A program made the translations under genes and the position numbers. 50,079 nt of DNA from an uncultured Bacilli bacterium (GTDB lineage Bacteria > Bacillota_I > Bacilli_A > RF39 > UBA660): positions 1-50,079 of the forward strand of contig CASTSB010000010.1 in the NCBI GenBank assembly GCA_949451605.1, read 5' to 3'. The notes below the pieces were generated by a model. That model saw only the letters and a program-made list of their open reading frames with translations, was not told the origin of the DNA and made no database searches. Below are positions 1 through 50,079 of this stretch, piece by piece; position 1 is the stretch's first letter, and each line of letters begins with the position of its first letter.

Positions 1-90
1 AACTAATAATAAAACAACTAAATATTTTTTCTTTTTCATATAAACACTATCCTTTGCATTCTACTCTAATATTAATTTTATCAGATTATA

Positions 91-119
91 AGAAAAAAGA
101 AAATATAGAAATCTATATT
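91..119 (-). terminator. intrinsic terminator of the 939-aa surface protein gene
   Basis: On the minus strand a 7-bp stem (AATATAG/CTATATT, 4-nt loop) begins just after the stop codon and is followed by TTCTTTTTTC. The stem is AT-only apart from one G-C pair, so it is a weak to moderate terminator. Confidence 0.6.
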
Positions 120-122
120 CTC

Positions 123-2942
123 TTAATTTCCTAAAGTTATTTCAAAAGGTGAATCAATAGTTCCCTCTCCACTTACTATTTTTGTGTTAGCTTTTAAGTT
201 GATTACTGGACGGATACCTCTTGAATTTGAAATTTGGGTACTTGTAATATAACCATTACTATAATGATAATTATGACTAGTTCCAGAGGTACTATTATAG
301 TTAGGAGTCATAGTCCAATAAGAACCGGAATCTGAATATAAATAAAATAAGTTATTTGCGTTTGAGGAATCATTTATGCCTCCTGCAAAAGAAAGCTCAT
401 CTGCAGTAAGGGTAGCTATTTTGTAATCTAAGGCTCCATTTCCATTAACAGTATCGGCTTCAGTAAATCTATCATTTTGATTAGTACATGTAAGTTGTGG
501 TGTACGACTTCCAATTCTTCTGTTTGCATCATAATAAATTGTACCACTGAAAGGATTAAAGCCATTTCCAGAATTCAATCTTCTATCATTACAAAATATG
601 CCATCTGCTAAATAATCAGATAATAAATTATTTGAAGAGTCTCTTTGATCTTTTATGTTAGTTTCATACCATTCATCTATTCTTTGTAATAATATAGATT
701 TATATTTGTTTTGTACTGCTTCTTCATAAGAAGATGAAGCTGTCATTATTCTTTTATAAAAATAATTATGTTGATCATATTTTTCGTTATACGAATATCT
801 AGTTAACTGCATAAGAATTCTGCATTGTGCAGTTGCAGAAGTATTCATACATGTGTATATATACCCTTCATTTAAGATTTGTTCATGATCTTTTTCCCAA
901 ATACCTGTCATAAAATTTCCATCTTCAATATTTAGAGAAAACTTCTTTGTTGCAGGATCGTAAGTATAACCTCTTGAAAAATAATAATTATAAGTGCTTC
1001 CACTACCAAAGGCACTATTAGTTTCTCCTCTTTCTAATGGAGTTTCATCAAAATCATCATTATATTTTAATCCAACATATGTTGGGTCATAATTTTGAAT
1101 ATTGAAATTAGTGGTTGTAATGCTTTCATATTTACTAGGAGAAGTACCATAATAAATCATTCTGATTGTTCCGTCTCCATTTATTCTCATTATTTTCCAG
1201 TAGTAATTTCCAAATTTTACAATATTTCCTTCTACTGCTCCTCTATAGTAATAACTTGTTCCTAAATCATCTTCAGTTGCATAAATACCTGTTTCTTTTG
1301 AATCATACCCGATTGATTTTTTATTAATAGTATATTTTAATAAACTATATTTTTGGGATATTGTTGTATAGAAACTATACTCTTTTCTTGTTTCTTCTAT
1401 AAAATCTGCGGAAATTATTTTATAAAGAGATGTACATACAGAATTATTAGAATTATTACATACATAATAATTATTATTTTGGTAATCTAGTTCTTCAAAA
1501 TCATAAGTGTTTTTTATATTTTTAAGATTGAAATAACCTGTTTTTGGGTCAATTGTATATCCGTCCCCTACTTTATAGTAAGAAGATGAATATCTTGTTC
1601 CATCACTATTAAAATTTGATATTGAGGTTGTTAAGGCTATAGTTGTTGATTTTGCATCTTCTTTGTCACCAAATTCTATTTGTGGACTCATTTTTGAAAA
1701 ACTTGGTTGTTCTTTTGATTCTATTTTTGTTTTAGCTTGAACTATATTAGAGTCTCTTGCTTCTTGTCCTAAAAGACAGTCGCCTAGTGTAGTAAGATTA
1801 TTTTTCTTACACCAATCTCCATTTCTGATTGTTGATGTTTTAGCTTGAACTGCTGACTTATTCCCTGCGACATCTTCCGTATAGAATGTTATAAAGTAGT
1901 CGTCATTATCAAGTCCTGTAAATGTATAATTTGGATAGATACTTGGTATATATGTTTCTCCTGAATCTTTTGAGTAATAATACATATAAATTCCTGACTG
2001 TTTATCTTCGGCATCTACTTCTACTGTGATAGAATTGGTTTCTTTTGTTAGATTAACATTTTTGATTATTGGATCTTCTCCATCTACTAGATAGCTTTCT
2101 GTTGTACATGTTGTTTTGGTATTATCATTGGTATCAGTTGCTTTTACACATAGTCTTTGTTCAGTATCTGACTCTGGAAATGTAAAGTAAAATGAAGTGT
2201 TTTGTAACTCTTCAGGAGTTTGGTCAGGCTCGCACTCATTATCTGGTGTTGTGATACAATACTTGGCTTCTTTTATTTTTGATTCATCTACTATTTTTAC
2301 TAATAGTCTTATATCTTTACTCCACTCATCATTTCCAGAGTTATCATTTACTTTAATAAATTTAATTCTTGGTGGAGTTACATCAGCGATATGTTCTCTT
2401 TCTCTAGCATTTTCATCTGCTTGGTCAAAGTTGACTTCTAAAGATAAGTTAAAGTCACTCTTAGTTGAAGGTAAATCAGATACTTCTATATCTTCTCTAA
2501 ACTTAACTCTTACTTTTAAAGTATCAAAGGAGTTTTCTTTTAATATGTCATATTTATTAACTTCTACTCCATCATTATAAGTTAGAGTTGTAGAGATAAG
2601 TTTTTCTTGTTCTGTTGTAAGACCTGAAAACAAATAGTTATTTAACATAACATCAATAGTTCCATCATTTACAACATCCACATAAAAGTAATACTCATCT
2701 CCTGGGTTATTTAGAGTTACTTCAAAGTTTACTGATAACCTGTCACGACTAATTGAGGCTGGAATATCAATAACAGCTTTTTCATAATCATCTACTATAT
2801 TTTCAAAGTGAAGATCCCAAACACTTCTTTTCATAATAGAAATACCATTGATTTCTAAGTTAGTAGATAAAAAGGCATAACCAATCCCTATAAATAATAC
2901 TACTAATAATAAACTAAATTTTTTCAATCTATTTTTCTTCAT
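123..2942 (-). CDS. large secreted/anchored surface protein with Ig-like and disulfide-rich C-terminal domains
   Basis: A 939-residue exported protein; no enzyme motif is seen. Residues 1-28 are a basic N-terminus plus one hydrophobic segment ending near GYAFLSTNLEI, the style of signal found in TasA/camelysin-type proteins. Residues about 30-185 look like a beta-rich camelysin-like domain. Residues about 190-370 hold two Ig-like modules with the 'DxTPPxI' and 'DVAGNKS' wording of bacterial Ig domains. Residue 375 on is a Cys-rich domain (WCKKNN..GDCLL; YYVCNNSNNSVC; YTCMNTSATAQC; FCNDRR) ending in IRPVINLKANTKIVSG and FEITLGN. The same C-terminal domain ends the gene at the right edge, so the two are paralogues. 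No LPXTG motif is present, so anchoring would be by the N-terminal segment if it is uncleaved. It starts 13 nt after murI and may be cotranscribed with it. Function unknown; adhesion is only a guess. Confidence 0.85.
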   Translation of the reverse strand: MKKNRLKKFSLLLVVLFIGIGYAFLSTNLEINGISIMKRSVWDLHFENIVDDYEKAVIDIPASISRDRLSVNFEVTLNNPGDEYYFYVDVVNDGTIDVMLNNYLFSGLTTEQEKLISTTLTYNDGVEVNKYDILKENSFDTLKVRVKFREDIEVSDLPSTKSDFNLSLEVNFDQADENAREREHIADVTPPRIKFIKVNDNSGNDEWSKDIRLLVKIVDESKIKEAKYCITTPDNECEPDQTPEELQNTSFYFTFPESDTEQRLCVKATDTNDNTKTTCTTESYLVDGEDPIIKNVNLTKETNSITVEVDAEDKQSGIYMYYYSKDSGETYIPSIYPNYTFTGLDNDDYFITFYTEDVAGNKSAVQAKTSTIRNGDWCKKNNLTTLGDCLLGQEARDSNIVQAKTKIESKEQPSFSKMSPQIEFGDKEDAKSTTIALTTSISNFNSDGTRYSSSYYKVGDGYTIDPKTGYFNLKNIKNTYDFEELDYQNNNYYVCNNSNNSVCTSLYKIISADFIEETRKEYSFYTTISQKYSLLKYTINKKSIGYDSKETGIYATEDDLGTSYYYRGAVEGNIVKFGNYYWKIMRINGDGTIRMIYYGTSPSKYESITTTNFNIQNYDPTYVGLKYNDDFDETPLERGETNSAFGSGSTYNYYFSRGYTYDPATKKFSLNIEDGNFMTGIWEKDHEQILNEGYIYTCMNTSATAQCRILMQLTRYSYNEKYDQHNYFYKRIMTASSSYEEAVQNKYKSILLQRIDEWYETNIKDQRDSSNNLLSDYLADGIFCNDRRLNSGNGFNPFSGTIYYDANRRIGSRTPQLTCTNQNDRFTEADTVNGNGALDYKIATLTADELSFAGGINDSSNANNLFYLYSDSGSYWTMTPNYNSTSGTSHNYHYSNGYITSTQISNSRGIRPVINLKANTKIVSGEGTIDSPFEITLGN

Positions 2943-2955
2943 ATTTTATCTCCAT

Positions 2956-3654
2956 TTAAAGTACTTTTAATATTTCAACTTTTCCTTTTTCATTTAAAGG
3001 TAAGATATAATTACTATCTAACTTTCTTTTTACTTCTTTAGCAACACCTAAAGATCCATCCAATAATGCTACATTAGGCACTTCTTCTAAAATCTCTTTT
3101 TTTATGTGTGGATAATGAGTACAACCTAAAACTATTGAATCAATATTTTTATCTTTATAATCTTTAAATATTTCTTTTAATAGTGTTTTAATCTCTTTTT
3201 TATCTTTTCTTTCGATAGCATTCGCAAGACCAAAACAAGGCACTAAATAAATTTTTTGATCTGTTCTAATATTATCTTTTACTAATTCATTAGTTCTTTC
3301 GCTTTCTATAGTTGCGGGAGTAGCCATTACAAGAGTATTTTTGAAATTATTGTCGCAAGCTACTTTAATAGCTGGAACAGTTCCTATGAATATTAAATCT
3401 TGATATTTTTCTTTTAACTTTTTCATACATCTTGTAGTTGCGGTATTACATGCGATTACTATTATCTTGCAACCTCTTTTTTTAAATTGTTCAACTATAT
3501 TACTCGTAATATTTAAAAGCTCTTCATCAGTTTTTTCTCCATATGGATTATTTTTACTATCTCCATAATAAATATAATTATAGTTAGGAAGAAGCTTTAC
3601 TATTTCATCTAAAACAGTTAATCCCCCTATTCCTGAATCAAATACACCTATCAT
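2956..3654 (-). CDS. murI: glutamate racemase
   Basis: Interconverts L- and D-glutamate, supplying D-Glu for peptidoglycan. It carries the family's N-terminal FDSGIGGLTV (residues 5-14), the YYGDSKNNPYG segment (29-39), the first catalytic cysteine in ACNTATT (Cys69) and the second in GCTHYP (Cys178, followed by His180). At 232 residues it is somewhat shorter than the usual 260-270; the shortening is at the C-terminus, after the second catalytic Cys. The start has a good AGGAGG site upstream. It has its own extended -10 promoter, just downstream of the prs terminator, and runs into the surface protein gene 13 nt later. Very sure. Confidence 0.97.
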   Translation of the reverse strand: MIGVFDSGIGGLTVLDEIVKLLPNYNYIYYGDSKNNPYGEKTDEELLNITSNIVEQFKKRGCKIIVIACNTATTRCMKKLKEKYQDLIFIGTVPAIKVACDNNFKNTLVMATPATIESERTNELVKDNIRTDQKIYLVPCFGLANAIERKDKKEIKTLLKEIFKDYKDKNIDSIVLGCTHYPHIKKEILEEVPNVALLDGSLGVAKEVKRKLDSNYILPLNEKGKVEILKVL

Positions 3655-3675
3655 GTTATTCCTCCTACTTTAATC

Positions 3676-3684
3676 AGTATACCA
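3676..3684 (-). promoter_or_regulatory. extended -10 promoter for murI
   Basis: The minus strand reads TGGTATACT (TGn extension plus TATACT) about 20 nt before the murI start and directly after the U-tract of the prs terminator. No clear -35 is seen. Confidence 0.5.
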
Positions 3685-3713
3685 CAAAAAAAGAATTATT
3701 TATGTAATTCTTT
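3685..3713 (-). terminator. intrinsic terminator of prs, overlapping its stop codon
   Basis: A 9-bp perfect AT-rich stem (AAAGAATTA/TAATTCTTT, 6-nt loop) lies on the minus strand, followed by a run of seven U. The prs stop codon sits inside the 3' arm. Confidence 0.75.
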
Positions 3714-4778
3714 TACTTTATTATTGTTTTTTTCTTCTAGTAGTTTCATTATTTTTTCTTTACTATTATTGATTGGCTTGATGGATTCATGTTTATGAAG
3801 AGTTGAGATAATACCTGCTAGACGTTTTGAACAATCAACGGTATGGAACCATTCTTTTTCTTGATATTCTTTTGGTATATAAGTTAAGTTGGTTGTATAA
3901 AGTTTATCAAAAAGACCTGCTTTATAAGCTTTATCAAACTCCTCTATTCCTTCAGTAAATAAGGAGAATGTTGCGATAAAAGTTACTTCATTAGCACCTT
4001 GTTCTTTTAGTTTTTTTCCAACATCTAGCATTGATGAACCCGAAGCTATCATATCATCTACTACTAAAATATTCTTTCCCTCAATTGAAGAACCAAGATA
4101 CATATGCTCTACTATTGGATTTTTTCCATTTACTACTTTTGATAAATCTCTTCTTTTGTAAAATAGTCCTACATCCACACCTAACATTTCAGCATAATAT
4201 CTAGCTCTATCCATAGCACCTGCATCTGGTGAGATGACTAATAAATCATCAGTATTTTCATTATTTATATAATCTTCCAATATAGTATTTGTAGGATAAA
4301 AATTTTCAAAAGGTAAATTTGGAATAGCATTGCAAACATTTGGATCATGACAATCCATGGTAACTATATGATTAACCCCAAGACGTTCTAACTCTTGAAG
4401 TGCTAGAGCACAATCAAGACTTTCTTTTCCTTTTTTTCTATGTTGTCTAGATTGATATAATAGTGGCATAACAATAGTTATTTTATCTGCTTGCCCCGAT
4501 ATAGCTGAAATCACTCTTTTAATATCTTGGAAATGATCATCAGGACTCATTCTATGATCTAGGCCATGCATTTTGTAAGTTATTCCATAATTGCCTACAT
4601 CTGATAATATAAATATATCCCTTCCTCTAACTGTTCCTGTTATATTGACTTTTCCTTCTCCATTACTAAACCTGCTAGCTTTAAAGTCAATTAGGCAGTC
4701 ATCTACTCCTAGATGATTTACAATCTTTTCTCCTACCTCTTTAAAGTTATCTAATACGATTAATTTTAAGTCACTCAT
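3696..4778 (-). CDS. prs: ribose-phosphate pyrophosphokinase (PRPP synthetase)
   Basis: Makes PRPP from ribose 5-phosphate and ATP for nucleotide, His and Trp synthesis. It shows the ATP-side loop (MPLLYQSRQHRKKG, 104-117), the metal/substrate segment MDCHDP (141-146), VISPDAGAMDRARYYAEM (181-198) and the PRPP-binding loop VVDDMIASGSS (239-249). At 360 residues it is longer than the standard 310-320-residue enzyme, with an insertion around GITYKMHGLDHRMSPDD (65-81) and a longer basic C-terminus; it therefore belongs to the longer, divergent branch of the family. I start at 4778, where AGGAGG stands 7 nt upstream. The 13-codon longer reading (from 4817) would place that ribosome site inside the gene. 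Confidence 0.93.
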   Translation of the reverse strand: MSDLKLIVLDNFKEVGEKIVNHLGVDDCLIDFKASRFSNGEGKVNITGTVRGRDIFILSDVGNYGITYKMHGLDHRMSPDDHFQDIKRVISAISGQADKITIVMPLLYQSRQHRKKGKESLDCALALQELERLGVNHIVTMDCHDPNVCNAIPNLPFENFYPTNTILEDYINNENTDDLLVISPDAGAMDRARYYAEMLGVDVGLFYKRRDLSKVVNGKNPIVEHMYLGSSIEGKNILVVDDMIASGSSMLDVGKKLKEQGANEVTFIATFSLFTEGIEEFDKAYKAGLFDKLYTTNLTYIPKEYQEKEWFHTVDCSKRLAGIISTLHKHESIKPINNSKEKIMKLLEEKNNNKVKELHK

Positions 4779-4803
4779 TTTTACTCCTCCTATTTTTAGC
4801 AAC

Positions 4804-4832
4804 CAAAAAGAAGTCAAACCTTTAGTCTAACT
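4804..4832 (-). terminator. probable intrinsic terminator of the YitT-family gene
   Basis: An 8-bp stem with two wobble pairs (AGTTAGAC/GTTTGACT) is followed by TTCTTTTT on the minus strand. The stop codon of the YitT-family gene lies in the loop. Confidence 0.55.
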
Positions 4833-5697
4833 CCTTTATTTTTTTCTTATTATTTGATTTTATATGAGTTCCGATTATATCTGAAACTTCTAAAATAGTA
4901 ACAAATGCACTCTCATCCATCTCTTCAATAATTCTATTTAGCTCAAAAATTTCTATTCTTGTTAGAACACAATATAGGACTTCTTTTTCTCCGCTAATTA
5001 GACCTTTCCCCTTGATACTAGTTGTTGTGCGACCAAGTCTTATATATATTTCATCAGATAAACTTGTGCCCTTATCTGTTACTATTAATGCTGCTTTTGC
5101 TTGTTCTAAGCCTTCTGAAACAAAGTCAATAACTTTGAAAGTTATTATGTATGTTAAAAGAGAATACATTGCTCTATCTAACCCAAAGATTAAACCTGCA
5201 ATTGTATAAATAATAATATTAAAAATAAAAACTATTTCTCCTACCGATAAAGAACTTTTTTTGCTAATAACAATAGCGACACTTTCTGTACCATCAATAC
5301 ATCCACCAAAATGGATAACAAGTCCTACTCCAAAACCTAAAATTACTCCACCAAAAACAGTAGCTAGTAAGATTTCTTCAGTCATTGGATTTAATCTATT
5401 AAAAATTGATAGGAAAAGAGAAAACACTATCATTGAATAGACAGTTCTAAATAGAAAGTTTTTACCTAAATTTTTAAATCCTATATAAATAAATGGTATA
5501 TTTAAAATCAGAACTAATAAACTTAATTGAATTTTTGTTAATTTAGAGATAATCATTCCAACACCTGTAATGCCACCATCTAAAATAGTATTAGGAATTA
5601 GAAAAGTTTCTAAAGCAAAAGCTGAGATTATGCATCCTATCGTTAAAACTAAGTATGATAAAAATTTCTTTGTTTTCTTATTTTTTACTTTAGTCAT
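4822..5697 (-). CDS. YitT family membrane protein (DUF161 + DUF2179)
   Basis: An integral membrane protein with about five or six hydrophobic segments in the first 200 residues. It then has a soluble C-terminal domain of about 80 residues (AKAALIVTDKGTSLSDEI.. to ..FVTILEVSDIIGT) typical of DUF2179. The segment IPNTILDGGITGVGMII (34-50) and HFGGCIDGTESVAIVISKK (about 129-147) are hallmark YitT family wording. Length (291 aa) is normal. The biochemical role of the family is not established. It is the first gene of the run YitT-prs-murI-surface protein on the minus strand. Confidence 0.9.
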   Translation of the reverse strand: MTKVKNKKTKKFLSYLVLTIGCIISAFALETFLIPNTILDGGITGVGMIISKLTKIQLSLLVLILNIPFIYIGFKNLGKNFLFRTVYSMIVFSLFLSIFNRLNPMTEEILLATVFGGVILGFGVGLVIHFGGCIDGTESVAIVISKKSSLSVGEIVFIFNIIIYTIAGLIFGLDRAMYSLLTYIITFKVIDFVSEGLEQAKAALIVTDKGTSLSDEIYIRLGRTTTSIKGKGLISGEKEVLYCVLTRIEIFELNRIIEEMDESAFVTILEVSDIIGTHIKSNNKKKIKELD

Positions 5698-5761
5698 TAG
5701 CTAACCTCCTCGTTATATTTCCTTTATTATTATACATGATATTATTCTTTATGACAAATGA

Positions 5762-5789
5762 AAAGAGCCTAAAAATATTTAGACTCTTT
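5762..5789 (-). terminator. strong intrinsic terminator of the two-component operon
   Basis: A 12-bp stem with one wobble pair (AAAGAGTCTAAA/TTTAGGCTCTTT, 4-nt loop) ends in U-rich sequence on the minus strand. The kinase stop codon is within the hairpin. Confidence 0.85.
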
Positions 5790-7049
5790 AGATATTATAA
5801 ATGAAACTCCTTTCTTTTCATTTTTTATAGTAATGTCATATTTCATAACTTTTAGTGTTTTCTTTACAATTGATAGACCTAGGCCAAATTCACCTTTAAT
5901 TCCTTTACGGAACGGAGTAAAAATTCCATCAAGGAGCTTTTCATCTATATTATCACCATCATTATAGAGTATCAATTTATTTTGTTTTGCGGTTATTTTA
6001 ATTGTTTTTTTTGCATAACGCATGAAGTTTGCGAGTAGGTTATCTAATATTGTTTCCCAGTGATCGGTTGTACCCACGTACTTGGATTTTTTATCTATGT
6101 CTACTATGAAGTTTATATTTTTGTTATGGAATTTAAATTTTTCTACTTCGTTATTAATAATTTTTCCCATATCAACTGGTACTAAACAAATATCGGAATC
6201 TTTTAAATAATCAAGTTTGTTTAAATAAAGAAGTGAGTGTACTTTAGTTTCTAATTTTGCTGTTTGTTCTTTAATTACAGAGAGAGCAGTTTTTTCATCC
6301 TCTATTTCATCTTCAACAGCTTCAATATATGATTTTATAACGGTGAGAGGTGTTTTAAAATCATGTGAAATATTTTGATACATTTGATTTCGATACTCTT
6401 CTTGGTTAATTAGTGAAAGGCGCATATCTTCTATTGCTAAGGACAGACTTCTAATTTCATCATCTGTTACGAAGGTTATATTATGATTGAAATCGGCATT
6501 ATCTATATTATCTATTTTATTTTTTAATTTCTCTATCTTCCTTACTACTAAGGAGGACCAAAGAACTAATAATAAACCTATAACTAGAAAGGTAATTAAA
6601 ACTATTGGGAATATTACTGTAAGTATGGCAGTTTTTGTTTTGTTTATATAGAAATCATTTGTGATTGCAACTTTAATTGCTTTATCATATTTTAAAGTAT
6701 AGTAATAATAAGTTTTATAGTTGTATACAAATTTTCCATAGTCGTTTGTTATGTAACTGGTTAGTTTTTTGGGGTCTTTTATTTTTATTATACTTTCTAA
6801 ATTATCACTATAAGCTATGTTATCACCTAATACATAAAGATATGCAATTTCTGAATTTAAAAGTCTTTTATCTATGTCGGTTTCTACATACTTTAGTGGT
6901 TCACTTAAATAACTATAGACATTTGCTTCTGCAACAGGCAAAAGCATTTTAGGTAAGATAATACATAAAGAGATAAAAAGTAATACGAATGCTATTCCTA
7001 CAAGTTTAAGTAGTTGAGAGCTTAATGTAGTTTTTTTATTTAAATTCAT
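5769..7049 (-). CDS. sensor histidine kinase
   Basis: A membrane sensor that autophosphorylates and passes phosphate to the adjacent regulator. Two membrane segments (about 15-40 and 140-165) bracket an extracytoplasmic domain of about 100 residues. Then come a HAMP-like linker (170-215), the phospho-acceptor H-box NISHDFKTPL (His229), the N-box DNLLANFMRYAKK, the G1 box ILYNDGDNI and the G2 box GEFGLGLSIVK. The extracytoplasmic domain has no recognisable ligand fold, so the signal is unknown. It overlaps the response regulator by 4 nt (ATGA), so the two are translationally coupled. The OmpR-type partner and cell-wall-gene neighbours make an envelope signal plausible, but that is inference. 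Confidence 0.95.
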   Translation of the reverse strand: MNLNKKTTLSSQLLKLVGIAFVLLFISLCIILPKMLLPVAEANVYSYLSEPLKYVETDIDKRLLNSEIAYLYVLGDNIAYSDNLESIIKIKDPKKLTSYITNDYGKFVYNYKTYYYYTLKYDKAIKVAITNDFYINKTKTAILTVIFPIVLITFLVIGLLLVLWSSLVVRKIEKLKNKIDNIDNADFNHNITFVTDDEIRSLSLAIEDMRLSLINQEEYRNQMYQNISHDFKTPLTVIKSYIEAVEDEIEDEKTALSVIKEQTAKLETKVHSLLYLNKLDYLKDSDICLVPVDMGKIINNEVEKFKFHNKNINFIVDIDKKSKYVGTTDHWETILDNLLANFMRYAKKTIKITAKQNKLILYNDGDNIDEKLLDGIFTPFRKGIKGEFGLGLSIVKKTLKVMKYDITIKNEKKGVSFIISKESKYF

Positions 7050-7705
7050 GATAATCTATATCCAAATCCATAAATAGAATTTAAATTTAGTTTTGGCATT
7101 TTTTTTCGTATTCTTCTCACAAGATCATCTACCACCCTATCTGAGCCAAAATAATCATCTCCCCAAACGGATTGTAGGATTTCTTCTCTTTTAAAGCATT
7201 TATCTTTATTTTCTAAAAAAAGTAAGAGTAAGTCAAATTCCAAGGTTGTAATCTTTAATTCTTTATTATTATCATATACTTTTCTTTTTTCTATATCTAT
7301 TATGTAATTTTCATATTCTATTTTATTAGTTAATTTATCTTTATAAACTCTTTTGATAATATTATTTACTCGTAATACTAATTCTTTAGAAGAATATGGC
7401 TTTGTAATATAGTCATCACTTCCAAGTTCAAGTCCTAAAATTTTATCTAGGTCTTGATCTCTTGCAGATGTAAATATAACTGGTACTTCTTCATCTGTTT
7501 TTCTGATTTCTTTAATGATGTCATATCCAGATATATCGTCTCCTAACATTATATCTAATATCCATATATCTACTTTATTTCCAATATAGTTAATTGCATC
7601 TTGTCCTTTAGTAAAACAAATAATATTATATCCTGCTTTTTCTAGGTAAGTTTTTATCAAATTAGATAAATCAATTTCATCTTCTACAAAACATATTGTG
7701 TACAT
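7046..7705 (-). CDS. OmpR/PhoB-type response regulator
   Basis: A cytoplasmic DNA-binding regulator. The receiver domain (1-115) has acidic residues at 8-10 (VEDE), phospho-acceptor Asp51 (ILDIMLGDD), Thr/Ser at 79-80 and Lys102 (TKPYS). The C-terminal winged helix (about 130-219) ends in the typical GDDYFGSDRVVDDLVRRIR and YGFGYRLS. I start at the ATG at 7705, preceded by AGGTGAT with 4 nt spacing. The three-codon-longer reading uses the GTG of that ribosome site. The stop is TGA, one of only two I found among the intact genes here, dictated by the ATGA overlap with the kinase. Confidence 0.96.
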   Translation of the reverse strand: MYTICFVEDEIDLSNLIKTYLEKAGYNIICFTKGQDAINYIGNKVDIWILDIMLGDDISGYDIIKEIRKTDEEVPVIFTSARDQDLDKILGLELGSDDYITKPYSSKELVLRVNNIIKRVYKDKLTNKIEYENYIIDIEKRKVYDNNKELKITTLEFDLLLLFLENKDKCFKREEILQSVWGDDYFGSDRVVDDLVRRIRKKMPKLNLNSIYGFGYRLS

Positions 7706-7912
7706 AAATATCACCTATCAATAGTATAACATTTATTTTTCTTTCAAACTACTTATAGGCATCCCTCCTTTTAAATTTATTGATTTATTATAAATTTTTA
7801 ATTATTTAGAGTTCGTCATTTTTTATTCATTTATCTCCTCCTTACATCTCCATATTAAAATAAAAGTATAGATAAAATATCGTAAAAGTATGGGAAATTA
7901 TGGGAAAAAGAA

Positions 7913-7947
7913 AAAGAGCTAGATTATTTGCCTAATCTTAACTCTTT
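7913..7947 (-). terminator. intrinsic terminator of the second RpoD-like sigma gene
   Basis: A two-part stem (AAGAG/CTCTT and AGATTA/TAATCT with a small internal loop) is followed by TTTTTCTTTTT on the minus strand. The stop codon lies in the inner stem. Confidence 0.7.
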
Positions 7948-9399
7948 TGTCTTTAAGTTAATACCTCTATTATTTTGTGGCTTTTCACTAATTAAAAATT
8001 CTTTTAAGTGTTTTTTGTATGGAGAATTCATTAATTTATTCATTGCTCTTTTTTCAATTTGTCTAATTCTTTCTCTTGATACATTAAAGCGGTCTCCTAC
8101 TTTTTCTAGAGTTTCTGTCTCATTATTATAAAAGCCAAATCTTCTTTTTATAACTTCAATTTCCTTTGGTTTTAAATTACATTTTTTAAATAGTTCATCA
8201 ATTTGCTCTGATAATGTATTTTGAAAAGCTATTTCCTCTGGATTTCCTTCAGCTGACTCTAAGAATGCTCCTAGTTCAGTATCTCTATCATTTCCATTGT
8301 CACCAATTTTAGTATTTAAGGATGTTACATGTTGGTTATATAATTCTAACTCATCAATTTCTTCAGAAGAAAGATTTGTTTCTTTTGAAAGTTCTTCTTT
8401 CGATGCATCTCTTTTTAAATATAATTCAAGATTTTTCTTTTCTTTATTATATTTTTTTAATTTTTCTACAACATGAACTGGTAGCCTAATTAGTCTGGAA
8501 GTATCAGCTAGTGCTCTAGTAATAGATTGTCTTATCCACCATGTTGCATAAGTTGAAAATTTATAACCAAGAGTTGGATCATATTTTTCACAACACTTAA
8601 TAAGTCCTAAGTTACCTTCTTGGATTAAATCTAAGAATTGTAGACCGTTACCTACATGCCTTTTTGCTATACTTACTACTAATCTAAGATTTGATTCAAT
8701 TATTTTGTTTTTAGCTTCTATGTCTCCTGCTTTCATTTTAGTTGCAAGTTCTAATTCTTCTTCTCTTGATAATAAAGGCATTCTAATGTCTTGTAAATAC
8801 ATTCTTACATAATCTTCTCCTAAAGGAGTTTCAGTATTTTCATCGTCTGTATCTCTTTTTATATGCTCTTTCATACAATAACTGTCAATTAAAGAATTTA
8901 TAGAAACATTATCTAGAATAAACTCATCTTTTTTTATTTGATTAAAGTTTTCTTTTACTACTTCTCTAGTTAATTTTTGTATTTTAGCATTATTTAAAAG
9001 ATCTAAATAAATATTTGGCTCTGGATATATTTTTATATTCTTGAAAAATTTATCCAACTTGTCTAATTCTTTTAAAGCACTTTTATTATTTATATCTAAA
9101 TTAGTATCAATATAATTATTTATTATTGTTAATGATGTTTTTTCATTTTTAAATTGATCCTTAAGAAACCTATTCATATTATTTTCAAATTTTCTTTTAA
9201 AAATACTATTAATTTTATTTTCAGCCAAATCAATTTTATCTTCAAACACCTGGTTTATTGAATCTCTAACAACTTCTTTAAATTTTGTAGATTCTATTTC
9301 ACTAAAGGAATATTCTTTCCTTAGTTTTTCGATACTGGGAGTTAATTCTTCTAATATTTTTTCTTGATTTAAAGCATAATCATTTGTTTGTCTAACCAT
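7924..9399 (-). CDS. RpoD-like sigma-70 factor with a ~195-residue N-terminal extension
   Basis: A second primary-type sigma factor; the standard rpoD is at 35965-37056. From about residue 195 it has region 1.2 (YVRMYLQDI), region 2 ([57 protein letters not shown]), region 3 and region 4.2 ([17 protein letters not shown]). The 4.2 residues that contact the -35 element (RERIRQIE) match those of the main sigma. Residues 1-195 are Lys/Glu/Asn-rich, helical-looking and unlike region 1.1; I do not recognise them. I start at the ATG at 9399 with AAGGGTGG before it; the longer reading uses that site's GTG. The gene is monocistronic between its own promoter and terminator. It may be a group 2 (stress or stationary) sigma; what controls it is unknown. 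Confidence 0.92.
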
Positions 9400-9413
9400 T
9401 ATATCCACCCTTT

Positions 9414-9426
9414 CTGTCTTTGACAG
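9414..9426 (-). promoter_or_regulatory. small hairpin in the leader of the second sigma gene
   Basis: The leader RNA can form CTGTC/GACAG with a 3-nt loop, ending a few nt before the AAGGGTGG ribosome site. An alternative upstream GACA could pair with the same TGTC. A regulatory role is speculative. Confidence 0.3.
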
Positions 9427-9449
9427 CCCCTCTTGTTTGTCGTTTCGAT

Positions 9450-9478
9450 ATTATACCACAAAAACAAAAAAAGTACAA
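9450..9478 (-). promoter_or_regulatory. promoter of the second sigma gene
   Basis: The minus strand has TTGTAC, 17 nt, TATAAT with a TG extension (TGGTATAAT). The -35 overlaps the terminator of the upstream ylbL-like gene. Confidence 0.65.
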
Positions 9479-9493
9479 ATATAAATGTACCTT
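9471..9493 (-). terminator. intrinsic terminator of the ylbL-like gene
   Basis: On the minus strand AAGGTACA pairs with TGTACTT (one bulge, about 8-nt loop) and is followed by TTTTTTTG. It lies immediately after the stop codon. Confidence 0.6.
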
Positions 9494-10513
9494 TTATTGT
9501 TTTTCTAATTCATTTAAAACTTGTTTAAAGTTTTTTCCTTCTATAAGTTTTATTTTTAAATTTTTGTTCTTTATTATTTTTTTGGCATCTTGATAGTTAG
9601 AACCAGTTGGGGCTATAAAGATATCTGCCTTTCCTTTTGCTGCTCCTAATATTTTATACTCTATCCCACCAATTTCTCCAATATTACCAGATTCATCTAT
9701 TGTACCTGTTCCTGCAATTTTTAAGCCTTTAGTTATATCTTTTTTTACTAATTGATTATAAATAGAAAGTGAAGTCATCAAACCGCCACTTGGCCCTGAT
9801 TCATCTGAATGGAATTTTATTTTAGTTACAGGGTTTGTTTTATATTCCCTTAAAGTACTAAAGTAAATTCCAACTAATAAGTTCCCTTTTTTATCTTCAT
9901 ATACTTCTGCGTCTATTTCTTTTTCTTTATTATTTCTTTTAACTTTAAATTTTATAATATCTCCTTTTTGCTTTGTTGAAATATATTGGCGATATTCATT
10001 AGAAGATAATTGTTGATTATCAAGAGAAAGTATTTCATCTCCTACTTTTAGTTTAGAATCTTCTTTATTTACTGCAACAATATAAATATGTTCTGATGAT
10101 AGTTCTATTTCTTTTCCGGCAGCTTGATATGCAACATTTAATGCTGAAGAAGATGCTACTTTCAAATTAAGTTCATTTCTAAAGTTAATGTCATCCTTAT
10201 TTTCATAATCAGTGTATTTATAATCATTTATACTTGCTTTTTCCCAACTTGGAATAATATAACTTAAAACATATGTAAGAAGAGTTCCATCTGCTTCAGT
10301 AACATAGCTTATATTTAAACTTCCTTTTGCTTTATAGGCATTTTCAACTTCTACTCTACTTGCAATATCGCTTATTCCTCCACCTACAATTACATAATAA
10401 TTTACAGGCATGAAGCATACTATAGCAATAAAGAATAAAATAATTATAAATTTAAAATCGTATTTATAAAGTTCTATAAAACTTTGTTTTAATTCTTCAA
10501 ATACCCTTTTCAA
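9494..10513 (-). CDS. ylbL: membrane-anchored PDZ / Lon-type (S16) serine protease, YlbL/SepM family
   Basis: A cell-surface protease of the YlbL/SepM family. One membrane segment (about 20-40) is followed by a PDZ domain (about 120-200: IVAVNKEDSKLKVGDEILS..). The C-terminal S16 domain has the catalytic serine in GPSGGLM and the dyad lysine in the following ITKGLKIAGTGTID segment (Lys about 255-262). The ending IFIAPTGSNYQDA is also family-typical. Streptococcal SepM trims a competence pheromone; the substrate here is unknown. I start at the TTG at 10513, because GGGTGAT lies 4-5 nt before it. The alternative GTG at 10522 is inside that site. The gene is divergent from the ylbJ-like gene with only about 40 bp between; the two families are also near-neighbours in Bacillus. 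Confidence 0.88.
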   Translation of the reverse strand: MKRVFEELKQSFIELYKYDFKFIIILFFIAIVCFMPVNYYVIVGGGISDIASRVEVENAYKAKGSLNISYVTEADGTLLTYVLSYIIPSWEKASINDYKYTDYENKDDINFRNELNLKVASSSALNVAYQAAGKEIELSSEHIYIVAVNKEDSKLKVGDEILSLDNQQLSSNEYRQYISTKQKGDIIKFKVKRNNKEKEIDAEVYEDKKGNLLVGIYFSTLREYKTNPVTKIKFHSDESGPSGGLMTSLSIYNQLVKKDITKGLKIAGTGTIDESGNIGEIGGIEYKILGAAKGKADIFIAPTGSNYQDAKKIIKNKNLKIKLIEGKNFKQVLNELEKQ

Positions 10514-10555
10514 TTTTATCACCCATTTAAATTATAACAAAATATAAGGAGATTT

Positions 10556-11410
10556 ATGAAAAAAAGAATAATTTTATTTTTATTAATAATATTACTTTTA
10601 TTTATTTACTTAAATTCTAATTTCTTAGTAAAAAATATTTTAGATTATACAGAAACTTTTATAAAAAACTTATTTCCCTATACATTTATTGTATTTACAT
10701 TGAGCAGTCTATTAGTTGATTATGATTTACTTAGCATTTTAGAGCCAAAATACTACATAACTATTATGAGTCTAATCAGTGGATTTCCAAGTGGAGCAAA
10801 ATATACTGCTGAATTATTAGAAAAAAACTTTATTGATAAAGATACATCTAATTATTTAATAACTTATACCCACTATCCAAATCCTCTTTTTATACTTGGA
10901 GCTGTTTCATCAATTATTACAAAAAATCTCGCAATAAAACTTCTTTTCTCTATATATTTAGCAAGCTTTATTACAAGTAGATTTTTTAAAGTAAAATCAT
11001 CAAAAAAAATAACTTCAAGTAATTATAATAATGTAAATTTTACTAAATCTTTATCAAGCTCTATAAACGGGGCGTTTAAAACACTAATTTTAATTTATGG
11101 TACTAGTATTTTTTCAATTATTATTGCTTTAATAATTACTCATAGTTTTAATTTGAATGGTATTTGTTATTCTTTAATTAATGGGATTTTTGATCTTACA
11201 AAAGGTATTTTTTCTACCGTCATAATAAATAATAAAAGAATAAGAGCTATTCTTATTCTTGTTTTCATTAATCTAGCAAGTATCAGTATTCATATGCAGG
11301 TTAAAAGTATTCTAGATAATACTGAAATTAAATATTCCAACTTTTTAAAAGGAAGAATAATTTCTACATTACTTGCGGTTATTATTTTTATAATTATTAC
11401 TGGTAATTAA
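10556..11410 (+). CDS. YlbJ-like multispan membrane protein (nucleoside-recognition/gate domain)
   Basis: A 284-residue polytopic membrane protein. The segment SLISGFPSGAKYTAELL (about 73-89), followed by YTHYPNPLFILGAVSS (about 103-118), matches the gate motif of YlbJ, a sporulation integral membrane protein in Bacillus (SGYPxGAK..TAEL..NNASPLFxxGAV in the family). It is shorter than Bacillus YlbJ (about 400 aa), mainly at the C-terminal half. AAGGAG lies 5 nt before the ATG. The 3' end overlaps the convergent prepilin gene by 14 nt. Whether it serves sporulation, or only transport or morphogenesis, cannot be told from the sequence. The ylbJ-ylbL neighbourhood supports the assignment. Confidence 0.75.
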   Translation: MKKRIILFLLIILLLFIYLNSNFLVKNILDYTETFIKNLFPYTFIVFTLSSLLVDYDLLSILEPKYYITIMSLISGFPSGAKYTAELLEKNFIDKDTSNYLITYTHYPNPLFILGAVSSIITKNLAIKLLFSIYLASFITSRFFKVKSSKKITSSNYNNVNFTKSLSSSINGAFKTLILIYGTSIFSIIIALIITHSFNLNGICYSLINGIFDLTKGIFSTVIINNKRIRAILILVFINLASISIHMQVKSILDNTEIKYSNFLKGRIISTLLAVIIFIIITGN

Positions 11411-11966
11411 TTGGACATACTATGTTTATTCCATATTTAGTTGATAGTCTTTGATGTTGAAATCCTAAGAACAAACTAAATACATTATTCTCAGTTTTAA
11501 CAATAACATTTGTAAGTCTAAGATCTTTTACCATTTTTCCTGCTTTATTATATGAAAATCCAAAGTCTGGAATTGGATATTCTACATTATTATATTTTAC
11601 ACTAAAATAATCATCATAATTTCTTGATGGAGCTGTTTCCAAGACATCATCTGTAAGTCGTCTTTTAATTTCTAAATATTTTTGATCACCATTTTTTAAG
11701 GTAAATCTAATTTTAAACTCATCTGTATTACTGGTAAGATTCTCTTCTTTTGAAACATTAAGCAAGCCTTTTTTTATTAAATCATCTTGGATTTCTTTTG
11801 TAAGTAAATTTTTATAAGTATTTAATTCTAGTTTGTATGACTCAATTTCTCTTCTAGTTGCGTAATTTGATACTGTTGTATAAATAGTGGAAGAAATAAC
11901 TGCAACAATAACGAAGCTTACTAGTATTTCTACTGTAGTCATTCCTTTTTTATTTAATCTTTTCAT
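11397..11966 (-). CDS. prepilin-like (minor pseudopilin) protein
   Basis: 189 residues. A short basic leader ends in KKG, then MTTVEILVSFVIVAVISS, a type IV prepilin signature (cleavage after Gly8, Glu at +5, hydrophobic helix). The body has a long alpha-helix and a beta-rich C-terminus (IRFTLKNGDQKYLEIKRRL), recalling ComGF/PilW-like minor pseudopilins. It is translationally coupled to the upstream prepilin-like gene (stop and start overlap, TAATG). The pair is divergent from the PilB-type ATPase, so a role in the same pilus or pseudopilus is likely. The exact minor-pilin class is not certain. Confidence 0.8.
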   Translation of the reverse strand: MKRLNKKGMTTVEILVSFVIVAVISSTIYTTVSNYATRREIESYKLELNTYKNLLTKEIQDDLIKKGLLNVSKEENLTSNTDEFKIRFTLKNGDQKYLEIKRRLTDDVLETAPSRNYDDYFSVKYNNVEYPIPDFGFSYNKAGKMVKDLRLTNVIVKTENNVFSLFLGFQHQRLSTKYGINIVCPINYQ

Positions 11967-12625
11967 TATTTCTTCACCTCGATTGTGGCGTATGAATTGT
12001 AATCTTCTTCATCAACTATATAGGAATTTGCATCTCCCTCTACATCTGGCGTGTCAAATCTATGTCTATAATATTCGATTATAATTCTGTATTTTGCTTG
12101 GTTTAAAGAAAGGGCCTTTTCATATGTTGGAAGATAGTGAACATATTCTTGTAAAGCAGATGAAAATTTATTATTTCTATTTTCCTTTACTATACTTTTA
12201 AAATCTGTTAAATTGTATGCTGTTATAAATATATGTGGCTGTGGGCTATCTCCACCTAATGAACATTTTTCGATTTTGTTTTTTGTATCAACTTTGTCGC
12301 AATTTACTTCTAAGCTTACTAATAGTTGTCTACACATTTTTTGCTTTTCCAAATCGTTTATATCTCCACATTTAAATTCAACATACTTATTAGAATCTAT
12401 GGTATCTTTATCTAATTTATAAGAATTATGTTGAATAAATCTTTTTATCCAGTATGTCCCATACTTCGAATCAATATCGTCATAATCTTCACGACGTGTA
12501 TATTCACCCATTAAAGGATAGAAATGTTTAAATATTATAGCAAATATTGCGGCTACTGCGACTGCTACAATCATTGTCTCTACAAGGACAAATCCTTTGT
12601 TATTAAGGCTTTTAATTTTTTTCAT
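11966..12625 (-). CDS. prepilin-like (minor pseudopilin) protein
   Basis: 219 residues. The leader MKKIKSLNNKG is followed by FVLVETMIVAVAVAAIFAII, a prepilin methylation-type signature with Glu at +5. The globular part is Cys-containing (FKCGDINDLEKQKMC, VNCD, EKCSLGG), so extracytoplasmic disulfides are likely. An in-frame TAA lies two codons before the ATG, fixing the start. It is the first gene of a two-gene unit divergent from the ATPase gene at 12721. The family is recognised only through its N-terminus; the rest is unlike anything I can name. Confidence 0.8.
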   Translation of the reverse strand: MKKIKSLNNKGFVLVETMIVAVAVAAIFAIIFKHFYPLMGEYTRREDYDDIDSKYGTYWIKRFIQHNSYKLDKDTIDSNKYVEFKCGDINDLEKQKMCRQLLVSLEVNCDKVDTKNKIEKCSLGGDSPQPHIFITAYNLTDFKSIVKENRNNKFSSALQEYVHYLPTYEKALSLNQAKYRIIIEYYRHRFDTPDVEGDANSYIVDEEDYNSYATIEVKK

Positions 12626-12644
12626 TTTTTATTGTACACCATCC

Positions 12645-12673
12645 TTGATATTATTCTAAAATTATTATATAAT
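12645..12673 (+). promoter_or_regulatory. sigma-A promoter of the PilB-type ATPase gene
   Basis: TTGATA (12645-12650), a 17-nt spacer and TATAAT (12668-12673) give a near-consensus promoter, about 48 bp before the ATG. The AT-rich -10 block (TTATTATATAATAA) is nearly palindromic and could also serve the divergent prepilin genes. Confidence 0.8.
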
Positions 12674-12720
12674 AAATTAGAGTAAAATTCCATAGAAAGT
12701 AAACAAAAGGGGTTGAAACA

Positions 12721-14382
12721 ATGGAACAAGTTGATAGTAAGGCTAAAGATAATTTTAAAGTATCTTTTGATTTTGTAAAAACTCCAATCACTCAGATTGC
12801 AGATTATGTTATTATAGCTGCATCTAAGCATAATGCTTCAGATATTCATTTTGATCCGCGTGAAAATGGTATGGTAATTCGCTTCCGTATGGATGGTGAT
12901 TTACAAGATTATACATTTATTCCAAAAGCTTATGAAAGAAATTTAACTACTCGTTTAAAACTTTTGGCTAACATGAATATTACTGAATCTCGTCTTCCAC
13001 AAGATGGTGCAATTAAAGGAATGTTTGGAGATACATATTTGGATATGCGTGTATCTTGTCTTCCTTTAAACGAAGGTGAAAAAATCGTTATTCGTATTTT
13101 GGATTATACAAGAAGTTTACAAGGAATTGATAGTTTAGGATTTCACCCAAAAAATCTTGTTAAATTAGAGAGAATGATGGAAGCTCCTAATGGTATCATT
13201 TTAGTTACTGGTGCTACTGGTTCTGGTAAATCTACTACTACATATTCAATATTACAGGGACTTAACAAACCAGAGACAAATATAATTACTGTTGAAGACC
13301 CAATAGAAATGAATATTCAAGGTATAAATCAAGTACAAGTTAATGCTGAAATTGGAATGACTTTTGCGGCTGCTCTTCGTTCTATTTTACGTCAAGACCC
13401 TAACGTTATTCTTATCGGAGAAATTCGTGACTCTGAAACTGCTCAGATTGCTGTTCGTTCTGCCATTACTGGACACTTAGTTTTATCTACTATCCACACC
13501 AATAACTCTTTATCTACTATTGAACGTTTAATGGATATGGATGTTGAGAGATATTTATTGTCTACTGCTCTTACAGGAATCATTTCTCAAAGACTTGCTA
13601 AACAGTTATGTCCTAAATGTAGATTTCAACGTAAGACTACTCCTTATGAGAAAAAGATTTTTAGAAATTTTATGAAGTTGGATGTTAATACAATTTGGGA
13701 AGCTGACGAGGACGGATGCGAAAATTGTCGTAAAGGTTTTAAAGGTCGTATTGCTATTCAGGAAGTACTTGAACTTGATGATGAGATAAGAGCTGCTCTT
13801 ACAATAGAAGATCTTACAAAAGATGAATTAAGAGACATGGTTTATACAGATAAAACAATAACTCTTTTACAAGATGCTTTAATAAAATGTTTGGAAGGTT
13901 TTACAAACTTTGAAGAAGTTTATAGAGTTATTGAAATGGAAAATGATGACGGTGATGATTATAAGTCTGAATTAACTGCTGCTATTAGAGAAGCAAGACA
14001 AGCACTTAATTTGGATCCTACTCCTCCTGGAACTACTATTAATACTTCTAATGTTACTATTAAGGTTGATCAAGCTTTACCAAATGTAGTTGATAATCTT
14101 CAAGGTGATTCTGTGGAAGATGGTACTGAACGTGATGATGGTGTTGATACTGATATCCCAGTACTAGAAGAAATTCCAAGACTTAGTGATGAAGTTGAAG
14201 TACTTGATGAAGATAATGAAGATAATATTTTAGAAGAACAAGAAAAAATCATCCAAGAAGAAAATGAAAAATATGAAAAGGAACAACAAAATGATGATGT
14301 AGTTAGCATTAGTTTGAATGAAGATGTACATGAGCATAATGATGACATTGCTTCAGGAGTAATTGAAATTCCAAAATTTTAA
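12721..14382 (+). CDS. type IV pilus/type II secretion assembly ATPase (PilB/GspE/ComGA family) with acidic tail
   Basis: A hexameric motor that would drive pilus or pseudopilus assembly. In order: N2 domain (20-130), Walker A GATGSGKST (164-172), Asp box ITVEDPIE (189-196), Walker B ILIGEIRDSET (230-240), His box GHLVLSTIHTN (251-261), and the zinc tetracysteine CPKC (297-300) with CENC (333-336). It lacks the long N1 domain of PilB, as ComGA does, but ComGA usually lacks the tetracysteine, so this is closer to GspE/PilB. The catalytic core ends near residue 404. Residues 405-553 are an extra, very acidic, Pro/Thr-poor tail without a recognised domain. AAAGGGG precedes the ATG. It is transcribed away from two prepilin genes. 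Confidence 0.93.
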   Translation: MEQVDSKAKDNFKVSFDFVKTPITQIADYVIIAASKHNASDIHFDPRENGMVIRFRMDGDLQDYTFIPKAYERNLTTRLKLLANMNITESRLPQDGAIKGMFGDTYLDMRVSCLPLNEGEKIVIRILDYTRSLQGIDSLGFHPKNLVKLERMMEAPNGIILVTGATGSGKSTTTYSILQGLNKPETNIITVEDPIEMNIQGINQVQVNAEIGMTFAAALRSILRQDPNVILIGEIRDSETAQIAVRSAITGHLVLSTIHTNNSLSTIERLMDMDVERYLLSTALTGIISQRLAKQLCPKCRFQRKTTPYEKKIFRNFMKLDVNTIWEADEDGCENCRKGFKGRIAIQEVLELDDEIRAALTIEDLTKDELRDMVYTDKTITLLQDALIKCLEGFTNFEEVYRVIEMENDDGDDYKSELTAAIREARQALNLDPTPPGTTINTSNVTIKVDQALPNVVDNLQGDSVEDGTERDDGVDTDIPVLEEIPRLSDEVEVLDEDNEDNILEEQEKIIQEENEKYEKEQQNDDVVSISLNEDVHEHNDDIASGVIEIPKF

Positions 14383-14388
14383 AATATT

Positions 14389-14417
14389 AAAGTAGAGATT
14401 AATTCTCTACTTTTTTT
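14389..14417 (+). terminator. intrinsic terminator of the PilB-type ATPase gene
   Basis: AGTAGAGA/TCTCTACT (8 bp, 5-nt loop), extended by A-T pairs, is followed by seven T. Confidence 0.85.
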
Positions 14418-14435
14418 GGTTCAAAAAAAATTAGT

Positions 14436-15104
14436 CTACATATTTGAGACTAATTCTACTATTTCATTATTTATATCTTCAACTGTTCTAATTTTACCAT
14501 CTGGTGCACATTCAACTCTAGACCAGTTGTATAATTCGGATAATTCAATATACGCTTCTTCTGCTTGGCGTAAGTGTTCAGGTGACTTTTCATGTTCATC
14601 AAGATAAGTTCTATTCTTTTTTAAATCTAAAGATACTTCATATGGCATATGTAAAAAAATTGTTTTATCTGGTTTAGGTAATTGTAAAAGCCAATACTCT
14701 AATTTATCAATCCATTGATACATATTGAATCTTTCATCTTTATTATGAATTTTACTTCCTTGATGAGCCAAGTTAGAGGTAGTATATCTGTCAAGTATTA
14801 CATAATAATCTTCTTCTAAATACTTTTCAATTTTTTGCATATTATATTTTCTATCTGCAGCATAGTATAAGCATACTACATGAGGATCAACATTTACTGC
14901 TCCCTCTTTAAAGAAACTTTCTCCTATCTCTGGTTTTCCAAGATAAGCTCCTCCTACAATCTTGCCTGTTGGAGTATCATACATTGGAAATCCAAATCTT
15001 TTACATTTCTTTCCTAAATCATTTAACTTCTTTTCTAATAATTTTGATTGTGTTTCTTTACCAGAACAATCTGTTCCTTCTATTACAATTATTTTACCAG
15101 CCAT
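14436..15104 (-). CDS. tmk: thymidylate kinase
   Basis: Phosphorylates dTMP to dTDP. The P-loop is EGTDCSGKETQ (9-19), a variant of the usual ExxDGxGKxTQ with Cys in place of Gly and Glu in place of the first Thr. The dTMP-binding motif LDRYTTSNLAHQGSK (104-118) and the lid-side YLLQLPKPDKTIFLH are clear. FGFPMYDTPTGKIVGGAYLG (38-57) is typical of the longer Bacillota-type dTMP kinases. Length (222 aa) is normal. It has a near-consensus promoter of its own and converges on the PilB-type gene. Confidence 0.95.
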   Translation of the reverse strand: MAGKIIVIEGTDCSGKETQSKLLEKKLNDLGKKCKRFGFPMYDTPTGKIVGGAYLGKPEIGESFFKEGAVNVDPHVVCLYYAADRKYNMQKIEKYLEEDYYVILDRYTTSNLAHQGSKIHNKDERFNMYQWIDKLEYWLLQLPKPDKTIFLHMPYEVSLDLKKNRTYLDEHEKSPEHLRQAEEAYIELSELYNWSRVECAPDGKIRTVEDINNEIVELVSNM

Positions 15105-15165
15105 ATATACTCTCTCCTATCTTATTTAAGAATATACTATAAGAAATATTACTTTTCCTTATAAT

Positions 15166-15194
15166 ATAATATCAAAGAATAAACCTATTGACAA
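15166..15194 (-). promoter_or_regulatory. sigma-A promoter of tmk
   Basis: The minus strand reads TTGTCA, 17 nt, TATTAT. The leader to the tmk ATG is about 55 nt, with an AGGAGAG ribosome site. Confidence 0.75.
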
Positions 15195-15204
15195 GTTTTA
15201 TTAC

Positions 15205-15233
15205 ACAATAAAAGTGCCTCTTAATTAGACACT
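15205..15233 (-). terminator. intrinsic terminator after the lepA-hemW-HD operon
   Basis: AGTGTCT/AGGCACT (7 bp with one wobble pair, 7-nt loop) is followed by TTTTATT on the minus strand. The stop codon of the HD gene lies in the hairpin. Confidence 0.75.
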
Positions 15234-15809
15234 AATATTGTTATTTTCATCAAAAGGTACTAAAAGGCATTTACGTGATGCCAAATAATCACACATATGA
15301 ACAAAATTTTGATATTTAGTCTTAGGTTTTTCTAATACTTCATTTCCACTATAGTCAGTAGTCCAAGGACCCATATGTGTTTTTATACAATCTCCTAAAA
15401 ATAATATTTCGTCAACACTTATGTTTTCTAAATCTTCTTGATGTTCTTTAATATATTCAGCCATTAAAATTGGATGGTCAAATCTTGTATATTTTTCTTT
15501 ATCTTTTCCTAATTTTAGTCCATCATGAATAAGTAAAGCCATCAACATCAAATCTTTTTCATCGCTTGTATATTTGTCCCCTATACAAGGATCTGACAAT
15601 AATTCATAGCCAATTCTCATAGCTGCTTTACTATGTCTTAATAGTCCACCTTCTCCTTGCGCATATTCAGGATGATACTTACCAGTTGATGCAGCTGCTA
15701 CTTCAAAAAAGTAATCAGGAAGAAATCCAATCATTTTTAGACAAGCATTTCTTATTCTTTCACTTTTAAATAATTCCATTTCGTTTTTTAATACTTCTTC
15801 TCTATTCAT
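15225..15809 (-). CDS. HD-domain phosphohydrolase
   Basis: 194 residues with a full HD metal-site pattern: His59 (GLLRHSKAA), His95-Asp96 (LLIHDGLK), His112 (FDHPILMAEYI), His145 (KTHMGPW) and a C-terminal aspartate (HMCDYLASRK). This is the phosphohydrolase fold of nucleotidases and RNA- or cyclic-nucleotide-processing enzymes; the substrate cannot be read from the sequence. It overlaps hemW by 8 nt and is the last gene of lepA-hemW-HD. In Bacillus the position after hemW holds hrcA, so this is a different neighbour. A GAGGGAG site lies within the hemW 3' end. Confidence 0.85.
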   Translation of the reverse strand: MNREEVLKNEMELFKSERIRNACLKMIGFLPDYFFEVAAASTGKYHPEYAQGEGGLLRHSKAAMRIGYELLSDPCIGDKYTSDEKDLMLMALLIHDGLKLGKDKEKYTRFDHPILMAEYIKEHQEDLENISVDEILFLGDCIKTHMGPWTTDYSGNEVLEKPKTKYQNFVHMCDYLASRKCLLVPFDENNNISV

Positions 15810-16917
15810 TTGTTACTTCTCCCTCTAGAAATCGTATGATTATACTATTACTAATATACCATAGGTCTTCTTTTATTGAAAGATGATTATCTTTTTCTAT
15901 TAGTAAATTATTTTTAACTAAATCTGTATAATCATAATAGTCTTTTAAATTTTTTTTATAGATTTTAGAAAACTTTTCTAAATCAATGCCTTCTTTAGTA
16001 CGTAAATTTAAAATGATGTCATAATAAATCTTATCTTTTGGACTTAAATATTCAATACTATCTTTATTTATATAATCGCCTGATAAGTATTTTGACAAAG
16101 ATTTAGTTTTTGTATATCTTATATTCCCTTCATACCCAGATGAACCTAATCCAAAACCATAGTACTCTTCATTATGCCAATATTTTAGATTGTGATTTGA
16201 TCTATAAGATTTGTGTTTTGCAAAATTACTGATTTCGTAATGATCCCAATTCTCTAATTTACTACAAATAAGCTCATACATTTTTGCGTCCAGTTCTTCA
16301 TCTATGTACTTAATATTATTAATTTTCAATTTAGTATGATCTTCTAAAATTAATGAGTAAGTTGAGATATGATTAATATTAAGGCTTAAAATAAAATCTA
16401 AATCATCTTCAAGTATTTTTAATGTTTCGTTAGGTATAGCATACATTAAATCGATATTAACATTATTTATGCCTATTTGATTGCAATAATTAATTAATTT
16501 AGTGATATTTTCTTTATTGGCATCTCGCTCTAGGATTTTAAGAATATCTCCATTAATAGATTCTAATCCAAAGCTTATTCTATTTATGCCTGCTTTTTTA
16601 AATAGATTAATTTTTTCTATTGTAGTATTTTCAAAATTGCATTCAATAGTAAATTCTTTTAGAATTGATAGATCTAATTTTTTATTAATAATCTCAAAAA
16701 GCTTTTCTAATTGTTTTATATTTAAGGAACTTGGTGTTCCTCCCCCTATATATAATGTATCGATTGGTAATTTACTATAGCTATCTTCTATTTCTCTTTC
16801 TAATTCTTTAAGATAAGCATCAACTTGTTTTTCATTATAAAAGTTTTTACAGAAATCGCAATATGAGCAAATGCTTTCACAGAAAGGTATATGTATATAA
16901 CATCCAATACTTTTCAT
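15802..16917 (-). CDS. hemW: radical SAM heme chaperone HemW
   Basis: HemW family protein, related to oxygen-independent coproporphyrinogen oxidase but thought to act in heme trafficking. The [4Fe-4S] motif is CESICSYC (Cys13, Cys17, Cys20), in HIPFCESICSYCDFC with the extra Cys typical of the family. The GGGTPS motif (about 58-63) and YGFGLGSSGY (about 251-260) follow. 371 residues is normal. It starts inside the lepA stop codon (TAATG), so it is coupled to lepA, the standard Bacillota arrangement. Confidence 0.94.
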   Translation of the reverse strand: MKSIGCYIHIPFCESICSYCDFCKNFYNEKQVDAYLKELEREIEDSYSKLPIDTLYIGGGTPSSLNIKQLEKLFEIINKKLDLSILKEFTIECNFENTTIEKINLFKKAGINRISFGLESINGDILKILERDANKENITKLINYCNQIGINNVNIDLMYAIPNETLKILEDDLDFILSLNINHISTYSLILEDHTKLKINNIKYIDEELDAKMYELICSKLENWDHYEISNFAKHKSYRSNHNLKYWHNEEYYGFGLGSSGYEGNIRYTKTKSLSKYLSGDYINKDSIEYLSPKDKIYYDIILNLRTKEGIDLEKFSKIYKKNLKDYYDYTDLVKNNLLIEKDNHLSIKEDLWYISNSIIIRFLEGEVTNE

Positions 16918-18716
16918 TACTTTTTATCTCCAGTTGAAAGAATAGATAAGAATGCTTCTTGGGGAACTTCTACACTTCCAATTTGTTTCATTCTTTTCTT
17001 TCCTGCTTTTTGCTTTTCTAATAATTTTCTTTTTCTAGTTACGTCCCCACCATAGCACTTTGCTAAAACATCTTTTCTCATTGCTCGAATTGTTTCTCTT
17101 GCAATAACATGCATACCGATAGCTGCCTGAACTGGAACTTCAAACATCTGTCTTGGAATTATTTCTTTTAATTTTTCAACTACGGCTCTTCCTCTATTAT
17201 AGGCAAAGTCTTTATGGACAATGATACTTAATGCATCTACTACTTCGCCATTTAATAAGATATCCATTTTTACTAGGTTACTTTCTTTATAACCTATAAG
17301 CTCATAGTCAAATGAGGCGTATCCTTTAGTATAACTTTTTAGTTTATCAAAGAAATCATATACTATTTCAGATAAAGGAATTTCGTAGTTAATTGTTACT
17401 CTTTCTTTATCTAGATAATCTATATTTATAAAATTACCTCTTTTTTCTTGGCATAGTTCCATCAAAGGTCCTATATAGTCTGATGGAGTAAAGATGCTAC
17501 ATTTTACATATGGCTCTAATGTTTTAGAAATAACCTCTCTTCTAGGCATTTTTGCGGGACTATCTACTAAAACTTTTGATTCATCTGTTTGAATTACTTC
17601 GTATACTACCGATGGACTAGTAGCGATTAAATCAATATGAAATTCTCTTTCAATTCTTTCTTCAATTATTTCCATATGCAATAGACCTAAGAATCCACAT
17701 CTAAATCCAAAACCTAATGCTTTTGATGTTTCAGGTTCAAATGTTAATGCTGCATCATTTAATTTTAATTTTTCTAAAGCTTCTCTTAAGTCTTCAAATT
17801 TGTTTGATTCTATTGGATAAATTCCACAGTATACCATTGGCTTCATAGGCTTATATCCCGGAAGACGTGATGGTGCTTTATTGTTTTCAAGTGTTATAGT
17901 GTCTCCTACTTCTACGTCGCTAATACTCTTAATTGATGCGAATAAATACCCTACTTCTCCGGCTTTTAGAGATTTAACAGCTACTTCTTTTGGAGTGTTA
18001 ATTGATAGACCTACCACGTCATAAACGGCACCTGTTTCCATCATTTTTATGACGTCTCCTACTTTGACTTCGCCTTCTACTACTCTAATGCTTGTTATTA
18101 CTCCTCTATATGAATCAAATAAGCTATCAAAAATCAAGGCTTGTAAAGGTTTATCTTTTTCTCCTTTTGGAGCAGGAATTACTTCTATTATTTTAGTTAA
18201 AAGTTCATCAATTCCTACTCCTGTTTTAGCAGATGTTAAAACAACTTCATCTTTGTCAAACCCTATATTTTCTAATTCTTCTAATACCTTATCAACATCA
18301 GCACTTGGCAAATCTATTTTGTTAATTACAGGTATTACCTTTAAATTATTATCTAAGGCAAGATATAAGTTTGCTAGAGTTTGTGCTTCGATTCCTTGAG
18401 CTGCATCTACTACTAAAAGAGCACCTTCACAGGCTGCAAGGCTTCGTGATACTTCATAAGAAAAGTCTACATGTCCTGGTGTATCTATTAAGTGCAGGTA
18501 ATATTCTTCGCTATTGTACTTATATTTTAGTTGAACAGCATTTAGCTTTATTGTAATTCCTCTTTCTCTTTCAATATCCATAGAGTCTAAAGTCTGTTCT
18601 TTTAATTCTCTTTTATCTAATGCACCAGTTTTTTCTAATATTCTATCTGCTAGAGTACTTTTTCCATGATCTATATGAGCGATAATACAAAAATTTCTGA
18701 TATTTTCTTGTTTCAT
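16917..18716 (-). CDS. lepA: elongation factor 4 (LepA)
   Basis: A ribosome-associated translational GTPase (back-translocase/EF4). G1 is AHIDHGKST (13-21), G2 lies in [11 protein letters not shown]3 is [11 protein letters not shown] and G4 is NKIDLP. The LepA-specific C-terminal domain ends in [20 protein letters not shown] and the family-typical [10 protein letters not shown]. 599 residues is normal. The start follows GGAGGTG; an extended -10 promoter lies 25-35 nt upstream. Confidence 0.98.
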
Positions 18717-18740
18717 TATAGGAGCACCTCCGTCTTAAAG

Positions 18741-18749
18741 ATTATATCA
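18741..18749 (-). promoter_or_regulatory. extended -10 promoter of lepA
   Basis: TGATATAAT on the minus strand directly follows the U-run of an upstream terminator hairpin. No convincing -35 is seen. Confidence 0.55.
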
Positions 18750-18778
18750 AAAAAAGATAAATATTTCTACTTATCTTT
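18748..18778 (-). terminator. terminator upstream of lepA
   Basis: AAAGATAA/TTATCTTT (8 bp, 10-nt loop) is followed by seven U on the minus strand. It would end transcripts from the decayed gene at 18845-19156. Confidence 0.65.
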
Positions 18779-18844
18779 TACTTGTTTTATTCCGTTTTAA
18801 TATTTCAAAAATTGATTAATAAGAAATGAAGCATATAACTTTAC

Positions 18845-19156
18845 TTAAGTGTCCCTTAAATAGAACTCTCTTTCATCATTGGTTTTAGCATTACTTAATA
18901 TTAATAAACTACTCGACCAACTCAATTGTGTCAATAGTGTTGACACTTTTAAATTATCTTTGTATTTTTTATAAAATTGTAATATTCTATGAAGATTTCT
19001 TTTATTAAATCCACGAATAGAATACTAATTTTCTTTCATAAAATTAGCAACTTTATCAATAACTTTGTCACTGTAATTTCCTTTTTGAATAATTTCATAT
19101 AAAAATTTGCTAACATCTAAATAAAGTAAAATTAATACTTCATTTACTTTGATTAT
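18845..19156 (-). pseudogene. decayed N-terminal part of a YhcG/DUF1016-type nuclease gene
   Basis: The 557-bp gap between lepA and ymfH is not empty. One minus-strand frame reads through, with a TAG in the middle: ...EVLILLYLDVSKFLYEIIQ... then, after the stop, SIRGFNKRNLHRILQFYKKY... LKVSTLLTQLSWSSSLLIL... DEREFYLRDT and a TAA. Family members (YhcG/DUF1016, with a C-terminal PDDEXK nuclease domain) have 'LYWxIGxxI', 'GFSxRNLxxMRxFY' and 'LSWSHYxxLL..xxEREFY' at the same spacing. What is left is about 100 codons of the N-terminal domain. The nuclease domain is gone and there is an upstream stop as well. It is a dead gene remnant, probably of mobile or defence origin. Confidence 0.75.
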
Positions 19157-19204
19157 TTACTGTTCTATTTATATAATTCGAAAGATATTAGATTTTTCTA
19201 AAAA

Positions 19205-19224
19205 AAAGAACAAAAATGCTCTTT
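19205..19224. terminator. A/T-flanked hairpin, possible bidirectional terminator
   Basis: AAAGAACA and TGCTCTTT form an 8-bp stem with one mismatch and a 4-nt loop, preceded by A-run and followed by T-run, so it could end transcription on either strand. Confidence 0.45.
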
Positions 19225-19254
19225 TTTTCACACAAATAATTTAGACAAAGAAAA

Positions 19255-19274
19255 AGATGTTAAAAGTAACATCT
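19255..19274 (-). terminator. intrinsic terminator of ymfF-ymfH
   Basis: AGATGTTA/TAACATCT (8-bp perfect stem, 4-nt loop) is followed by TTTTTCTTTG on the minus strand, immediately at the ymfH stop. Confidence 0.8.
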
Positions 19275-20551
19275 TATTTCCTTTTTTTAGGCTTCATTAT
19301 AATACTTGCATAATTTTCTTTATCTATCTTGTTAAAAATATTCATTAGATCCTCATAATTTAAATTTCTAATTCTATTAACTCTATCGTCAATAACTTCT
19401 TTGTAATAAAGCAAATCATTGAATGCTGTCCTAACCATTCCTGATACATCATCTGAAATTCTTACTTCATTAGCAATTGATACTTTTTTCATACGCTCAA
19501 AAGTTTCTTTATCTAATGAATCTTTATTTATTTCTTTTTTTATTTCTTTAATTAATTCTTCAGGATTATTAGAATCTGCCATTAAGAAAAATATTTTAAA
19601 TTCTCCAGCATCTTCTCCATCTATATATAAGTTATTTAATAGATTTTTTTCAATAGCATTTTCTTTAAACGTTGAACTTCCTCCAAACAAGATCTTAGTA
19701 ATCATTGAAAAATATAAGTCTAAGTCAACTTTGTCATATTCTTCAAAGTCCTTCAGATGCTGTTTTAGCCCAAAAGCGACTTTTGGTATTTCTATATTAC
19801 CTGTTATTTCATCTTTCTTTAGTCTTACTTGTTTCTTCTCTACTATCTCTTTTATTTTAGGTGTTTTTACATTTTCTTTTAATTCTAATTCTTCTGAGAT
19901 TATCTTTGAAGCTTCTTTGACATTAAAATTTCCTACTATAATAATAAACATATTATTTGGTGTATAGAAATTATTATAGCAATTATATAAATCTTCTTTA
20001 GTTATTTTATTTATTTCTTTTATAGAGCCACCAATATCAATTCTTCTTGGAAGAGCAGAAAATAAGTTTTCTCTTAATCTCATTTCCAATTTGAAGTCTG
20101 GTACATCATCATACATTTTTATTTCTTCAGCAATTATTCCTTTTTCTTTTTCAACGTTTTCATCAGTATAATAAGGTGAATTAACAAAATTTATTAAGTA
20201 TCTTAAATTTTCATTAAAATTTTTAGTGCCATAGCAAATATATTGCGTATTGTCAAAGGATGTTGATGCATTTGATCCTGTTCCTGTTTGAGAGAAAAAT
20301 GTAAAAGGATCAACTCCATCTTCTTGTTCAAACATTTTGTGTTCAAGAAAATGGGCTATACCATCTGGATATTTTTTTTCTTTTTTAGCATCTTTTGATG
20401 CAAAAGAAGTAATATCAGAACCAAATCTAGTTGCATAAGTAATAAAATAATTTTTCTTATTTTCCATAGGTATCATAACAACTTCTAAACCATTTTCTAG
20501 TTTTTCATAATAATAGCTTAAATCAAGATTTTTAAATTCCTTCTTTTTCAT
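19274..20551 (-). CDS. ymfH: M16 zinc peptidase, YmfH-type (active subunit)
   Basis: M16 family metallopeptidase. The inverted zinc motif HFLEH (His67, Glu70, His71 from the start used) is intact, with the third ligand in GIIAEEIKMYDD (about 139-150). Length (425 aa) is normal for YmfH. I start at the ATG at 20551 after GAGGGGG; the 5-codon-longer reading lies across that site. The gene overlaps the end of ymfF by 20 nt. The active/inactive M16 pair following ftsK/spoIIIE is the Bacillus order (spoIIIE..ymfF-ymfH). Database names link the pair to EF-P modification in Bacillus, and efp lies 5 kb upstream on the same strand; the exact activity is not established. Confidence 0.9.
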   Translation of the reverse strand: MKKKEFKNLDLSYYYEKLENGLEVVMIPMENKKNYFITYATRFGSDITSFASKDAKKEKKYPDGIAHFLEHKMFEQEDGVDPFTFFSQTGTGSNASTSFDNTQYICYGTKNFNENLRYLINFVNSPYYTDENVEKEKGIIAEEIKMYDDVPDFKLEMRLRENLFSALPRRIDIGGSIKEINKITKEDLYNCYNNFYTPNNMFIIIVGNFNVKEASKIISEELELKENVKTPKIKEIVEKKQVRLKKDEITGNIEIPKVAFGLKQHLKDFEEYDKVDLDLYFSMITKILFGGSSTFKENAIEKNLLNNLYIDGEDAGEFKIFFLMADSNNPEELIKEIKKEINKDSLDKETFERMKKVSIANEVRISDDVSGMVRTAFNDLLYYKEVIDDRVNRIRNLNYEDLMNIFNKIDKENYASIIMKPKKRK

Positions 20552-21809
20552 TTTGTTCCCCCTCAAGACTAAAGATTGTATCTATTTTTATTTTTTTTGC
20601 AACTTTTACTAACTCATTCTTAGTTACTGAATTTGTCTTTTGTCTTCTTGTTTCTAAATCATCACTTTTTAAGAATTCAATTGATGCGTAAATATCAATT
20701 ATAGAATTAGGATCTTCTTCAGCTTCATCAAAAGATGTCTCAAAATACTGTTTTGCAATCTCTATTTCTTTTTCTTTAATTTTTCCTTTTTTCATATCGG
20801 AGATATTTTTTTCAATTAGTTCATGAGTTTTTTTAAAGTTTTCTTTATCAATTCCTGTTTGAACAATTAGAACGTTATCTAATCTATTAGGATATGCAAA
20901 TATTGAGTAACATAAAGAATGTTTTTCTCTTACTTCTTTAAATAATTTTGAATCAGTTCCTCCTCCTAATATTACACTATATAGAGGTAGAACATAAGTC
21001 CTTTCATGATAATTTAGACCATTACATGTACAAACTATATTTACCTTTGTTTGTTTCGCATTAAATGATTCTTTTACGAAAAGTTTTTTAGATCTAGTTT
21101 TCTTTTCTGTTAGTTGATAAATTGGTTTTTCTTTTTTTAGAATTCTTAATTTAAAATGTGATTTAATTTTTTGTAATACTTCTGCTTCATTAATATCTCC
21201 AAGTACAAAGATATCGACTAAATCCTTATTTATCATTTCTTTATAATATGAATATAAATCTTTGCCAGTTATACTTTCTAAATCTTCTAAATAACCTGAC
21301 ATTCTGTAAGAAATTGGACTCTTATTATCGTATTCTTCTAAACACCTTATTAAACTATAACCTGAGGAGTCTTCTTTAATTGATAAGAGATTAGATCTAG
21401 CTTTTGTCTTAGCAATTTCTACATTACTTTCTTTAAAAGCATCATTTTCTATATCTGGATTAAAAAGTATTTCACATAAAAAATCTATTGCATTATTTAA
21501 ATTGTTTTTTTCTGTATATTTATCATTTAAAGAGCTTAAAGTAAAGGTTGTATTGATATAATTACCAACTCTTCCATTATTAGATCCGATACCTACTGAA
21601 TATAGATCTTGTGCTTTAATAGTTAATTTTCTTTTTGAATCATAATTTTTTGTTGAAAAAACCATTAAAGAAGTTAATAAATTTCTAATAGTTATTTCTT
21701 CTTTCTTTATTTTCCTTCTAAAAATAACTTTAACTGTTACAGTTTTAAATTTATTAGTTTTTATTAAATGAATATTATACGAACCCAAGTCTTTTTTTGT
21801 GTATTCCAT
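20532..21809 (-). CDS. ymfF: M16 peptidase-like protein, YmfF-type (no zinc site)
   Basis: An M16-fold protein of 425 residues without HxxEH: the corresponding N-terminal helix reads RNLLTSLMVFST. The C-terminal M16 half is well kept (LPLYSVILGGGTDSKLFKEV, REKHSLCYSIFAY). It is the inactive partner expected beside YmfH, so a heterodimer with the next gene is likely by analogy with other M16 pairs. The start ATG follows GGGGTGAT. An extended -10 (TGATATACT) lies about 20 nt upstream. Confidence 0.87.
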   Translation of the reverse strand: MEYTKKDLGSYNIHLIKTNKFKTVTVKVIFRRKIKKEEITIRNLLTSLMVFSTKNYDSKRKLTIKAQDLYSVGIGSNNGRVGNYINTTFTLSSLNDKYTEKNNLNNAIDFLCEILFNPDIENDAFKESNVEIAKTKARSNLLSIKEDSSGYSLIRCLEEYDNKSPISYRMSGYLEDLESITGKDLYSYYKEMINKDLVDIFVLGDINEAEVLQKIKSHFKLRILKKEKPIYQLTEKKTRSKKLFVKESFNAKQTKVNIVCTCNGLNYHERTYVLPLYSVILGGGTDSKLFKEVREKHSLCYSIFAYPNRLDNVLIVQTGIDKENFKKTHELIEKNISDMKKGKIKEKEIEIAKQYFETSFDEAEEDPNSIIDIYASIEFLKSDDLETRRQKTNSVTKNELVKVAKKIKIDTIFSLEGEQNEKEGI

Positions 21810-21829
21810 TAAATCACCCCACTACGTTT

Positions 21830-21838
21830 AGTATATCA
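21830..21838 (-). promoter_or_regulatory. extended -10 promoter of ymfF-ymfH
   Basis: TGATATACT lies on the minus strand between the ftsK terminator and the ymfF ribosome site. There is no clear -35. Confidence 0.4.
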
Positions 21839-21893
21839 CTTATTTTGTATTTTATAAGTAAACTTAATTCGATTATACTATAAAAATTAAAAA

Positions 21894-21921
21894 GAAGAAA
21901 TTACCCTTCAGTAACTTCTTC
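21894..21921 (-). terminator. strong intrinsic terminator of ftsK, containing its stop codon
   Basis: GAAGAAGTTAC/GTAATTTCTTC (11 bp, one wobble, 6-nt loop) is followed by TTTTTAATTTTT. The last codons of ftsK form the 5' arm. Confidence 0.85.
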
Positions 21922-24183
21922 CAAATCTTCTGCTTCTGGAGCTAGTGAAACTAAAACTTTTCTTGGCTTTGCATTTCCTGTTGGAGGACCAATTATTCCG
22001 TTTTCTTCTAATTGATCTATTAAACCAGCAGCTTTATTGTAACCAATTTTGAATTTTCTTTGTAATCTTGATGCACTTGCTTGTTGTTCTCTAATTACAA
22101 GTTCTACTACCTGATCATATAAATCTGCAGCAGGATCTACTGCTTCTTCTGAATCTTGTTGTGCAGATTCGGATTCTTTTTCTGATTTTTCAAGATTTAA
22201 GAATTCTTCATCAAATAAATCTCCTTCTTGTTGTTCTGAAGTAAATTTAATTAATCTTCCTATTTCTTCATCAGTAATATAAGAGCCTTGTGTACGGATT
22301 GGAGAATTCTGTCCAATAGGCAAATATAACATATCTCCTTTTCCTAATAATTTTTCTGCTCCTGTTTGATCAAGAATAGTACGAGAATCTATTCCAGATC
22401 CTACAGCAAATGAAATACGTGATGGAATATTTGCTTTAATAAGCCCTGTAATAACTTCTGTTGATGGTCTTTGAGTAGCAACTATCAAGTGAATTCCTGC
22501 TGCACGAGCTTTTTGAGTAACTCTTAAAATTGAATCTTCTACTTCTTTTGCAGCTACCATCATAAGGTCAGACAACTCATCTATAACAATAACTAAATAA
22601 GGCATTTTCTCTAATGCTAGGTTATTTGGATTTTTATTATTTTTTTCTACATAATCATTATAACCTTCAATATTTTTAGTACCTGATTGTGAGAACATTC
22701 TATAACGTTTTTCCATTTCAGCAACACTTTTTTGTAGGGCAATTGATGCTTGACGAGGATCAGTTACAACAGGGCACATTAAGTGAGGAATTCCATTATA
22801 AACTGATAACTCAACTACTTTTGGATCTACCATAATAAGTTTAACTTCTGTAGGTTTTGCACGCATAAGTATAGAACATAGAATACCATTTACACATACT
22901 GATTTACCAGAACCAGTAGTACCTGCTATAAGTAAATGGGGCATCTTATTGATAGGACAATTCTGAATTTCTCCCATAATAGTTTTTCCAAGTGGAACTA
23001 AAAGTCTATTAGGAGAATTTTGAATTTCAGGACTTGCCATAATTTCGTAGAAGGAAACTGGATTAGACTTCTCATTAGCAAATTCTATACCAACTGTTTT
23101 TTTACCTGGAATTGGGGCTTCTATTCTTACATCTTTTTTAGCAAGTGCTAGAGCTATTTCTTTAGTAATTGATGTTATTTTATTTACCCTAGTACCAGAT
23201 GCTACTTCTAATTCATACTGTGATACAGCTGGTCCTATATGAACTTCTACAACTTTAGCTCTTACTCCAAAGTCTTTTAAAACTTGTTCTAATGCTTTAA
23301 TATTATCCGTAACTTGTGCATTATCACTTGAATTATCAACTTTTTTTGGTTTATTTAATAAATCAAGACTAGGTAATTTGTAATTATCATTAAATTCCTT
23401 TTTCTCTTTAGGTTCTTCTTTTATTTCTTCTCCAGGTGTTTCAACTACTGGCTTTTTCTTTAAATCATTAATATTAGTAATTTTTATTTGATTTAGTTCA
23501 ACATTATTACTATCATGAATAATTGGTTCTCTGTCACTAAGAGATTTTTCATTACTTTGATCGTCTTTGTCAATTTTTTGCTCATCTTTTGCTTTTTGAG
23601 ATTTCTTAATTACTAATTTTTCTTTTATAAAATCTATAATAGAGAAACCAGTAAACATGCAAATTCCTGTAATCATTAAAACCCATGATACAATTTGCAT
23701 ACCAGTATATGAGAATAACTTAGCAAATATTATTGCAAATACGCCACCTATTATTCCTCCACCTACTCCTAACCAATCTCCTAAAGTTCCTTTTGCCATA
23801 ATCTCATTAAAGGCAAGAACTAATTGATTTATTGTATCTTGAAATGTAGCCATCATATTTGAATTATTGATTAAAACAAATTTTTCGTGCATTAAAATTA
23901 AAAAGCCAATAACAGATAAGTAAATACCCATCATTTTAGTTGAAAAAAAGTCAGGCCAATCTCTTTTAAATATCAAATAAAAACCAATTATAAAAAATAC
24001 TACTAATAAAGGTATATATAAAGATCCTACTAAAAACATACTGAAAGATGTTATTATTTTTCCCACTGGTCCGTATTTACCTAAACCTAAAATAGAAGCT
24101 AATATAAGGATTACTCCATATATTTGAATAATTAAATCAGTATCTTGTTGCTTTGTAACTTTTTTCTTTTTTCTTTTTGCCAT
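21901..24183 (-). CDS. ftsK: DNA translocase FtsK/SpoIIIE
   Basis: A septum-located DNA pump for chromosome segregation. Four or five membrane segments (about 20-180) are followed by a charged linker (190-285). The motor has Walker A GTTGSGKSV (421-429), MVDPK (451-455) and Walker B YLVIVIDELSD (529-539). A winged-helix gamma domain (about 690-755: SRLQRKFKIGYNKAAGLIDQL) would read KOPS/SRS-type sequences. 760 residues is close to SpoIIIE. Its own promoter and terminator make it monocistronic. Confidence 0.97.
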   Translation of the reverse strand: MAKRKKKKVTKQQDTDLIIQIYGVILILASILGLGKYGPVGKIITSFSMFLVGSLYIPLLVVFFIIGFYLIFKRDWPDFFSTKMMGIYLSVIGFLILMHEKFVLINNSNMMATFQDTINQLVLAFNEIMAKGTLGDWLGVGGGIIGGVFAIIFAKLFSYTGMQIVSWVLMITGICMFTGFSIIDFIKEKLVIKKSQKAKDEQKIDKDDQSNEKSLSDREPIIHDSNNVELNQIKITNINDLKKKPVVETPGEEIKEEPKEKKEFNDNYKLPSLDLLNKPKKVDNSSDNAQVTDNIKALEQVLKDFGVRAKVVEVHIGPAVSQYELEVASGTRVNKITSITKEIALALAKKDVRIEAPIPGKKTVGIEFANEKSNPVSFYEIMASPEIQNSPNRLLVPLGKTIMGEIQNCPINKMPHLLIAGTTGSGKSVCVNGILCSILMRAKPTEVKLIMVDPKVVELSVYNGIPHLMCPVVTDPRQASIALQKSVAEMEKRYRMFSQSGTKNIEGYNDYVEKNNKNPNNLALEKMPYLVIVIDELSDLMMVAAKEVEDSILRVTQKARAAGIHLIVATQRPSTEVITGLIKANIPSRISFAVGSGIDSRTILDQTGAEKLLGKGDMLYLPIGQNSPIRTQGSYITDEEIGRLIKFTSEQQEGDLFDEEFLNLEKSEKESESAQQDSEEAVDPAADLYDQVVELVIREQQASASRLQRKFKIGYNKAAGLIDQLEENGIIGPPTGNAKPRKVLVSLAPEAEDLEEVTEG

Positions 24184-24226
24184 AAACTTACTCCAATTCT
24201 TTTCTAGTTTTAATCTTTCTAAATTA

Positions 24227-24254
24227 ATTATACTACAATAAAATTTCTTTTCAA
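24227..24254 (-). promoter_or_regulatory. sigma-A promoter of ftsK
   Basis: TTGAAA, 16 nt, TATAAT on the minus strand, about 45 nt before the ftsK ATG. Confidence 0.7.
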
Positions 24255-24278
24255 ATACATTTAACTTTTTAAATTTAA

Positions 24279-24305
24279 AAAGAACTATATATTAATATAT
24301 AATTC
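24279..24305 (-). terminator. intrinsic terminator of the carboxypeptidase locus
   Basis: On the minus strand AAGAA-TTATATAT pairs with ATATATA-GTTCTT around a short AT loop and is followed by TTTTTAAATTT. Confidence 0.6.
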
Positions 24306-25465
24306 TTAATTATAAGTACTTGTTATTCCAAAATAACTTTCCATAGTAATCCAATTCCCCTTGTTATATAATTTTATAGCTAAATCTTCACCGACATATC
24401 TAAAATGCCATGGTTCATACTTATACCCTGTTTCATTTGTTTTGTCTTTTGGATATCTTAAAATAAAACCATATTTATAACAATTAGAAGAGAGCCATTT
24501 TGCTTCTTTAGTATCAGCAAACGAATCATCAACAGTATTAAAATCTATTGCAAAACCTGATTGATGTTCAGAGTGACCTGGTCTTGCTGAATAAGTATCT
24601 GCTTCTTCTTTTCCATCATTTTTTACATAATTATTATATAATGTATTTTGCCTTGTATAAGATCTAAAGCCACTGGAGATAAAAAGATTTAGCCCTTCTT
24701 TTTCAGCTGCTGATTTCATTTTATTAAATTTATTTTTTGTATCTGACTTTAAACCATCTCCATAGTCTTTAGGTAAAGAATAAGTCTTATTTACAACCAA
24801 GTAGCCACCTATGAGGGTTACTCCTTCTTTATTTACAATTTCATAACCTTTTGAGGTAGTATTTATTTTATTTTTTCTTTCTTTAGATTCAACTTTTTTC
24901 TTTTCTTTTACTTTGAGTAAAAATTCTTCTTTTACAGTATTATTACTAGAATCTTTAGCTATATAATATAATTTATATTCACCAGCTTTATTAAAGTCGT
25001 ATGTGCCTTCTATTTCGGGTTTTATTACTTCTTTTGAATTATCTTTTACAACAACATCCTTTAATAAATCTATTTTTGTTCCTTCCTCAGTTTCTAATTC
25101 TTTTTTAAATTCTAATGTGGGTTTTTCATTATCAATTACTGAAACTATGAATCTATATTTTTTCTTATTATTAAAATAATTCTTTACTTCAATAAACAAT
25201 TCTTGTTTACCAAGCTTTTTGTATTTATTTTTTCTTTCTTAGATATTACTTTTCCATTTTTTATTTTTTTAATTATATCTAAATTATATTTTTCTTCATA
25301 GAGTACTAATTCTATTTTCTTATCATAAGTAAAAACAAGTTTTTTTGATTTAACAAAGATAACAGAAAACAATAGAATTATCAAGATAATAAAGAAAACA
25401 ATTATATAGACAACTGCTTTTTTCTTTAGCTTTAATCTTCTTTTATACTTCTTTTCATTGTTCAT
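24306..25465 (-). pseudogene. VanY-type D-alanyl-D-alanine carboxypeptidase, split by a -1 frameshift
   Basis: A peptidase M15B domain that would trim D-Ala from wall peptides. The two parts form one protein. The 5' part (from 25465) has a membrane anchor (about 15-37) and the beginning of an Ig-like domain (..KIELVLYEEKYNLDIIKKI). The 3' part (24306 to about 25199) continues the Ig-like domain (IVSVIDNEKPTLEF.., FNKAGEYKLYYIAKDSSNN) and then the peptidase with SSGFRSYTRQ, the zinc motif SEHQSGFAIDF and EPWHFRYVG. The frame is lost at the T-run 25216-25220 (AAAAA on the coding strand): one more base there joins the two frames as ..INT-KKLGKQELFIEV... The start at 25465 follows GAGGTA. The active site is intact; only this one-base deletion, or a sequencing slip, breaks it. 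Confidence 0.8.
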
Positions 25466-25544
25466 TATCTTTTTACCTCTATGATATAAGTATAACACTA
25501 TTTTGTTTTTTATTCAAAATAGTTGAATTGATGACAACAAAAAA

Positions 25545-25564
25545 AGAGCATCTTATTATGCTCT
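25545..25564 (-). terminator. intrinsic terminator of efp, containing its stop codon
   Basis: AGAGCAT/ATGCTCT (7-bp perfect stem, 6-nt loop) is followed by seven U (TTTTTTTG) on the minus strand. Confidence 0.85.
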
Positions 25565-26113
25565 TGAAACATATTTACCATCAGCAGTTGAGATGATGAT
25601 TGTTTCCCCTTCTTCGATAAATAATGGAACACGTACGTTTAGTCCAGTTTCACATTCTGCATCTTTTAAGGCATTGTTTGTAGTATTTCCTTTTACAGCA
25701 GGTTCTGTATGAGTGATTACTAATTCTACTTTATCAGGTAAATCTACACCTAATACTTCCCCTTCATAAGAAGTGATATAAACTTCTAGATTCTCTTTTA
25801 AGAATTTTACTCCATCACCAATTTGAGAAGCTTGTAATTCTAATTGTTCATAGCTTTCCATATTCATGAAATAGTAAACATCACTCATTGTATATAGATA
25901 TTGCATTAATTGTTTTTCAATTCTTGCAGTTGCTACTTTTACACCAGCATTAAATGTTTGTTCAAAAATAGCTCCTGTTCTTAAATTTTTAAGTTTTGCT
26001 TTAACAATAGCTGCACCTTTACCTGGTTTTACATGTTGAGTTTCTAATACAACATAAATTGCACCATCGTATTCAATAGTAATTCCATTCTTTAAATCGT
26101 TTGTACTAATCAT
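25556..26113 (-). CDS. efp: translation elongation factor P
   Basis: Relieves ribosome stalling at polyproline. The three-domain protein is 185 residues. The loop that carries the modified lysine is KPGKGAA (Lys32 in the middle), a Lys as in Bacillus and E. coli. The signature near the C-terminus, NNALKDAECETGLNVRVPLFI, is split across residues about 147-167. Start after AAGGAG. It follows rpmG with a terminator between. The YmfF/YmfH pair lies on the same strand 4-5 kb downstream. Confidence 0.98.
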   Translation of the reverse strand: MISTNDLKNGITIEYDGAIYVVLETQHVKPGKGAAIVKAKLKNLRTGAIFEQTFNAGVKVATARIEKQLMQYLYTMSDVYYFMNMESYEQLELQASQIGDGVKFLKENLEVYITSYEGEVLGVDLPDKVELVITHTEPAVKGNTTNNALKDAECETGLNVRVPLFIEEGETIIISTADGKYVSRA

Positions 26114-26137
26114 AATTTCACTCCTTTAGTAAACTAA

Positions 26138-26160
26138 AAAATAAGTGGTTAGCTTATTTT
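26138..26160 (-). terminator. intrinsic terminator of rpmG
   Basis: AAAATAAG/CTTATTTT (8-bp perfect stem, 7-nt loop) ends in TTTTTTAG on the minus strand and touches the rpmG stop. Confidence 0.75.
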
Positions 26161-26324
26161 TACTTCTTCTCCTTATGTACTGTGTGTTTTCTACATCTAG
26201 GACAATATCTATTTAATTCAAGACGTTCTGTAGTGTTTCTAACGTTTCTTTCATCTCTATAATTTTCTTCTTTACATTCACTACAAACTAGAGTTTTCAT
26301 TTGTCTATTTCCTACTTTAGCCAT
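26160..26324 (-). CDS. rpmG: 50S ribosomal protein L33
   Basis: A 54-residue gene. The start MAKVGNRQ is followed by two zinc-ribbon pairs, CSEC (14-17) and CPRC (41-44), so this is the zinc-binding (C+) form of L33. The ribosomal core TTERLELNRYCPRCRKHT is typical. The ATG follows AAGGAGG. It has a strong own promoter and its own terminator. Confidence 0.97.
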   Translation of the reverse strand: MAKVGNRQMKTLVCSECKEENYRDERNVRNTTERLELNRYCPRCRKHTVHKEKK

Positions 26325-26349
26325 AATATTCCTCCTTACATCTAATGGT

Positions 26350-26377
26350 ATTATACCAAACTTTTTATAAATTGCAA
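26350..26377 (-). promoter_or_regulatory. strong promoter of rpmG
   Basis: TTGCAA, 16 nt, TATAAT with a TG extension (TGGTATAAT) on the minus strand, about 25 nt before the rpmG start. Confidence 0.75.
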
Positions 26378-26463
26378 AAGAATTTTCTTTCTTTACATAA
26401 GAATTAGCCCATTACAGCTAAAACCTCCATTATTTTAGCATATTTTTTTATTAATTGCAATAT

Positions 26464-27063
26464 TTATTCTTTTTTTGACTTTACTCTTTTTAAAAGAGTA
26501 ATAATTCCTGAAATCCAAAAAATTAGTGAGAAATAGAATAATATATATCCTCCATTTTTCCATAAATAAATGGACATTATATCAAAGCATATAAGAAAAA
26601 TAAACCATACTGCATATAAACTACCTGTATGAATATTGTCATTATAATGTTCAAATTTATTTATAAGTTCAATTTTTTGCCTGATTTGTTCATTATCTTT
26701 TATTTTTCCTTTTTTTATATCATGCATAGTTTTTATTTTTATAATTGTAGAAACTACTTGTGTTAATCCAATTATAGTCATACTTAAGCCAAGTAAAGAG
26801 AATGGAAAAAGCATGATTTCTTTTTCTTTAAATAATGCATAAGTACATGCTAATAAAATAGGGATACCAAATAATGACATTGCTAATCCCTTTATTATAA
26901 TTCCCATATTTAATAGCAGAACTTCAATTTTACTTAAATCTATTTCAATATTTGGATTCTCTTTATCTTCATTAAAATTTTGAAAATTAGATAAAACTCT
27001 TCCACAATATTCACAACTTTTATTTTCTTTACTATTATCATAGTTACATCCTGGACAAACCAT
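26464..27063 (-). CDS. zinc-ribbon membrane protein of unknown function
   Basis: 199 residues. The N-terminal zinc ribbon has CPGC (3-6) and CEYC (17-20). A short acidic linker is followed by about four membrane segments, with a basic stretch between the second and third (KIKTMHDIKKGKIKDNEQ). The layout resembles small DUF-type 'zinc-ribbon domain-containing' membrane proteins of Bacillota; no function can be assigned. It lies between PBP2 and rpmG, with a 138-bp gap to rpmG holding the rpmG promoter. Confidence 0.75.
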   Translation of the reverse strand: MVCPGCNYDNSKENKSCEYCGRVLSNFQNFNEDKENPNIEIDLSKIEVLLLNMGIIIKGLAMSLFGIPILLACTYALFKEKEIMLFPFSLLGLSMTIIGLTQVVSTIIKIKTMHDIKKGKIKDNEQIRQKIELINKFEHYNDNIHTGSLYAVWFIFLICFDIMSIYLWKNGGYILFYFSLIFWISGIITLLKRVKSKKE

Positions 27064-27123
27064 TTAATCACATCACTTCTATCTTATCATGTTATATATT
27101 GTACCATACAACTAAAACCAAAA

Positions 27124-27141
27124 AAAGCACATTTGTGCTTT
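27124..27141 (-). terminator. intrinsic terminator of the PBP2 gene
   Basis: AAAGCAC/GTGCTTT (7-bp perfect stem, 4-nt loop) is followed by TTTTGG, making seven U after the G-C part, on the minus strand. Confidence 0.8.
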
Positions 27142-29207
27142 TATACTCCATACATATCGTAATATTTATTCATTACTGCTTTAGTTATTCTTAAAGTGAC
27201 TAAACTTGCGTAATCTACACCAGAGTTTGGATGTGATGAGTTTGGAGAAGTTACTACAATACTAATTTTAGGATTGTTAGCAGGAGCATATCCTACAAAT
27301 GAGGAAGTAATAGTTTCTGTATCTATAATGTCATCTCCATTTGTATCAATAAAACTTTGAGAAGTTCCTGTCTTTCCTGCTGCGTTTAATTTATCTTCAA
27401 TGTAACCTCTTCCATAACCATCGTAATTATGTACTACAGCATAAAATCCCTCTTTTACTCTAGCCATATACTCATCTTTTGTATCTATTTTATTTAAAAT
27501 ATTAGGTTCAAATGTTTTAATAACTTCTCCTAATTCATTATTTGAAGTTGACTTTCTAACTTCCTTTAGTAAATGGGTTTGTAATCTATTTCCATTATTG
27601 GCAATTGTTGAAATATACTGTGAAAGTTGGATTGGAGTATACGTTTCATATTGTCCCATAACATAATCTAACAAATTACCAGCTGCTACATCTTTTTTTG
27701 CTCCATATCCTGAACTTTCTACTGGTAAATCTATACCTGTTTTTACACCTAATCCAAATGAATGATACATCTTTCTATAAGTATCAAAAGCGCTTTGATT
27801 AAAATTCATTTTCATGTCTCTTGAGTATCTTTGACCATTAACTCTTATTGCTGTTTTAAATTGATATACGTTACTAGATTTTGAAAGAGCAGTAATATCA
27901 TTTATAAGTCCAAGAGTATGAGATGAGCATTTTTCTGCTACTCCTGCAACTTTAATGCATTCATCTACAATTTGTTCACCAATTCTTATAACTCCAGTGT
28001 TATAGCCTACTAACATAGATGCACCTTTTACAACTGATCCTGGAGTTATAGGAGATGTTAAAATGCTTCTAACGTTATCAACCACTTCTCCATTTATTAG
28101 TTTTTTAGAAGCCATTACAACTATTTCACCAGTATTAGGATCTTGCAAGATAACACTGGAATGATCATAAAACTCTGTGTTGGCTTCTGTTTTAGCCCTT
28201 CTCATCTGTTCTTCAATAATTCTTTCTACTTCTTGTTGTAAATTAATATCAATGCTTAATACTATATCATTTCCTCTTGTACCTTCTTTAATAAGCTTTG
28301 TTTCTGTTGATGAAACTACTTCATAAAGTGATTTTTCTCCTCTTAAATACTCTTCATATTGTTTTTCTAAATAACTTAAACCTACTCTATCATTTAAAGA
28401 GTAACCTTTACTTAAATAGTAATCTTTCTCTTCTGCTGGGATTCCCTGATTGGTTGTTGATACTTTACCTAAAATTGATTTAAGGGTGTCTCCATATGGA
28501 TAGGTTCTTTCCCAGCTAGTACTCGAATTAAAACCTTTTAATTTTTCATTATTTTCACTTATGTAGGCATATTCTTGATCTGTTACATTAGTTTTTATAG
28601 TTTTTTCAGAATAAGTATACCCTTTATTCATTAAGTAATATAAATAGGCTGCTTTTTTATCTTTTTCTTCGAACTTAGATAAATTTTCATCAGTAATTCT
28701 TTCTATTTTTAATTCAAACAAATCTTTATTGGATAACTTTTTTTGTTTGTATCTTTCATATTCTTTTTCGGTTATTAATTTTTTACATTCTTCATAATTA
28801 ACGACAAGATAAAATTCTTTCATAGCTCTTTTTGTTAGTTTATTTATATCTAAATTTAGATGTTCTGAAACAGTATAGGCTAAATCTATCATTTCTTTTG
28901 TAGATGTTCCTTTTTTCTTAATATAAGTAATTGTTTTTACTGCTATATTATCTACAATTATATTATGATTTCTATCTAATATTCTACCACGAGGACTGCT
29001 TTCACCTTCTACAGTGGAATAAGTAAGTTTATCTAAAGAAGCTATATATTTTTCTTTTTCATTTATCATTACATTTGATAATTTAAATGAAAGAATTAAA
29101 AATAATAAAATTGTTATTACTGTAAAAACTATAAATCTATGTTGAACAATTAAATCATAGTTTATTCTTTTTAAGCTTTGTCTATATTTTTTAGTTTTTC
29201 TCTTCAC
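27141..29207 (-). CDS. class B penicillin-binding protein 2 (DD-transpeptidase)
   Basis: A monofunctional transpeptidase that cross-links peptidoglycan, working with a SEDS glycosyltransferase in elongation or division. A single membrane anchor (24-45) leads to the PBP dimerisation domain (SSPRGRILDRNHNIIVDN, 70-87). The catalytic domain has SVVK (Ser391-Lys394), SSN (444-446) and KTGTSQSF (612-619). It lacks PASTA domains. Length 688 suits PBP2. The start is GTG with GGAGGG 7 nt before it. It stands alone here, so elongation versus division cannot be decided. Confidence 0.94.
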   Translation of the reverse strand: MKRKTKKYRQSLKRINYDLIVQHRFIVFTVITILLFLILSFKLSNVMINEKEKYIASLDKLTYSTVEGESSPRGRILDRNHNIIVDNIAVKTITYIKKKGTSTKEMIDLAYTVSEHLNLDINKLTKRAMKEFYLVVNYEECKKLITEKEYERYKQKKLSNKDLFELKIERITDENLSKFEEKDKKAAYLYYLMNKGYTYSEKTIKTNVTDQEYAYISENNEKLKGFNSSTSWERTYPYGDTLKSILGKVSTTNQGIPAEEKDYYLSKGYSLNDRVGLSYLEKQYEEYLRGEKSLYEVVSSTETKLIKEGTRGNDIVLSIDINLQQEVERIIEEQMRRAKTEANTEFYDHSSVILQDPNTGEIVVMASKKLINGEVVDNVRSILTSPITPGSVVKGASMLVGYNTGVIRIGEQIVDECIKVAGVAEKCSSHTLGLINDITALSKSSNVYQFKTAIRVNGQRYSRDMKMNFNQSAFDTYRKMYHSFGLGVKTGIDLPVESSGYGAKKDVAAGNLLDYVMGQYETYTPIQLSQYISTIANNGNRLQTHLLKEVRKSTSNNELGEVIKTFEPNILNKIDTKDEYMARVKEGFYAVVHNYDGYGRGYIEDKLNAAGKTGTSQSFIDTNGDDIIDTETITSSFVGYAPANNPKISIVVTSPNSSHPNSGVDYASLVTLRITKAVMNKYYDMYGV

Positions 29208-29281
29208 TTGCTAGCCCTCCATATTTATTAGTTTATCACATAATTTAAAAACTATTTCATAAATTTTAAAGAGGTGATATT

Positions 29282-29530
29282 TTGTATAAACAATTGGTTC
29301 TAAAATATATAAATATGTTAAGTCCTGAACATATAAAAACATATGCTAGTAATAATAATATTTATGTAACAGACGAAGAAGTACAGATTATTTATAATTT
29401 TATTAAAAATAATTACAGAGAACTTTTGGAAAGTGAAAGTGCTTTACTAAAATTAAAACCTTATATAAGAGATGATTTATATATAACAATTTATAGGCTA
29501 TATAAAGAAAATAAGGCAAAGTATTTATAA
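29282..29530 (+). CDS. DUF2624 family protein (YqfT-like)
   Basis: 82 residues, helical and soluble. It starts with TTG after GAGGTGAT. The wording (LSPEHIKTYASNNNIYVTDE, IIYNFIKNNYRELL) fits the small DUF2624 family. In Bacillus that family (yqfT) sits beside yqfS, the endonuclease IV gene. Here too nfo is next door, converging with a 6-nt overlap. Function unknown. The context raises confidence more than the sequence alone. Confidence 0.75.
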   Translation: MYKQLVLKYINMLSPEHIKTYASNNNIYVTDEEVQIIYNFIKNNYRELLESESALLKLKPYIRDDLYITIYRLYKENKAKYL

Positions 29531-30412
29531 ACTTTGTCTTATTTTGTTAATTAATTCTGAATCAAAAACTTTATTTCTTATCATTTCAATTTCATATTTA
29601 TATGGAGCATATTCTTTATCTACATATGGAGTTTCTAAAATCTTAGGTACATTTTCTAGTCTTTCATTATAAATAACCCCAATTAAGGTTTCAAAACCGA
29701 TATGACCAAAACCTATATTTTCATGCCTATCTTTATGAGAAGATGGCTCATTTTTACTATCGTTTACATGTACACAGCCAATTTTTTCAATACCAATTAT
29801 TTTATCGAAATTATCTAAAAAAGTATTAAAATCTTTTATATTATAGCCAGCATCACTTAAGTGACAAGTATCTAAGCAAACACCCAAATTATCACTGTAT
29901 TTACAATTTTTAATAATCTTTTCTATTTCTTCTAATCTAGAACCTACTTCTGAACCTTTACCAGCCATAGTTTCTAGTAATATTATTATATTTGTCTTAG
30001 TGTTTTCTAAGATAATATCTAGTCCTTTTATAATATTTTCTATTCCGTTATCAATACCTTCTCCTACGTGACTACCTGGATGAAGAACCATATATTTAAC
30101 TCCTAATTCTTCACATCTATGAATTTCTTCTTGAAGAAATCTAGTCGAGAAATTAAATTTTTCTTTATCACTATTCGCAAGATTAATTATATAAGGAGCA
30201 TGAACTACTACTTTACTATAATCAATATCACTATCTTTCATTATACTCATAGCTTCTAGTGTTAACCCATCTTCAATACCGCTTCTTTGGGTATTTTGAG
30301 GAGCACCTGTATAAAACATAAAAGTATTAGCTCCATAACTTAATGCTTCTTTAACACTACCTACTAATTGAGTATCTTTTTTAAATCCAACATGACTACC
30401 TATATACAACAT
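29525..30412 (-). CDS. nfo: endonuclease IV (AP endonuclease)
   Basis: Repairs abasic sites by cutting 5' to the lesion; a three-zinc TIM barrel. Metal ligand segments in order: VVHAPYIINLAN, VLHPGSHVGEGI, LLETMAGKGSEVG, CLDTCHLSDAGYN, GCVHVNDSKN, HKDRHENIGFGHIG and ILETPY. All family ligands are present. I start at the ATG at 30412 after GGAGGT; the 5-codon-longer reading begins inside that site. 295 residues is normal. Confidence 0.96.
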   Translation of the reverse strand: MLYIGSHVGFKKDTQLVGSVKEALSYGANTFMFYTGAPQNTQRSGIEDGLTLEAMSIMKDSDIDYSKVVVHAPYIINLANSDKEKFNFSTRFLQEEIHRCEELGVKYMVLHPGSHVGEGIDNGIENIIKGLDIILENTKTNIIILLETMAGKGSEVGSRLEEIEKIIKNCKYSDNLGVCLDTCHLSDAGYNIKDFNTFLDNFDKIIGIEKIGCVHVNDSKNEPSSHKDRHENIGFGHIGFETLIGVIYNERLENVPKILETPYVDKEYAPYKYEIEMIRNKVFDSELINKIRQSL

Positions 30413-30459
30413 AATTGTTACCTCCATAGGTAGTATAACAAAAATAAAGGAAAAGAAAA

Positions 30460-30482
30460 AGAGACTTTATTATAAAGTCTCT
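30460..30482 (-). terminator. strong intrinsic terminator of the prepilin gene at 30495
   Basis: AGAGACTTTA/TAAAGTCTCT (10-bp perfect stem, 3-nt loop) is followed by TTTTCTTTT on the minus strand. Confidence 0.9.
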
Positions 30483-30494
30483 ACTATTGTTAAA

Positions 30495-31088
30495 TTATTT
30501 CAAAGTGCATAATGTCATTCCGCTAGATACTGTAACTGAACCAGGTTTACTTGCAAGTTTTGGAGATACTTTTGATCTAGTTATAGAATCTTCAGCTACT
30601 GCTCCATAAATGTTAGAAGAATTATAACCACCTGTTTGTACGTTTAATAGACCGTGATTATTCTTATCCCATAATGCTGCATAATATGAAGTTTTCATTT
30701 GAGAACCAGAGCTTGTTTTTTTCCATACAATGTACCCGTAAACATCACCATTTCCCCAAGCAGATTTTCCACCTTTTTCCATTAAGTCTATAGTTTGTTG
30801 TTTATATGTTCCTCCACCAAACTCACTTCCTGTAGATATTGGAAAATAATAAGTTCCTTCTCCTAATGCTGAAGCGTCTGTTCCTCCACATGCAATATTA
30901 TCAGCTAAAACTTCATTTCTAACTTGGTTTAAATATGATTTAGCTGTATTCATAAATGTATCTCTTCTTGAATTTTCAATAACTCTTGATACTGATGGAA
31001 TAGCTACCATCATTAAAATTCCCATGATTGTAATAACTGCAAGCAATTCGATTAATGTAAATCCTGCTTGATTTAATTTTCTTTTCAT
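30495..31088 (-). CDS. type IV prepilin, possible major pilin
   Basis: 197 residues. MKRKLNQAG is followed by FTLIELLAVITIMGILMMVA: prepilin cleavage after Gly9, Glu at +5. The globular head has two cysteines far apart (IACGG near 66 and MTLCTLK at the C-terminus), the D-region disulfide arrangement of type IV pilins. Tyr/Gly-rich loops lie between. I start at the ATG at 31088 with AGAGAG upstream; a GTG four codons earlier is possible. It lies 105 bp after a second prepilin gene on the same strand, and its strong terminator ends the unit. Confidence 0.88.
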   Translation of the reverse strand: MKRKLNQAGFTLIELLAVITIMGILMMVAIPSVSRVIENSRRDTFMNTAKSYLNQVRNEVLADNIACGGTDASALGEGTYYFPISTGSEFGGGTYKQQTIDLMEKGGKSAWGNGDVYGYIVWKKTSSGSQMKTSYYAALWDKNNHGLLNVQTGGYNSSNIYGAVAEDSITRSKVSPKLASKPGSVTVSSGMTLCTLK

Positions 31089-31193
31089 TTTATTTTTCAC
31101 TCTCTTTCTTCTATTATTATTACATTTTAAATATAGCACATGCTTTTTTAGTTTTCAATATCTAAATTAATTATTTACATTTTAGTTGTAAAT

Positions 31194-31775
31194 TTATGAA
31201 ACATAACGATCAGTGATGTTGTTTATTGCTCCACCCTTTGTAGTAACTGTCATAGTAGTACTATTTACTTTAGATAGTTGGCTTAAACTATTATAATTTA
31301 TAATACTACTTGAATTAATCCCTTTTACTGGCTGTGCTTTAATCCCTCTATAAGAATATATATCATTTCCAGCAGAATCTTTCTTACCTGACGGATACTT
31401 TTCTATCAATTGAACATAATATTCATATTTTCCACCATTATTTTTAATAACTACAAATGAATACATAGTGTCTTCCCCATGCATATACTCGCCTTTTTTG
31501 CTTTGATATGGAGAGTTTTTAAACTCACTAGTTCCTAGATAATCCATGCTCATTACTATACTTTTTGTATTAGCTGGCCTTTTAACATTACTATCACTTC
31601 TTAGTCTGTACTCAGCAAGAGTTGCTAGTTTTTTAGCATCCTCAATATAGGTATTGTTTCTTGAGCTTTCTACTATACCTATAATATTTGGAGCTGCTAT
31701 GGCTGTTAATAAGCCTAATATTACTAATGATGCAAGTAATTCTACTAATGTAAATCCTTTTTTATTTTTTTTCAT
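31194..31775 (-). CDS. type IV prepilin
   Basis: 193 residues. MKKNKKG is followed by FTLVELLASLVILGLLTAIA (cleavage after Gly7, Glu at +5). The head is Ser/Thr/Tyr-rich and has no cysteine, unlike its neighbour. The conserved APNIIGIVESSRNNTYIEDA at the helix end parallels IPSVSRVIENSRRDTFMNTA in the neighbour, so the two are paralogues. The start follows AAGGTGAA. Probably cotranscribed with the next prepilin. Machinery genes are not adjacent. Confidence 0.88.
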   Translation of the reverse strand: MKKNKKGFTLVELLASLVILGLLTAIAAPNIIGIVESSRNNTYIEDAKKLATLAEYRLRSDSNVKRPANTKSIVMSMDYLGTSEFKNSPYQSKKGEYMHGEDTMYSFVVIKNNGGKYEYYVQLIEKYPSGKKDSAGNDIYSYRGIKAQPVKGINSSSIINYNSLSQLSKVNSTTMTVTTKGGAINNITDRYVS

Positions 31776-31830
31776 ATTTTCACCTTACCTTTAATCTAAT
31801 TATAGACAAAGTTGGATTTTTTTTAAAGAG

Positions 31831-32982
31831 TTAGTGTAATATTTTTTTTAAATTTTCAAATTCTAGTTTACTACTTTCATTTATTACTCCTTCCGTAAAT
31901 AAATTATCATATCTAAAAAGGCTGAATCCTTCATAGTGTTTTAAATTTCTAGAAAGCATTATTTCTCTTTTTATAATATCATTATTTTTGATCCACTCTT
32001 CGCTTCCACTTTTAGCGTATTTATCTACGTTACCACTTTTATAGAGAGCTAAAGCAATCATTAGTTTTATACTATTATTTTTTATTGCATTATCCCACTC
32101 TTTAATTGTTTGATAAAAAGGCATTTTCTCATTAAAGAATCCATAATAAATTTGTGGCATAATATAATCAATATATTCATCACTGTTTAGCCAAGTATAA
32201 ATATCTGCATATATCGATTCATAATTATTATTAATATTTCCATCTGGACTAATTCCAAATTCTACTTTATATTTCTCACATATTTCATGTGTTCTTTTTA
32301 CCATTTTATTTACAATCATCAAATGATAATCTTTTAAATTTATATAAGGATTTGTCTTTATATATTCATTGTAATCATTAATATCAATTTGATCGTCAGG
32401 ATAAAAATAATCATCAAATAATATACCATCTACTTCATAGTTTTTTACTATCTCTTCTACTCCATTAACTATTAGATCTTCTACTTCTTTCTTACTAGGA
32501 TTATAATAAATTCCATTATTAATATAAATAGTATCTGTATCTAAATATTTATAGGCTGGATTTTTATCAGATATTGATTCTACATTTGTATTAGTTCTTA
32601 CTCTATATGGATTTATCCAAGCATACAGTTTTATATTATTACTATGAGATTCTTTTATAAAATAATCAAGTACATCAAAATATTCTTCTCCTTCTACTCC
32701 AGTTAGAACACTACTCCAGGGAAATATATTAGAATCATATATTGCATCTGATGCACTTCTTACTTGGAGTATTATTAAATTAAATTTATTTTTTTTTACA
32801 TTCTCAATCATTTTATTTATATTTGCTTTTGATTTTTCTTGATCCTTACTTAAATATCTTTGTTCTTCAATGTAGCTTATAAATATGCCTCTTAATTCTT
32901 CTTTTTCTGCTTTTACTTCATTATTTTTAGGAAAAAGTACAAATAAAAATAAGATACAAATAATTAGTATAATTTTTTTCAT
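31831..32982 (-). CDS. secreted glycosyl-hydrolase-like protein (GHL10/DUF187)
   Basis: 383 residues. A signal segment (1-24: KKIILIICILFLFVLF..EVKA) is followed by a TIM-barrel protein of the GH10-like DUF187 family: ELRGIFISYIE, FNLIILQVRSASDAIYDS, KLYAWINPYRV, EVDGILFDDYFYPDDQ, ISPDGNINNNYESIYADI, DYIMPQIYYGF. The acidic residues in FDDYFYPDD and the DYIMPQ strand occupy the usual catalytic-site positions. A carbohydrate substrate, perhaps wall glycan, is likely but unproven. No lipobox Cys is seen. The start at 32982 follows AGGTGAT; the longer reading uses its GTG. Confidence 0.88.
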   Translation of the reverse strand: MKKIILIICILFLFVLFPKNNEVKAEKEELRGIFISYIEEQRYLSKDQEKSKANINKMIENVKKNKFNLIILQVRSASDAIYDSNIFPWSSVLTGVEGEEYFDVLDYFIKESHSNNIKLYAWINPYRVRTNTNVESISDKNPAYKYLDTDTIYINNGIYYNPSKKEVEDLIVNGVEEIVKNYEVDGILFDDYFYPDDQIDINDYNEYIKTNPYINLKDYHLMIVNKMVKRTHEICEKYKVEFGISPDGNINNNYESIYADIYTWLNSDEYIDYIMPQIYYGFFNEKMPFYQTIKEWDNAIKNNSIKLMIALALYKSGNVDKYAKSGSEEWIKNNDIIKREIMLSRNLKHYEGFSLFRYDNLFTEGVINESSKLEFENLKKILH

Positions 32983-33028
32983 AATTATCACCTATTTATA
33001 TCTTATTACTTAGTTTTGTCTTAATTTG

Positions 33029-33673
33029 TCAGGAAATATTTTCTTTTTTAATAATAAATAAATTTTTATTTTTATAGAAAGCGTAGAAGATATCTTCAAC
33101 ACTAGCATGTTCTAGCCTGATTTGTTCTTCTAGCCATTGTGTAGTTTTATTTATTGCGACTAACGTATCATCTTGAACTTTTCCATCAACTATAACAGGA
33201 AGTGGATATAGCCTATTTTGATCATCTGCCTTTTTAAATATAGACAATTTACCACTAGTTTCTAGAATTGCATAATCTACTTCTTCAATTGATTTTACAC
33301 TTTGAGCTCTTAATTGTACTAATAAGTCGTCAATATTATATCTTTGACGTTCCATTTCATCAAAATTTATTTTTCCTTTACTTATAATTACTGAAGATGA
33401 TCCGTCTATAATTTCTTTAGCTTTAGAACTTTTTAATTGTAGTCTACTAGAAATTATTTGTATAAATACTAAGACTGCGATAGGAATAATAGATCTAAAA
33501 ATTGATTCTTTAAAGTTTTCAATAGCAATAGAAGCAATTTGAGCTATAAAGATTGACACAATTAAATCCATGATTGATAATTCACCAACTTCTCTTTTAC
33601 CCATTAATCTATATAAAACAGCAATTAAGATATAAAAGAAAAAGCTTCTTCCAAAAATTATTAAATATTCCAT
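33029..33673 (-). CDS. YetF family membrane protein (DUF421)
   Basis: 214 residues. Three membrane helices (about 5-80) are followed by the soluble DUF421 domain: VIISKGKINFDEMERQRYN, DLLVQLRAQSVKSIEEVDY, AILETSGKLSIFKK. The family is linked to spore or envelope functions in Bacillus, but its activity is unknown. It is one of only two intact genes here that end in TGA; reading through would add only about 11 residues before a TAA, so it is a real stop. The start follows AGGTGAT. Confidence 0.9.
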   Translation of the reverse strand: MEYLIIFGRSFFFYILIAVLYRLMGKREVGELSIMDLIVSIFIAQIASIAIENFKESIFRSIIPIAVLVFIQIISSRLQLKSSKAKEIIDGSSSVIISKGKINFDEMERQRYNIDDLLVQLRAQSVKSIEEVDYAILETSGKLSIFKKADDQNRLYPLPVIVDGKVQDDTLVAINKTTQWLEEQIRLEHASVEDIFYAFYKNKNLFIIKKENIS

Positions 33674-33740
33674 AATATCACCTAAATATATTATGTGTAT
33701 ATTTTTTTATTTTAATCATAAATTTTAATAGAGGTGGATT

Positions 33741-34115
33741 ATGAAAGCAATTAAAAGGTATCTAATAGCCCTAGGTGGTATATTTCTTTCCTTAATTATT
33801 ATGTGTTTATTTTTAACTACACTTTATTATTTTGATTTAATTTCTACTAAAACTTTTAGTATTCTAAAAATGATAAGCTTAATTATTATAATTTTAGTTA
33901 ATAGCTTTATTCTTGGTAAGAGTTCAGTAAAAAAAGGATATCTTGATGGTTTAAAACTTGGAGGAATAGTTTCATTAATCTTTTTATTAATATCATTAAT
34001 ATCTAAGAATTTTGATATAAAAATCTTTATTTATCTAATTATAATTCTTATTAGCTCTTCTTTAGGTAGTATGATTGGAATTAATACTAAAGGTGTGGAT
34101 ACAAATAGTAAATAA
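33741..34115 (+). CDS. TIGR04086-type small membrane protein
   Basis: 124 residues, four membrane helices. GKSSVKKGYLDGLKLGGIVS (about 59-78) between helices 2 and 3, and GSMIGINTK near the end, are family wording for TIGR04086/YrzE-like proteins. Function unknown. The start follows GAGGTGG. It has its own intrinsic terminator, and is one of only five plus-strand genes in the window. Confidence 0.8.
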   Translation: MKAIKRYLIALGGIFLSLIIMCLFLTTLYYFDLISTKTFSILKMISLIIIILVNSFILGKSSVKKGYLDGLKLGGIVSLIFLLISLISKNFDIKIFIYLIIILISSSLGSMIGINTKGVDTNSK

Positions 34116-34119
34116 TTTT

Positions 34120-34142
34120 GATAACTTTAGGTTATCTTTTTG
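34120..34142 (+). terminator. intrinsic terminator of the TIGR04086-type gene
   Basis: GATAAC/GTTATC (6-bp stem, 5-nt loop) is followed by TTTTTGTTTTC. Confidence 0.75.
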
Positions 34143-34232
34143 TTTTCTTTTTCTAGTTCTTTTAAGCTTTTTTTGGAGTTGGAAATTCTTTTGGCATTGT
34201 GCCACTAACTCTTTGATTATATTTCTTATGAT
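34127..34232 (-). pseudogene. C-terminal remnant of a dinD-type (DNA damage-inducible protein D) gene
   Basis: The minus strand of the gap holds RNIIKEL in one frame, GTMPKEFPTPKK in the next, and SLKELEKENKKIT followed by TAA in the third. DinD proteins end with 'RxxIxELGGTMPEELPTPxxSIKxLE', the same order and spacing. Two single-base deletions, one G between KEL and GTM and one A in the run at about 34168-34174, explain both frame changes. Only about 35 codons remain. It overlaps the terminator of the plus-strand neighbour, so it no longer has a functional 3' end of its own. Confidence 0.7.
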
Positions 34233-34246
34233 AATTAAAAAATCAA

Positions 34247-35104
34247 TTATTCATTTTCTATCTGATTATTTGGATTCATATACTTATAATTTAATATGTT
34301 TTCTTTAGAGATAGCTGACATTTTTGTCTCTTGTTCATAAGATAGCCTTGCATCATTTGCAACTTTACCACCACGTTTAGCAACACTTATATTTTCGCTT
34401 AAACCTTGTGGGTGTTCGTTAGATGCAATATCACGTGCAGCAATTTCACCAATATTAGTTAAGGCAATTTCAATATCTGTCATATTGTCCCTTAAAGACT
34501 CTTTTCTAATTCCTTTATATACTTTATATTGACTTGCGGTCATACCAGATCATTCTTTATATATTTCATTCGTAAGTGTTGCATATTCATATTCTTTTGA
34601 AATACCTCCCTCTTTCCAAACGTCAGTAAGCTTATTTCGAGTTAGTATTCCTTTCAATCTTGATTCAATCCAACTATCGCTATAGCCTCTTTTCCTATAA
34701 TAGTTGATTGCTCTTTTGATGGCAATCTCTGGATCAAATACTTCATCAATTCTTTCACTACCTAAATTTGCTAACCACATTTTAAATGGTTCAGCTTTAG
34801 GTGAAGGGACAGATTCTATAAGTCTTAATATTCCCTTTGTATTCAAAGTATCAGTAGAATAACTTTTTCCATCTTTTTTAGATTTCATTTTCAGTTGTAC
34901 ACATTTTGTGGACAACTCACTTTGTTCTTCTTCCGTCATTCTTTTTTTTAACATATTCCAATAATTTCTTGGATTATTACTATCAGTTAAAGCTGATATT
35001 ACATCAACAACTGAAAAATAGTAATCTTCCTTTTCGCTATCCCAAATACTTCTAATTTCTTTTTCTTCAAATAATCCAACAATTGTTTTTAATTTGTTTT
35101 TCAA
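34247..35104 (-). pseudogene. BRO-family (phage antirepressor-like) gene interrupted by one TGA
   Basis: The N-terminal BRO domain (KEIRSIWDSEKEDYYFSV, SNNPRNYWNMLKKRM, TKGILRLIESVPSPKAEPFK, WLANLGSERIDEV) is followed by the usual ITRNKLTDVWKEGGI-type middle. The frame then hits TGA at 34550-34552 and continues without shift as SGMTASQYKVYKGI, SLRDNMTDIEIALTNIGE and AKRGGKVANDARL. Related proteins read '..EWSGxxxxxYKxxKGLxxENLRDxMT' here, so the TGA replaces a Trp codon (TGG to TGA). Everything else looks intact, which suggests recent inactivation. The start is probably the TTG at 35104 after GGAGGT. A promoter with a consensus -35 is still present upstream. Role if active: phage-type regulation, unproven. 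Confidence 0.82.
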
Positions 35105-35191
35105 ATATAATACCTCCATTTTATATTTTTATATGTAATTCAAATTGTTTTGATTATATATATTTTTAACTTAATATTACCCTGCAAATTC

Positions 35192-35221
35192 AATATATAA
35201 TACTTTTGTTTTTATTGTCAA
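35192..35221 (-). promoter_or_regulatory. promoter of the BRO-family gene
   Basis: Consensus TTGACA, 18 nt, TATATT on the minus strand, with a leader of about 80 nt. Confidence 0.55.
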
Positions 35222-35262
35222 TATACCTATTTTGAAGCTAAAATTTCTTCTAAAACAAAAAA

Positions 35263-35292
35263 AAGACGACTTATATATAAGTAAGTAGTCTT
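35263..35292 (-). terminator. intrinsic terminator of dnaG-rpoD-trmK, overlapping the trmK stop
   Basis: AAGAC/GTCTT and ACTTA/TAAGT stems separated by a small internal loop are followed by TTTTTTTGTTTT on the minus strand. Confidence 0.7.
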
Positions 35293-35965
35293 ATTTAGTA
35301 ATATTTAATTCTTCTTTTATAGCTTTTATTTCTTGTTTTACTTTAAATCTTTTAAAATGAAATCTTTTAGGAAGAAAATCTAGTAAAATCTCTCGACTTT
35401 TTAATTCTCTTTGATAATATTCAGTAAAAAGTTCACCTTTTTTTATTAAGAATATTGGTCCAAAGAAATATTGTCTTTTTGTATAACTTTTCTTTCCTTT
35501 TTTAAACTTAATAATTTGATATATGAATTTCTTTTCTCTTACAAAAACTTCGTCTTCTATCATAAAACCATTTTTACATATAAATCGCTTGACATCTTCT
35601 TGATAGTTATTTGGACTAAGTATTAGAGTTTCTATTTTTTTTAGCTTTTTCATATTATTTTTGAAAATGCCAATCATATTTCTTCCACCCATACCAGAAA
35701 TAATAACTGTATCAATATCATTTGTAAAAGTATCTAATCCACTGCCTAATCTAACTTCGATTTGTCCTTCTAATTTTTCTTTTTTAATATTGTATCTTGC
35801 GTGTTCTAGGGGACCCTCTGCAATATCAGATGCGATTGCTTTAATGTTTCTTTTTGATTCTACTAAGTAGATATCTAGAAGTGCATGATCACAACCAACA
35901 TCTAAACATACAGTGTTATCATCTACTAAGTCTCCTAGAGCTTTTAATCTTGTATTAATTTTCAT
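35291..35965 (-). CDS. trmK: tRNA (adenine(22)-N1)-methyltransferase TrmK
   Basis: Methylates A22 in tRNA using SAM. Rossmann motif I is VCLDVGCDHALLDIYL (about 18-33). SDIAEGPLEHARYN (about 45-58) and the family's VIISGMGGRNM (about 88-98) follow, then the LILSPNNY signature (about 114-121). Length 224 is normal. Its start lies in the rpoD stop (TAATG), the common dnaG-rpoD-trmK order of Bacillota. Confidence 0.95.
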   Translation of the reverse strand: MKINTRLKALGDLVDDNTVCLDVGCDHALLDIYLVESKRNIKAIASDIAEGPLEHARYNIKKEKLEGQIEVRLGSGLDTFTNDIDTVIISGMGGRNMIGIFKNNMKKLKKIETLILSPNNYQEDVKRFICKNGFMIEDEVFVREKKFIYQIIKFKKGKKSYTKRQYFFGPIFLIKKGELFTEYYQRELKSREILLDFLPKRFHFKRFKVKQEIKAIKEELNITK

Positions 35966-37056
35966 TAGTCTGTTAAGAAATCTTTTAGTTTTCTAGAACG
36001 AGATGGATGTCTTAATTTACGAAGTGCTTTTGCTTCAATTTGTCTAATTCTTTCACGTGTTACCCCAAAGATTTGCCCAACTTCTTCAAGTGTTCTACAT
36101 TGACCATCATCTAGTCCAAATCTTAGACGTAGTACCTTTTCTTCTCTTTCTGTTAAAGTTCCCAAAACTCCATTTAATTCTTCTTTTAACATTTCTACTG
36201 TAGCATATTCTTCTGGTCCCATTGTTCTTTCATCTTTAATGAAATCTCCTAAATGGGAATCATCTTCTTCTCCAATTGGGGTTTCTAGTGAAACTGGATC
36301 TTGAGAAATTTTATAAACTTCACGAACTTTTTCTACTGTTATTCCAAGTTTCTTTGCTATTTCTTCATCTGTTGGTTCACGATTTAATTCTTGTGTCAAT
36401 TGTCTTTGAACTCTTGCAAGTTTATTAATAGTTTCTACCATATGAACAGGAACACGAATAGTTCTAGCTTGATCTGCTATTGATCTTGTAATAGCTTGTC
36501 TTATCCACCATGTTGCATAAGTTGAAAATTTATAACCTTTACTAGGATCAAATTTATCAACTGCTTTCATAAGACCAATATTTCCTTCTTGAATTAAATC
36601 AAGGAAAAGCATTCCACGTCCAGCATAACGTTTAGCAATTGAAACAACTAAACGTAGATTTGATTCCGCAAGCATTCTTTTAGCTTCTTCATCGTTTTGT
36701 TCAGCACGTTTTGCATATTCAAATTCTTCATCTGATGTAAGTAAGTTTATACGTCCTATTTCTTTTAAATACATTCTAACTGGATCATTAATTTTAACAT
36801 CTTTTGATAATGTTAATTCTTCTACATCACTATCTGTAGTTATTTCTTCAGCTGATGCATCATCTGTTCCATCTTCTGTAACAATTTCTATATTTGCTTC
36901 CATTAAAGTATTGTATAGATCATCTAATGAATCACTATCCATCTCCAAGCCTTTTAATTCATCAACTAATTGTTCATATGTTACAAATCCTTGTTTCTTT
37001 CCTAGTGCAAGTAATTTGTTTTTTCTTTCATCTAAAGTTTTTATTTCTCCAACCAT
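35965..37056 (-). CDS. rpoD: primary RNA polymerase sigma factor (SigA/RpoD)
   Basis: The housekeeping sigma. Region 1.1 ([16 protein letters not shown], about 18-33) is followed by a short acidic linker, region 1.2 ([16 protein letters not shown]), region 2 ([51 protein letters not shown]), region 3 and region 4.2 ([20 protein letters not shown]). 363 residues, typical of Bacillota. AGGAG lies in the dnaG 3' end. The promoters seen in this window (TTGAxA..TATAAT) fit it. Confidence 0.98.
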
Positions 37057-37058
37057 AT

Positions 37059-38786
37059 CTATTCTCCTATTCTAAGCTTTCTAATTTTTTCGACAATTTT
37101 AGCTTGCTCTAAGGGATCGACTTCTTTCTTCATTAAATTGGTAAGTCTTTTAATTTCTTCTTTCTTACCATACTCTCTTATTACTTTGAAATATAAGAAT
37201 AGGTCATCTCTTGTAGTTTTTTCTATATAGTCGCCTGCTAAAATTTCATTATATAAATTTAGAATGTTTTCTTTATCTTGAATATAAGTATAAAAATCTG
37301 CTACATTTACTTCTCCATATTTATTATAATAATAGATTATTTCACTAGATAAAGCTCTCATGGCCTCAGTTTCAAATACTAAGTGTTCTTTTTCAACTTG
37401 TGTGATTGCAAAGTCATTATAGAACATAAAATATATTACTTGTTCCATCGCTTTTATATACTTATCTTTACGTGGACTCTTTTTATTAGGTATAACTGGT
37501 TGTGCTTTTTTTATTTCTTCTTTTTTACCTCTAAAGTCTTTATAACGCATTTCCAGTGTATTATAACCTATATCAAACTCTTTTGCAAGTCTTTTAAGGA
37601 TTACTTCTACTCTGATTGGATCTTCTATTTTTGCAGTTTCTTCCAATACTTTATTTATATAAATAGAAGTTTCTTCATCACTTCTAAAATTAACATTTTC
37701 CTTTAACTTATTTATCTTAAAATCACTGAAGTTGATAGCATTTTCAATTAAATTTATAAATCTTTCTTTACCGTTTTTGATAATAAAACTGTCAGGATCT
37801 TCAGGAGATGGTAGAGGTATTACTTTAGGCTCTATCCCTATTTCTTGAAGTGTCTTCCCAATACTTAGAGTTGCATTAACTCCAGGATTATCCCCATCAA
37901 GACATAATATTATATTTTGTGACAATCTTTTTAATAAATTAATTTGTTCTTTTGTAAGAGCAGTTCCCATTAGTGCTACTGTATTTCTAATACCAATAGT
38001 ACTGGCTCTTATAACATCCATAAAGCCTTCCATAATAATAACAGAATTTTTTACTCTGCATTCTTCTTTTGCTATATGGTAATGGTAAAGCATCTCACCT
38101 TTTTTAAATATTTCAGTTTCTTTTGTATTTAGATATTTATTTTGACCATTATCCTTATAGATTCGTCCACTAAATGCTACTGCTTTTCCATAAGAATCGT
38201 AAAGAGGAAACATTATTCTATCATTGTATATATCATGATTATCATTAGATAGGCCTATTTTATTAAGTAGAGAAATATCATAATCTTTATTTGTTAATAG
38301 CTTAGTTAAATCATCTCTACTTTCTAAAGATAATCCTATTTCAAATTCTTTTATAATATCATCATTGATTCCTCTACTTTTTAAATATTCTTTAGCTGTC
38401 TTTCCAGCGCTACTCGATAAGTTATTTTGAAAGTATTTAACTGAAAGATTATAAGTTTCATATAATTTATCATATTTAGTGGTTTTTTTAAATATTTGAA
38501 TTGATGATGTATTGATACCTGCCCTATCTCCAAGCATTTTTAGAGCGGTTTTAAAGTCTACATGATCGTAATTCATTATAAACGTAAAAACATTTCCTGT
38601 TGCGTGGCAAGAAAAACAAGTATAAATTTGTTTATCTCTTGAAACACACATAGAGGGATTGGAATCATCATGGAATGGACAAACTCCAAAAAGATTCTTT
38701 CCTCTTGCAACTAAGGAAATGCGTTCTCCGATGATGTCTACTATATCTATTTTGCTACGAATTTGATTAGCCAAATCGTTATTCAT
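37059..38786 (-). CDS. dnaG: DNA primase
   Basis: Lays RNA primers at the replication fork. The CHC2 zinc finger is Cys36-x2-His39..Cys57-x2-Cys60 (CPFHDD, CFSCHA). The Toprim domain has [12 protein letters not shown] and LCLDGDNPG. The C-terminal helical helicase-binding domain (about 430-575) is present but poorly conserved, as usual. 575 residues. I start at the ATG at 38786 after GAGGTGG; the longer reading uses a GTG within that site. Confidence 0.97.
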
Positions 38787-38817
38787 AAGACACCACCTCA
38801 CTACTAAAACAATGTAT

Positions 38818-38826
38818 ATTATATCA
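38818..38826 (-). promoter_or_regulatory. extended -10 promoter of dnaG-rpoD-trmK
   Basis: TGATATAAT on the minus strand, about 30 nt before the dnaG start; no good -35. Confidence 0.55.
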
Positions 38827-38847
38827 TAAATTTAATTAATTATCTAC

Positions 38848-39891
38848 CTATATTAATGATTTTCTAGTAAATACATTTATATCTTTATCAATATATATAT
38901 CTAATGTTCCTTTATTAACTATTTTTATAAAGCCAAGTCCAGTAACAACTAAATCTTCATCATATTTTACATTATATGTAGTTTTATTTAAATCTTTTAA
39001 ATCATTATTATTCATAAGATTTAATAATCTTTTTACTTTTAAGTCATTAGAAATATAGACTGTGAAACTATTTTTTTCTCCTTCTACATAGTCAATTCTC
39101 ATAAAGTTTTCTATAATAATTGATTGATTTTTTCTTAATTGGTAAGTTCTTGGTTTAATTTCTTTTTTAGGAGATATTTTCTTAACCATTGCATCGTCAA
39201 TATGATTTAAGATAGATCCTGGATCTACTAGACCTGGAGTGTCTATTATTGTTAAGTGTTCATTTACTTCAATATTGACTGTATTTAAAGTAGTTGAAGG
39301 AAGCGGTGAAGTTGTAAGTTCTTGTACATTATCTGAATAATTTTTAATAAGTTTATTAATTAAAGTGGATTTTCCTGCATTTGTATGACCTACTAAATAA
39401 ACATTTTTACTAGTTTGGTAATATTTAATTCTCTTTAATAAATAATCTATATTATAGTTTTTACTACAACTTATTACAATAATTTCTTCTACTTTCAAAT
39501 TCATTGCTTCTAAATATTTTATTAACTTTTTTTCTTTTACAGATTTAGGTAATGCATCTTTTTTGTTTAATACAAGTATCATTTTATTAGGTAATATATT
39601 TCTTATCTTTTGAAAATCTTCTTCTAAATTAATTAAATCGGTAATATATAAAACTAAATCTTTAGTTTTACCTACACTTTTTAATATATCAATATATTCA
39701 TCATTTGATTTTGTGACTACTTGATATTCTCCATAGTTTTTCATTCTGAAACATCTTTGACAAATGTCATTTTCTAAGCTTGTTATGTATCCTTCTTGTA
39801 AAATGTTCTGATCTTGAAGAATAACACCGCAGCCCTTACACCTTTTTTCTTCTTTTATCGCTATTTTTGACTCATCACTTGTACTACTCAT
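38848..39891 (-). CDS. yqeH: ribosome biogenesis GTPase YqeH
   Basis: A circularly permuted GTPase needed for 30S assembly. The zinc finger has Cys18/Cys21 (CKGC) and Cys44/Cys47 (CQRC). G4 NKKD (109-112) precedes G1 GHTNAGKST (168-176) and G3 DTPG (217-220), the permuted order that defines the family. The C-terminal RNA-binding part reads YTxxKxLxL-like. 347 residues is normal. It overlaps yqeG by 8 nt, the standard yqeG-yqeH pair. Confidence 0.96.
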   Translation of the reverse strand: MSSTSDESKIAIKEEKRCKGCGVILQDQNILQEGYITSLENDICQRCFRMKNYGEYQVVTKSNDEYIDILKSVGKTKDLVLYITDLINLEEDFQKIRNILPNKMILVLNKKDALPKSVKEKKLIKYLEAMNLKVEEIIVISCSKNYNIDYLLKRIKYYQTSKNVYLVGHTNAGKSTLINKLIKNYSDNVQELTTSPLPSTTLNTVNIEVNEHLTIIDTPGLVDPGSILNHIDDAMVKKISPKKEIKPRTYQLRKNQSIIIENFMRIDYVEGEKNSFTVYISNDLKVKRLLNLMNNNDLKDLNKTTYNVKYDEDLVVTGLGFIKIVNKGTLDIYIDKDINVFTRKSLI

Positions 39892-40402
39892 AATATTTAC
39901 CTCTTTCGAATATTCCCTTTTCTTTATACCTTTTTACAATTCTTGCTTCTATTTTTCTATTTAAACTTGTTATTTTTAAATCTTTTTCTCCTAATGGATC
40001 TACTAAAATTGTCTTTATATTAAATCTTCTGCCAGCTAAAATATCAGTAACTATTTGATCACCAATTATTACCATGGAATTTTTGTCATATTTCTTCTTA
40101 TTTTTTATTTTTCTTATTCCCCTAGTTGATGGCTTTAATCCCCAAGAAACACCATCTATTTCCAAGTCTTCTAAATATGGTTTAATTCGTTTAGTTGTAT
40201 TGTTACTACAAATATAAACATCAAAAGAACTTTTTAAGTTCTTTAATAAGTCTTTTGTCTTTTTAGGACAGCTTTCTTCACTTGTAAGTCCTAAAGTATT
40301 ATCAAGATCGAAAATTATGCATTTTATTCCTTCTTGTTTTAATAAAGAATAATTTATTGAATAAATATCCTTATAATACCTAGTAGGTTTAAAATATCCC
40401 AT
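39884..40402 (-). CDS. yqeG: HAD-type phosphatase YqeG
   Basis: HAD family IIIA phosphatase. Motif I is FDLDNTL (31-37, with Asp32 and Asp34), motif II is CSNNTT, the conserved Lys lies in WGLKPSTRGI, and motif III is VIIGDQIVTDILAGRR. YqeG family members precede yqeH in Bacillota, as here. Substrate unknown; some relatives act on phosphatidylglycerophosphate-like lipids. 172 residues. The start follows GGTGAT. Confidence 0.95.
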   Translation of the reverse strand: MGYFKPTRYYKDIYSINYSLLKQEGIKCIIFDLDNTLGLTSEESCPKKTKDLLKNLKSSFDVYICSNNTTKRIKPYLEDLEIDGVSWGLKPSTRGIRKIKNKKKYDKNSMVIIGDQIVTDILAGRRFNIKTILVDPLGEKDLKITSLNRKIEARIVKRYKEKGIFERGKYYE

Positions 40403-40437
40403 AATATCACCTGCTAATAATTATAAACTATTTATAA

Positions 40438-41136
40438 TTAATTATCAATTTTTTTATTTTTTATGAATTCTCTAAGCATTTTAGTCAAGGCTCTTTTTTC
40501 AATTCTTGAAACATAACTTCTACTGATACCAAGACGCTTTGCTATTACTTTTTGAGTTTCTTCTTGATTATCATCTAGCCCAAATCTTCTTTTAATTATA
40601 TTTTTTTCTCTTGGGGTTAAAATATTCATATATTTCTTTACTAGTTCTATGTTATCTTTTAAATCAATTTTATCTATAAAATCATTATTATCTGTTTTTA
40701 AAACATCTATTATTGCAATCTCATTTCCATCTTTATCAAATCCAACATAATCATTTAGAGATACATCTTTAGTATATTTATTATTTGATCTAAAATACAT
40801 TAGGATTTCATTTTCTATACATCTTGCACAATAAGTTGTTATTTTGACACCTTTTTCTTTTGAGTATGAATCTACGCCTTTTATAAGCCCTATTGTTCCT
40901 ATGCTTATCAAGTCATCATTGTCTGTATAAGTTCTGTCAAATTTTTTTACTATGTGGGCAACTAATCTTAAATTATGTTCTATTAATTTATTTCTTGCCT
41001 CTTCATTATTTTCACTTAATAAATTTATATATTTTTCTTCTTCCTCGCTTGAGAGTGGTTCTAGAAATACATCATTTGAATATGAACCAGTCAAACAAAA
41101 TAAATTTTTAAATATATCTAACAAATTAAAAAACAT
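40438..41136 (-). CDS. sigK: sporulation-type sigma factor, SigK-like
   Basis: Sigma-70 family, 232 residues, of the SigK/SigE type. Region 2 reads NLRLVAHIVKKFDRT, DLISIGTIGLIKGVDSYSKE and TYCARCIENEILMYFRS, then DVSLNDYVGFDKDGNEI. Region 4 reads LTPREKNIIKRRFGLDD and GISRSYVSRIEKRAL. These are close to SigK wording (for example 'DVSLHDPIGQDKEGNEI', 'GISRSYVSRIEKRAL'). Residues 1-28 form a hydrophobic leader (FFNLLDIFKNLFCLTGSY), like the pro-sequence removed from pro-sigma-K. The gene is not split by a skin-type element. AGGAGG precedes the ATG. It leads yqeG-yqeH. Whether it works in sporulation or has been re-used is unknown. Confidence 0.88.
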   Translation of the reverse strand: MFFNLLDIFKNLFCLTGSYSNDVFLEPLSSEEEEKYINLLSENNEEARNKLIEHNLRLVAHIVKKFDRTYTDNDDLISIGTIGLIKGVDSYSKEKGVKITTYCARCIENEILMYFRSNNKYTKDVSLNDYVGFDKDGNEIAIIDVLKTDNNDFIDKIDLKDNIELVKKYMNILTPREKNIIKRRFGLDDNQEETQKVIAKRLGISRSYVSRIEKRALTKMLREFIKNKKIDN

Positions 41137-41244
41137 ATAACCTCCTAATGAAGTATATGTCTTTTTTAGCCTTTATTTTACTTTTTATATTAATAAGTAA
41201 TATTGAAAAATTGATTATAACTACAATAATAAATCTTGATATAA

Positions 41245-41916
41245 CTAATTTGGATTTGTAGAAAAAGTAAATTCAACGTCACCAAACTCTACATCAAATG
41301 GACCATCTGCATATACTCCATTATTTGTATAAGAAATCTCTACTCCTAAATATAAATATGAGTCTTTAGCTATTAATTTATTCGTCGAATTATTTGTAGA
41401 TCCGTGTAAGCCTGTACTATCAGAATATTGAAAATCTATAATAATATTTTTGCATGTTTCTTGTACTAGAGAGTCTGTTGTTCCTTCTTTGGCAGTACAT
41501 TTTACTTTTGATGATGTTGACTGAATATTGTTAACTATTCCTTTTTTCCAATATACATCAAGCATACCTTTATTATGAACATAAAAATTGTATCTAGCAC
41601 TTCTCCCTGCTCCTATAAAATTAACCTTAATGCCAGAAATTGTATATCCATTACCACTTTTTGTAATAATGGCATCAGTTGCCGTAAGAGGCTTTTGTTG
41701 AGAATTTCCTAAGTACCAATATGTAGGGCTAATCGAATTAACTGGTGTAGGATCACTAGAAGAGGTAGAAATAATTAAATTCATATTATCTTCATTTCCT
41801 TCTACTGTTAAGCCAGATCTAATATTAAGTGAACTAGAAAAAGTTGCAAGACCTATTGAAACTGTCGCTACTCCTAAAACTAAAATAAGTATAATAATTA
41901 TTCTTTTATCTTTCAT
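41245..41916 (-). CDS. secreted TasA/camelysin-like protein
   Basis: 223 residues. A positively charged start plus a hydrophobic segment (5-24) ends ATVSIGLATFSSSLNIRSGLTVEG, a signal style of the TasA/CalY (camelysin) group, which is usually cut by SipW-type signal peptidase. The mature part is predicted beta-rich, with one Cys pair (VKCTAKEG.. and ETCKN) and the phrase ARYNFYVHNKGMLDVYWKKG, resembling the 'N-G-x-x' beta-sandwich of that fold. Family membership is by pattern only. The start follows GGTGAT. It stands alone. A matrix-fibre or surface-layer role would be inference. Confidence 0.6.
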   Translation of the reverse strand: MKDKRIIIILILVLGVATVSIGLATFSSSLNIRSGLTVEGNEDNMNLIISTSSSDPTPVNSISPTYWYLGNSQQKPLTATDAIITKSGNGYTISGIKVNFIGAGRSARYNFYVHNKGMLDVYWKKGIVNNIQSTSSKVKCTAKEGTTDSLVQETCKNIIIDFQYSDSTGLHGSTNNSTNKLIAKDSYLYLGVEISYTNNGVYADGPFDVEFGDVEFTFSTNPN

Positions 41917-42031
41917 ATAATCACCAATTCTTTTATCTATCTATTAAAGTATAACATATTTATTTAATAAATGGATATATTTTCATTATTAATCAATTGG
42001 AATATGGAATATCTTGTGCTTTAATAAATTT

Positions 42032-42063
42032 AGGAATACTTAATTGCTAGATTAAGTATTCCT
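42032..42063. repeat. 13-bp perfect inverted repeat
   Basis: AGGAATACTTAAT, a 6-nt loop (TGCTAG), then ATTAAGTATTCCT. There is no T-run on the plus strand and only a broken one (AAATTTATT) on the minus strand, so it is not a clean terminator. It lies in the gap between the TasA-like gene and the flippase terminator. Confidence 0.75.
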
Positions 42064-42097
42064 ATTTAAAAAATTCAAAATTAATTAACTTTTTCTA

Positions 42098-42132
42098 AAA
42101 AAACTTGTATGAATTAATCATACAAGTTTTTT
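42098..42132. terminator. strong bidirectional hairpin at the flippase 3' end
   Basis: A 15-bp perfect stem (AAAAAACTTGTATGA/TCATACAAGTTTTTT, 5-nt loop) with T-runs built in for both strands. It ends the flippase unit, whose stop codon it contains. Confidence 0.85.
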
Positions 42133-43537
42133 AATGTATTATTTTTTTCTTAACGCTATTAAATGTTGAAAGTAAAAACTTTTTATTTAGTAATATGCAA
42201 TATGTAACTACTACTATTAAATTGATTATATCCAATATGATATTTCTTTGATAATATAAGATAATTGCGAAAGTATATATTAAAAGAGTTTTTAATATAA
42301 GCCCATCATCATATTTAATCGTCATATATTTTTTTAAATCAATATGGCGATGAATCATCATTATAAAGTAACTTATTGCGGTTGAAATACTTGCGGCATA
42401 TAAACCAATATATTTTATTAATAGTAGGTTTATTACGATATTTATTATTGCACCTATAACAGATGTAGTTGCAACTTCTTTGGTCATTTTTCTTGCGATA
42501 TAAATAGCACTATAAAGGCAAATAACTACATTGAAAATTGCTCCTAAAACTAATATTGGTATGTAATAAAATGCTTCATCATATTTAATATTAATTAAAA
42601 TAGGAAACACTATAGGAAGACATGCAATCATTCCTACTCCTAATGCGGTAAATAATTTTACTACAGTATTGCAAATATCAGAGAAGAATTCATCTCGATC
42701 ATCTTCGTTTATATGAAGAGCAGCTGACTCACTCCATGATAAGTTAAACACTCCTAAAAGTGAAGACAAGATGACTGGAAATTTATTACTTACTGCATAT
42801 AAACCATTAGCGGCACTTCCTAAAATAGTAGAAATTATGGTTCTATCAGATGCATTTATAATCCACCATGAAATTCCGTTTGGTATTAAAGGAATAGAAT
42901 ATTTATTCATTTCTTTAACTAATTTTTTATCAAATGATCTTAGATTAATATATTTATATAATTTAAGTCTTAAGAATAAATAAAGAGAACAAATACCATT
43001 CGCAAGAGCCATTGAAAAAATCATACCATCTGCGCCTCTTTTTAAAAATACAATTAAAACTATGTTACTAAGAATAGTTGTTAGCCCTGTTAAAATACAA
43101 CTTATTGAATAGTCAATAGTTTTTCCTAAACCACGAGCCACTTGTAAGAAGTTTCCTGAAATTGTACAAACAAATATATCAAATAATATAAGCCATCTGT
43201 ATTCAATTTTAAAGAAACTAGTTAAGATTAGATAAATGATTGTAAATATAAATAGACCAGTATTAAGAATTATAAAGTTATTGCTTATTAATTTTTTAGT
43301 ATCACTTTTCTTATCTCTGGAATCTACAAGATATCTAAATATACTCATTTCGAGTTCAAGTGTAATTATTGGTACTAAAAGAGTTATATATGTAGTTATT
43401 AAATCCACTATTCCATACTCTGATGTTTTTAAATAACCTGTATATAAAGGTAATAGAAAAAAGGAAATTAATTGAGTACATACTTTACCTATAAAAATGA
43501 TAATAGTATTCTTTGCTAATTGTTTCTTTTTATTCAT
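42131..43537 (-). CDS. polysaccharide/oligosaccharide flippase (MOP superfamily, Wzx-like)
   Basis: 468 residues, 12-14 membrane helices. The N-terminal NTIIIFIGKVCTQLISFFLLPLY and LKTSEYGIVDLITTY (about 10-50) are typical of the Wzx/RfbX branch. NASDRTIISTILGSAANGLY (about 227-246) and LGAIFNVVICLYSAIYIARK match the 'DR..I......G.Y' pattern. It would move lipid-linked sugar units across the membrane, but no glycosyltransferases lie nearby, so the substrate is unknown. It overlaps vanZ by 8 nt. The start follows GGAGAAAAC. Confidence 0.9.
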   Translation of the reverse strand: MNKKKQLAKNTIIIFIGKVCTQLISFFLLPLYTGYLKTSEYGIVDLITTYITLLVPIITLELEMSIFRYLVDSRDKKSDTKKLISNNFIILNTGLFIFTIIYLILTSFFKIEYRWLILFDIFVCTISGNFLQVARGLGKTIDYSISCILTGLTTILSNIVLIVFLKRGADGMIFSMALANGICSLYLFLRLKLYKYINLRSFDKKLVKEMNKYSIPLIPNGISWWIINASDRTIISTILGSAANGLYAVSNKFPVILSSLLGVFNLSWSESAALHINEDDRDEFFSDICNTVVKLFTALGVGMIACLPIVFPILINIKYDEAFYYIPILVLGAIFNVVICLYSAIYIARKMTKEVATTSVIGAIINIVINLLLIKYIGLYAASISTAISYFIMMIHRHIDLKKYMTIKYDDGLILKTLLIYTFAIILYYQRNIILDIINLIVVVTYCILLNKKFLLSTFNSVKKKIIH

Positions 43538-43997
43538 ATAGTTTTCTCCTTAAGAGTTTTTTGTCAATTATAAAATAGAATAGAGTTCCAATAGATGAGC
43601 CTATTGTATCTATAATAACATCTAAAATTCTTGCACTTCTTCCAACACTAAATAACTGGTGTATTTCATCACTTGATGCGTAAATTATACATAAAATAAT
43701 ACTTAATAAAATAGCCTTTCGATCAATTAGAGTATATTCAGAAACTAAACTAGTAATAAGAAAACCTAATATTAAATATTCACTTAAGTGGGCTATTTTT
43801 CTTACAGGATAAACCACACTGTTTATTATTTTTTCTTTATCTTTTTCTTTTAATTCTTTTTTATTAAATATTTGATAAATATTAATTATAATTGAGTCAC
43901 TTTTTTTAGTAGATGCTTCTCCTGTATCCGATGAAAAAGCAAATATTACACCCATCCAAATAATAATTAAAAATATTTTAATTATTTTCTTTAACAT
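43530..43997 (-). CDS. VanZ-family membrane protein
   Basis: 155 residues, four membrane helices. WMGVIFAFSSDTG (15-27), RKIAHLSEYLILGFL (70-84) and SSDEIHQLFSVGRSARILDVIIDTIGS (about 107-133) are the VanZ pattern. VanZ gives low-level teicoplanin resistance in enterococci, but most relatives have no known function. It lies directly upstream of the flippase. The start follows AAGGTGAT. Confidence 0.92.
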   Translation of the reverse strand: MLKKIIKIFLIIIWMGVIFAFSSDTGEASTKKSDSIIINIYQIFNKKELKEKDKEKIINSVVYPVRKIAHLSEYLILGFLITSLVSEYTLIDRKAILLSIILCIIYASSDEIHQLFSVGRSARILDVIIDTIGSSIGTLFYFIIDKKLLRRKLYE

Positions 43998-44030
43998 ATT
44001 ATCACCTTAATTAAATATACCATAAAGCTA

Positions 44031-44933
44031 CTATTTTTTAAACTTAATATATTTTTTATTTTCATCTACAACCTCAATTAAATGATTTAAAAAGTTTTCT
44101 GTTTTATCATTATTATTATAGATATCATTTTCATTATTTAAATTCTTATTTGCCTCATTAATTTTTCCTAATGACACAAGTATTTTATATAAATCTTTAT
44201 CTCCTTTTAATGAATATCTTGACTTTGATACTATTTTTCTTACAAAATCATCTCTTAAAGAATCTTTTGACATATGCTTTAATGTATTATCCTCATCATA
44301 ATTTAAAGATGTACCAAAATAATCTGCGGCTTTCTTTATATCCTCTTGATTTTTAAAAGTGTATTGGTTATTTACTAATTTATCATTATTAGTTATATAA
44401 CTTGAAATGTTTTCAGTCGTAGAAATCGAACATGCATTATCTAATAAGTTAAAAGCTTGTTCAATGTAATAATTATTTTCAGGTATAGTTTTTATAGTTT
44501 TAATACTATTGATAGTTTGAATGCAATAATTAACATCTTCTAGCCAATTTTTATGAAGATAATTGCTTAGTTCATTATAAATAAAAAGTCTATGCTCTTC
44601 TTCTTTTAATGTTGGATCTAGTCTAATATAATATTTATCACGTATTATTTTTTTATCTCTTGATAATTTTGGTAGAATTGATAAAGATTTTAATTCTTTA
44701 ATTTTTAAAAGAACTTCTTTTAAATCTTTTATATAGTCAAGTTGTTTTAGAGAGTGAATGTATTCTTCTAAATATGTAGTAAATCTATTTATTTTTATTA
44801 AATCTCTTCTTATTTCAAAACAATCGCATTCATTCTCAACATTATTAAAATAGTCTTGGCAACTATTTTCATATAAGTTTTCAAGTATAAGAAAAATGTC
44901 ATCACTTGTTTCTCTAAATTCTTTATGATACAT
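44031..44933 (-). CDS. hypothetical protein, no recognised domain
   Basis: 300 residues, soluble, Asn/Asp/Lys/Glu-rich and mostly helical by appearance. There is no signal or membrane segment. Notable stretches are CQDYFNN and CDCFEIRRD near the N-terminus, RDKYYIRLDPTLKEEEHRLF (about 117-136), LSNYLHKNWLEDVNY (about 141-155), and a C-terminal Asn-rich linker (NNENDIYNNND). I do not recognise the family. AAGGAGG precedes the ATG, and codon use is like the neighbours, so it is a real gene. It lies just upstream of vanZ-flippase and downstream of the murE terminator. Confidence 0.7.
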   Translation of the reverse strand: MYHKEFRETSDDIFLILENLYENSCQDYFNNVENECDCFEIRRDLIKINRFTTYLEEYIHSLKQLDYIKDLKEVLLKIKELKSLSILPKLSRDKKIIRDKYYIRLDPTLKEEEHRLFIYNELSNYLHKNWLEDVNYCIQTINSIKTIKTIPENNYYIEQAFNLLDNACSISTTENISSYITNNDKLVNNQYTFKNQEDIKKAADYFGTSLNYDEDNTLKHMSKDSLRDDFVRKIVSKSRYSLKGDKDLYKILVSLGKINEANKNLNNENDIYNNNDKTENFLNHLIEVVDENKKYIKFKK

Positions 44934-44993
44934 TCTATCCCTCCTTTGTTTGGTTTTTTATTATAGCATTCTCTTGTATTTTAGAAAAGAAAA

Positions 44994-45014
44994 GAAACAA
45001 TTTTTTATTGTTCC
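44994..45014 (-). terminator. intrinsic terminator of murE
   Basis: GGAACAAT/ATTGTTTC (8 bp with one wobble, AAAAA-type loop) is followed by TTTTCTTTTC on the minus strand. Confidence 0.65.
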
Positions 45015-45023
45015 TTTACACTT

Positions 45024-46463
45024 TTATTTATCTTTTAAAGCCCTTTCTGCAATAGCAGTATAAGCTTCTTCAATGTCACTAAAATAGATGGTTTCTTTTT
45101 TTAGCTTTTCATATGTTTCTGATCCTTTACCAAGTATTAGAACCATATCTTTTTCTTTCGCCATATTAATTGCTTTTTTTATGGCTTCTCTTCTATCTAT
45201 TACTATTTCGTAATTATTGTGCGTTTCTTTTAATTCTTTTATTATATCTTCACAAATGTCACTTGGTTCTTCACTTCTTGGATCTTCATAAGTAAAGATT
45301 GCATAACTTGCGTTTTCAACTACTACATTACCAACTTTTGGTCTTTTTAAATAGTCTCTTTCTCCTGCTTGACCAATTACTACAATAGATTTGTTAATAT
45401 CTAGAGTATGTACAAAGTTTAATAATCTTGTAATACCATTTGGAGTATGTGCGTAGTCAACCATTACATAATAAGGAGCATTAGTATTTAGCATCTCTAA
45501 TCTTCCACTTATTTTTATATTTTTTATATTATTTAATAAATCTTCAAGTTTAAACCCTAGTGCTAAACAACCTAATAGTCCACATGCTAAATTATAAACG
45601 TTAAAATCTCCAAGTAATGGACTATCTATACTAAATTCTTCATTTTTATATTTAAATACAATATTAGTATGTGTTGGGTGGACTGAATACTCTTTAATTT
45701 GTAAATCATTATCTTCAGCTTTTCCATAAGTTAATATATTAGATACACAAGCGTCTTTTACTAAATCATAGTATTTATCGTCTTTATTTAATATTGAATA
45801 GCCTTCTTTTTTAGTTTGTTTGAATAATTGTAGTTTACACTCAATGTAGTTTTCAAAAGAGCCATGAATATTTAAATGTTCAGAAGTAATATTAGTGTAT
45901 AAAGAAATATCAAAAGTATTTGCTTGTAACCTTCCTCTAAAAAAGGCTTCGCTTGATGCTTCCATCGCTGTGTAATTACATCCGTAATCAACAAATTCTT
46001 TTAAGTATGCAAAAAGTTTATCAGCATCTGGTGTTGTATTTGGATTATCTCCTGTAAAGCTACCACAACTTCTTCCGTTTGTTCCAATATAACCACAGAT
46101 ATCTTTTCCAATTAGAGTTTGAACAATAGTAGCAGTTGATGTTTTTCCATCTGTTCCTGTTACCCCTATCATTGTCATTTTTTGATCTGGGTAATCATAA
46201 AATCTTTGGCAAAGAAAAGGAAGTTCTTTATTAGTATCTGCAACTTTGATTGTAGGAACTCCTTTATCTGGGATATCCTTACTCACAACTAAGGCACTAG
46301 CACCATTTTTTATAGCATCATCTATAAAGTCATGTCTATCGGCAGTTACTCCTTTAGTACAAATAAATAAGTCTCCTGGCTCTACTTCTTTTGAATTGAT
46401 TTTTATAGCTTTTATTTCTGTTGTATCTCCTATTTCTTTATATAACTCATTTAACTTTTTCAT
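45024..46463 (-). CDS. murE: UDP-MurNAc-tripeptide ligase (MurE family)
   Basis: Adds the diamino acid at position 3 of the wall peptide. The P-loop is VTGTDGKTSTA (about 98-108), and NTTPDA and the C-terminal VDYAHTPNG are typical. Two points differ from textbook MurE: the 'EVSSHAL' motif reads MEASSEAFFRGR, and the substrate-selecting 'DNPR' motif reads YEDPRSEEP. The Arg that goes with meso-diaminopimelate is kept; the Asn is Asp. This looks like the divergent MurE branch of some Bacillota, so DAP is likely but the substrate is not certain. I start at 46463 after AGGTGATT; the longer reading uses its GTG. 479 residues is normal. Confidence 0.9.
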   Translation of the reverse strand: MKKLNELYKEIGDTTEIKAIKINSKEVEPGDLFICTKGVTADRHDFIDDAIKNGASALVVSKDIPDKGVPTIKVADTNKELPFLCQRFYDYPDQKMTMIGVTGTDGKTSTATIVQTLIGKDICGYIGTNGRSCGSFTGDNPNTTPDADKLFAYLKEFVDYGCNYTAMEASSEAFFRGRLQANTFDISLYTNITSEHLNIHGSFENYIECKLQLFKQTKKEGYSILNKDDKYYDLVKDACVSNILTYGKAEDNDLQIKEYSVHPTHTNIVFKYKNEEFSIDSPLLGDFNVYNLACGLLGCLALGFKLEDLLNNIKNIKISGRLEMLNTNAPYYVMVDYAHTPNGITRLLNFVHTLDINKSIVVIGQAGERDYLKRPKVGNVVVENASYAIFTYEDPRSEEPSDICEDIIKELKETHNNYEIVIDRREAIKKAINMAKEKDMVLILGKGSETYEKLKKETIYFSDIEEAYTAIAERALKDK

Positions 46464-46519
46464 AATAATCACCTATTTCTTATTATACAGTAAATAAAAT
46501 TACTTTTAGAGTAATTTCC

Positions 46520-46548
46520 TTGATATAGACACTTTTTTACGTTAAAAT
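46520..46548 (+). promoter_or_regulatory. sigma-A promoter of the arginase gene
   Basis: TTGATA (46520-46525), 17 nt, TAAAAT (46543-46548). The expected start of transcription is only about 14 nt before the ATG, so the leader is little more than the ribosome site. Confidence 0.75.
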
Positions 46549-46568
46549 TATTATGGGTGACGAAATTA

Positions 46569-47471
46569 ATGAAAACAATTATAGTAGGAGCAGGAAGTGA
46601 CCTTGGAGTTCATATAGATGGTGCACAACTTGGACCTGTTCAATTATTAAATGATTTAAGTGGTTTTTATAAAGGTGAAGCCATTTCCTTAAAAAGGGAT
46701 GAAAATATAATAAAAAGTAGAAATTTATCTGATCGTAGAAAAAATGAATATGAGATTGAAAAGTTTAATACTACTTTATATAATGCAATTTTAGAAAAGC
46801 AAAAGCAAAATTACTTTCCTATTTTAGTAGGTGGTGATCATTCAGTTGCGGTTTCTTCTGCACTTGCTAGTTGCAAAAAATATACTGATGTAGGTATTAT
46901 TTGGATTGATGCTCACACTGATTATAATACGTTTGAAACAACTGTTACTGGTAATATTCATGGGCTACCTCTTGCTGCAATTACAGGATATAAATGTCAA
47001 GAATTAAGATACTTTCATGATGGAAATATTATTCAACCTGCAAGATGTGTTGTAGTCGGAGCTAGAAGTATTGATGAATGGGAAAAGGATAATGTTAAGT
47101 ATTCTGGTATTACAGTCTTTACAACTGAAGATATCAAAGAGCGTGGAGTTAATGCTGTTATGGAAGAAGCTTTTCAAATAGCATCTAAAAGAACTAAAGG
47201 AGTTCATATTAGCTATGACTTAGATGTTATTGATCCTGAGCTTGCTCCTGGAGTGTCTGTACCAGAACTTAATGGAATTTCTGAAGATGAGGCAATGACT
47301 ATAAATGAGCAAATCGTAAAACATATTGATCAAGTTGTATCTTTTGATTTAGTAGAATTTAATCCTTTAAGAGATATTAATAGAAAGACCGAGCAAATTG
47401 CGGTTAATATATTAGCCCAAATAATTAAAGCAGTTAATGATAAAAAGGAAATGAATACATCTCAATATTAA
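46569..47471 (+). CDS. rocF: arginase
   Basis: Hydrolyses arginine to ornithine and urea with a two-manganese site. The metal ligands lie in GGDH (His91), DAHTD (114-118) and SYDLDVIDP (215-223). GNIHG (128-132) is the arginase-type loop; agmatinases read differently there. 300 residues matches Bacillus RocF. I start at the ATG at 46569 after GGGTGA; the 4-codon-longer reading begins with that site's GTG. There are no other arginine-degradation genes nearby. It has its own promoter and terminator. Confidence 0.93.
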   Translation: MKTIIVGAGSDLGVHIDGAQLGPVQLLNDLSGFYKGEAISLKRDENIIKSRNLSDRRKNEYEIEKFNTTLYNAILEKQKQNYFPILVGGDHSVAVSSALASCKKYTDVGIIWIDAHTDYNTFETTVTGNIHGLPLAAITGYKCQELRYFHDGNIIQPARCVVVGARSIDEWEKDNVKYSGITVFTTEDIKERGVNAVMEEAFQIASKRTKGVHISYDLDVIDPELAPGVSVPELNGISEDEAMTINEQIVKHIDQVVSFDLVEFNPLRDINRKTEQIAVNILAQIIKAVNDKKEMNTSQY

Positions 47472-47472
47472 A

Positions 47473-47504
47473 AAGTCGAGAAATAACTTCTCGGCTTCTT
47501 TTAT
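47473..47504. terminator. bidirectional terminator between rocF and the anchored small proteins
   Basis: AAGTCGAGAA/TTCTCGGCTT (10 bp with one wobble, 5-nt loop) is followed by CTTTTATT on the plus strand. On the minus strand it is followed by TTTAATATTG, weaker. Confidence 0.75.
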
Positions 47505-47854
47505 TCTGTAAAAATATTCATCTTATCTGTTGCGACTACTATGGAAATATTAGATGTTAAAATTTCATATGCTAATTGTTGAACCATCTCACCAGTTGCT
47601 TCATTTATACGATTGTAGACAATAAAGGCATCGTCAGTTGACTCATATTCAAATACATAACCTTCCATTTTATAATCTTTTTCTAGTATTTTTTCGAACT
47701 TTTCTCTATGTTCATCAATTGTTAGTTTTTTCTTTTCTTCTATTTTCTTATCCTCTTTTTTTGATTTTGGTTGATTATTAGTAAATAGTATTGCTACTAC
47801 GCTTCCTACTATAACTAAAGCTATTACAATGATTATTGTTTTTTTATTTTTCAT
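47501..47854 (-). CDS. small membrane-anchored protein, unknown
   Basis: 117 residues: one N-terminal membrane segment (6-25), a Lys/Glu linker (29-46) and an extracytoplasmic domain of about 70 residues (YVFEYESTDDAFIVYNRINE..). No family recognised. The layout parallels the next gene (anchor, charged linker, small alpha/beta domain). The two lie 12 nt apart and are probably cotranscribed. AAGGAGG precedes the ATG. Confidence 0.75.
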   Translation of the reverse strand: MKNKKTIIIVIALVIVGSVVAILFTNNQPKSKKEDKKIEEKKKLTIDEHREKFEKILEKDYKMEGYVFEYESTDDAFIVYNRINEATGEMVQQLAYEILTSNISIVVATDKMNIFTE

Positions 47855-47866
47855 AAATCCTCCTTA

Positions 47867-48235
47867 CTAATTTTCTTGTGATCCTGAACTAATGGAAGCA
47901 GATGTTATATTTTCTGTAATTCTTGTTTTTCTATTTATTTTATATGTTTGAGTCATACCATTTATTTCTACTTCAAAAACAAAGTTTTCTCCATCTTCTC
48001 CTATATACTTTAAACTATTATCTTCTTGTAGTGAGTAAATCTCTCTAATTAACTTTTCGGCTGTTTCTTGTGTTAGTTCTTCTTTTGGCTTTTCAGGTTC
48101 TTCTTGCACATCTGGCTCTTTATTATTTTTGGGTTCTTCTTTTTTACCGATAATTGCGATATTTAAAATTATTACTATCATTAAAATAGTAATTAAAAGT
48201 GAAATAAATGTAATAAATATGTTCCTTTTTTTCAT
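47867..48235 (-). CDS. small membrane-anchored protein with PepSY-like domain
   Basis: 122 residues. A membrane segment (7-30) is followed by a Pro/Glu/Lys-rich linker (32-54) and a domain TQETAEKLIREIYSLQ..FVFEVEINGMTQTYKINRKT that resembles half a PepSY domain: helix, then strand pair with 'KINxKTG'-type turn. Family call is tentative. It is first in a two-gene unit with the 117-aa protein. GAGG lies 9 nt before the ATG. Confidence 0.7.
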   Translation of the reverse strand: MKKRNIFITFISLLITILMIVIILNIAIIGKKEEPKNNKEPDVQEEPEKPKEELTQETAEKLIREIYSLQEDNSLKYIGEDGENFVFEVEINGMTQTYKINRKTRITENITSASISSGSQEN

Positions 48236-48288
48236 AATATTTCCTCTTATTTACTTAATCTTTTATTTAATTATAACAATAATTATAA

Positions 48289-48324
48289 AAAAAATAAATA
48301 TCGGATTAATGATATTTATTTTTT
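48289..48324 (-). terminator. intrinsic terminator of the second large surface protein gene
   Basis: A 14-bp AT-rich perfect stem (AAAAAATAAATATC/GATATTTATTTTTT, 8-nt loop) lies just after the stop codon, with T-runs available for both strands. Confidence 0.7.
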
Positions 48325-48328
48325 GTAT

Positions 48329-50079
48329 TTATCCTAAAGTTATTTCAAATGGGGAATCTGGAGTACCATTACCACTTACTATCTTTGTATTAGCTTTTAA
48401 ATTAATTACTGGTCTTATCATTGAACTATTATGTACATATGTGTTGCTAAGGCTTCCATCACTAGCAATAATATATATCCCTGCCCCATTACTGTAGCTA
48501 TAATTTTGTGGACTCATTGTGTAGAAAGAACGAGTTCCATATGATAAATAGAAGAGTTTATTAGTATAATTACCTATATAAGTACCTGCTAATAGTGCTT
48601 CATCGGATGTTATAAGTCCAATTGGGTTTGACAAAGCTCCATTTCCATTGGATTTTGACACAGTAAATTTATCATTATCTAGTGTGCAAATTAAACTAGG
48701 GCTTTTCGTATTGACTCTTGAATAACTTTTATAATAGGTAGTTTTATTAAATGCATCAAAACCGTCTCCAGTATGCAACTCACGGTCATTGCAAAATATG
48801 TTGTCGGCAAGGTATGTAGAAAGTAAATTGCCATTACTATCTTGTTGATCCTTTATATTACCTTCATACCAAGTATTTAACTCTTTTAAGGCATTTGATT
48901 CATCAATATTTTTTATAGCATTTTCGTATGAAGTAGATACATAGTTCATGTATACATATTTTTTTGAGTGAATTAGATTAGTTTCAGTTGGAGCTGTATA
49001 GCCAGTGATTTTTTGTATTCTTTGACATGTAGAACTGATATTAGATGAATCACATGTATATAAGTACCTTTCATTTAATACTTGATCATGGATATCAGCC
49101 CAGGCACCATTAATTATATTACCTTCTGTCTGATCTAGGCTAAATAAACCTGTCTCTTGATTATAATTATAGTTCTTTGAATAATATACTTTGCTATAAC
49201 TTGCTAAAGAATTATATCCTGTTGACTTTTCTGTACTTTCTTGAATTTCAGTGTTAAAACCTGATTTATTGTTTTTAATTCCAACGTAAGTTGGGTCATA
49301 TGCTAAAGTATTAAATACTTTACTTCCTCCATAATATGTTACTTGATCAATAGTAGATCCATAATGAATCATTCTTATAGTTCCGTCACCATTTATTCTT
49401 ATTACTTTCCAATAAGCATTTCCAAATTTTACAATATTTCCTGATACAACACCTCTATAGTAATAACTTGTTCCTTGATTGTCTTCAGCGGCATGTATTC
49501 CCGAATCATCTGATATGTAGCCAACTACTTTAGGATCTAAATCATACTTTAAGAAGGAATATTTATTCTTTATTGAAGTAATGTTCTCAGAATTAGTACT
49601 TTCTGAGGATAATCTATTTCCCGATACAATCTTATATAATTTTTTGCAAGAACTACTTCCATAACTATTAGCACAAATATAATAAGTATTATTTTCAAAA
49701 TCAAATGTATTCTCTCTTGCGTAAGTATAACTTCCACCTGTTATAGAGAAATACCCTGTATCTTTATTAAATGTATATCCAGTCCCCATATAAGTATAAG
49801 AAGATGAGTACAAAGAGCCTGTATTTTTATAATACGATGATGTATCAGTTATTTCTACCATACTTGCCTTGGCTGATTCTGTCTCTTCATAAGAAGTTGC
49901 TGGACTAGCATTATTTATTACAACTGGTGCTTTATTATTAATTTTAACTTTAGCTTGTGATAGGTTTGCAGTTCTTGCTTCACTTGTAAGTAAACAATCT
50001 CCTAGCTTTGTTATTCCATTATTCTTACACCAATTATTAGTTCTTATTATGTCTGTTTTGGCATCTACTGCTGATGTGT
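48329..50079 (-). CDS. large surface protein, paralogue of the gene at 123-2942 (5' end outside window)
   Basis: The frame is open to the right edge, so this is a partial gene of at least 583 codons; the internal ATG at 49861 is not the start. Upstream of it the frame reads ..RTNNWCKNNGITKLGDCLL.., matching RNGDWCKKNNLTTLGDCLL of the left-edge protein. The rest follows the same plan: YYICANSYGSSSC, YYYRGVVSGNIVKFGNAYW, RINGDGTIRMIHYG, YLYTCDSSNISSTC, NIFCNDRELHTGDGFDAF, and the end IRPVINLKANTKIVSG..SPFEITLG. Cysteine positions are conserved between the two, pointing to extracytoplasmic disulfides. Function unknown. Confidence 0.88.
   Translation of the reverse strand, partial: TSAVDAKTDIIRTNNWCKNNGITKLGDCLLTSEARTANLSQAKVKINNKAPVVINNASPATSYEETESAKASMVEITDTSSYYKNTGSLYSSSYTYMGTGYTFNKDTGYFSITGGSYTYARENTFDFENNTYYICANSYGSSSCKKLYKIVSGNRLSSESTNSENITSIKNKYSFLKYDLDPKVVGYISDDSGIHAAEDNQGTSYYYRGVVSGNIVKFGNAYWKVIRINGDGTIRMIHYGSTIDQVTYYGGSKVFNTLAYDPTYVGIKNNKSGFNTEIQESTEKSTGYNSLASYSKVYYSKNYNYNQETGLFSLDQTEGNIINGAWADIHDQVLNERYLYTCDSSNISSTCQRIQKITGYTAPTETNLIHSKKYVYMNYVSTSYENAIKNIDESNALKELNTWYEGNIKDQQDSNGNLLSTYLADNIFCNDRELHTGDGFDAFNKTTYYKSYSRVNTKSPSLICTLDNDKFTVSKSNGNGALSNPIGLITSDEALLAGTYIGNYTNKLFYLSYGTRSFYTMSPQNYSYSNGAGIYIIASDGSLSNTYVHNSSMIRPVINLKANTKIVSGNGTPDSPFEITLG

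Follow-up and report, generated by a model that had tools for sequence, protein, structure and literature searches.

A dispersed family of putative stalked surface proteins with a near-constant N-terminal part and a divergent DUF6273-like tip in uncultured Bacilli

Introduction

DUF6273 has been described as a C-type-lectin-like domain (PMC10743442). In target proteins of Faecalibacterium prophages the variable regions map to the DUF6273 C-terminus (PMC11792537), and in an IgA peptidase residues 31–322 have been named a DUF6273 domain (PMC12402451). Targets of cellular diversity-generating retroelements (DGRs) are modular with a lectin-like C-terminus, and intragenic recombination has been suggested to join domains to it (PMC8144416). 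Open-licence literature on DUF6273 dealt with phages, IgA peptidases and Filifactor proteomics, and open-licence literature joining diversity-generating retroelement, gene conversion and paralog offered general review-type coverage only.

Here we describe a family of bacterial genes whose predicted C-terminal tip resembles this domain. The stretch of DNA analysed, called the window in the following, is the complete contig C10 of 50,079 bases. The genome to which it belongs has 22 contigs with 1,328,449 bases in total and is about 95% complete.

Results

Two genes of the window share a long C-terminal region

The complete gene P0001 and the gene P0002, which is open at the window edge, that is at the contig end, lie on the same strand (Table 1). 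A preliminary description had paired them by a long common C-terminal region with common cysteine positions, a RINGDGTIRMI core, common last residues and near-identical 3' DNA, and alignment bore out every one of these observations. A single BLASTP comparison gave 267/590 identities (45%, E 8e-159) and covered P0001 residues 363–938, corresponding to a common region of about 577 residues. Cysteines 378, 389, 495, 503, 698, 707, 784 and 819 of P0001 are identical in P0002 (8/8), as is RINGDGTIRMI, and the final ~29 residues are nearly identical. On the DNA level the 17-mer CCTAAAGTTATTTCAAA is present at the 3' ends of both genes, and a repeat search detected direct repeats of 229 nt (73%) and 102 nt (78%) between them. 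By these alignments the resemblance is far beyond chance.

The wording of that description needs correction in two places. "Giant" is too strong for a protein of 939 aa, and what stands of "disulfide-rich" is the set of eight common cysteines rather than direct proof of disulfides. In copy L002 both members of one cysteine pair are lost together, as expected of a disulfide. The 13 codons of a further gene at the left contig end may, judged by their translation, belong to another family member.

Recent transfer of the two genes was rejected, as their G+C content of 0.283 and 0.290 falls within the window range of 0.237–0.309. Site-specific inversion was rejected as well, since no recombinase was noticed by eye among those neighbouring ORFs that are longer than 180 aa or matched a family. 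By eye, the family genes sit among housekeeping-like genes.

Table 1. Position of the family genes and their parts in the window
Feature	Position	Strand	Basis
P0001, complete family member, 939 aa, stalk and tip	123..2942	-	ORF and translation; 13 family matches in genome
Hydrophobic N-terminus of P0001, signal peptide or membrane anchor, residues 1–26 (approximate)	2865..2942	-	sequence by eye
N-domain of P0001, residues 27–187, beta-rich by sequence	2382..2864	-	A3 profile, alignment A6 (30 sequences)
Two Ig/FN3-like domains of P0001, residues 188–372	1827..2381	-	model and structure comparison
Tip of P0001, DUF6273-like C-domain, residues 373–939	126..1826	-	model and 9qa6 comparison
Conserved tip core block of P0001, residues 561–599, holds RINGDGTIRMI	1146..1262	-	copy alignment
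Segment of P0001, residues 879–913, aligned with L082 retroelement variable region	204..308	-	alignment A4
Conserved tail of P0001, residues 910–939	126..215	-	amino-acid identity 0.89, nucleotide identity 0.81, eight copies
P0002, second member, 582 aa, 5' part cut by contig end	48329..50077	-	ORF and translation
Core block of P0002	49358..49474	-	BLASTP alignment, repeat D2
Part of P0002 that aligns with the retroelement variable region in relatives	48407..48514	-	alignments
Start of a further gene (13 codons), truncated at the left contig end	1..39	-	translation MKKKKYLVVLLLV

The family is multi-copy in the genome and present throughout the genus

At E ≤ 0.001, P0002 used as query found 13 matches in its own 1.33-Mb genome. 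Nine are long: two each on C10 and C8 and one each on C11, C3, C4, C14 and C1. The C-terminal regions of the long copies are 36–47% identical to that of P0002, and that of the C11 copy 77%. A complete long 5' part was found in three of the nine (P0001, C3 and C4), which lie at separate loci. L009 (C8:40942-42513) has merely a short hydrophobic N-terminus ahead of the C-domain, and five copies (on C10, C11, C14, C8 and C1) are cut off by a contig end close to where the common region starts. A scan for the terminal domain revealed copies in all six genus genomes (E ≤ 1e-10) and in further relatives. The "expandable surface family" of the preliminary description therefore holds in its multi-copy part (13 matches, nine long), while surface exposure is something we infer.

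All five broken copies stop at 55-nt stretches common to another copy. The first 55 nt of P0002 equal the C11 copy, with divergence after that. Taken as pairs, L001/L002, L006/L008 and L007/L005 have exactly 55 nt in common at the contig break and then diverge. Since the five copies, P0002 included, end in this way, their 5' part was probably collapsed in assembly; we infer an assembler with k = 55 that merged identical upstream sequence, which would be expected to leave this pattern.

Short-stalk tip proteins of 566 and 592 aa (L227:1940-3637 and L223:1932-3707) are encoded in the own genome and in the sister species G003. The gene adjoins several small secreted-looking proteins. Because the gene order is similar in both genomes, the short-stalk protein may be an older, stable member.

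The tip has the predicted fold of a DUF6273 domain

The C-domain of P0001, for which a structure prediction had been proposed, gave a confident fold: AlphaFold2 with 29 sequences returned a mean pLDDT of 89.4 and a pTM of 0.84 for residues 363–939, modelled for P0001 alone. Comparison with residues 32–306 of 9qa6, the Thomasclavelia ramosa IgA peptidase, resulted in Z 13.3, with an rmsd of 3.5 over 201 aligned residues and 17% identity. The next-best fold match, a CTLD2 fragment of the human mannose receptor (6ino), reached Z 3.6 with 98 aligned residues. With Z 13.3 against 3.6 the tip is predicted to have the fold of the solved DUF6273 domain.

Sequence searches gave fainter signals. Pfam DUF6273 (PF19789) scored 22.3 bits on P0001 residues 857–917, against a cut-off of 23.5, a scan of P0002 gave no match, and five of 29 aligned relatives matched at E ≤ 0.1. 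As P0001 stays below the cut-off and P0002 is without a match, we name the tip DUF6273-like and not a Pfam member. Among viral models, a siphovirus DUF6273 protein matches the tip best (E 8.9e-4). Foldseek found no match of the tip model in the PDB at E ≤ 0.001, one search of solved-structure sequences with the C-domain returned no match and another just E 0.59, and a PHROGs search with P0001 gave nothing. No peptidase domain was detected in a Pfam scan of the window proteins.

By eye, two similar Cys-hairpin stretches were seen in P0001 at about residues 446–546 and 654–735, before and inside the tip core; some relatives are without one or the other.

The stalk belongs to a large N-domain family

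In the model of the N-terminal part of P0001, residues 1–187 have pLDDT values below 50, including a helix at 3–23; good quality is reached only at about residue 188 and beyond. The two Ig/FN3-like domains show pLDDT values of about 73–96 by blocks of ten and a best Z of 11.9 to solved beta-sandwich domains. NCBIfam gave a sub-threshold OmpL47-type match to the Ig-like stretch and nothing else. Solved-structure sequence searches with the N-terminal part reached a best E of 0.79, besides a titin match at E 0.007 over 44 positions.

The N-domain family is large in the genus: the A3 profile matched in five of six genomes (12, 40, 14, 0, 27 and 19 matches at E ≤ 1e-10). Ten N-domain proteins were compared with Pfam; four carry DUF285 leucine-rich repeats, two Laminin_G_3 and two the Listeria-Bacteroides repeat. 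Nothing was found in the last two, one of which carries the tip according to the A4 profile. The occurrence of the N-domain with varied C-terminal parts fits a constant stalk with changing ends. A gene of the sister species G001 lies, like P0001, beside a gene that we read as glutamate-racemase-like, with residues 1–200 common at 47.5%. BLASTP did not match it to the tip at E ≤ 1e-3; it holds a short SYW...GVRP stretch seen by eye, so that it possibly carries a shorter relative of the tip. The N-domain may resemble TasA/camelysin fibre proteins. Peptidase_M73 (PF12389) matched 2/30 N-domain members with a best E of 0.0014, the window's own member not being among them.

Elsewhere in the window, the product of 41245–41916 (223 aa, hydrophobic N-terminus) looks by eye like the N-domain proteins and has no Pfam match; the equivalent neighbourhood of G005 contains N-domain proteins of 733, 775 and 737 aa. 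Type IV pilin-like genes are located at 30495–31775 (two N_methyl matches in Pfam), and pilin-like and assembly-ATPase-like genes were noticed by eye at 11397–14382.

The 5' part is nearly constant and the 3' part diverged

We compared the three intact long copies along their length. Their first ~380 residues are 93–95% identical, and on the DNA level identity amounts to 87–93% in the 5' 1.1 kb and 63–65% in the 3' 1.7 kb. In windows of 150 nt, DNA identity is 84–100% where the window begins within the first ~300 codons, and in most cases 47–83% past codon ~350. The preliminary description had proposed that 5' Ig-like parts are swapped in front of a shared C-terminal region. We find the opposite polarity, as the 93–95% of the 5' part compare with 36–47% (77% for the C11 copy) of the C-terminal regions. 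What is left for swapping is that the C-domain also stands behind other N-terminal parts, in L009 of the own genome and in L077–L081, but with the 5' part being the constant half in the long copies this model is contradicted for the three intact ones and hardly credible for the family.

Substitution rates show the same asymmetry. Between the own copies the 5' halves have dN 0.03–0.05 and dS 0.26–0.68, the 3' halves dN 0.38–0.42 and dS 1.03–1.41. Control orthologues with the same order of parts (L082/L083/L086) have dN 0.15–0.22 in the 5' and 0.13–0.19 in the 3' half, and P0001 compared with L082 and L083 gives 0.70–0.76 in the 5' and 0.65–0.67 in the 3' half. As the halves of orthologues evolve at similar rates, the asymmetry of the own copies calls for a homogenised 5' part or a diversified tip, or for the two together, and the constancy of the 5' part is not easily put down to stronger intrinsic constraint. 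In the relative E01__bin10 the copies L080/L081/L084 point in the same direction (5' dN 0.01–0.03 versus 3' 0.17–0.20); among L077/L078/L079/L150 the asymmetry is weak or absent (0.04–0.12 versus 0.11–0.17).

Identical sites were further examined for clustering. P0001 and the C4 copy have an identical run of 416 nt, with 0/5000 permutations as extreme. In the other two intact pairs identical sites were not clustered, as 0.91 and 0.84 of the permutations were equally extreme. Since 5' dS is 0.66–0.68 in two of the three pairs and their identity is unclustered, recent conversion is shown for one pair only. These two pairs, together with the low 5' dN/dS, are what would be expected of plain duplication and divergence, in which, in this lineage, strong purifying selection acts on the stalk while selection on the tip is relaxed or positive, and gene conversion plays no regular part. 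Yet the similar dN in both halves of the orthologues, a 5' dS lower than the 3' dS, the 416-nt run in one pair and the common 55-nt ends argue against it, and we regard plain divergence as a rather unlikely account of the whole pattern.

Conservation within the tip and signs of a mosaic

Identities of tip segments were calculated as means over eight copies, leaving out L009. Residues 561–600, the core block, reach an amino-acid identity of 0.86, residues 421–560 and 601–770 only 0.40–0.41. The lowest value of the eight segments tested, 0.35, was obtained for residues 874–909. This least conserved segment is the one that aligns with the retroelement variable region of relatives; the differences between the own copies are spread over the whole tip. 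NNY codons make up 0.60–0.77 of the variable-region segment versus 0.53–0.56, a weak excess that may come from composition.

A check for recombination breakpoints, suggested by the preliminary description, had a divided outcome. MaxChi returned p ≤ 1/300 in 23/168 non-independent triplets, with many breakpoints at codons 555–654 near the core block, but AU tests did not uphold a breakpoint, as they did not reject one and the same tree for both sides (p 0.06–0.33). Shuffling within the tip is only suggested by these alignments.

Silent-cassette antigenic variation works with promoterless donor copies and an expressed locus. Applied to this family, the five copies without a 5' part would be promoterless 3' cassettes that recombine into expressed loci via the conserved 5' edge, the core block and the tail. 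The MaxChi signals, conserved blocks flanking variable stretches and the lack of a 5' part in 5/9 long copies of the assembly would agree with such a system. However, all five copies end at contig ends at common 55-nt stretches, which looks like assembly collapse, three complete copies exist at separate loci, and the AU tests do not reject a single tree. Silent cassettes are therefore quite improbable here.

In some relatives the tip is associated with retroelements

Relatives were taken from the best 80 of 183 matching stretches of a contig scan. These correspond to 79 distinct loci in 26 genomes, all of which were searched; their record titles name uncultured Bacilli, Tenericutes, Mycoplasmatota, Mollicutes, Erysipelotrichaceae, Candidatus Ventrenecus or simply bacterium. 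RVT_1 matched in 22 of the 26 genomes and not in the other four. In 35 loci examined, 17 ORFs from 16/26 genomes have an IGN.[ST]SQ motif together with Y.DD (two are fragments of 87 and 167 aa), a combination that we take to mark retroelement-type reverse transcriptases. Four further ORFs show the motif of other reverse transcriptases.

One case is L082. Its reverse transcriptase carries IGNETSQ and YMDD, and the closest solved chain is 8ub7, "Reverse transcriptase" (E 2.6e-27), presumably the Bordetella phage enzyme. A bAvd protein is encoded beside it (44.9 bits versus a cut-off of 40), and 11/11 mismatches of the template-variable pair are located at A. The variable region at 7466–7572 lies at the C-terminus of the target, whose gene ends near 7641. 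L082 thus unites the parts by which a DGR is recognised: a DGR-type reverse transcriptase, an accessory protein, an adenine-specific template-variable pair and a C-terminal variable region.

As adenine-specific we counted pairs of at least 60 columns and at least 10 mismatches, at least 85% of them at a template A, in the loci searched. Such pairs occur in 7/26 genomes (11/11, 14/14, 12/12, 19/19, 21/22, 21/22 and 18/20 at A for the best pairs), and the same test for C, G and T was positive in 0/26. For the other 19 relatives no clean pair was found in the loci searched, a count that refers to these loci and not to whole genomes. E01__bin10, the closest relative by C-domain, stays under the threshold with 19/26 mismatches at A (0.73), and the L086 pair has 7/13. 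The variable stretch runs up to the motif G[VI]RP or something very similar, at a place where differences between the own copies are likewise greatest. To judge from these sequences, the tip is the target of a DGR in some related Bacilli.

Several loci have arrays of template-like repeats beside the reverse transcriptase (L082:7762-8396, L181:3264-3971, L184:2130-4223 and L198:2287-3439), among them two identical 110-nt copies in L181 (3264–3373 and 3433–3542). Each repeat of an array may belong to another target gene. Two target genes of the assembly BRZ_FL__bin29, L082:4765-7655 and L092:4765-7655, lie on separate contigs and are 99.93% identical over 2,891 nt. Identity sets in at about codon 24 and extends slightly beyond the stop codon, while the first codons and the flanks differ, suggesting a conversion or duplication tract that covers the gene almost exactly. 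In L086:7463-7584 the frame of the target gene is broken inside the variable region, and downstream the tip continues in another frame.

No such retroelement was found in the window's genus

RVT_1 matched in none of the six genus genomes; the same profile family was found in 3/14 control genomes. The reverse transcriptase of L082 as query gave 0/6 as well, in a search without a positive control of its own. As the genus genomes are 68–95% complete, absence of the enzyme is likely and not proven. In the loci searched of the own genome and five genus members, an adenine pair at ≥ 0.85 was found in 0/6, the best own value being 20/36. When the last 438 nt of P0001 were compared with the own genome, only the known copies matched and no template-like copy.

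An active retroelement might still be present here if reverse transcriptase and template lay in an unassembled or unbinned part of the genome. Completeness of about 95% would leave room for it, and 69/117 genomes of the wider family exceed the RVT_1 cut-off, although this does not distinguish the type of reverse transcriptase. Against it stand the negative RVT_1 result in all six genomes, the missing template-like copy, the low adenine fraction and the differences of the own copies that extend over the whole tip. We consider a hidden retroelement very improbable.

Discussion

The reading we favour, and hold to be fairly probable, is that these genes encode multi-copy stalked recognition proteins or adhesins, in which a near-constant N-terminal stalk presents a diverged, C-type-lectin-like tip of the DUF6273 fold. 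A hydrophobic signal or anchor, the ~160-residue domain and the two Ig/FN3-like domains would form a secreted or membrane-anchored stalk that exposes the tip at the cell surface, where the lectin-like tip could bind ligands on host or bacterial surfaces. Recombination would keep the stalks alike while the tips diverge as a standing repertoire, and this repertoire of paralogues would stand in for mutagenesis by a retroelement. More tentatively, and as a possibility we would not press, the genus may have lost, or never gained, the retroelement that hypermutates the tip in its relatives, and may use about nine dispersed genes with a repeatedly homogenised stalk as a standing repertoire instead.

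If this is true, neighbouring lineages provide a natural comparison of two ways to diversify one binding scaffold, error-prone reverse transcription of a patch of ~110 bp versus divergence of paralogues behind a homogenised stalk. It would also give phage DUF6273 targets and a gut IgA peptidase a counterpart in a cellular surface family of small-genome Bacilli, and make ligand searches concrete.

The fold is known already as a phage retroelement target (PMC10743442, PMC11792537), and cellular targets of modular build with a lectin-like C-terminus have been described (PMC8144416). The present case differs in being a dispersed cellular family whose stalk stays constant and whose tip diverges, in a genus that yielded no reverse transcriptase. 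With phage DGR targets, the tentaclins and those of Faecalibacterium prophages, the tip of the window shares the predicted fold, and its least conserved segment lies at the end to which the Faecalibacterium variable regions map; those are phage proteins diversified by retroelements, whereas the genes of the window are bacterial and long-stalked, and the search for a reverse transcriptase gave no match. In Thomasclavelia ramosa the IgA peptidase carries DUF6273 at the N-terminus of a metallopeptidase, in contrast to the C-terminal tip described here, which is 17% identical. L082 of the uncultured Bacilli bacterium BRZ_FL__bin29 shows the same order of parts, with a C-domain 33% identical and an N-terminal part matched by the A3 profile, but has the reverse transcriptase, bAvd and adenine-specific pair, none of which were found in the window's genus. 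Cellular DGR targets are likewise modular with the lectin-like part at the C-terminus; their C-terminal regions are reported to be more conserved than the rest (PMC8144416), whereas in the family described here the C-terminal half is the less conserved one.
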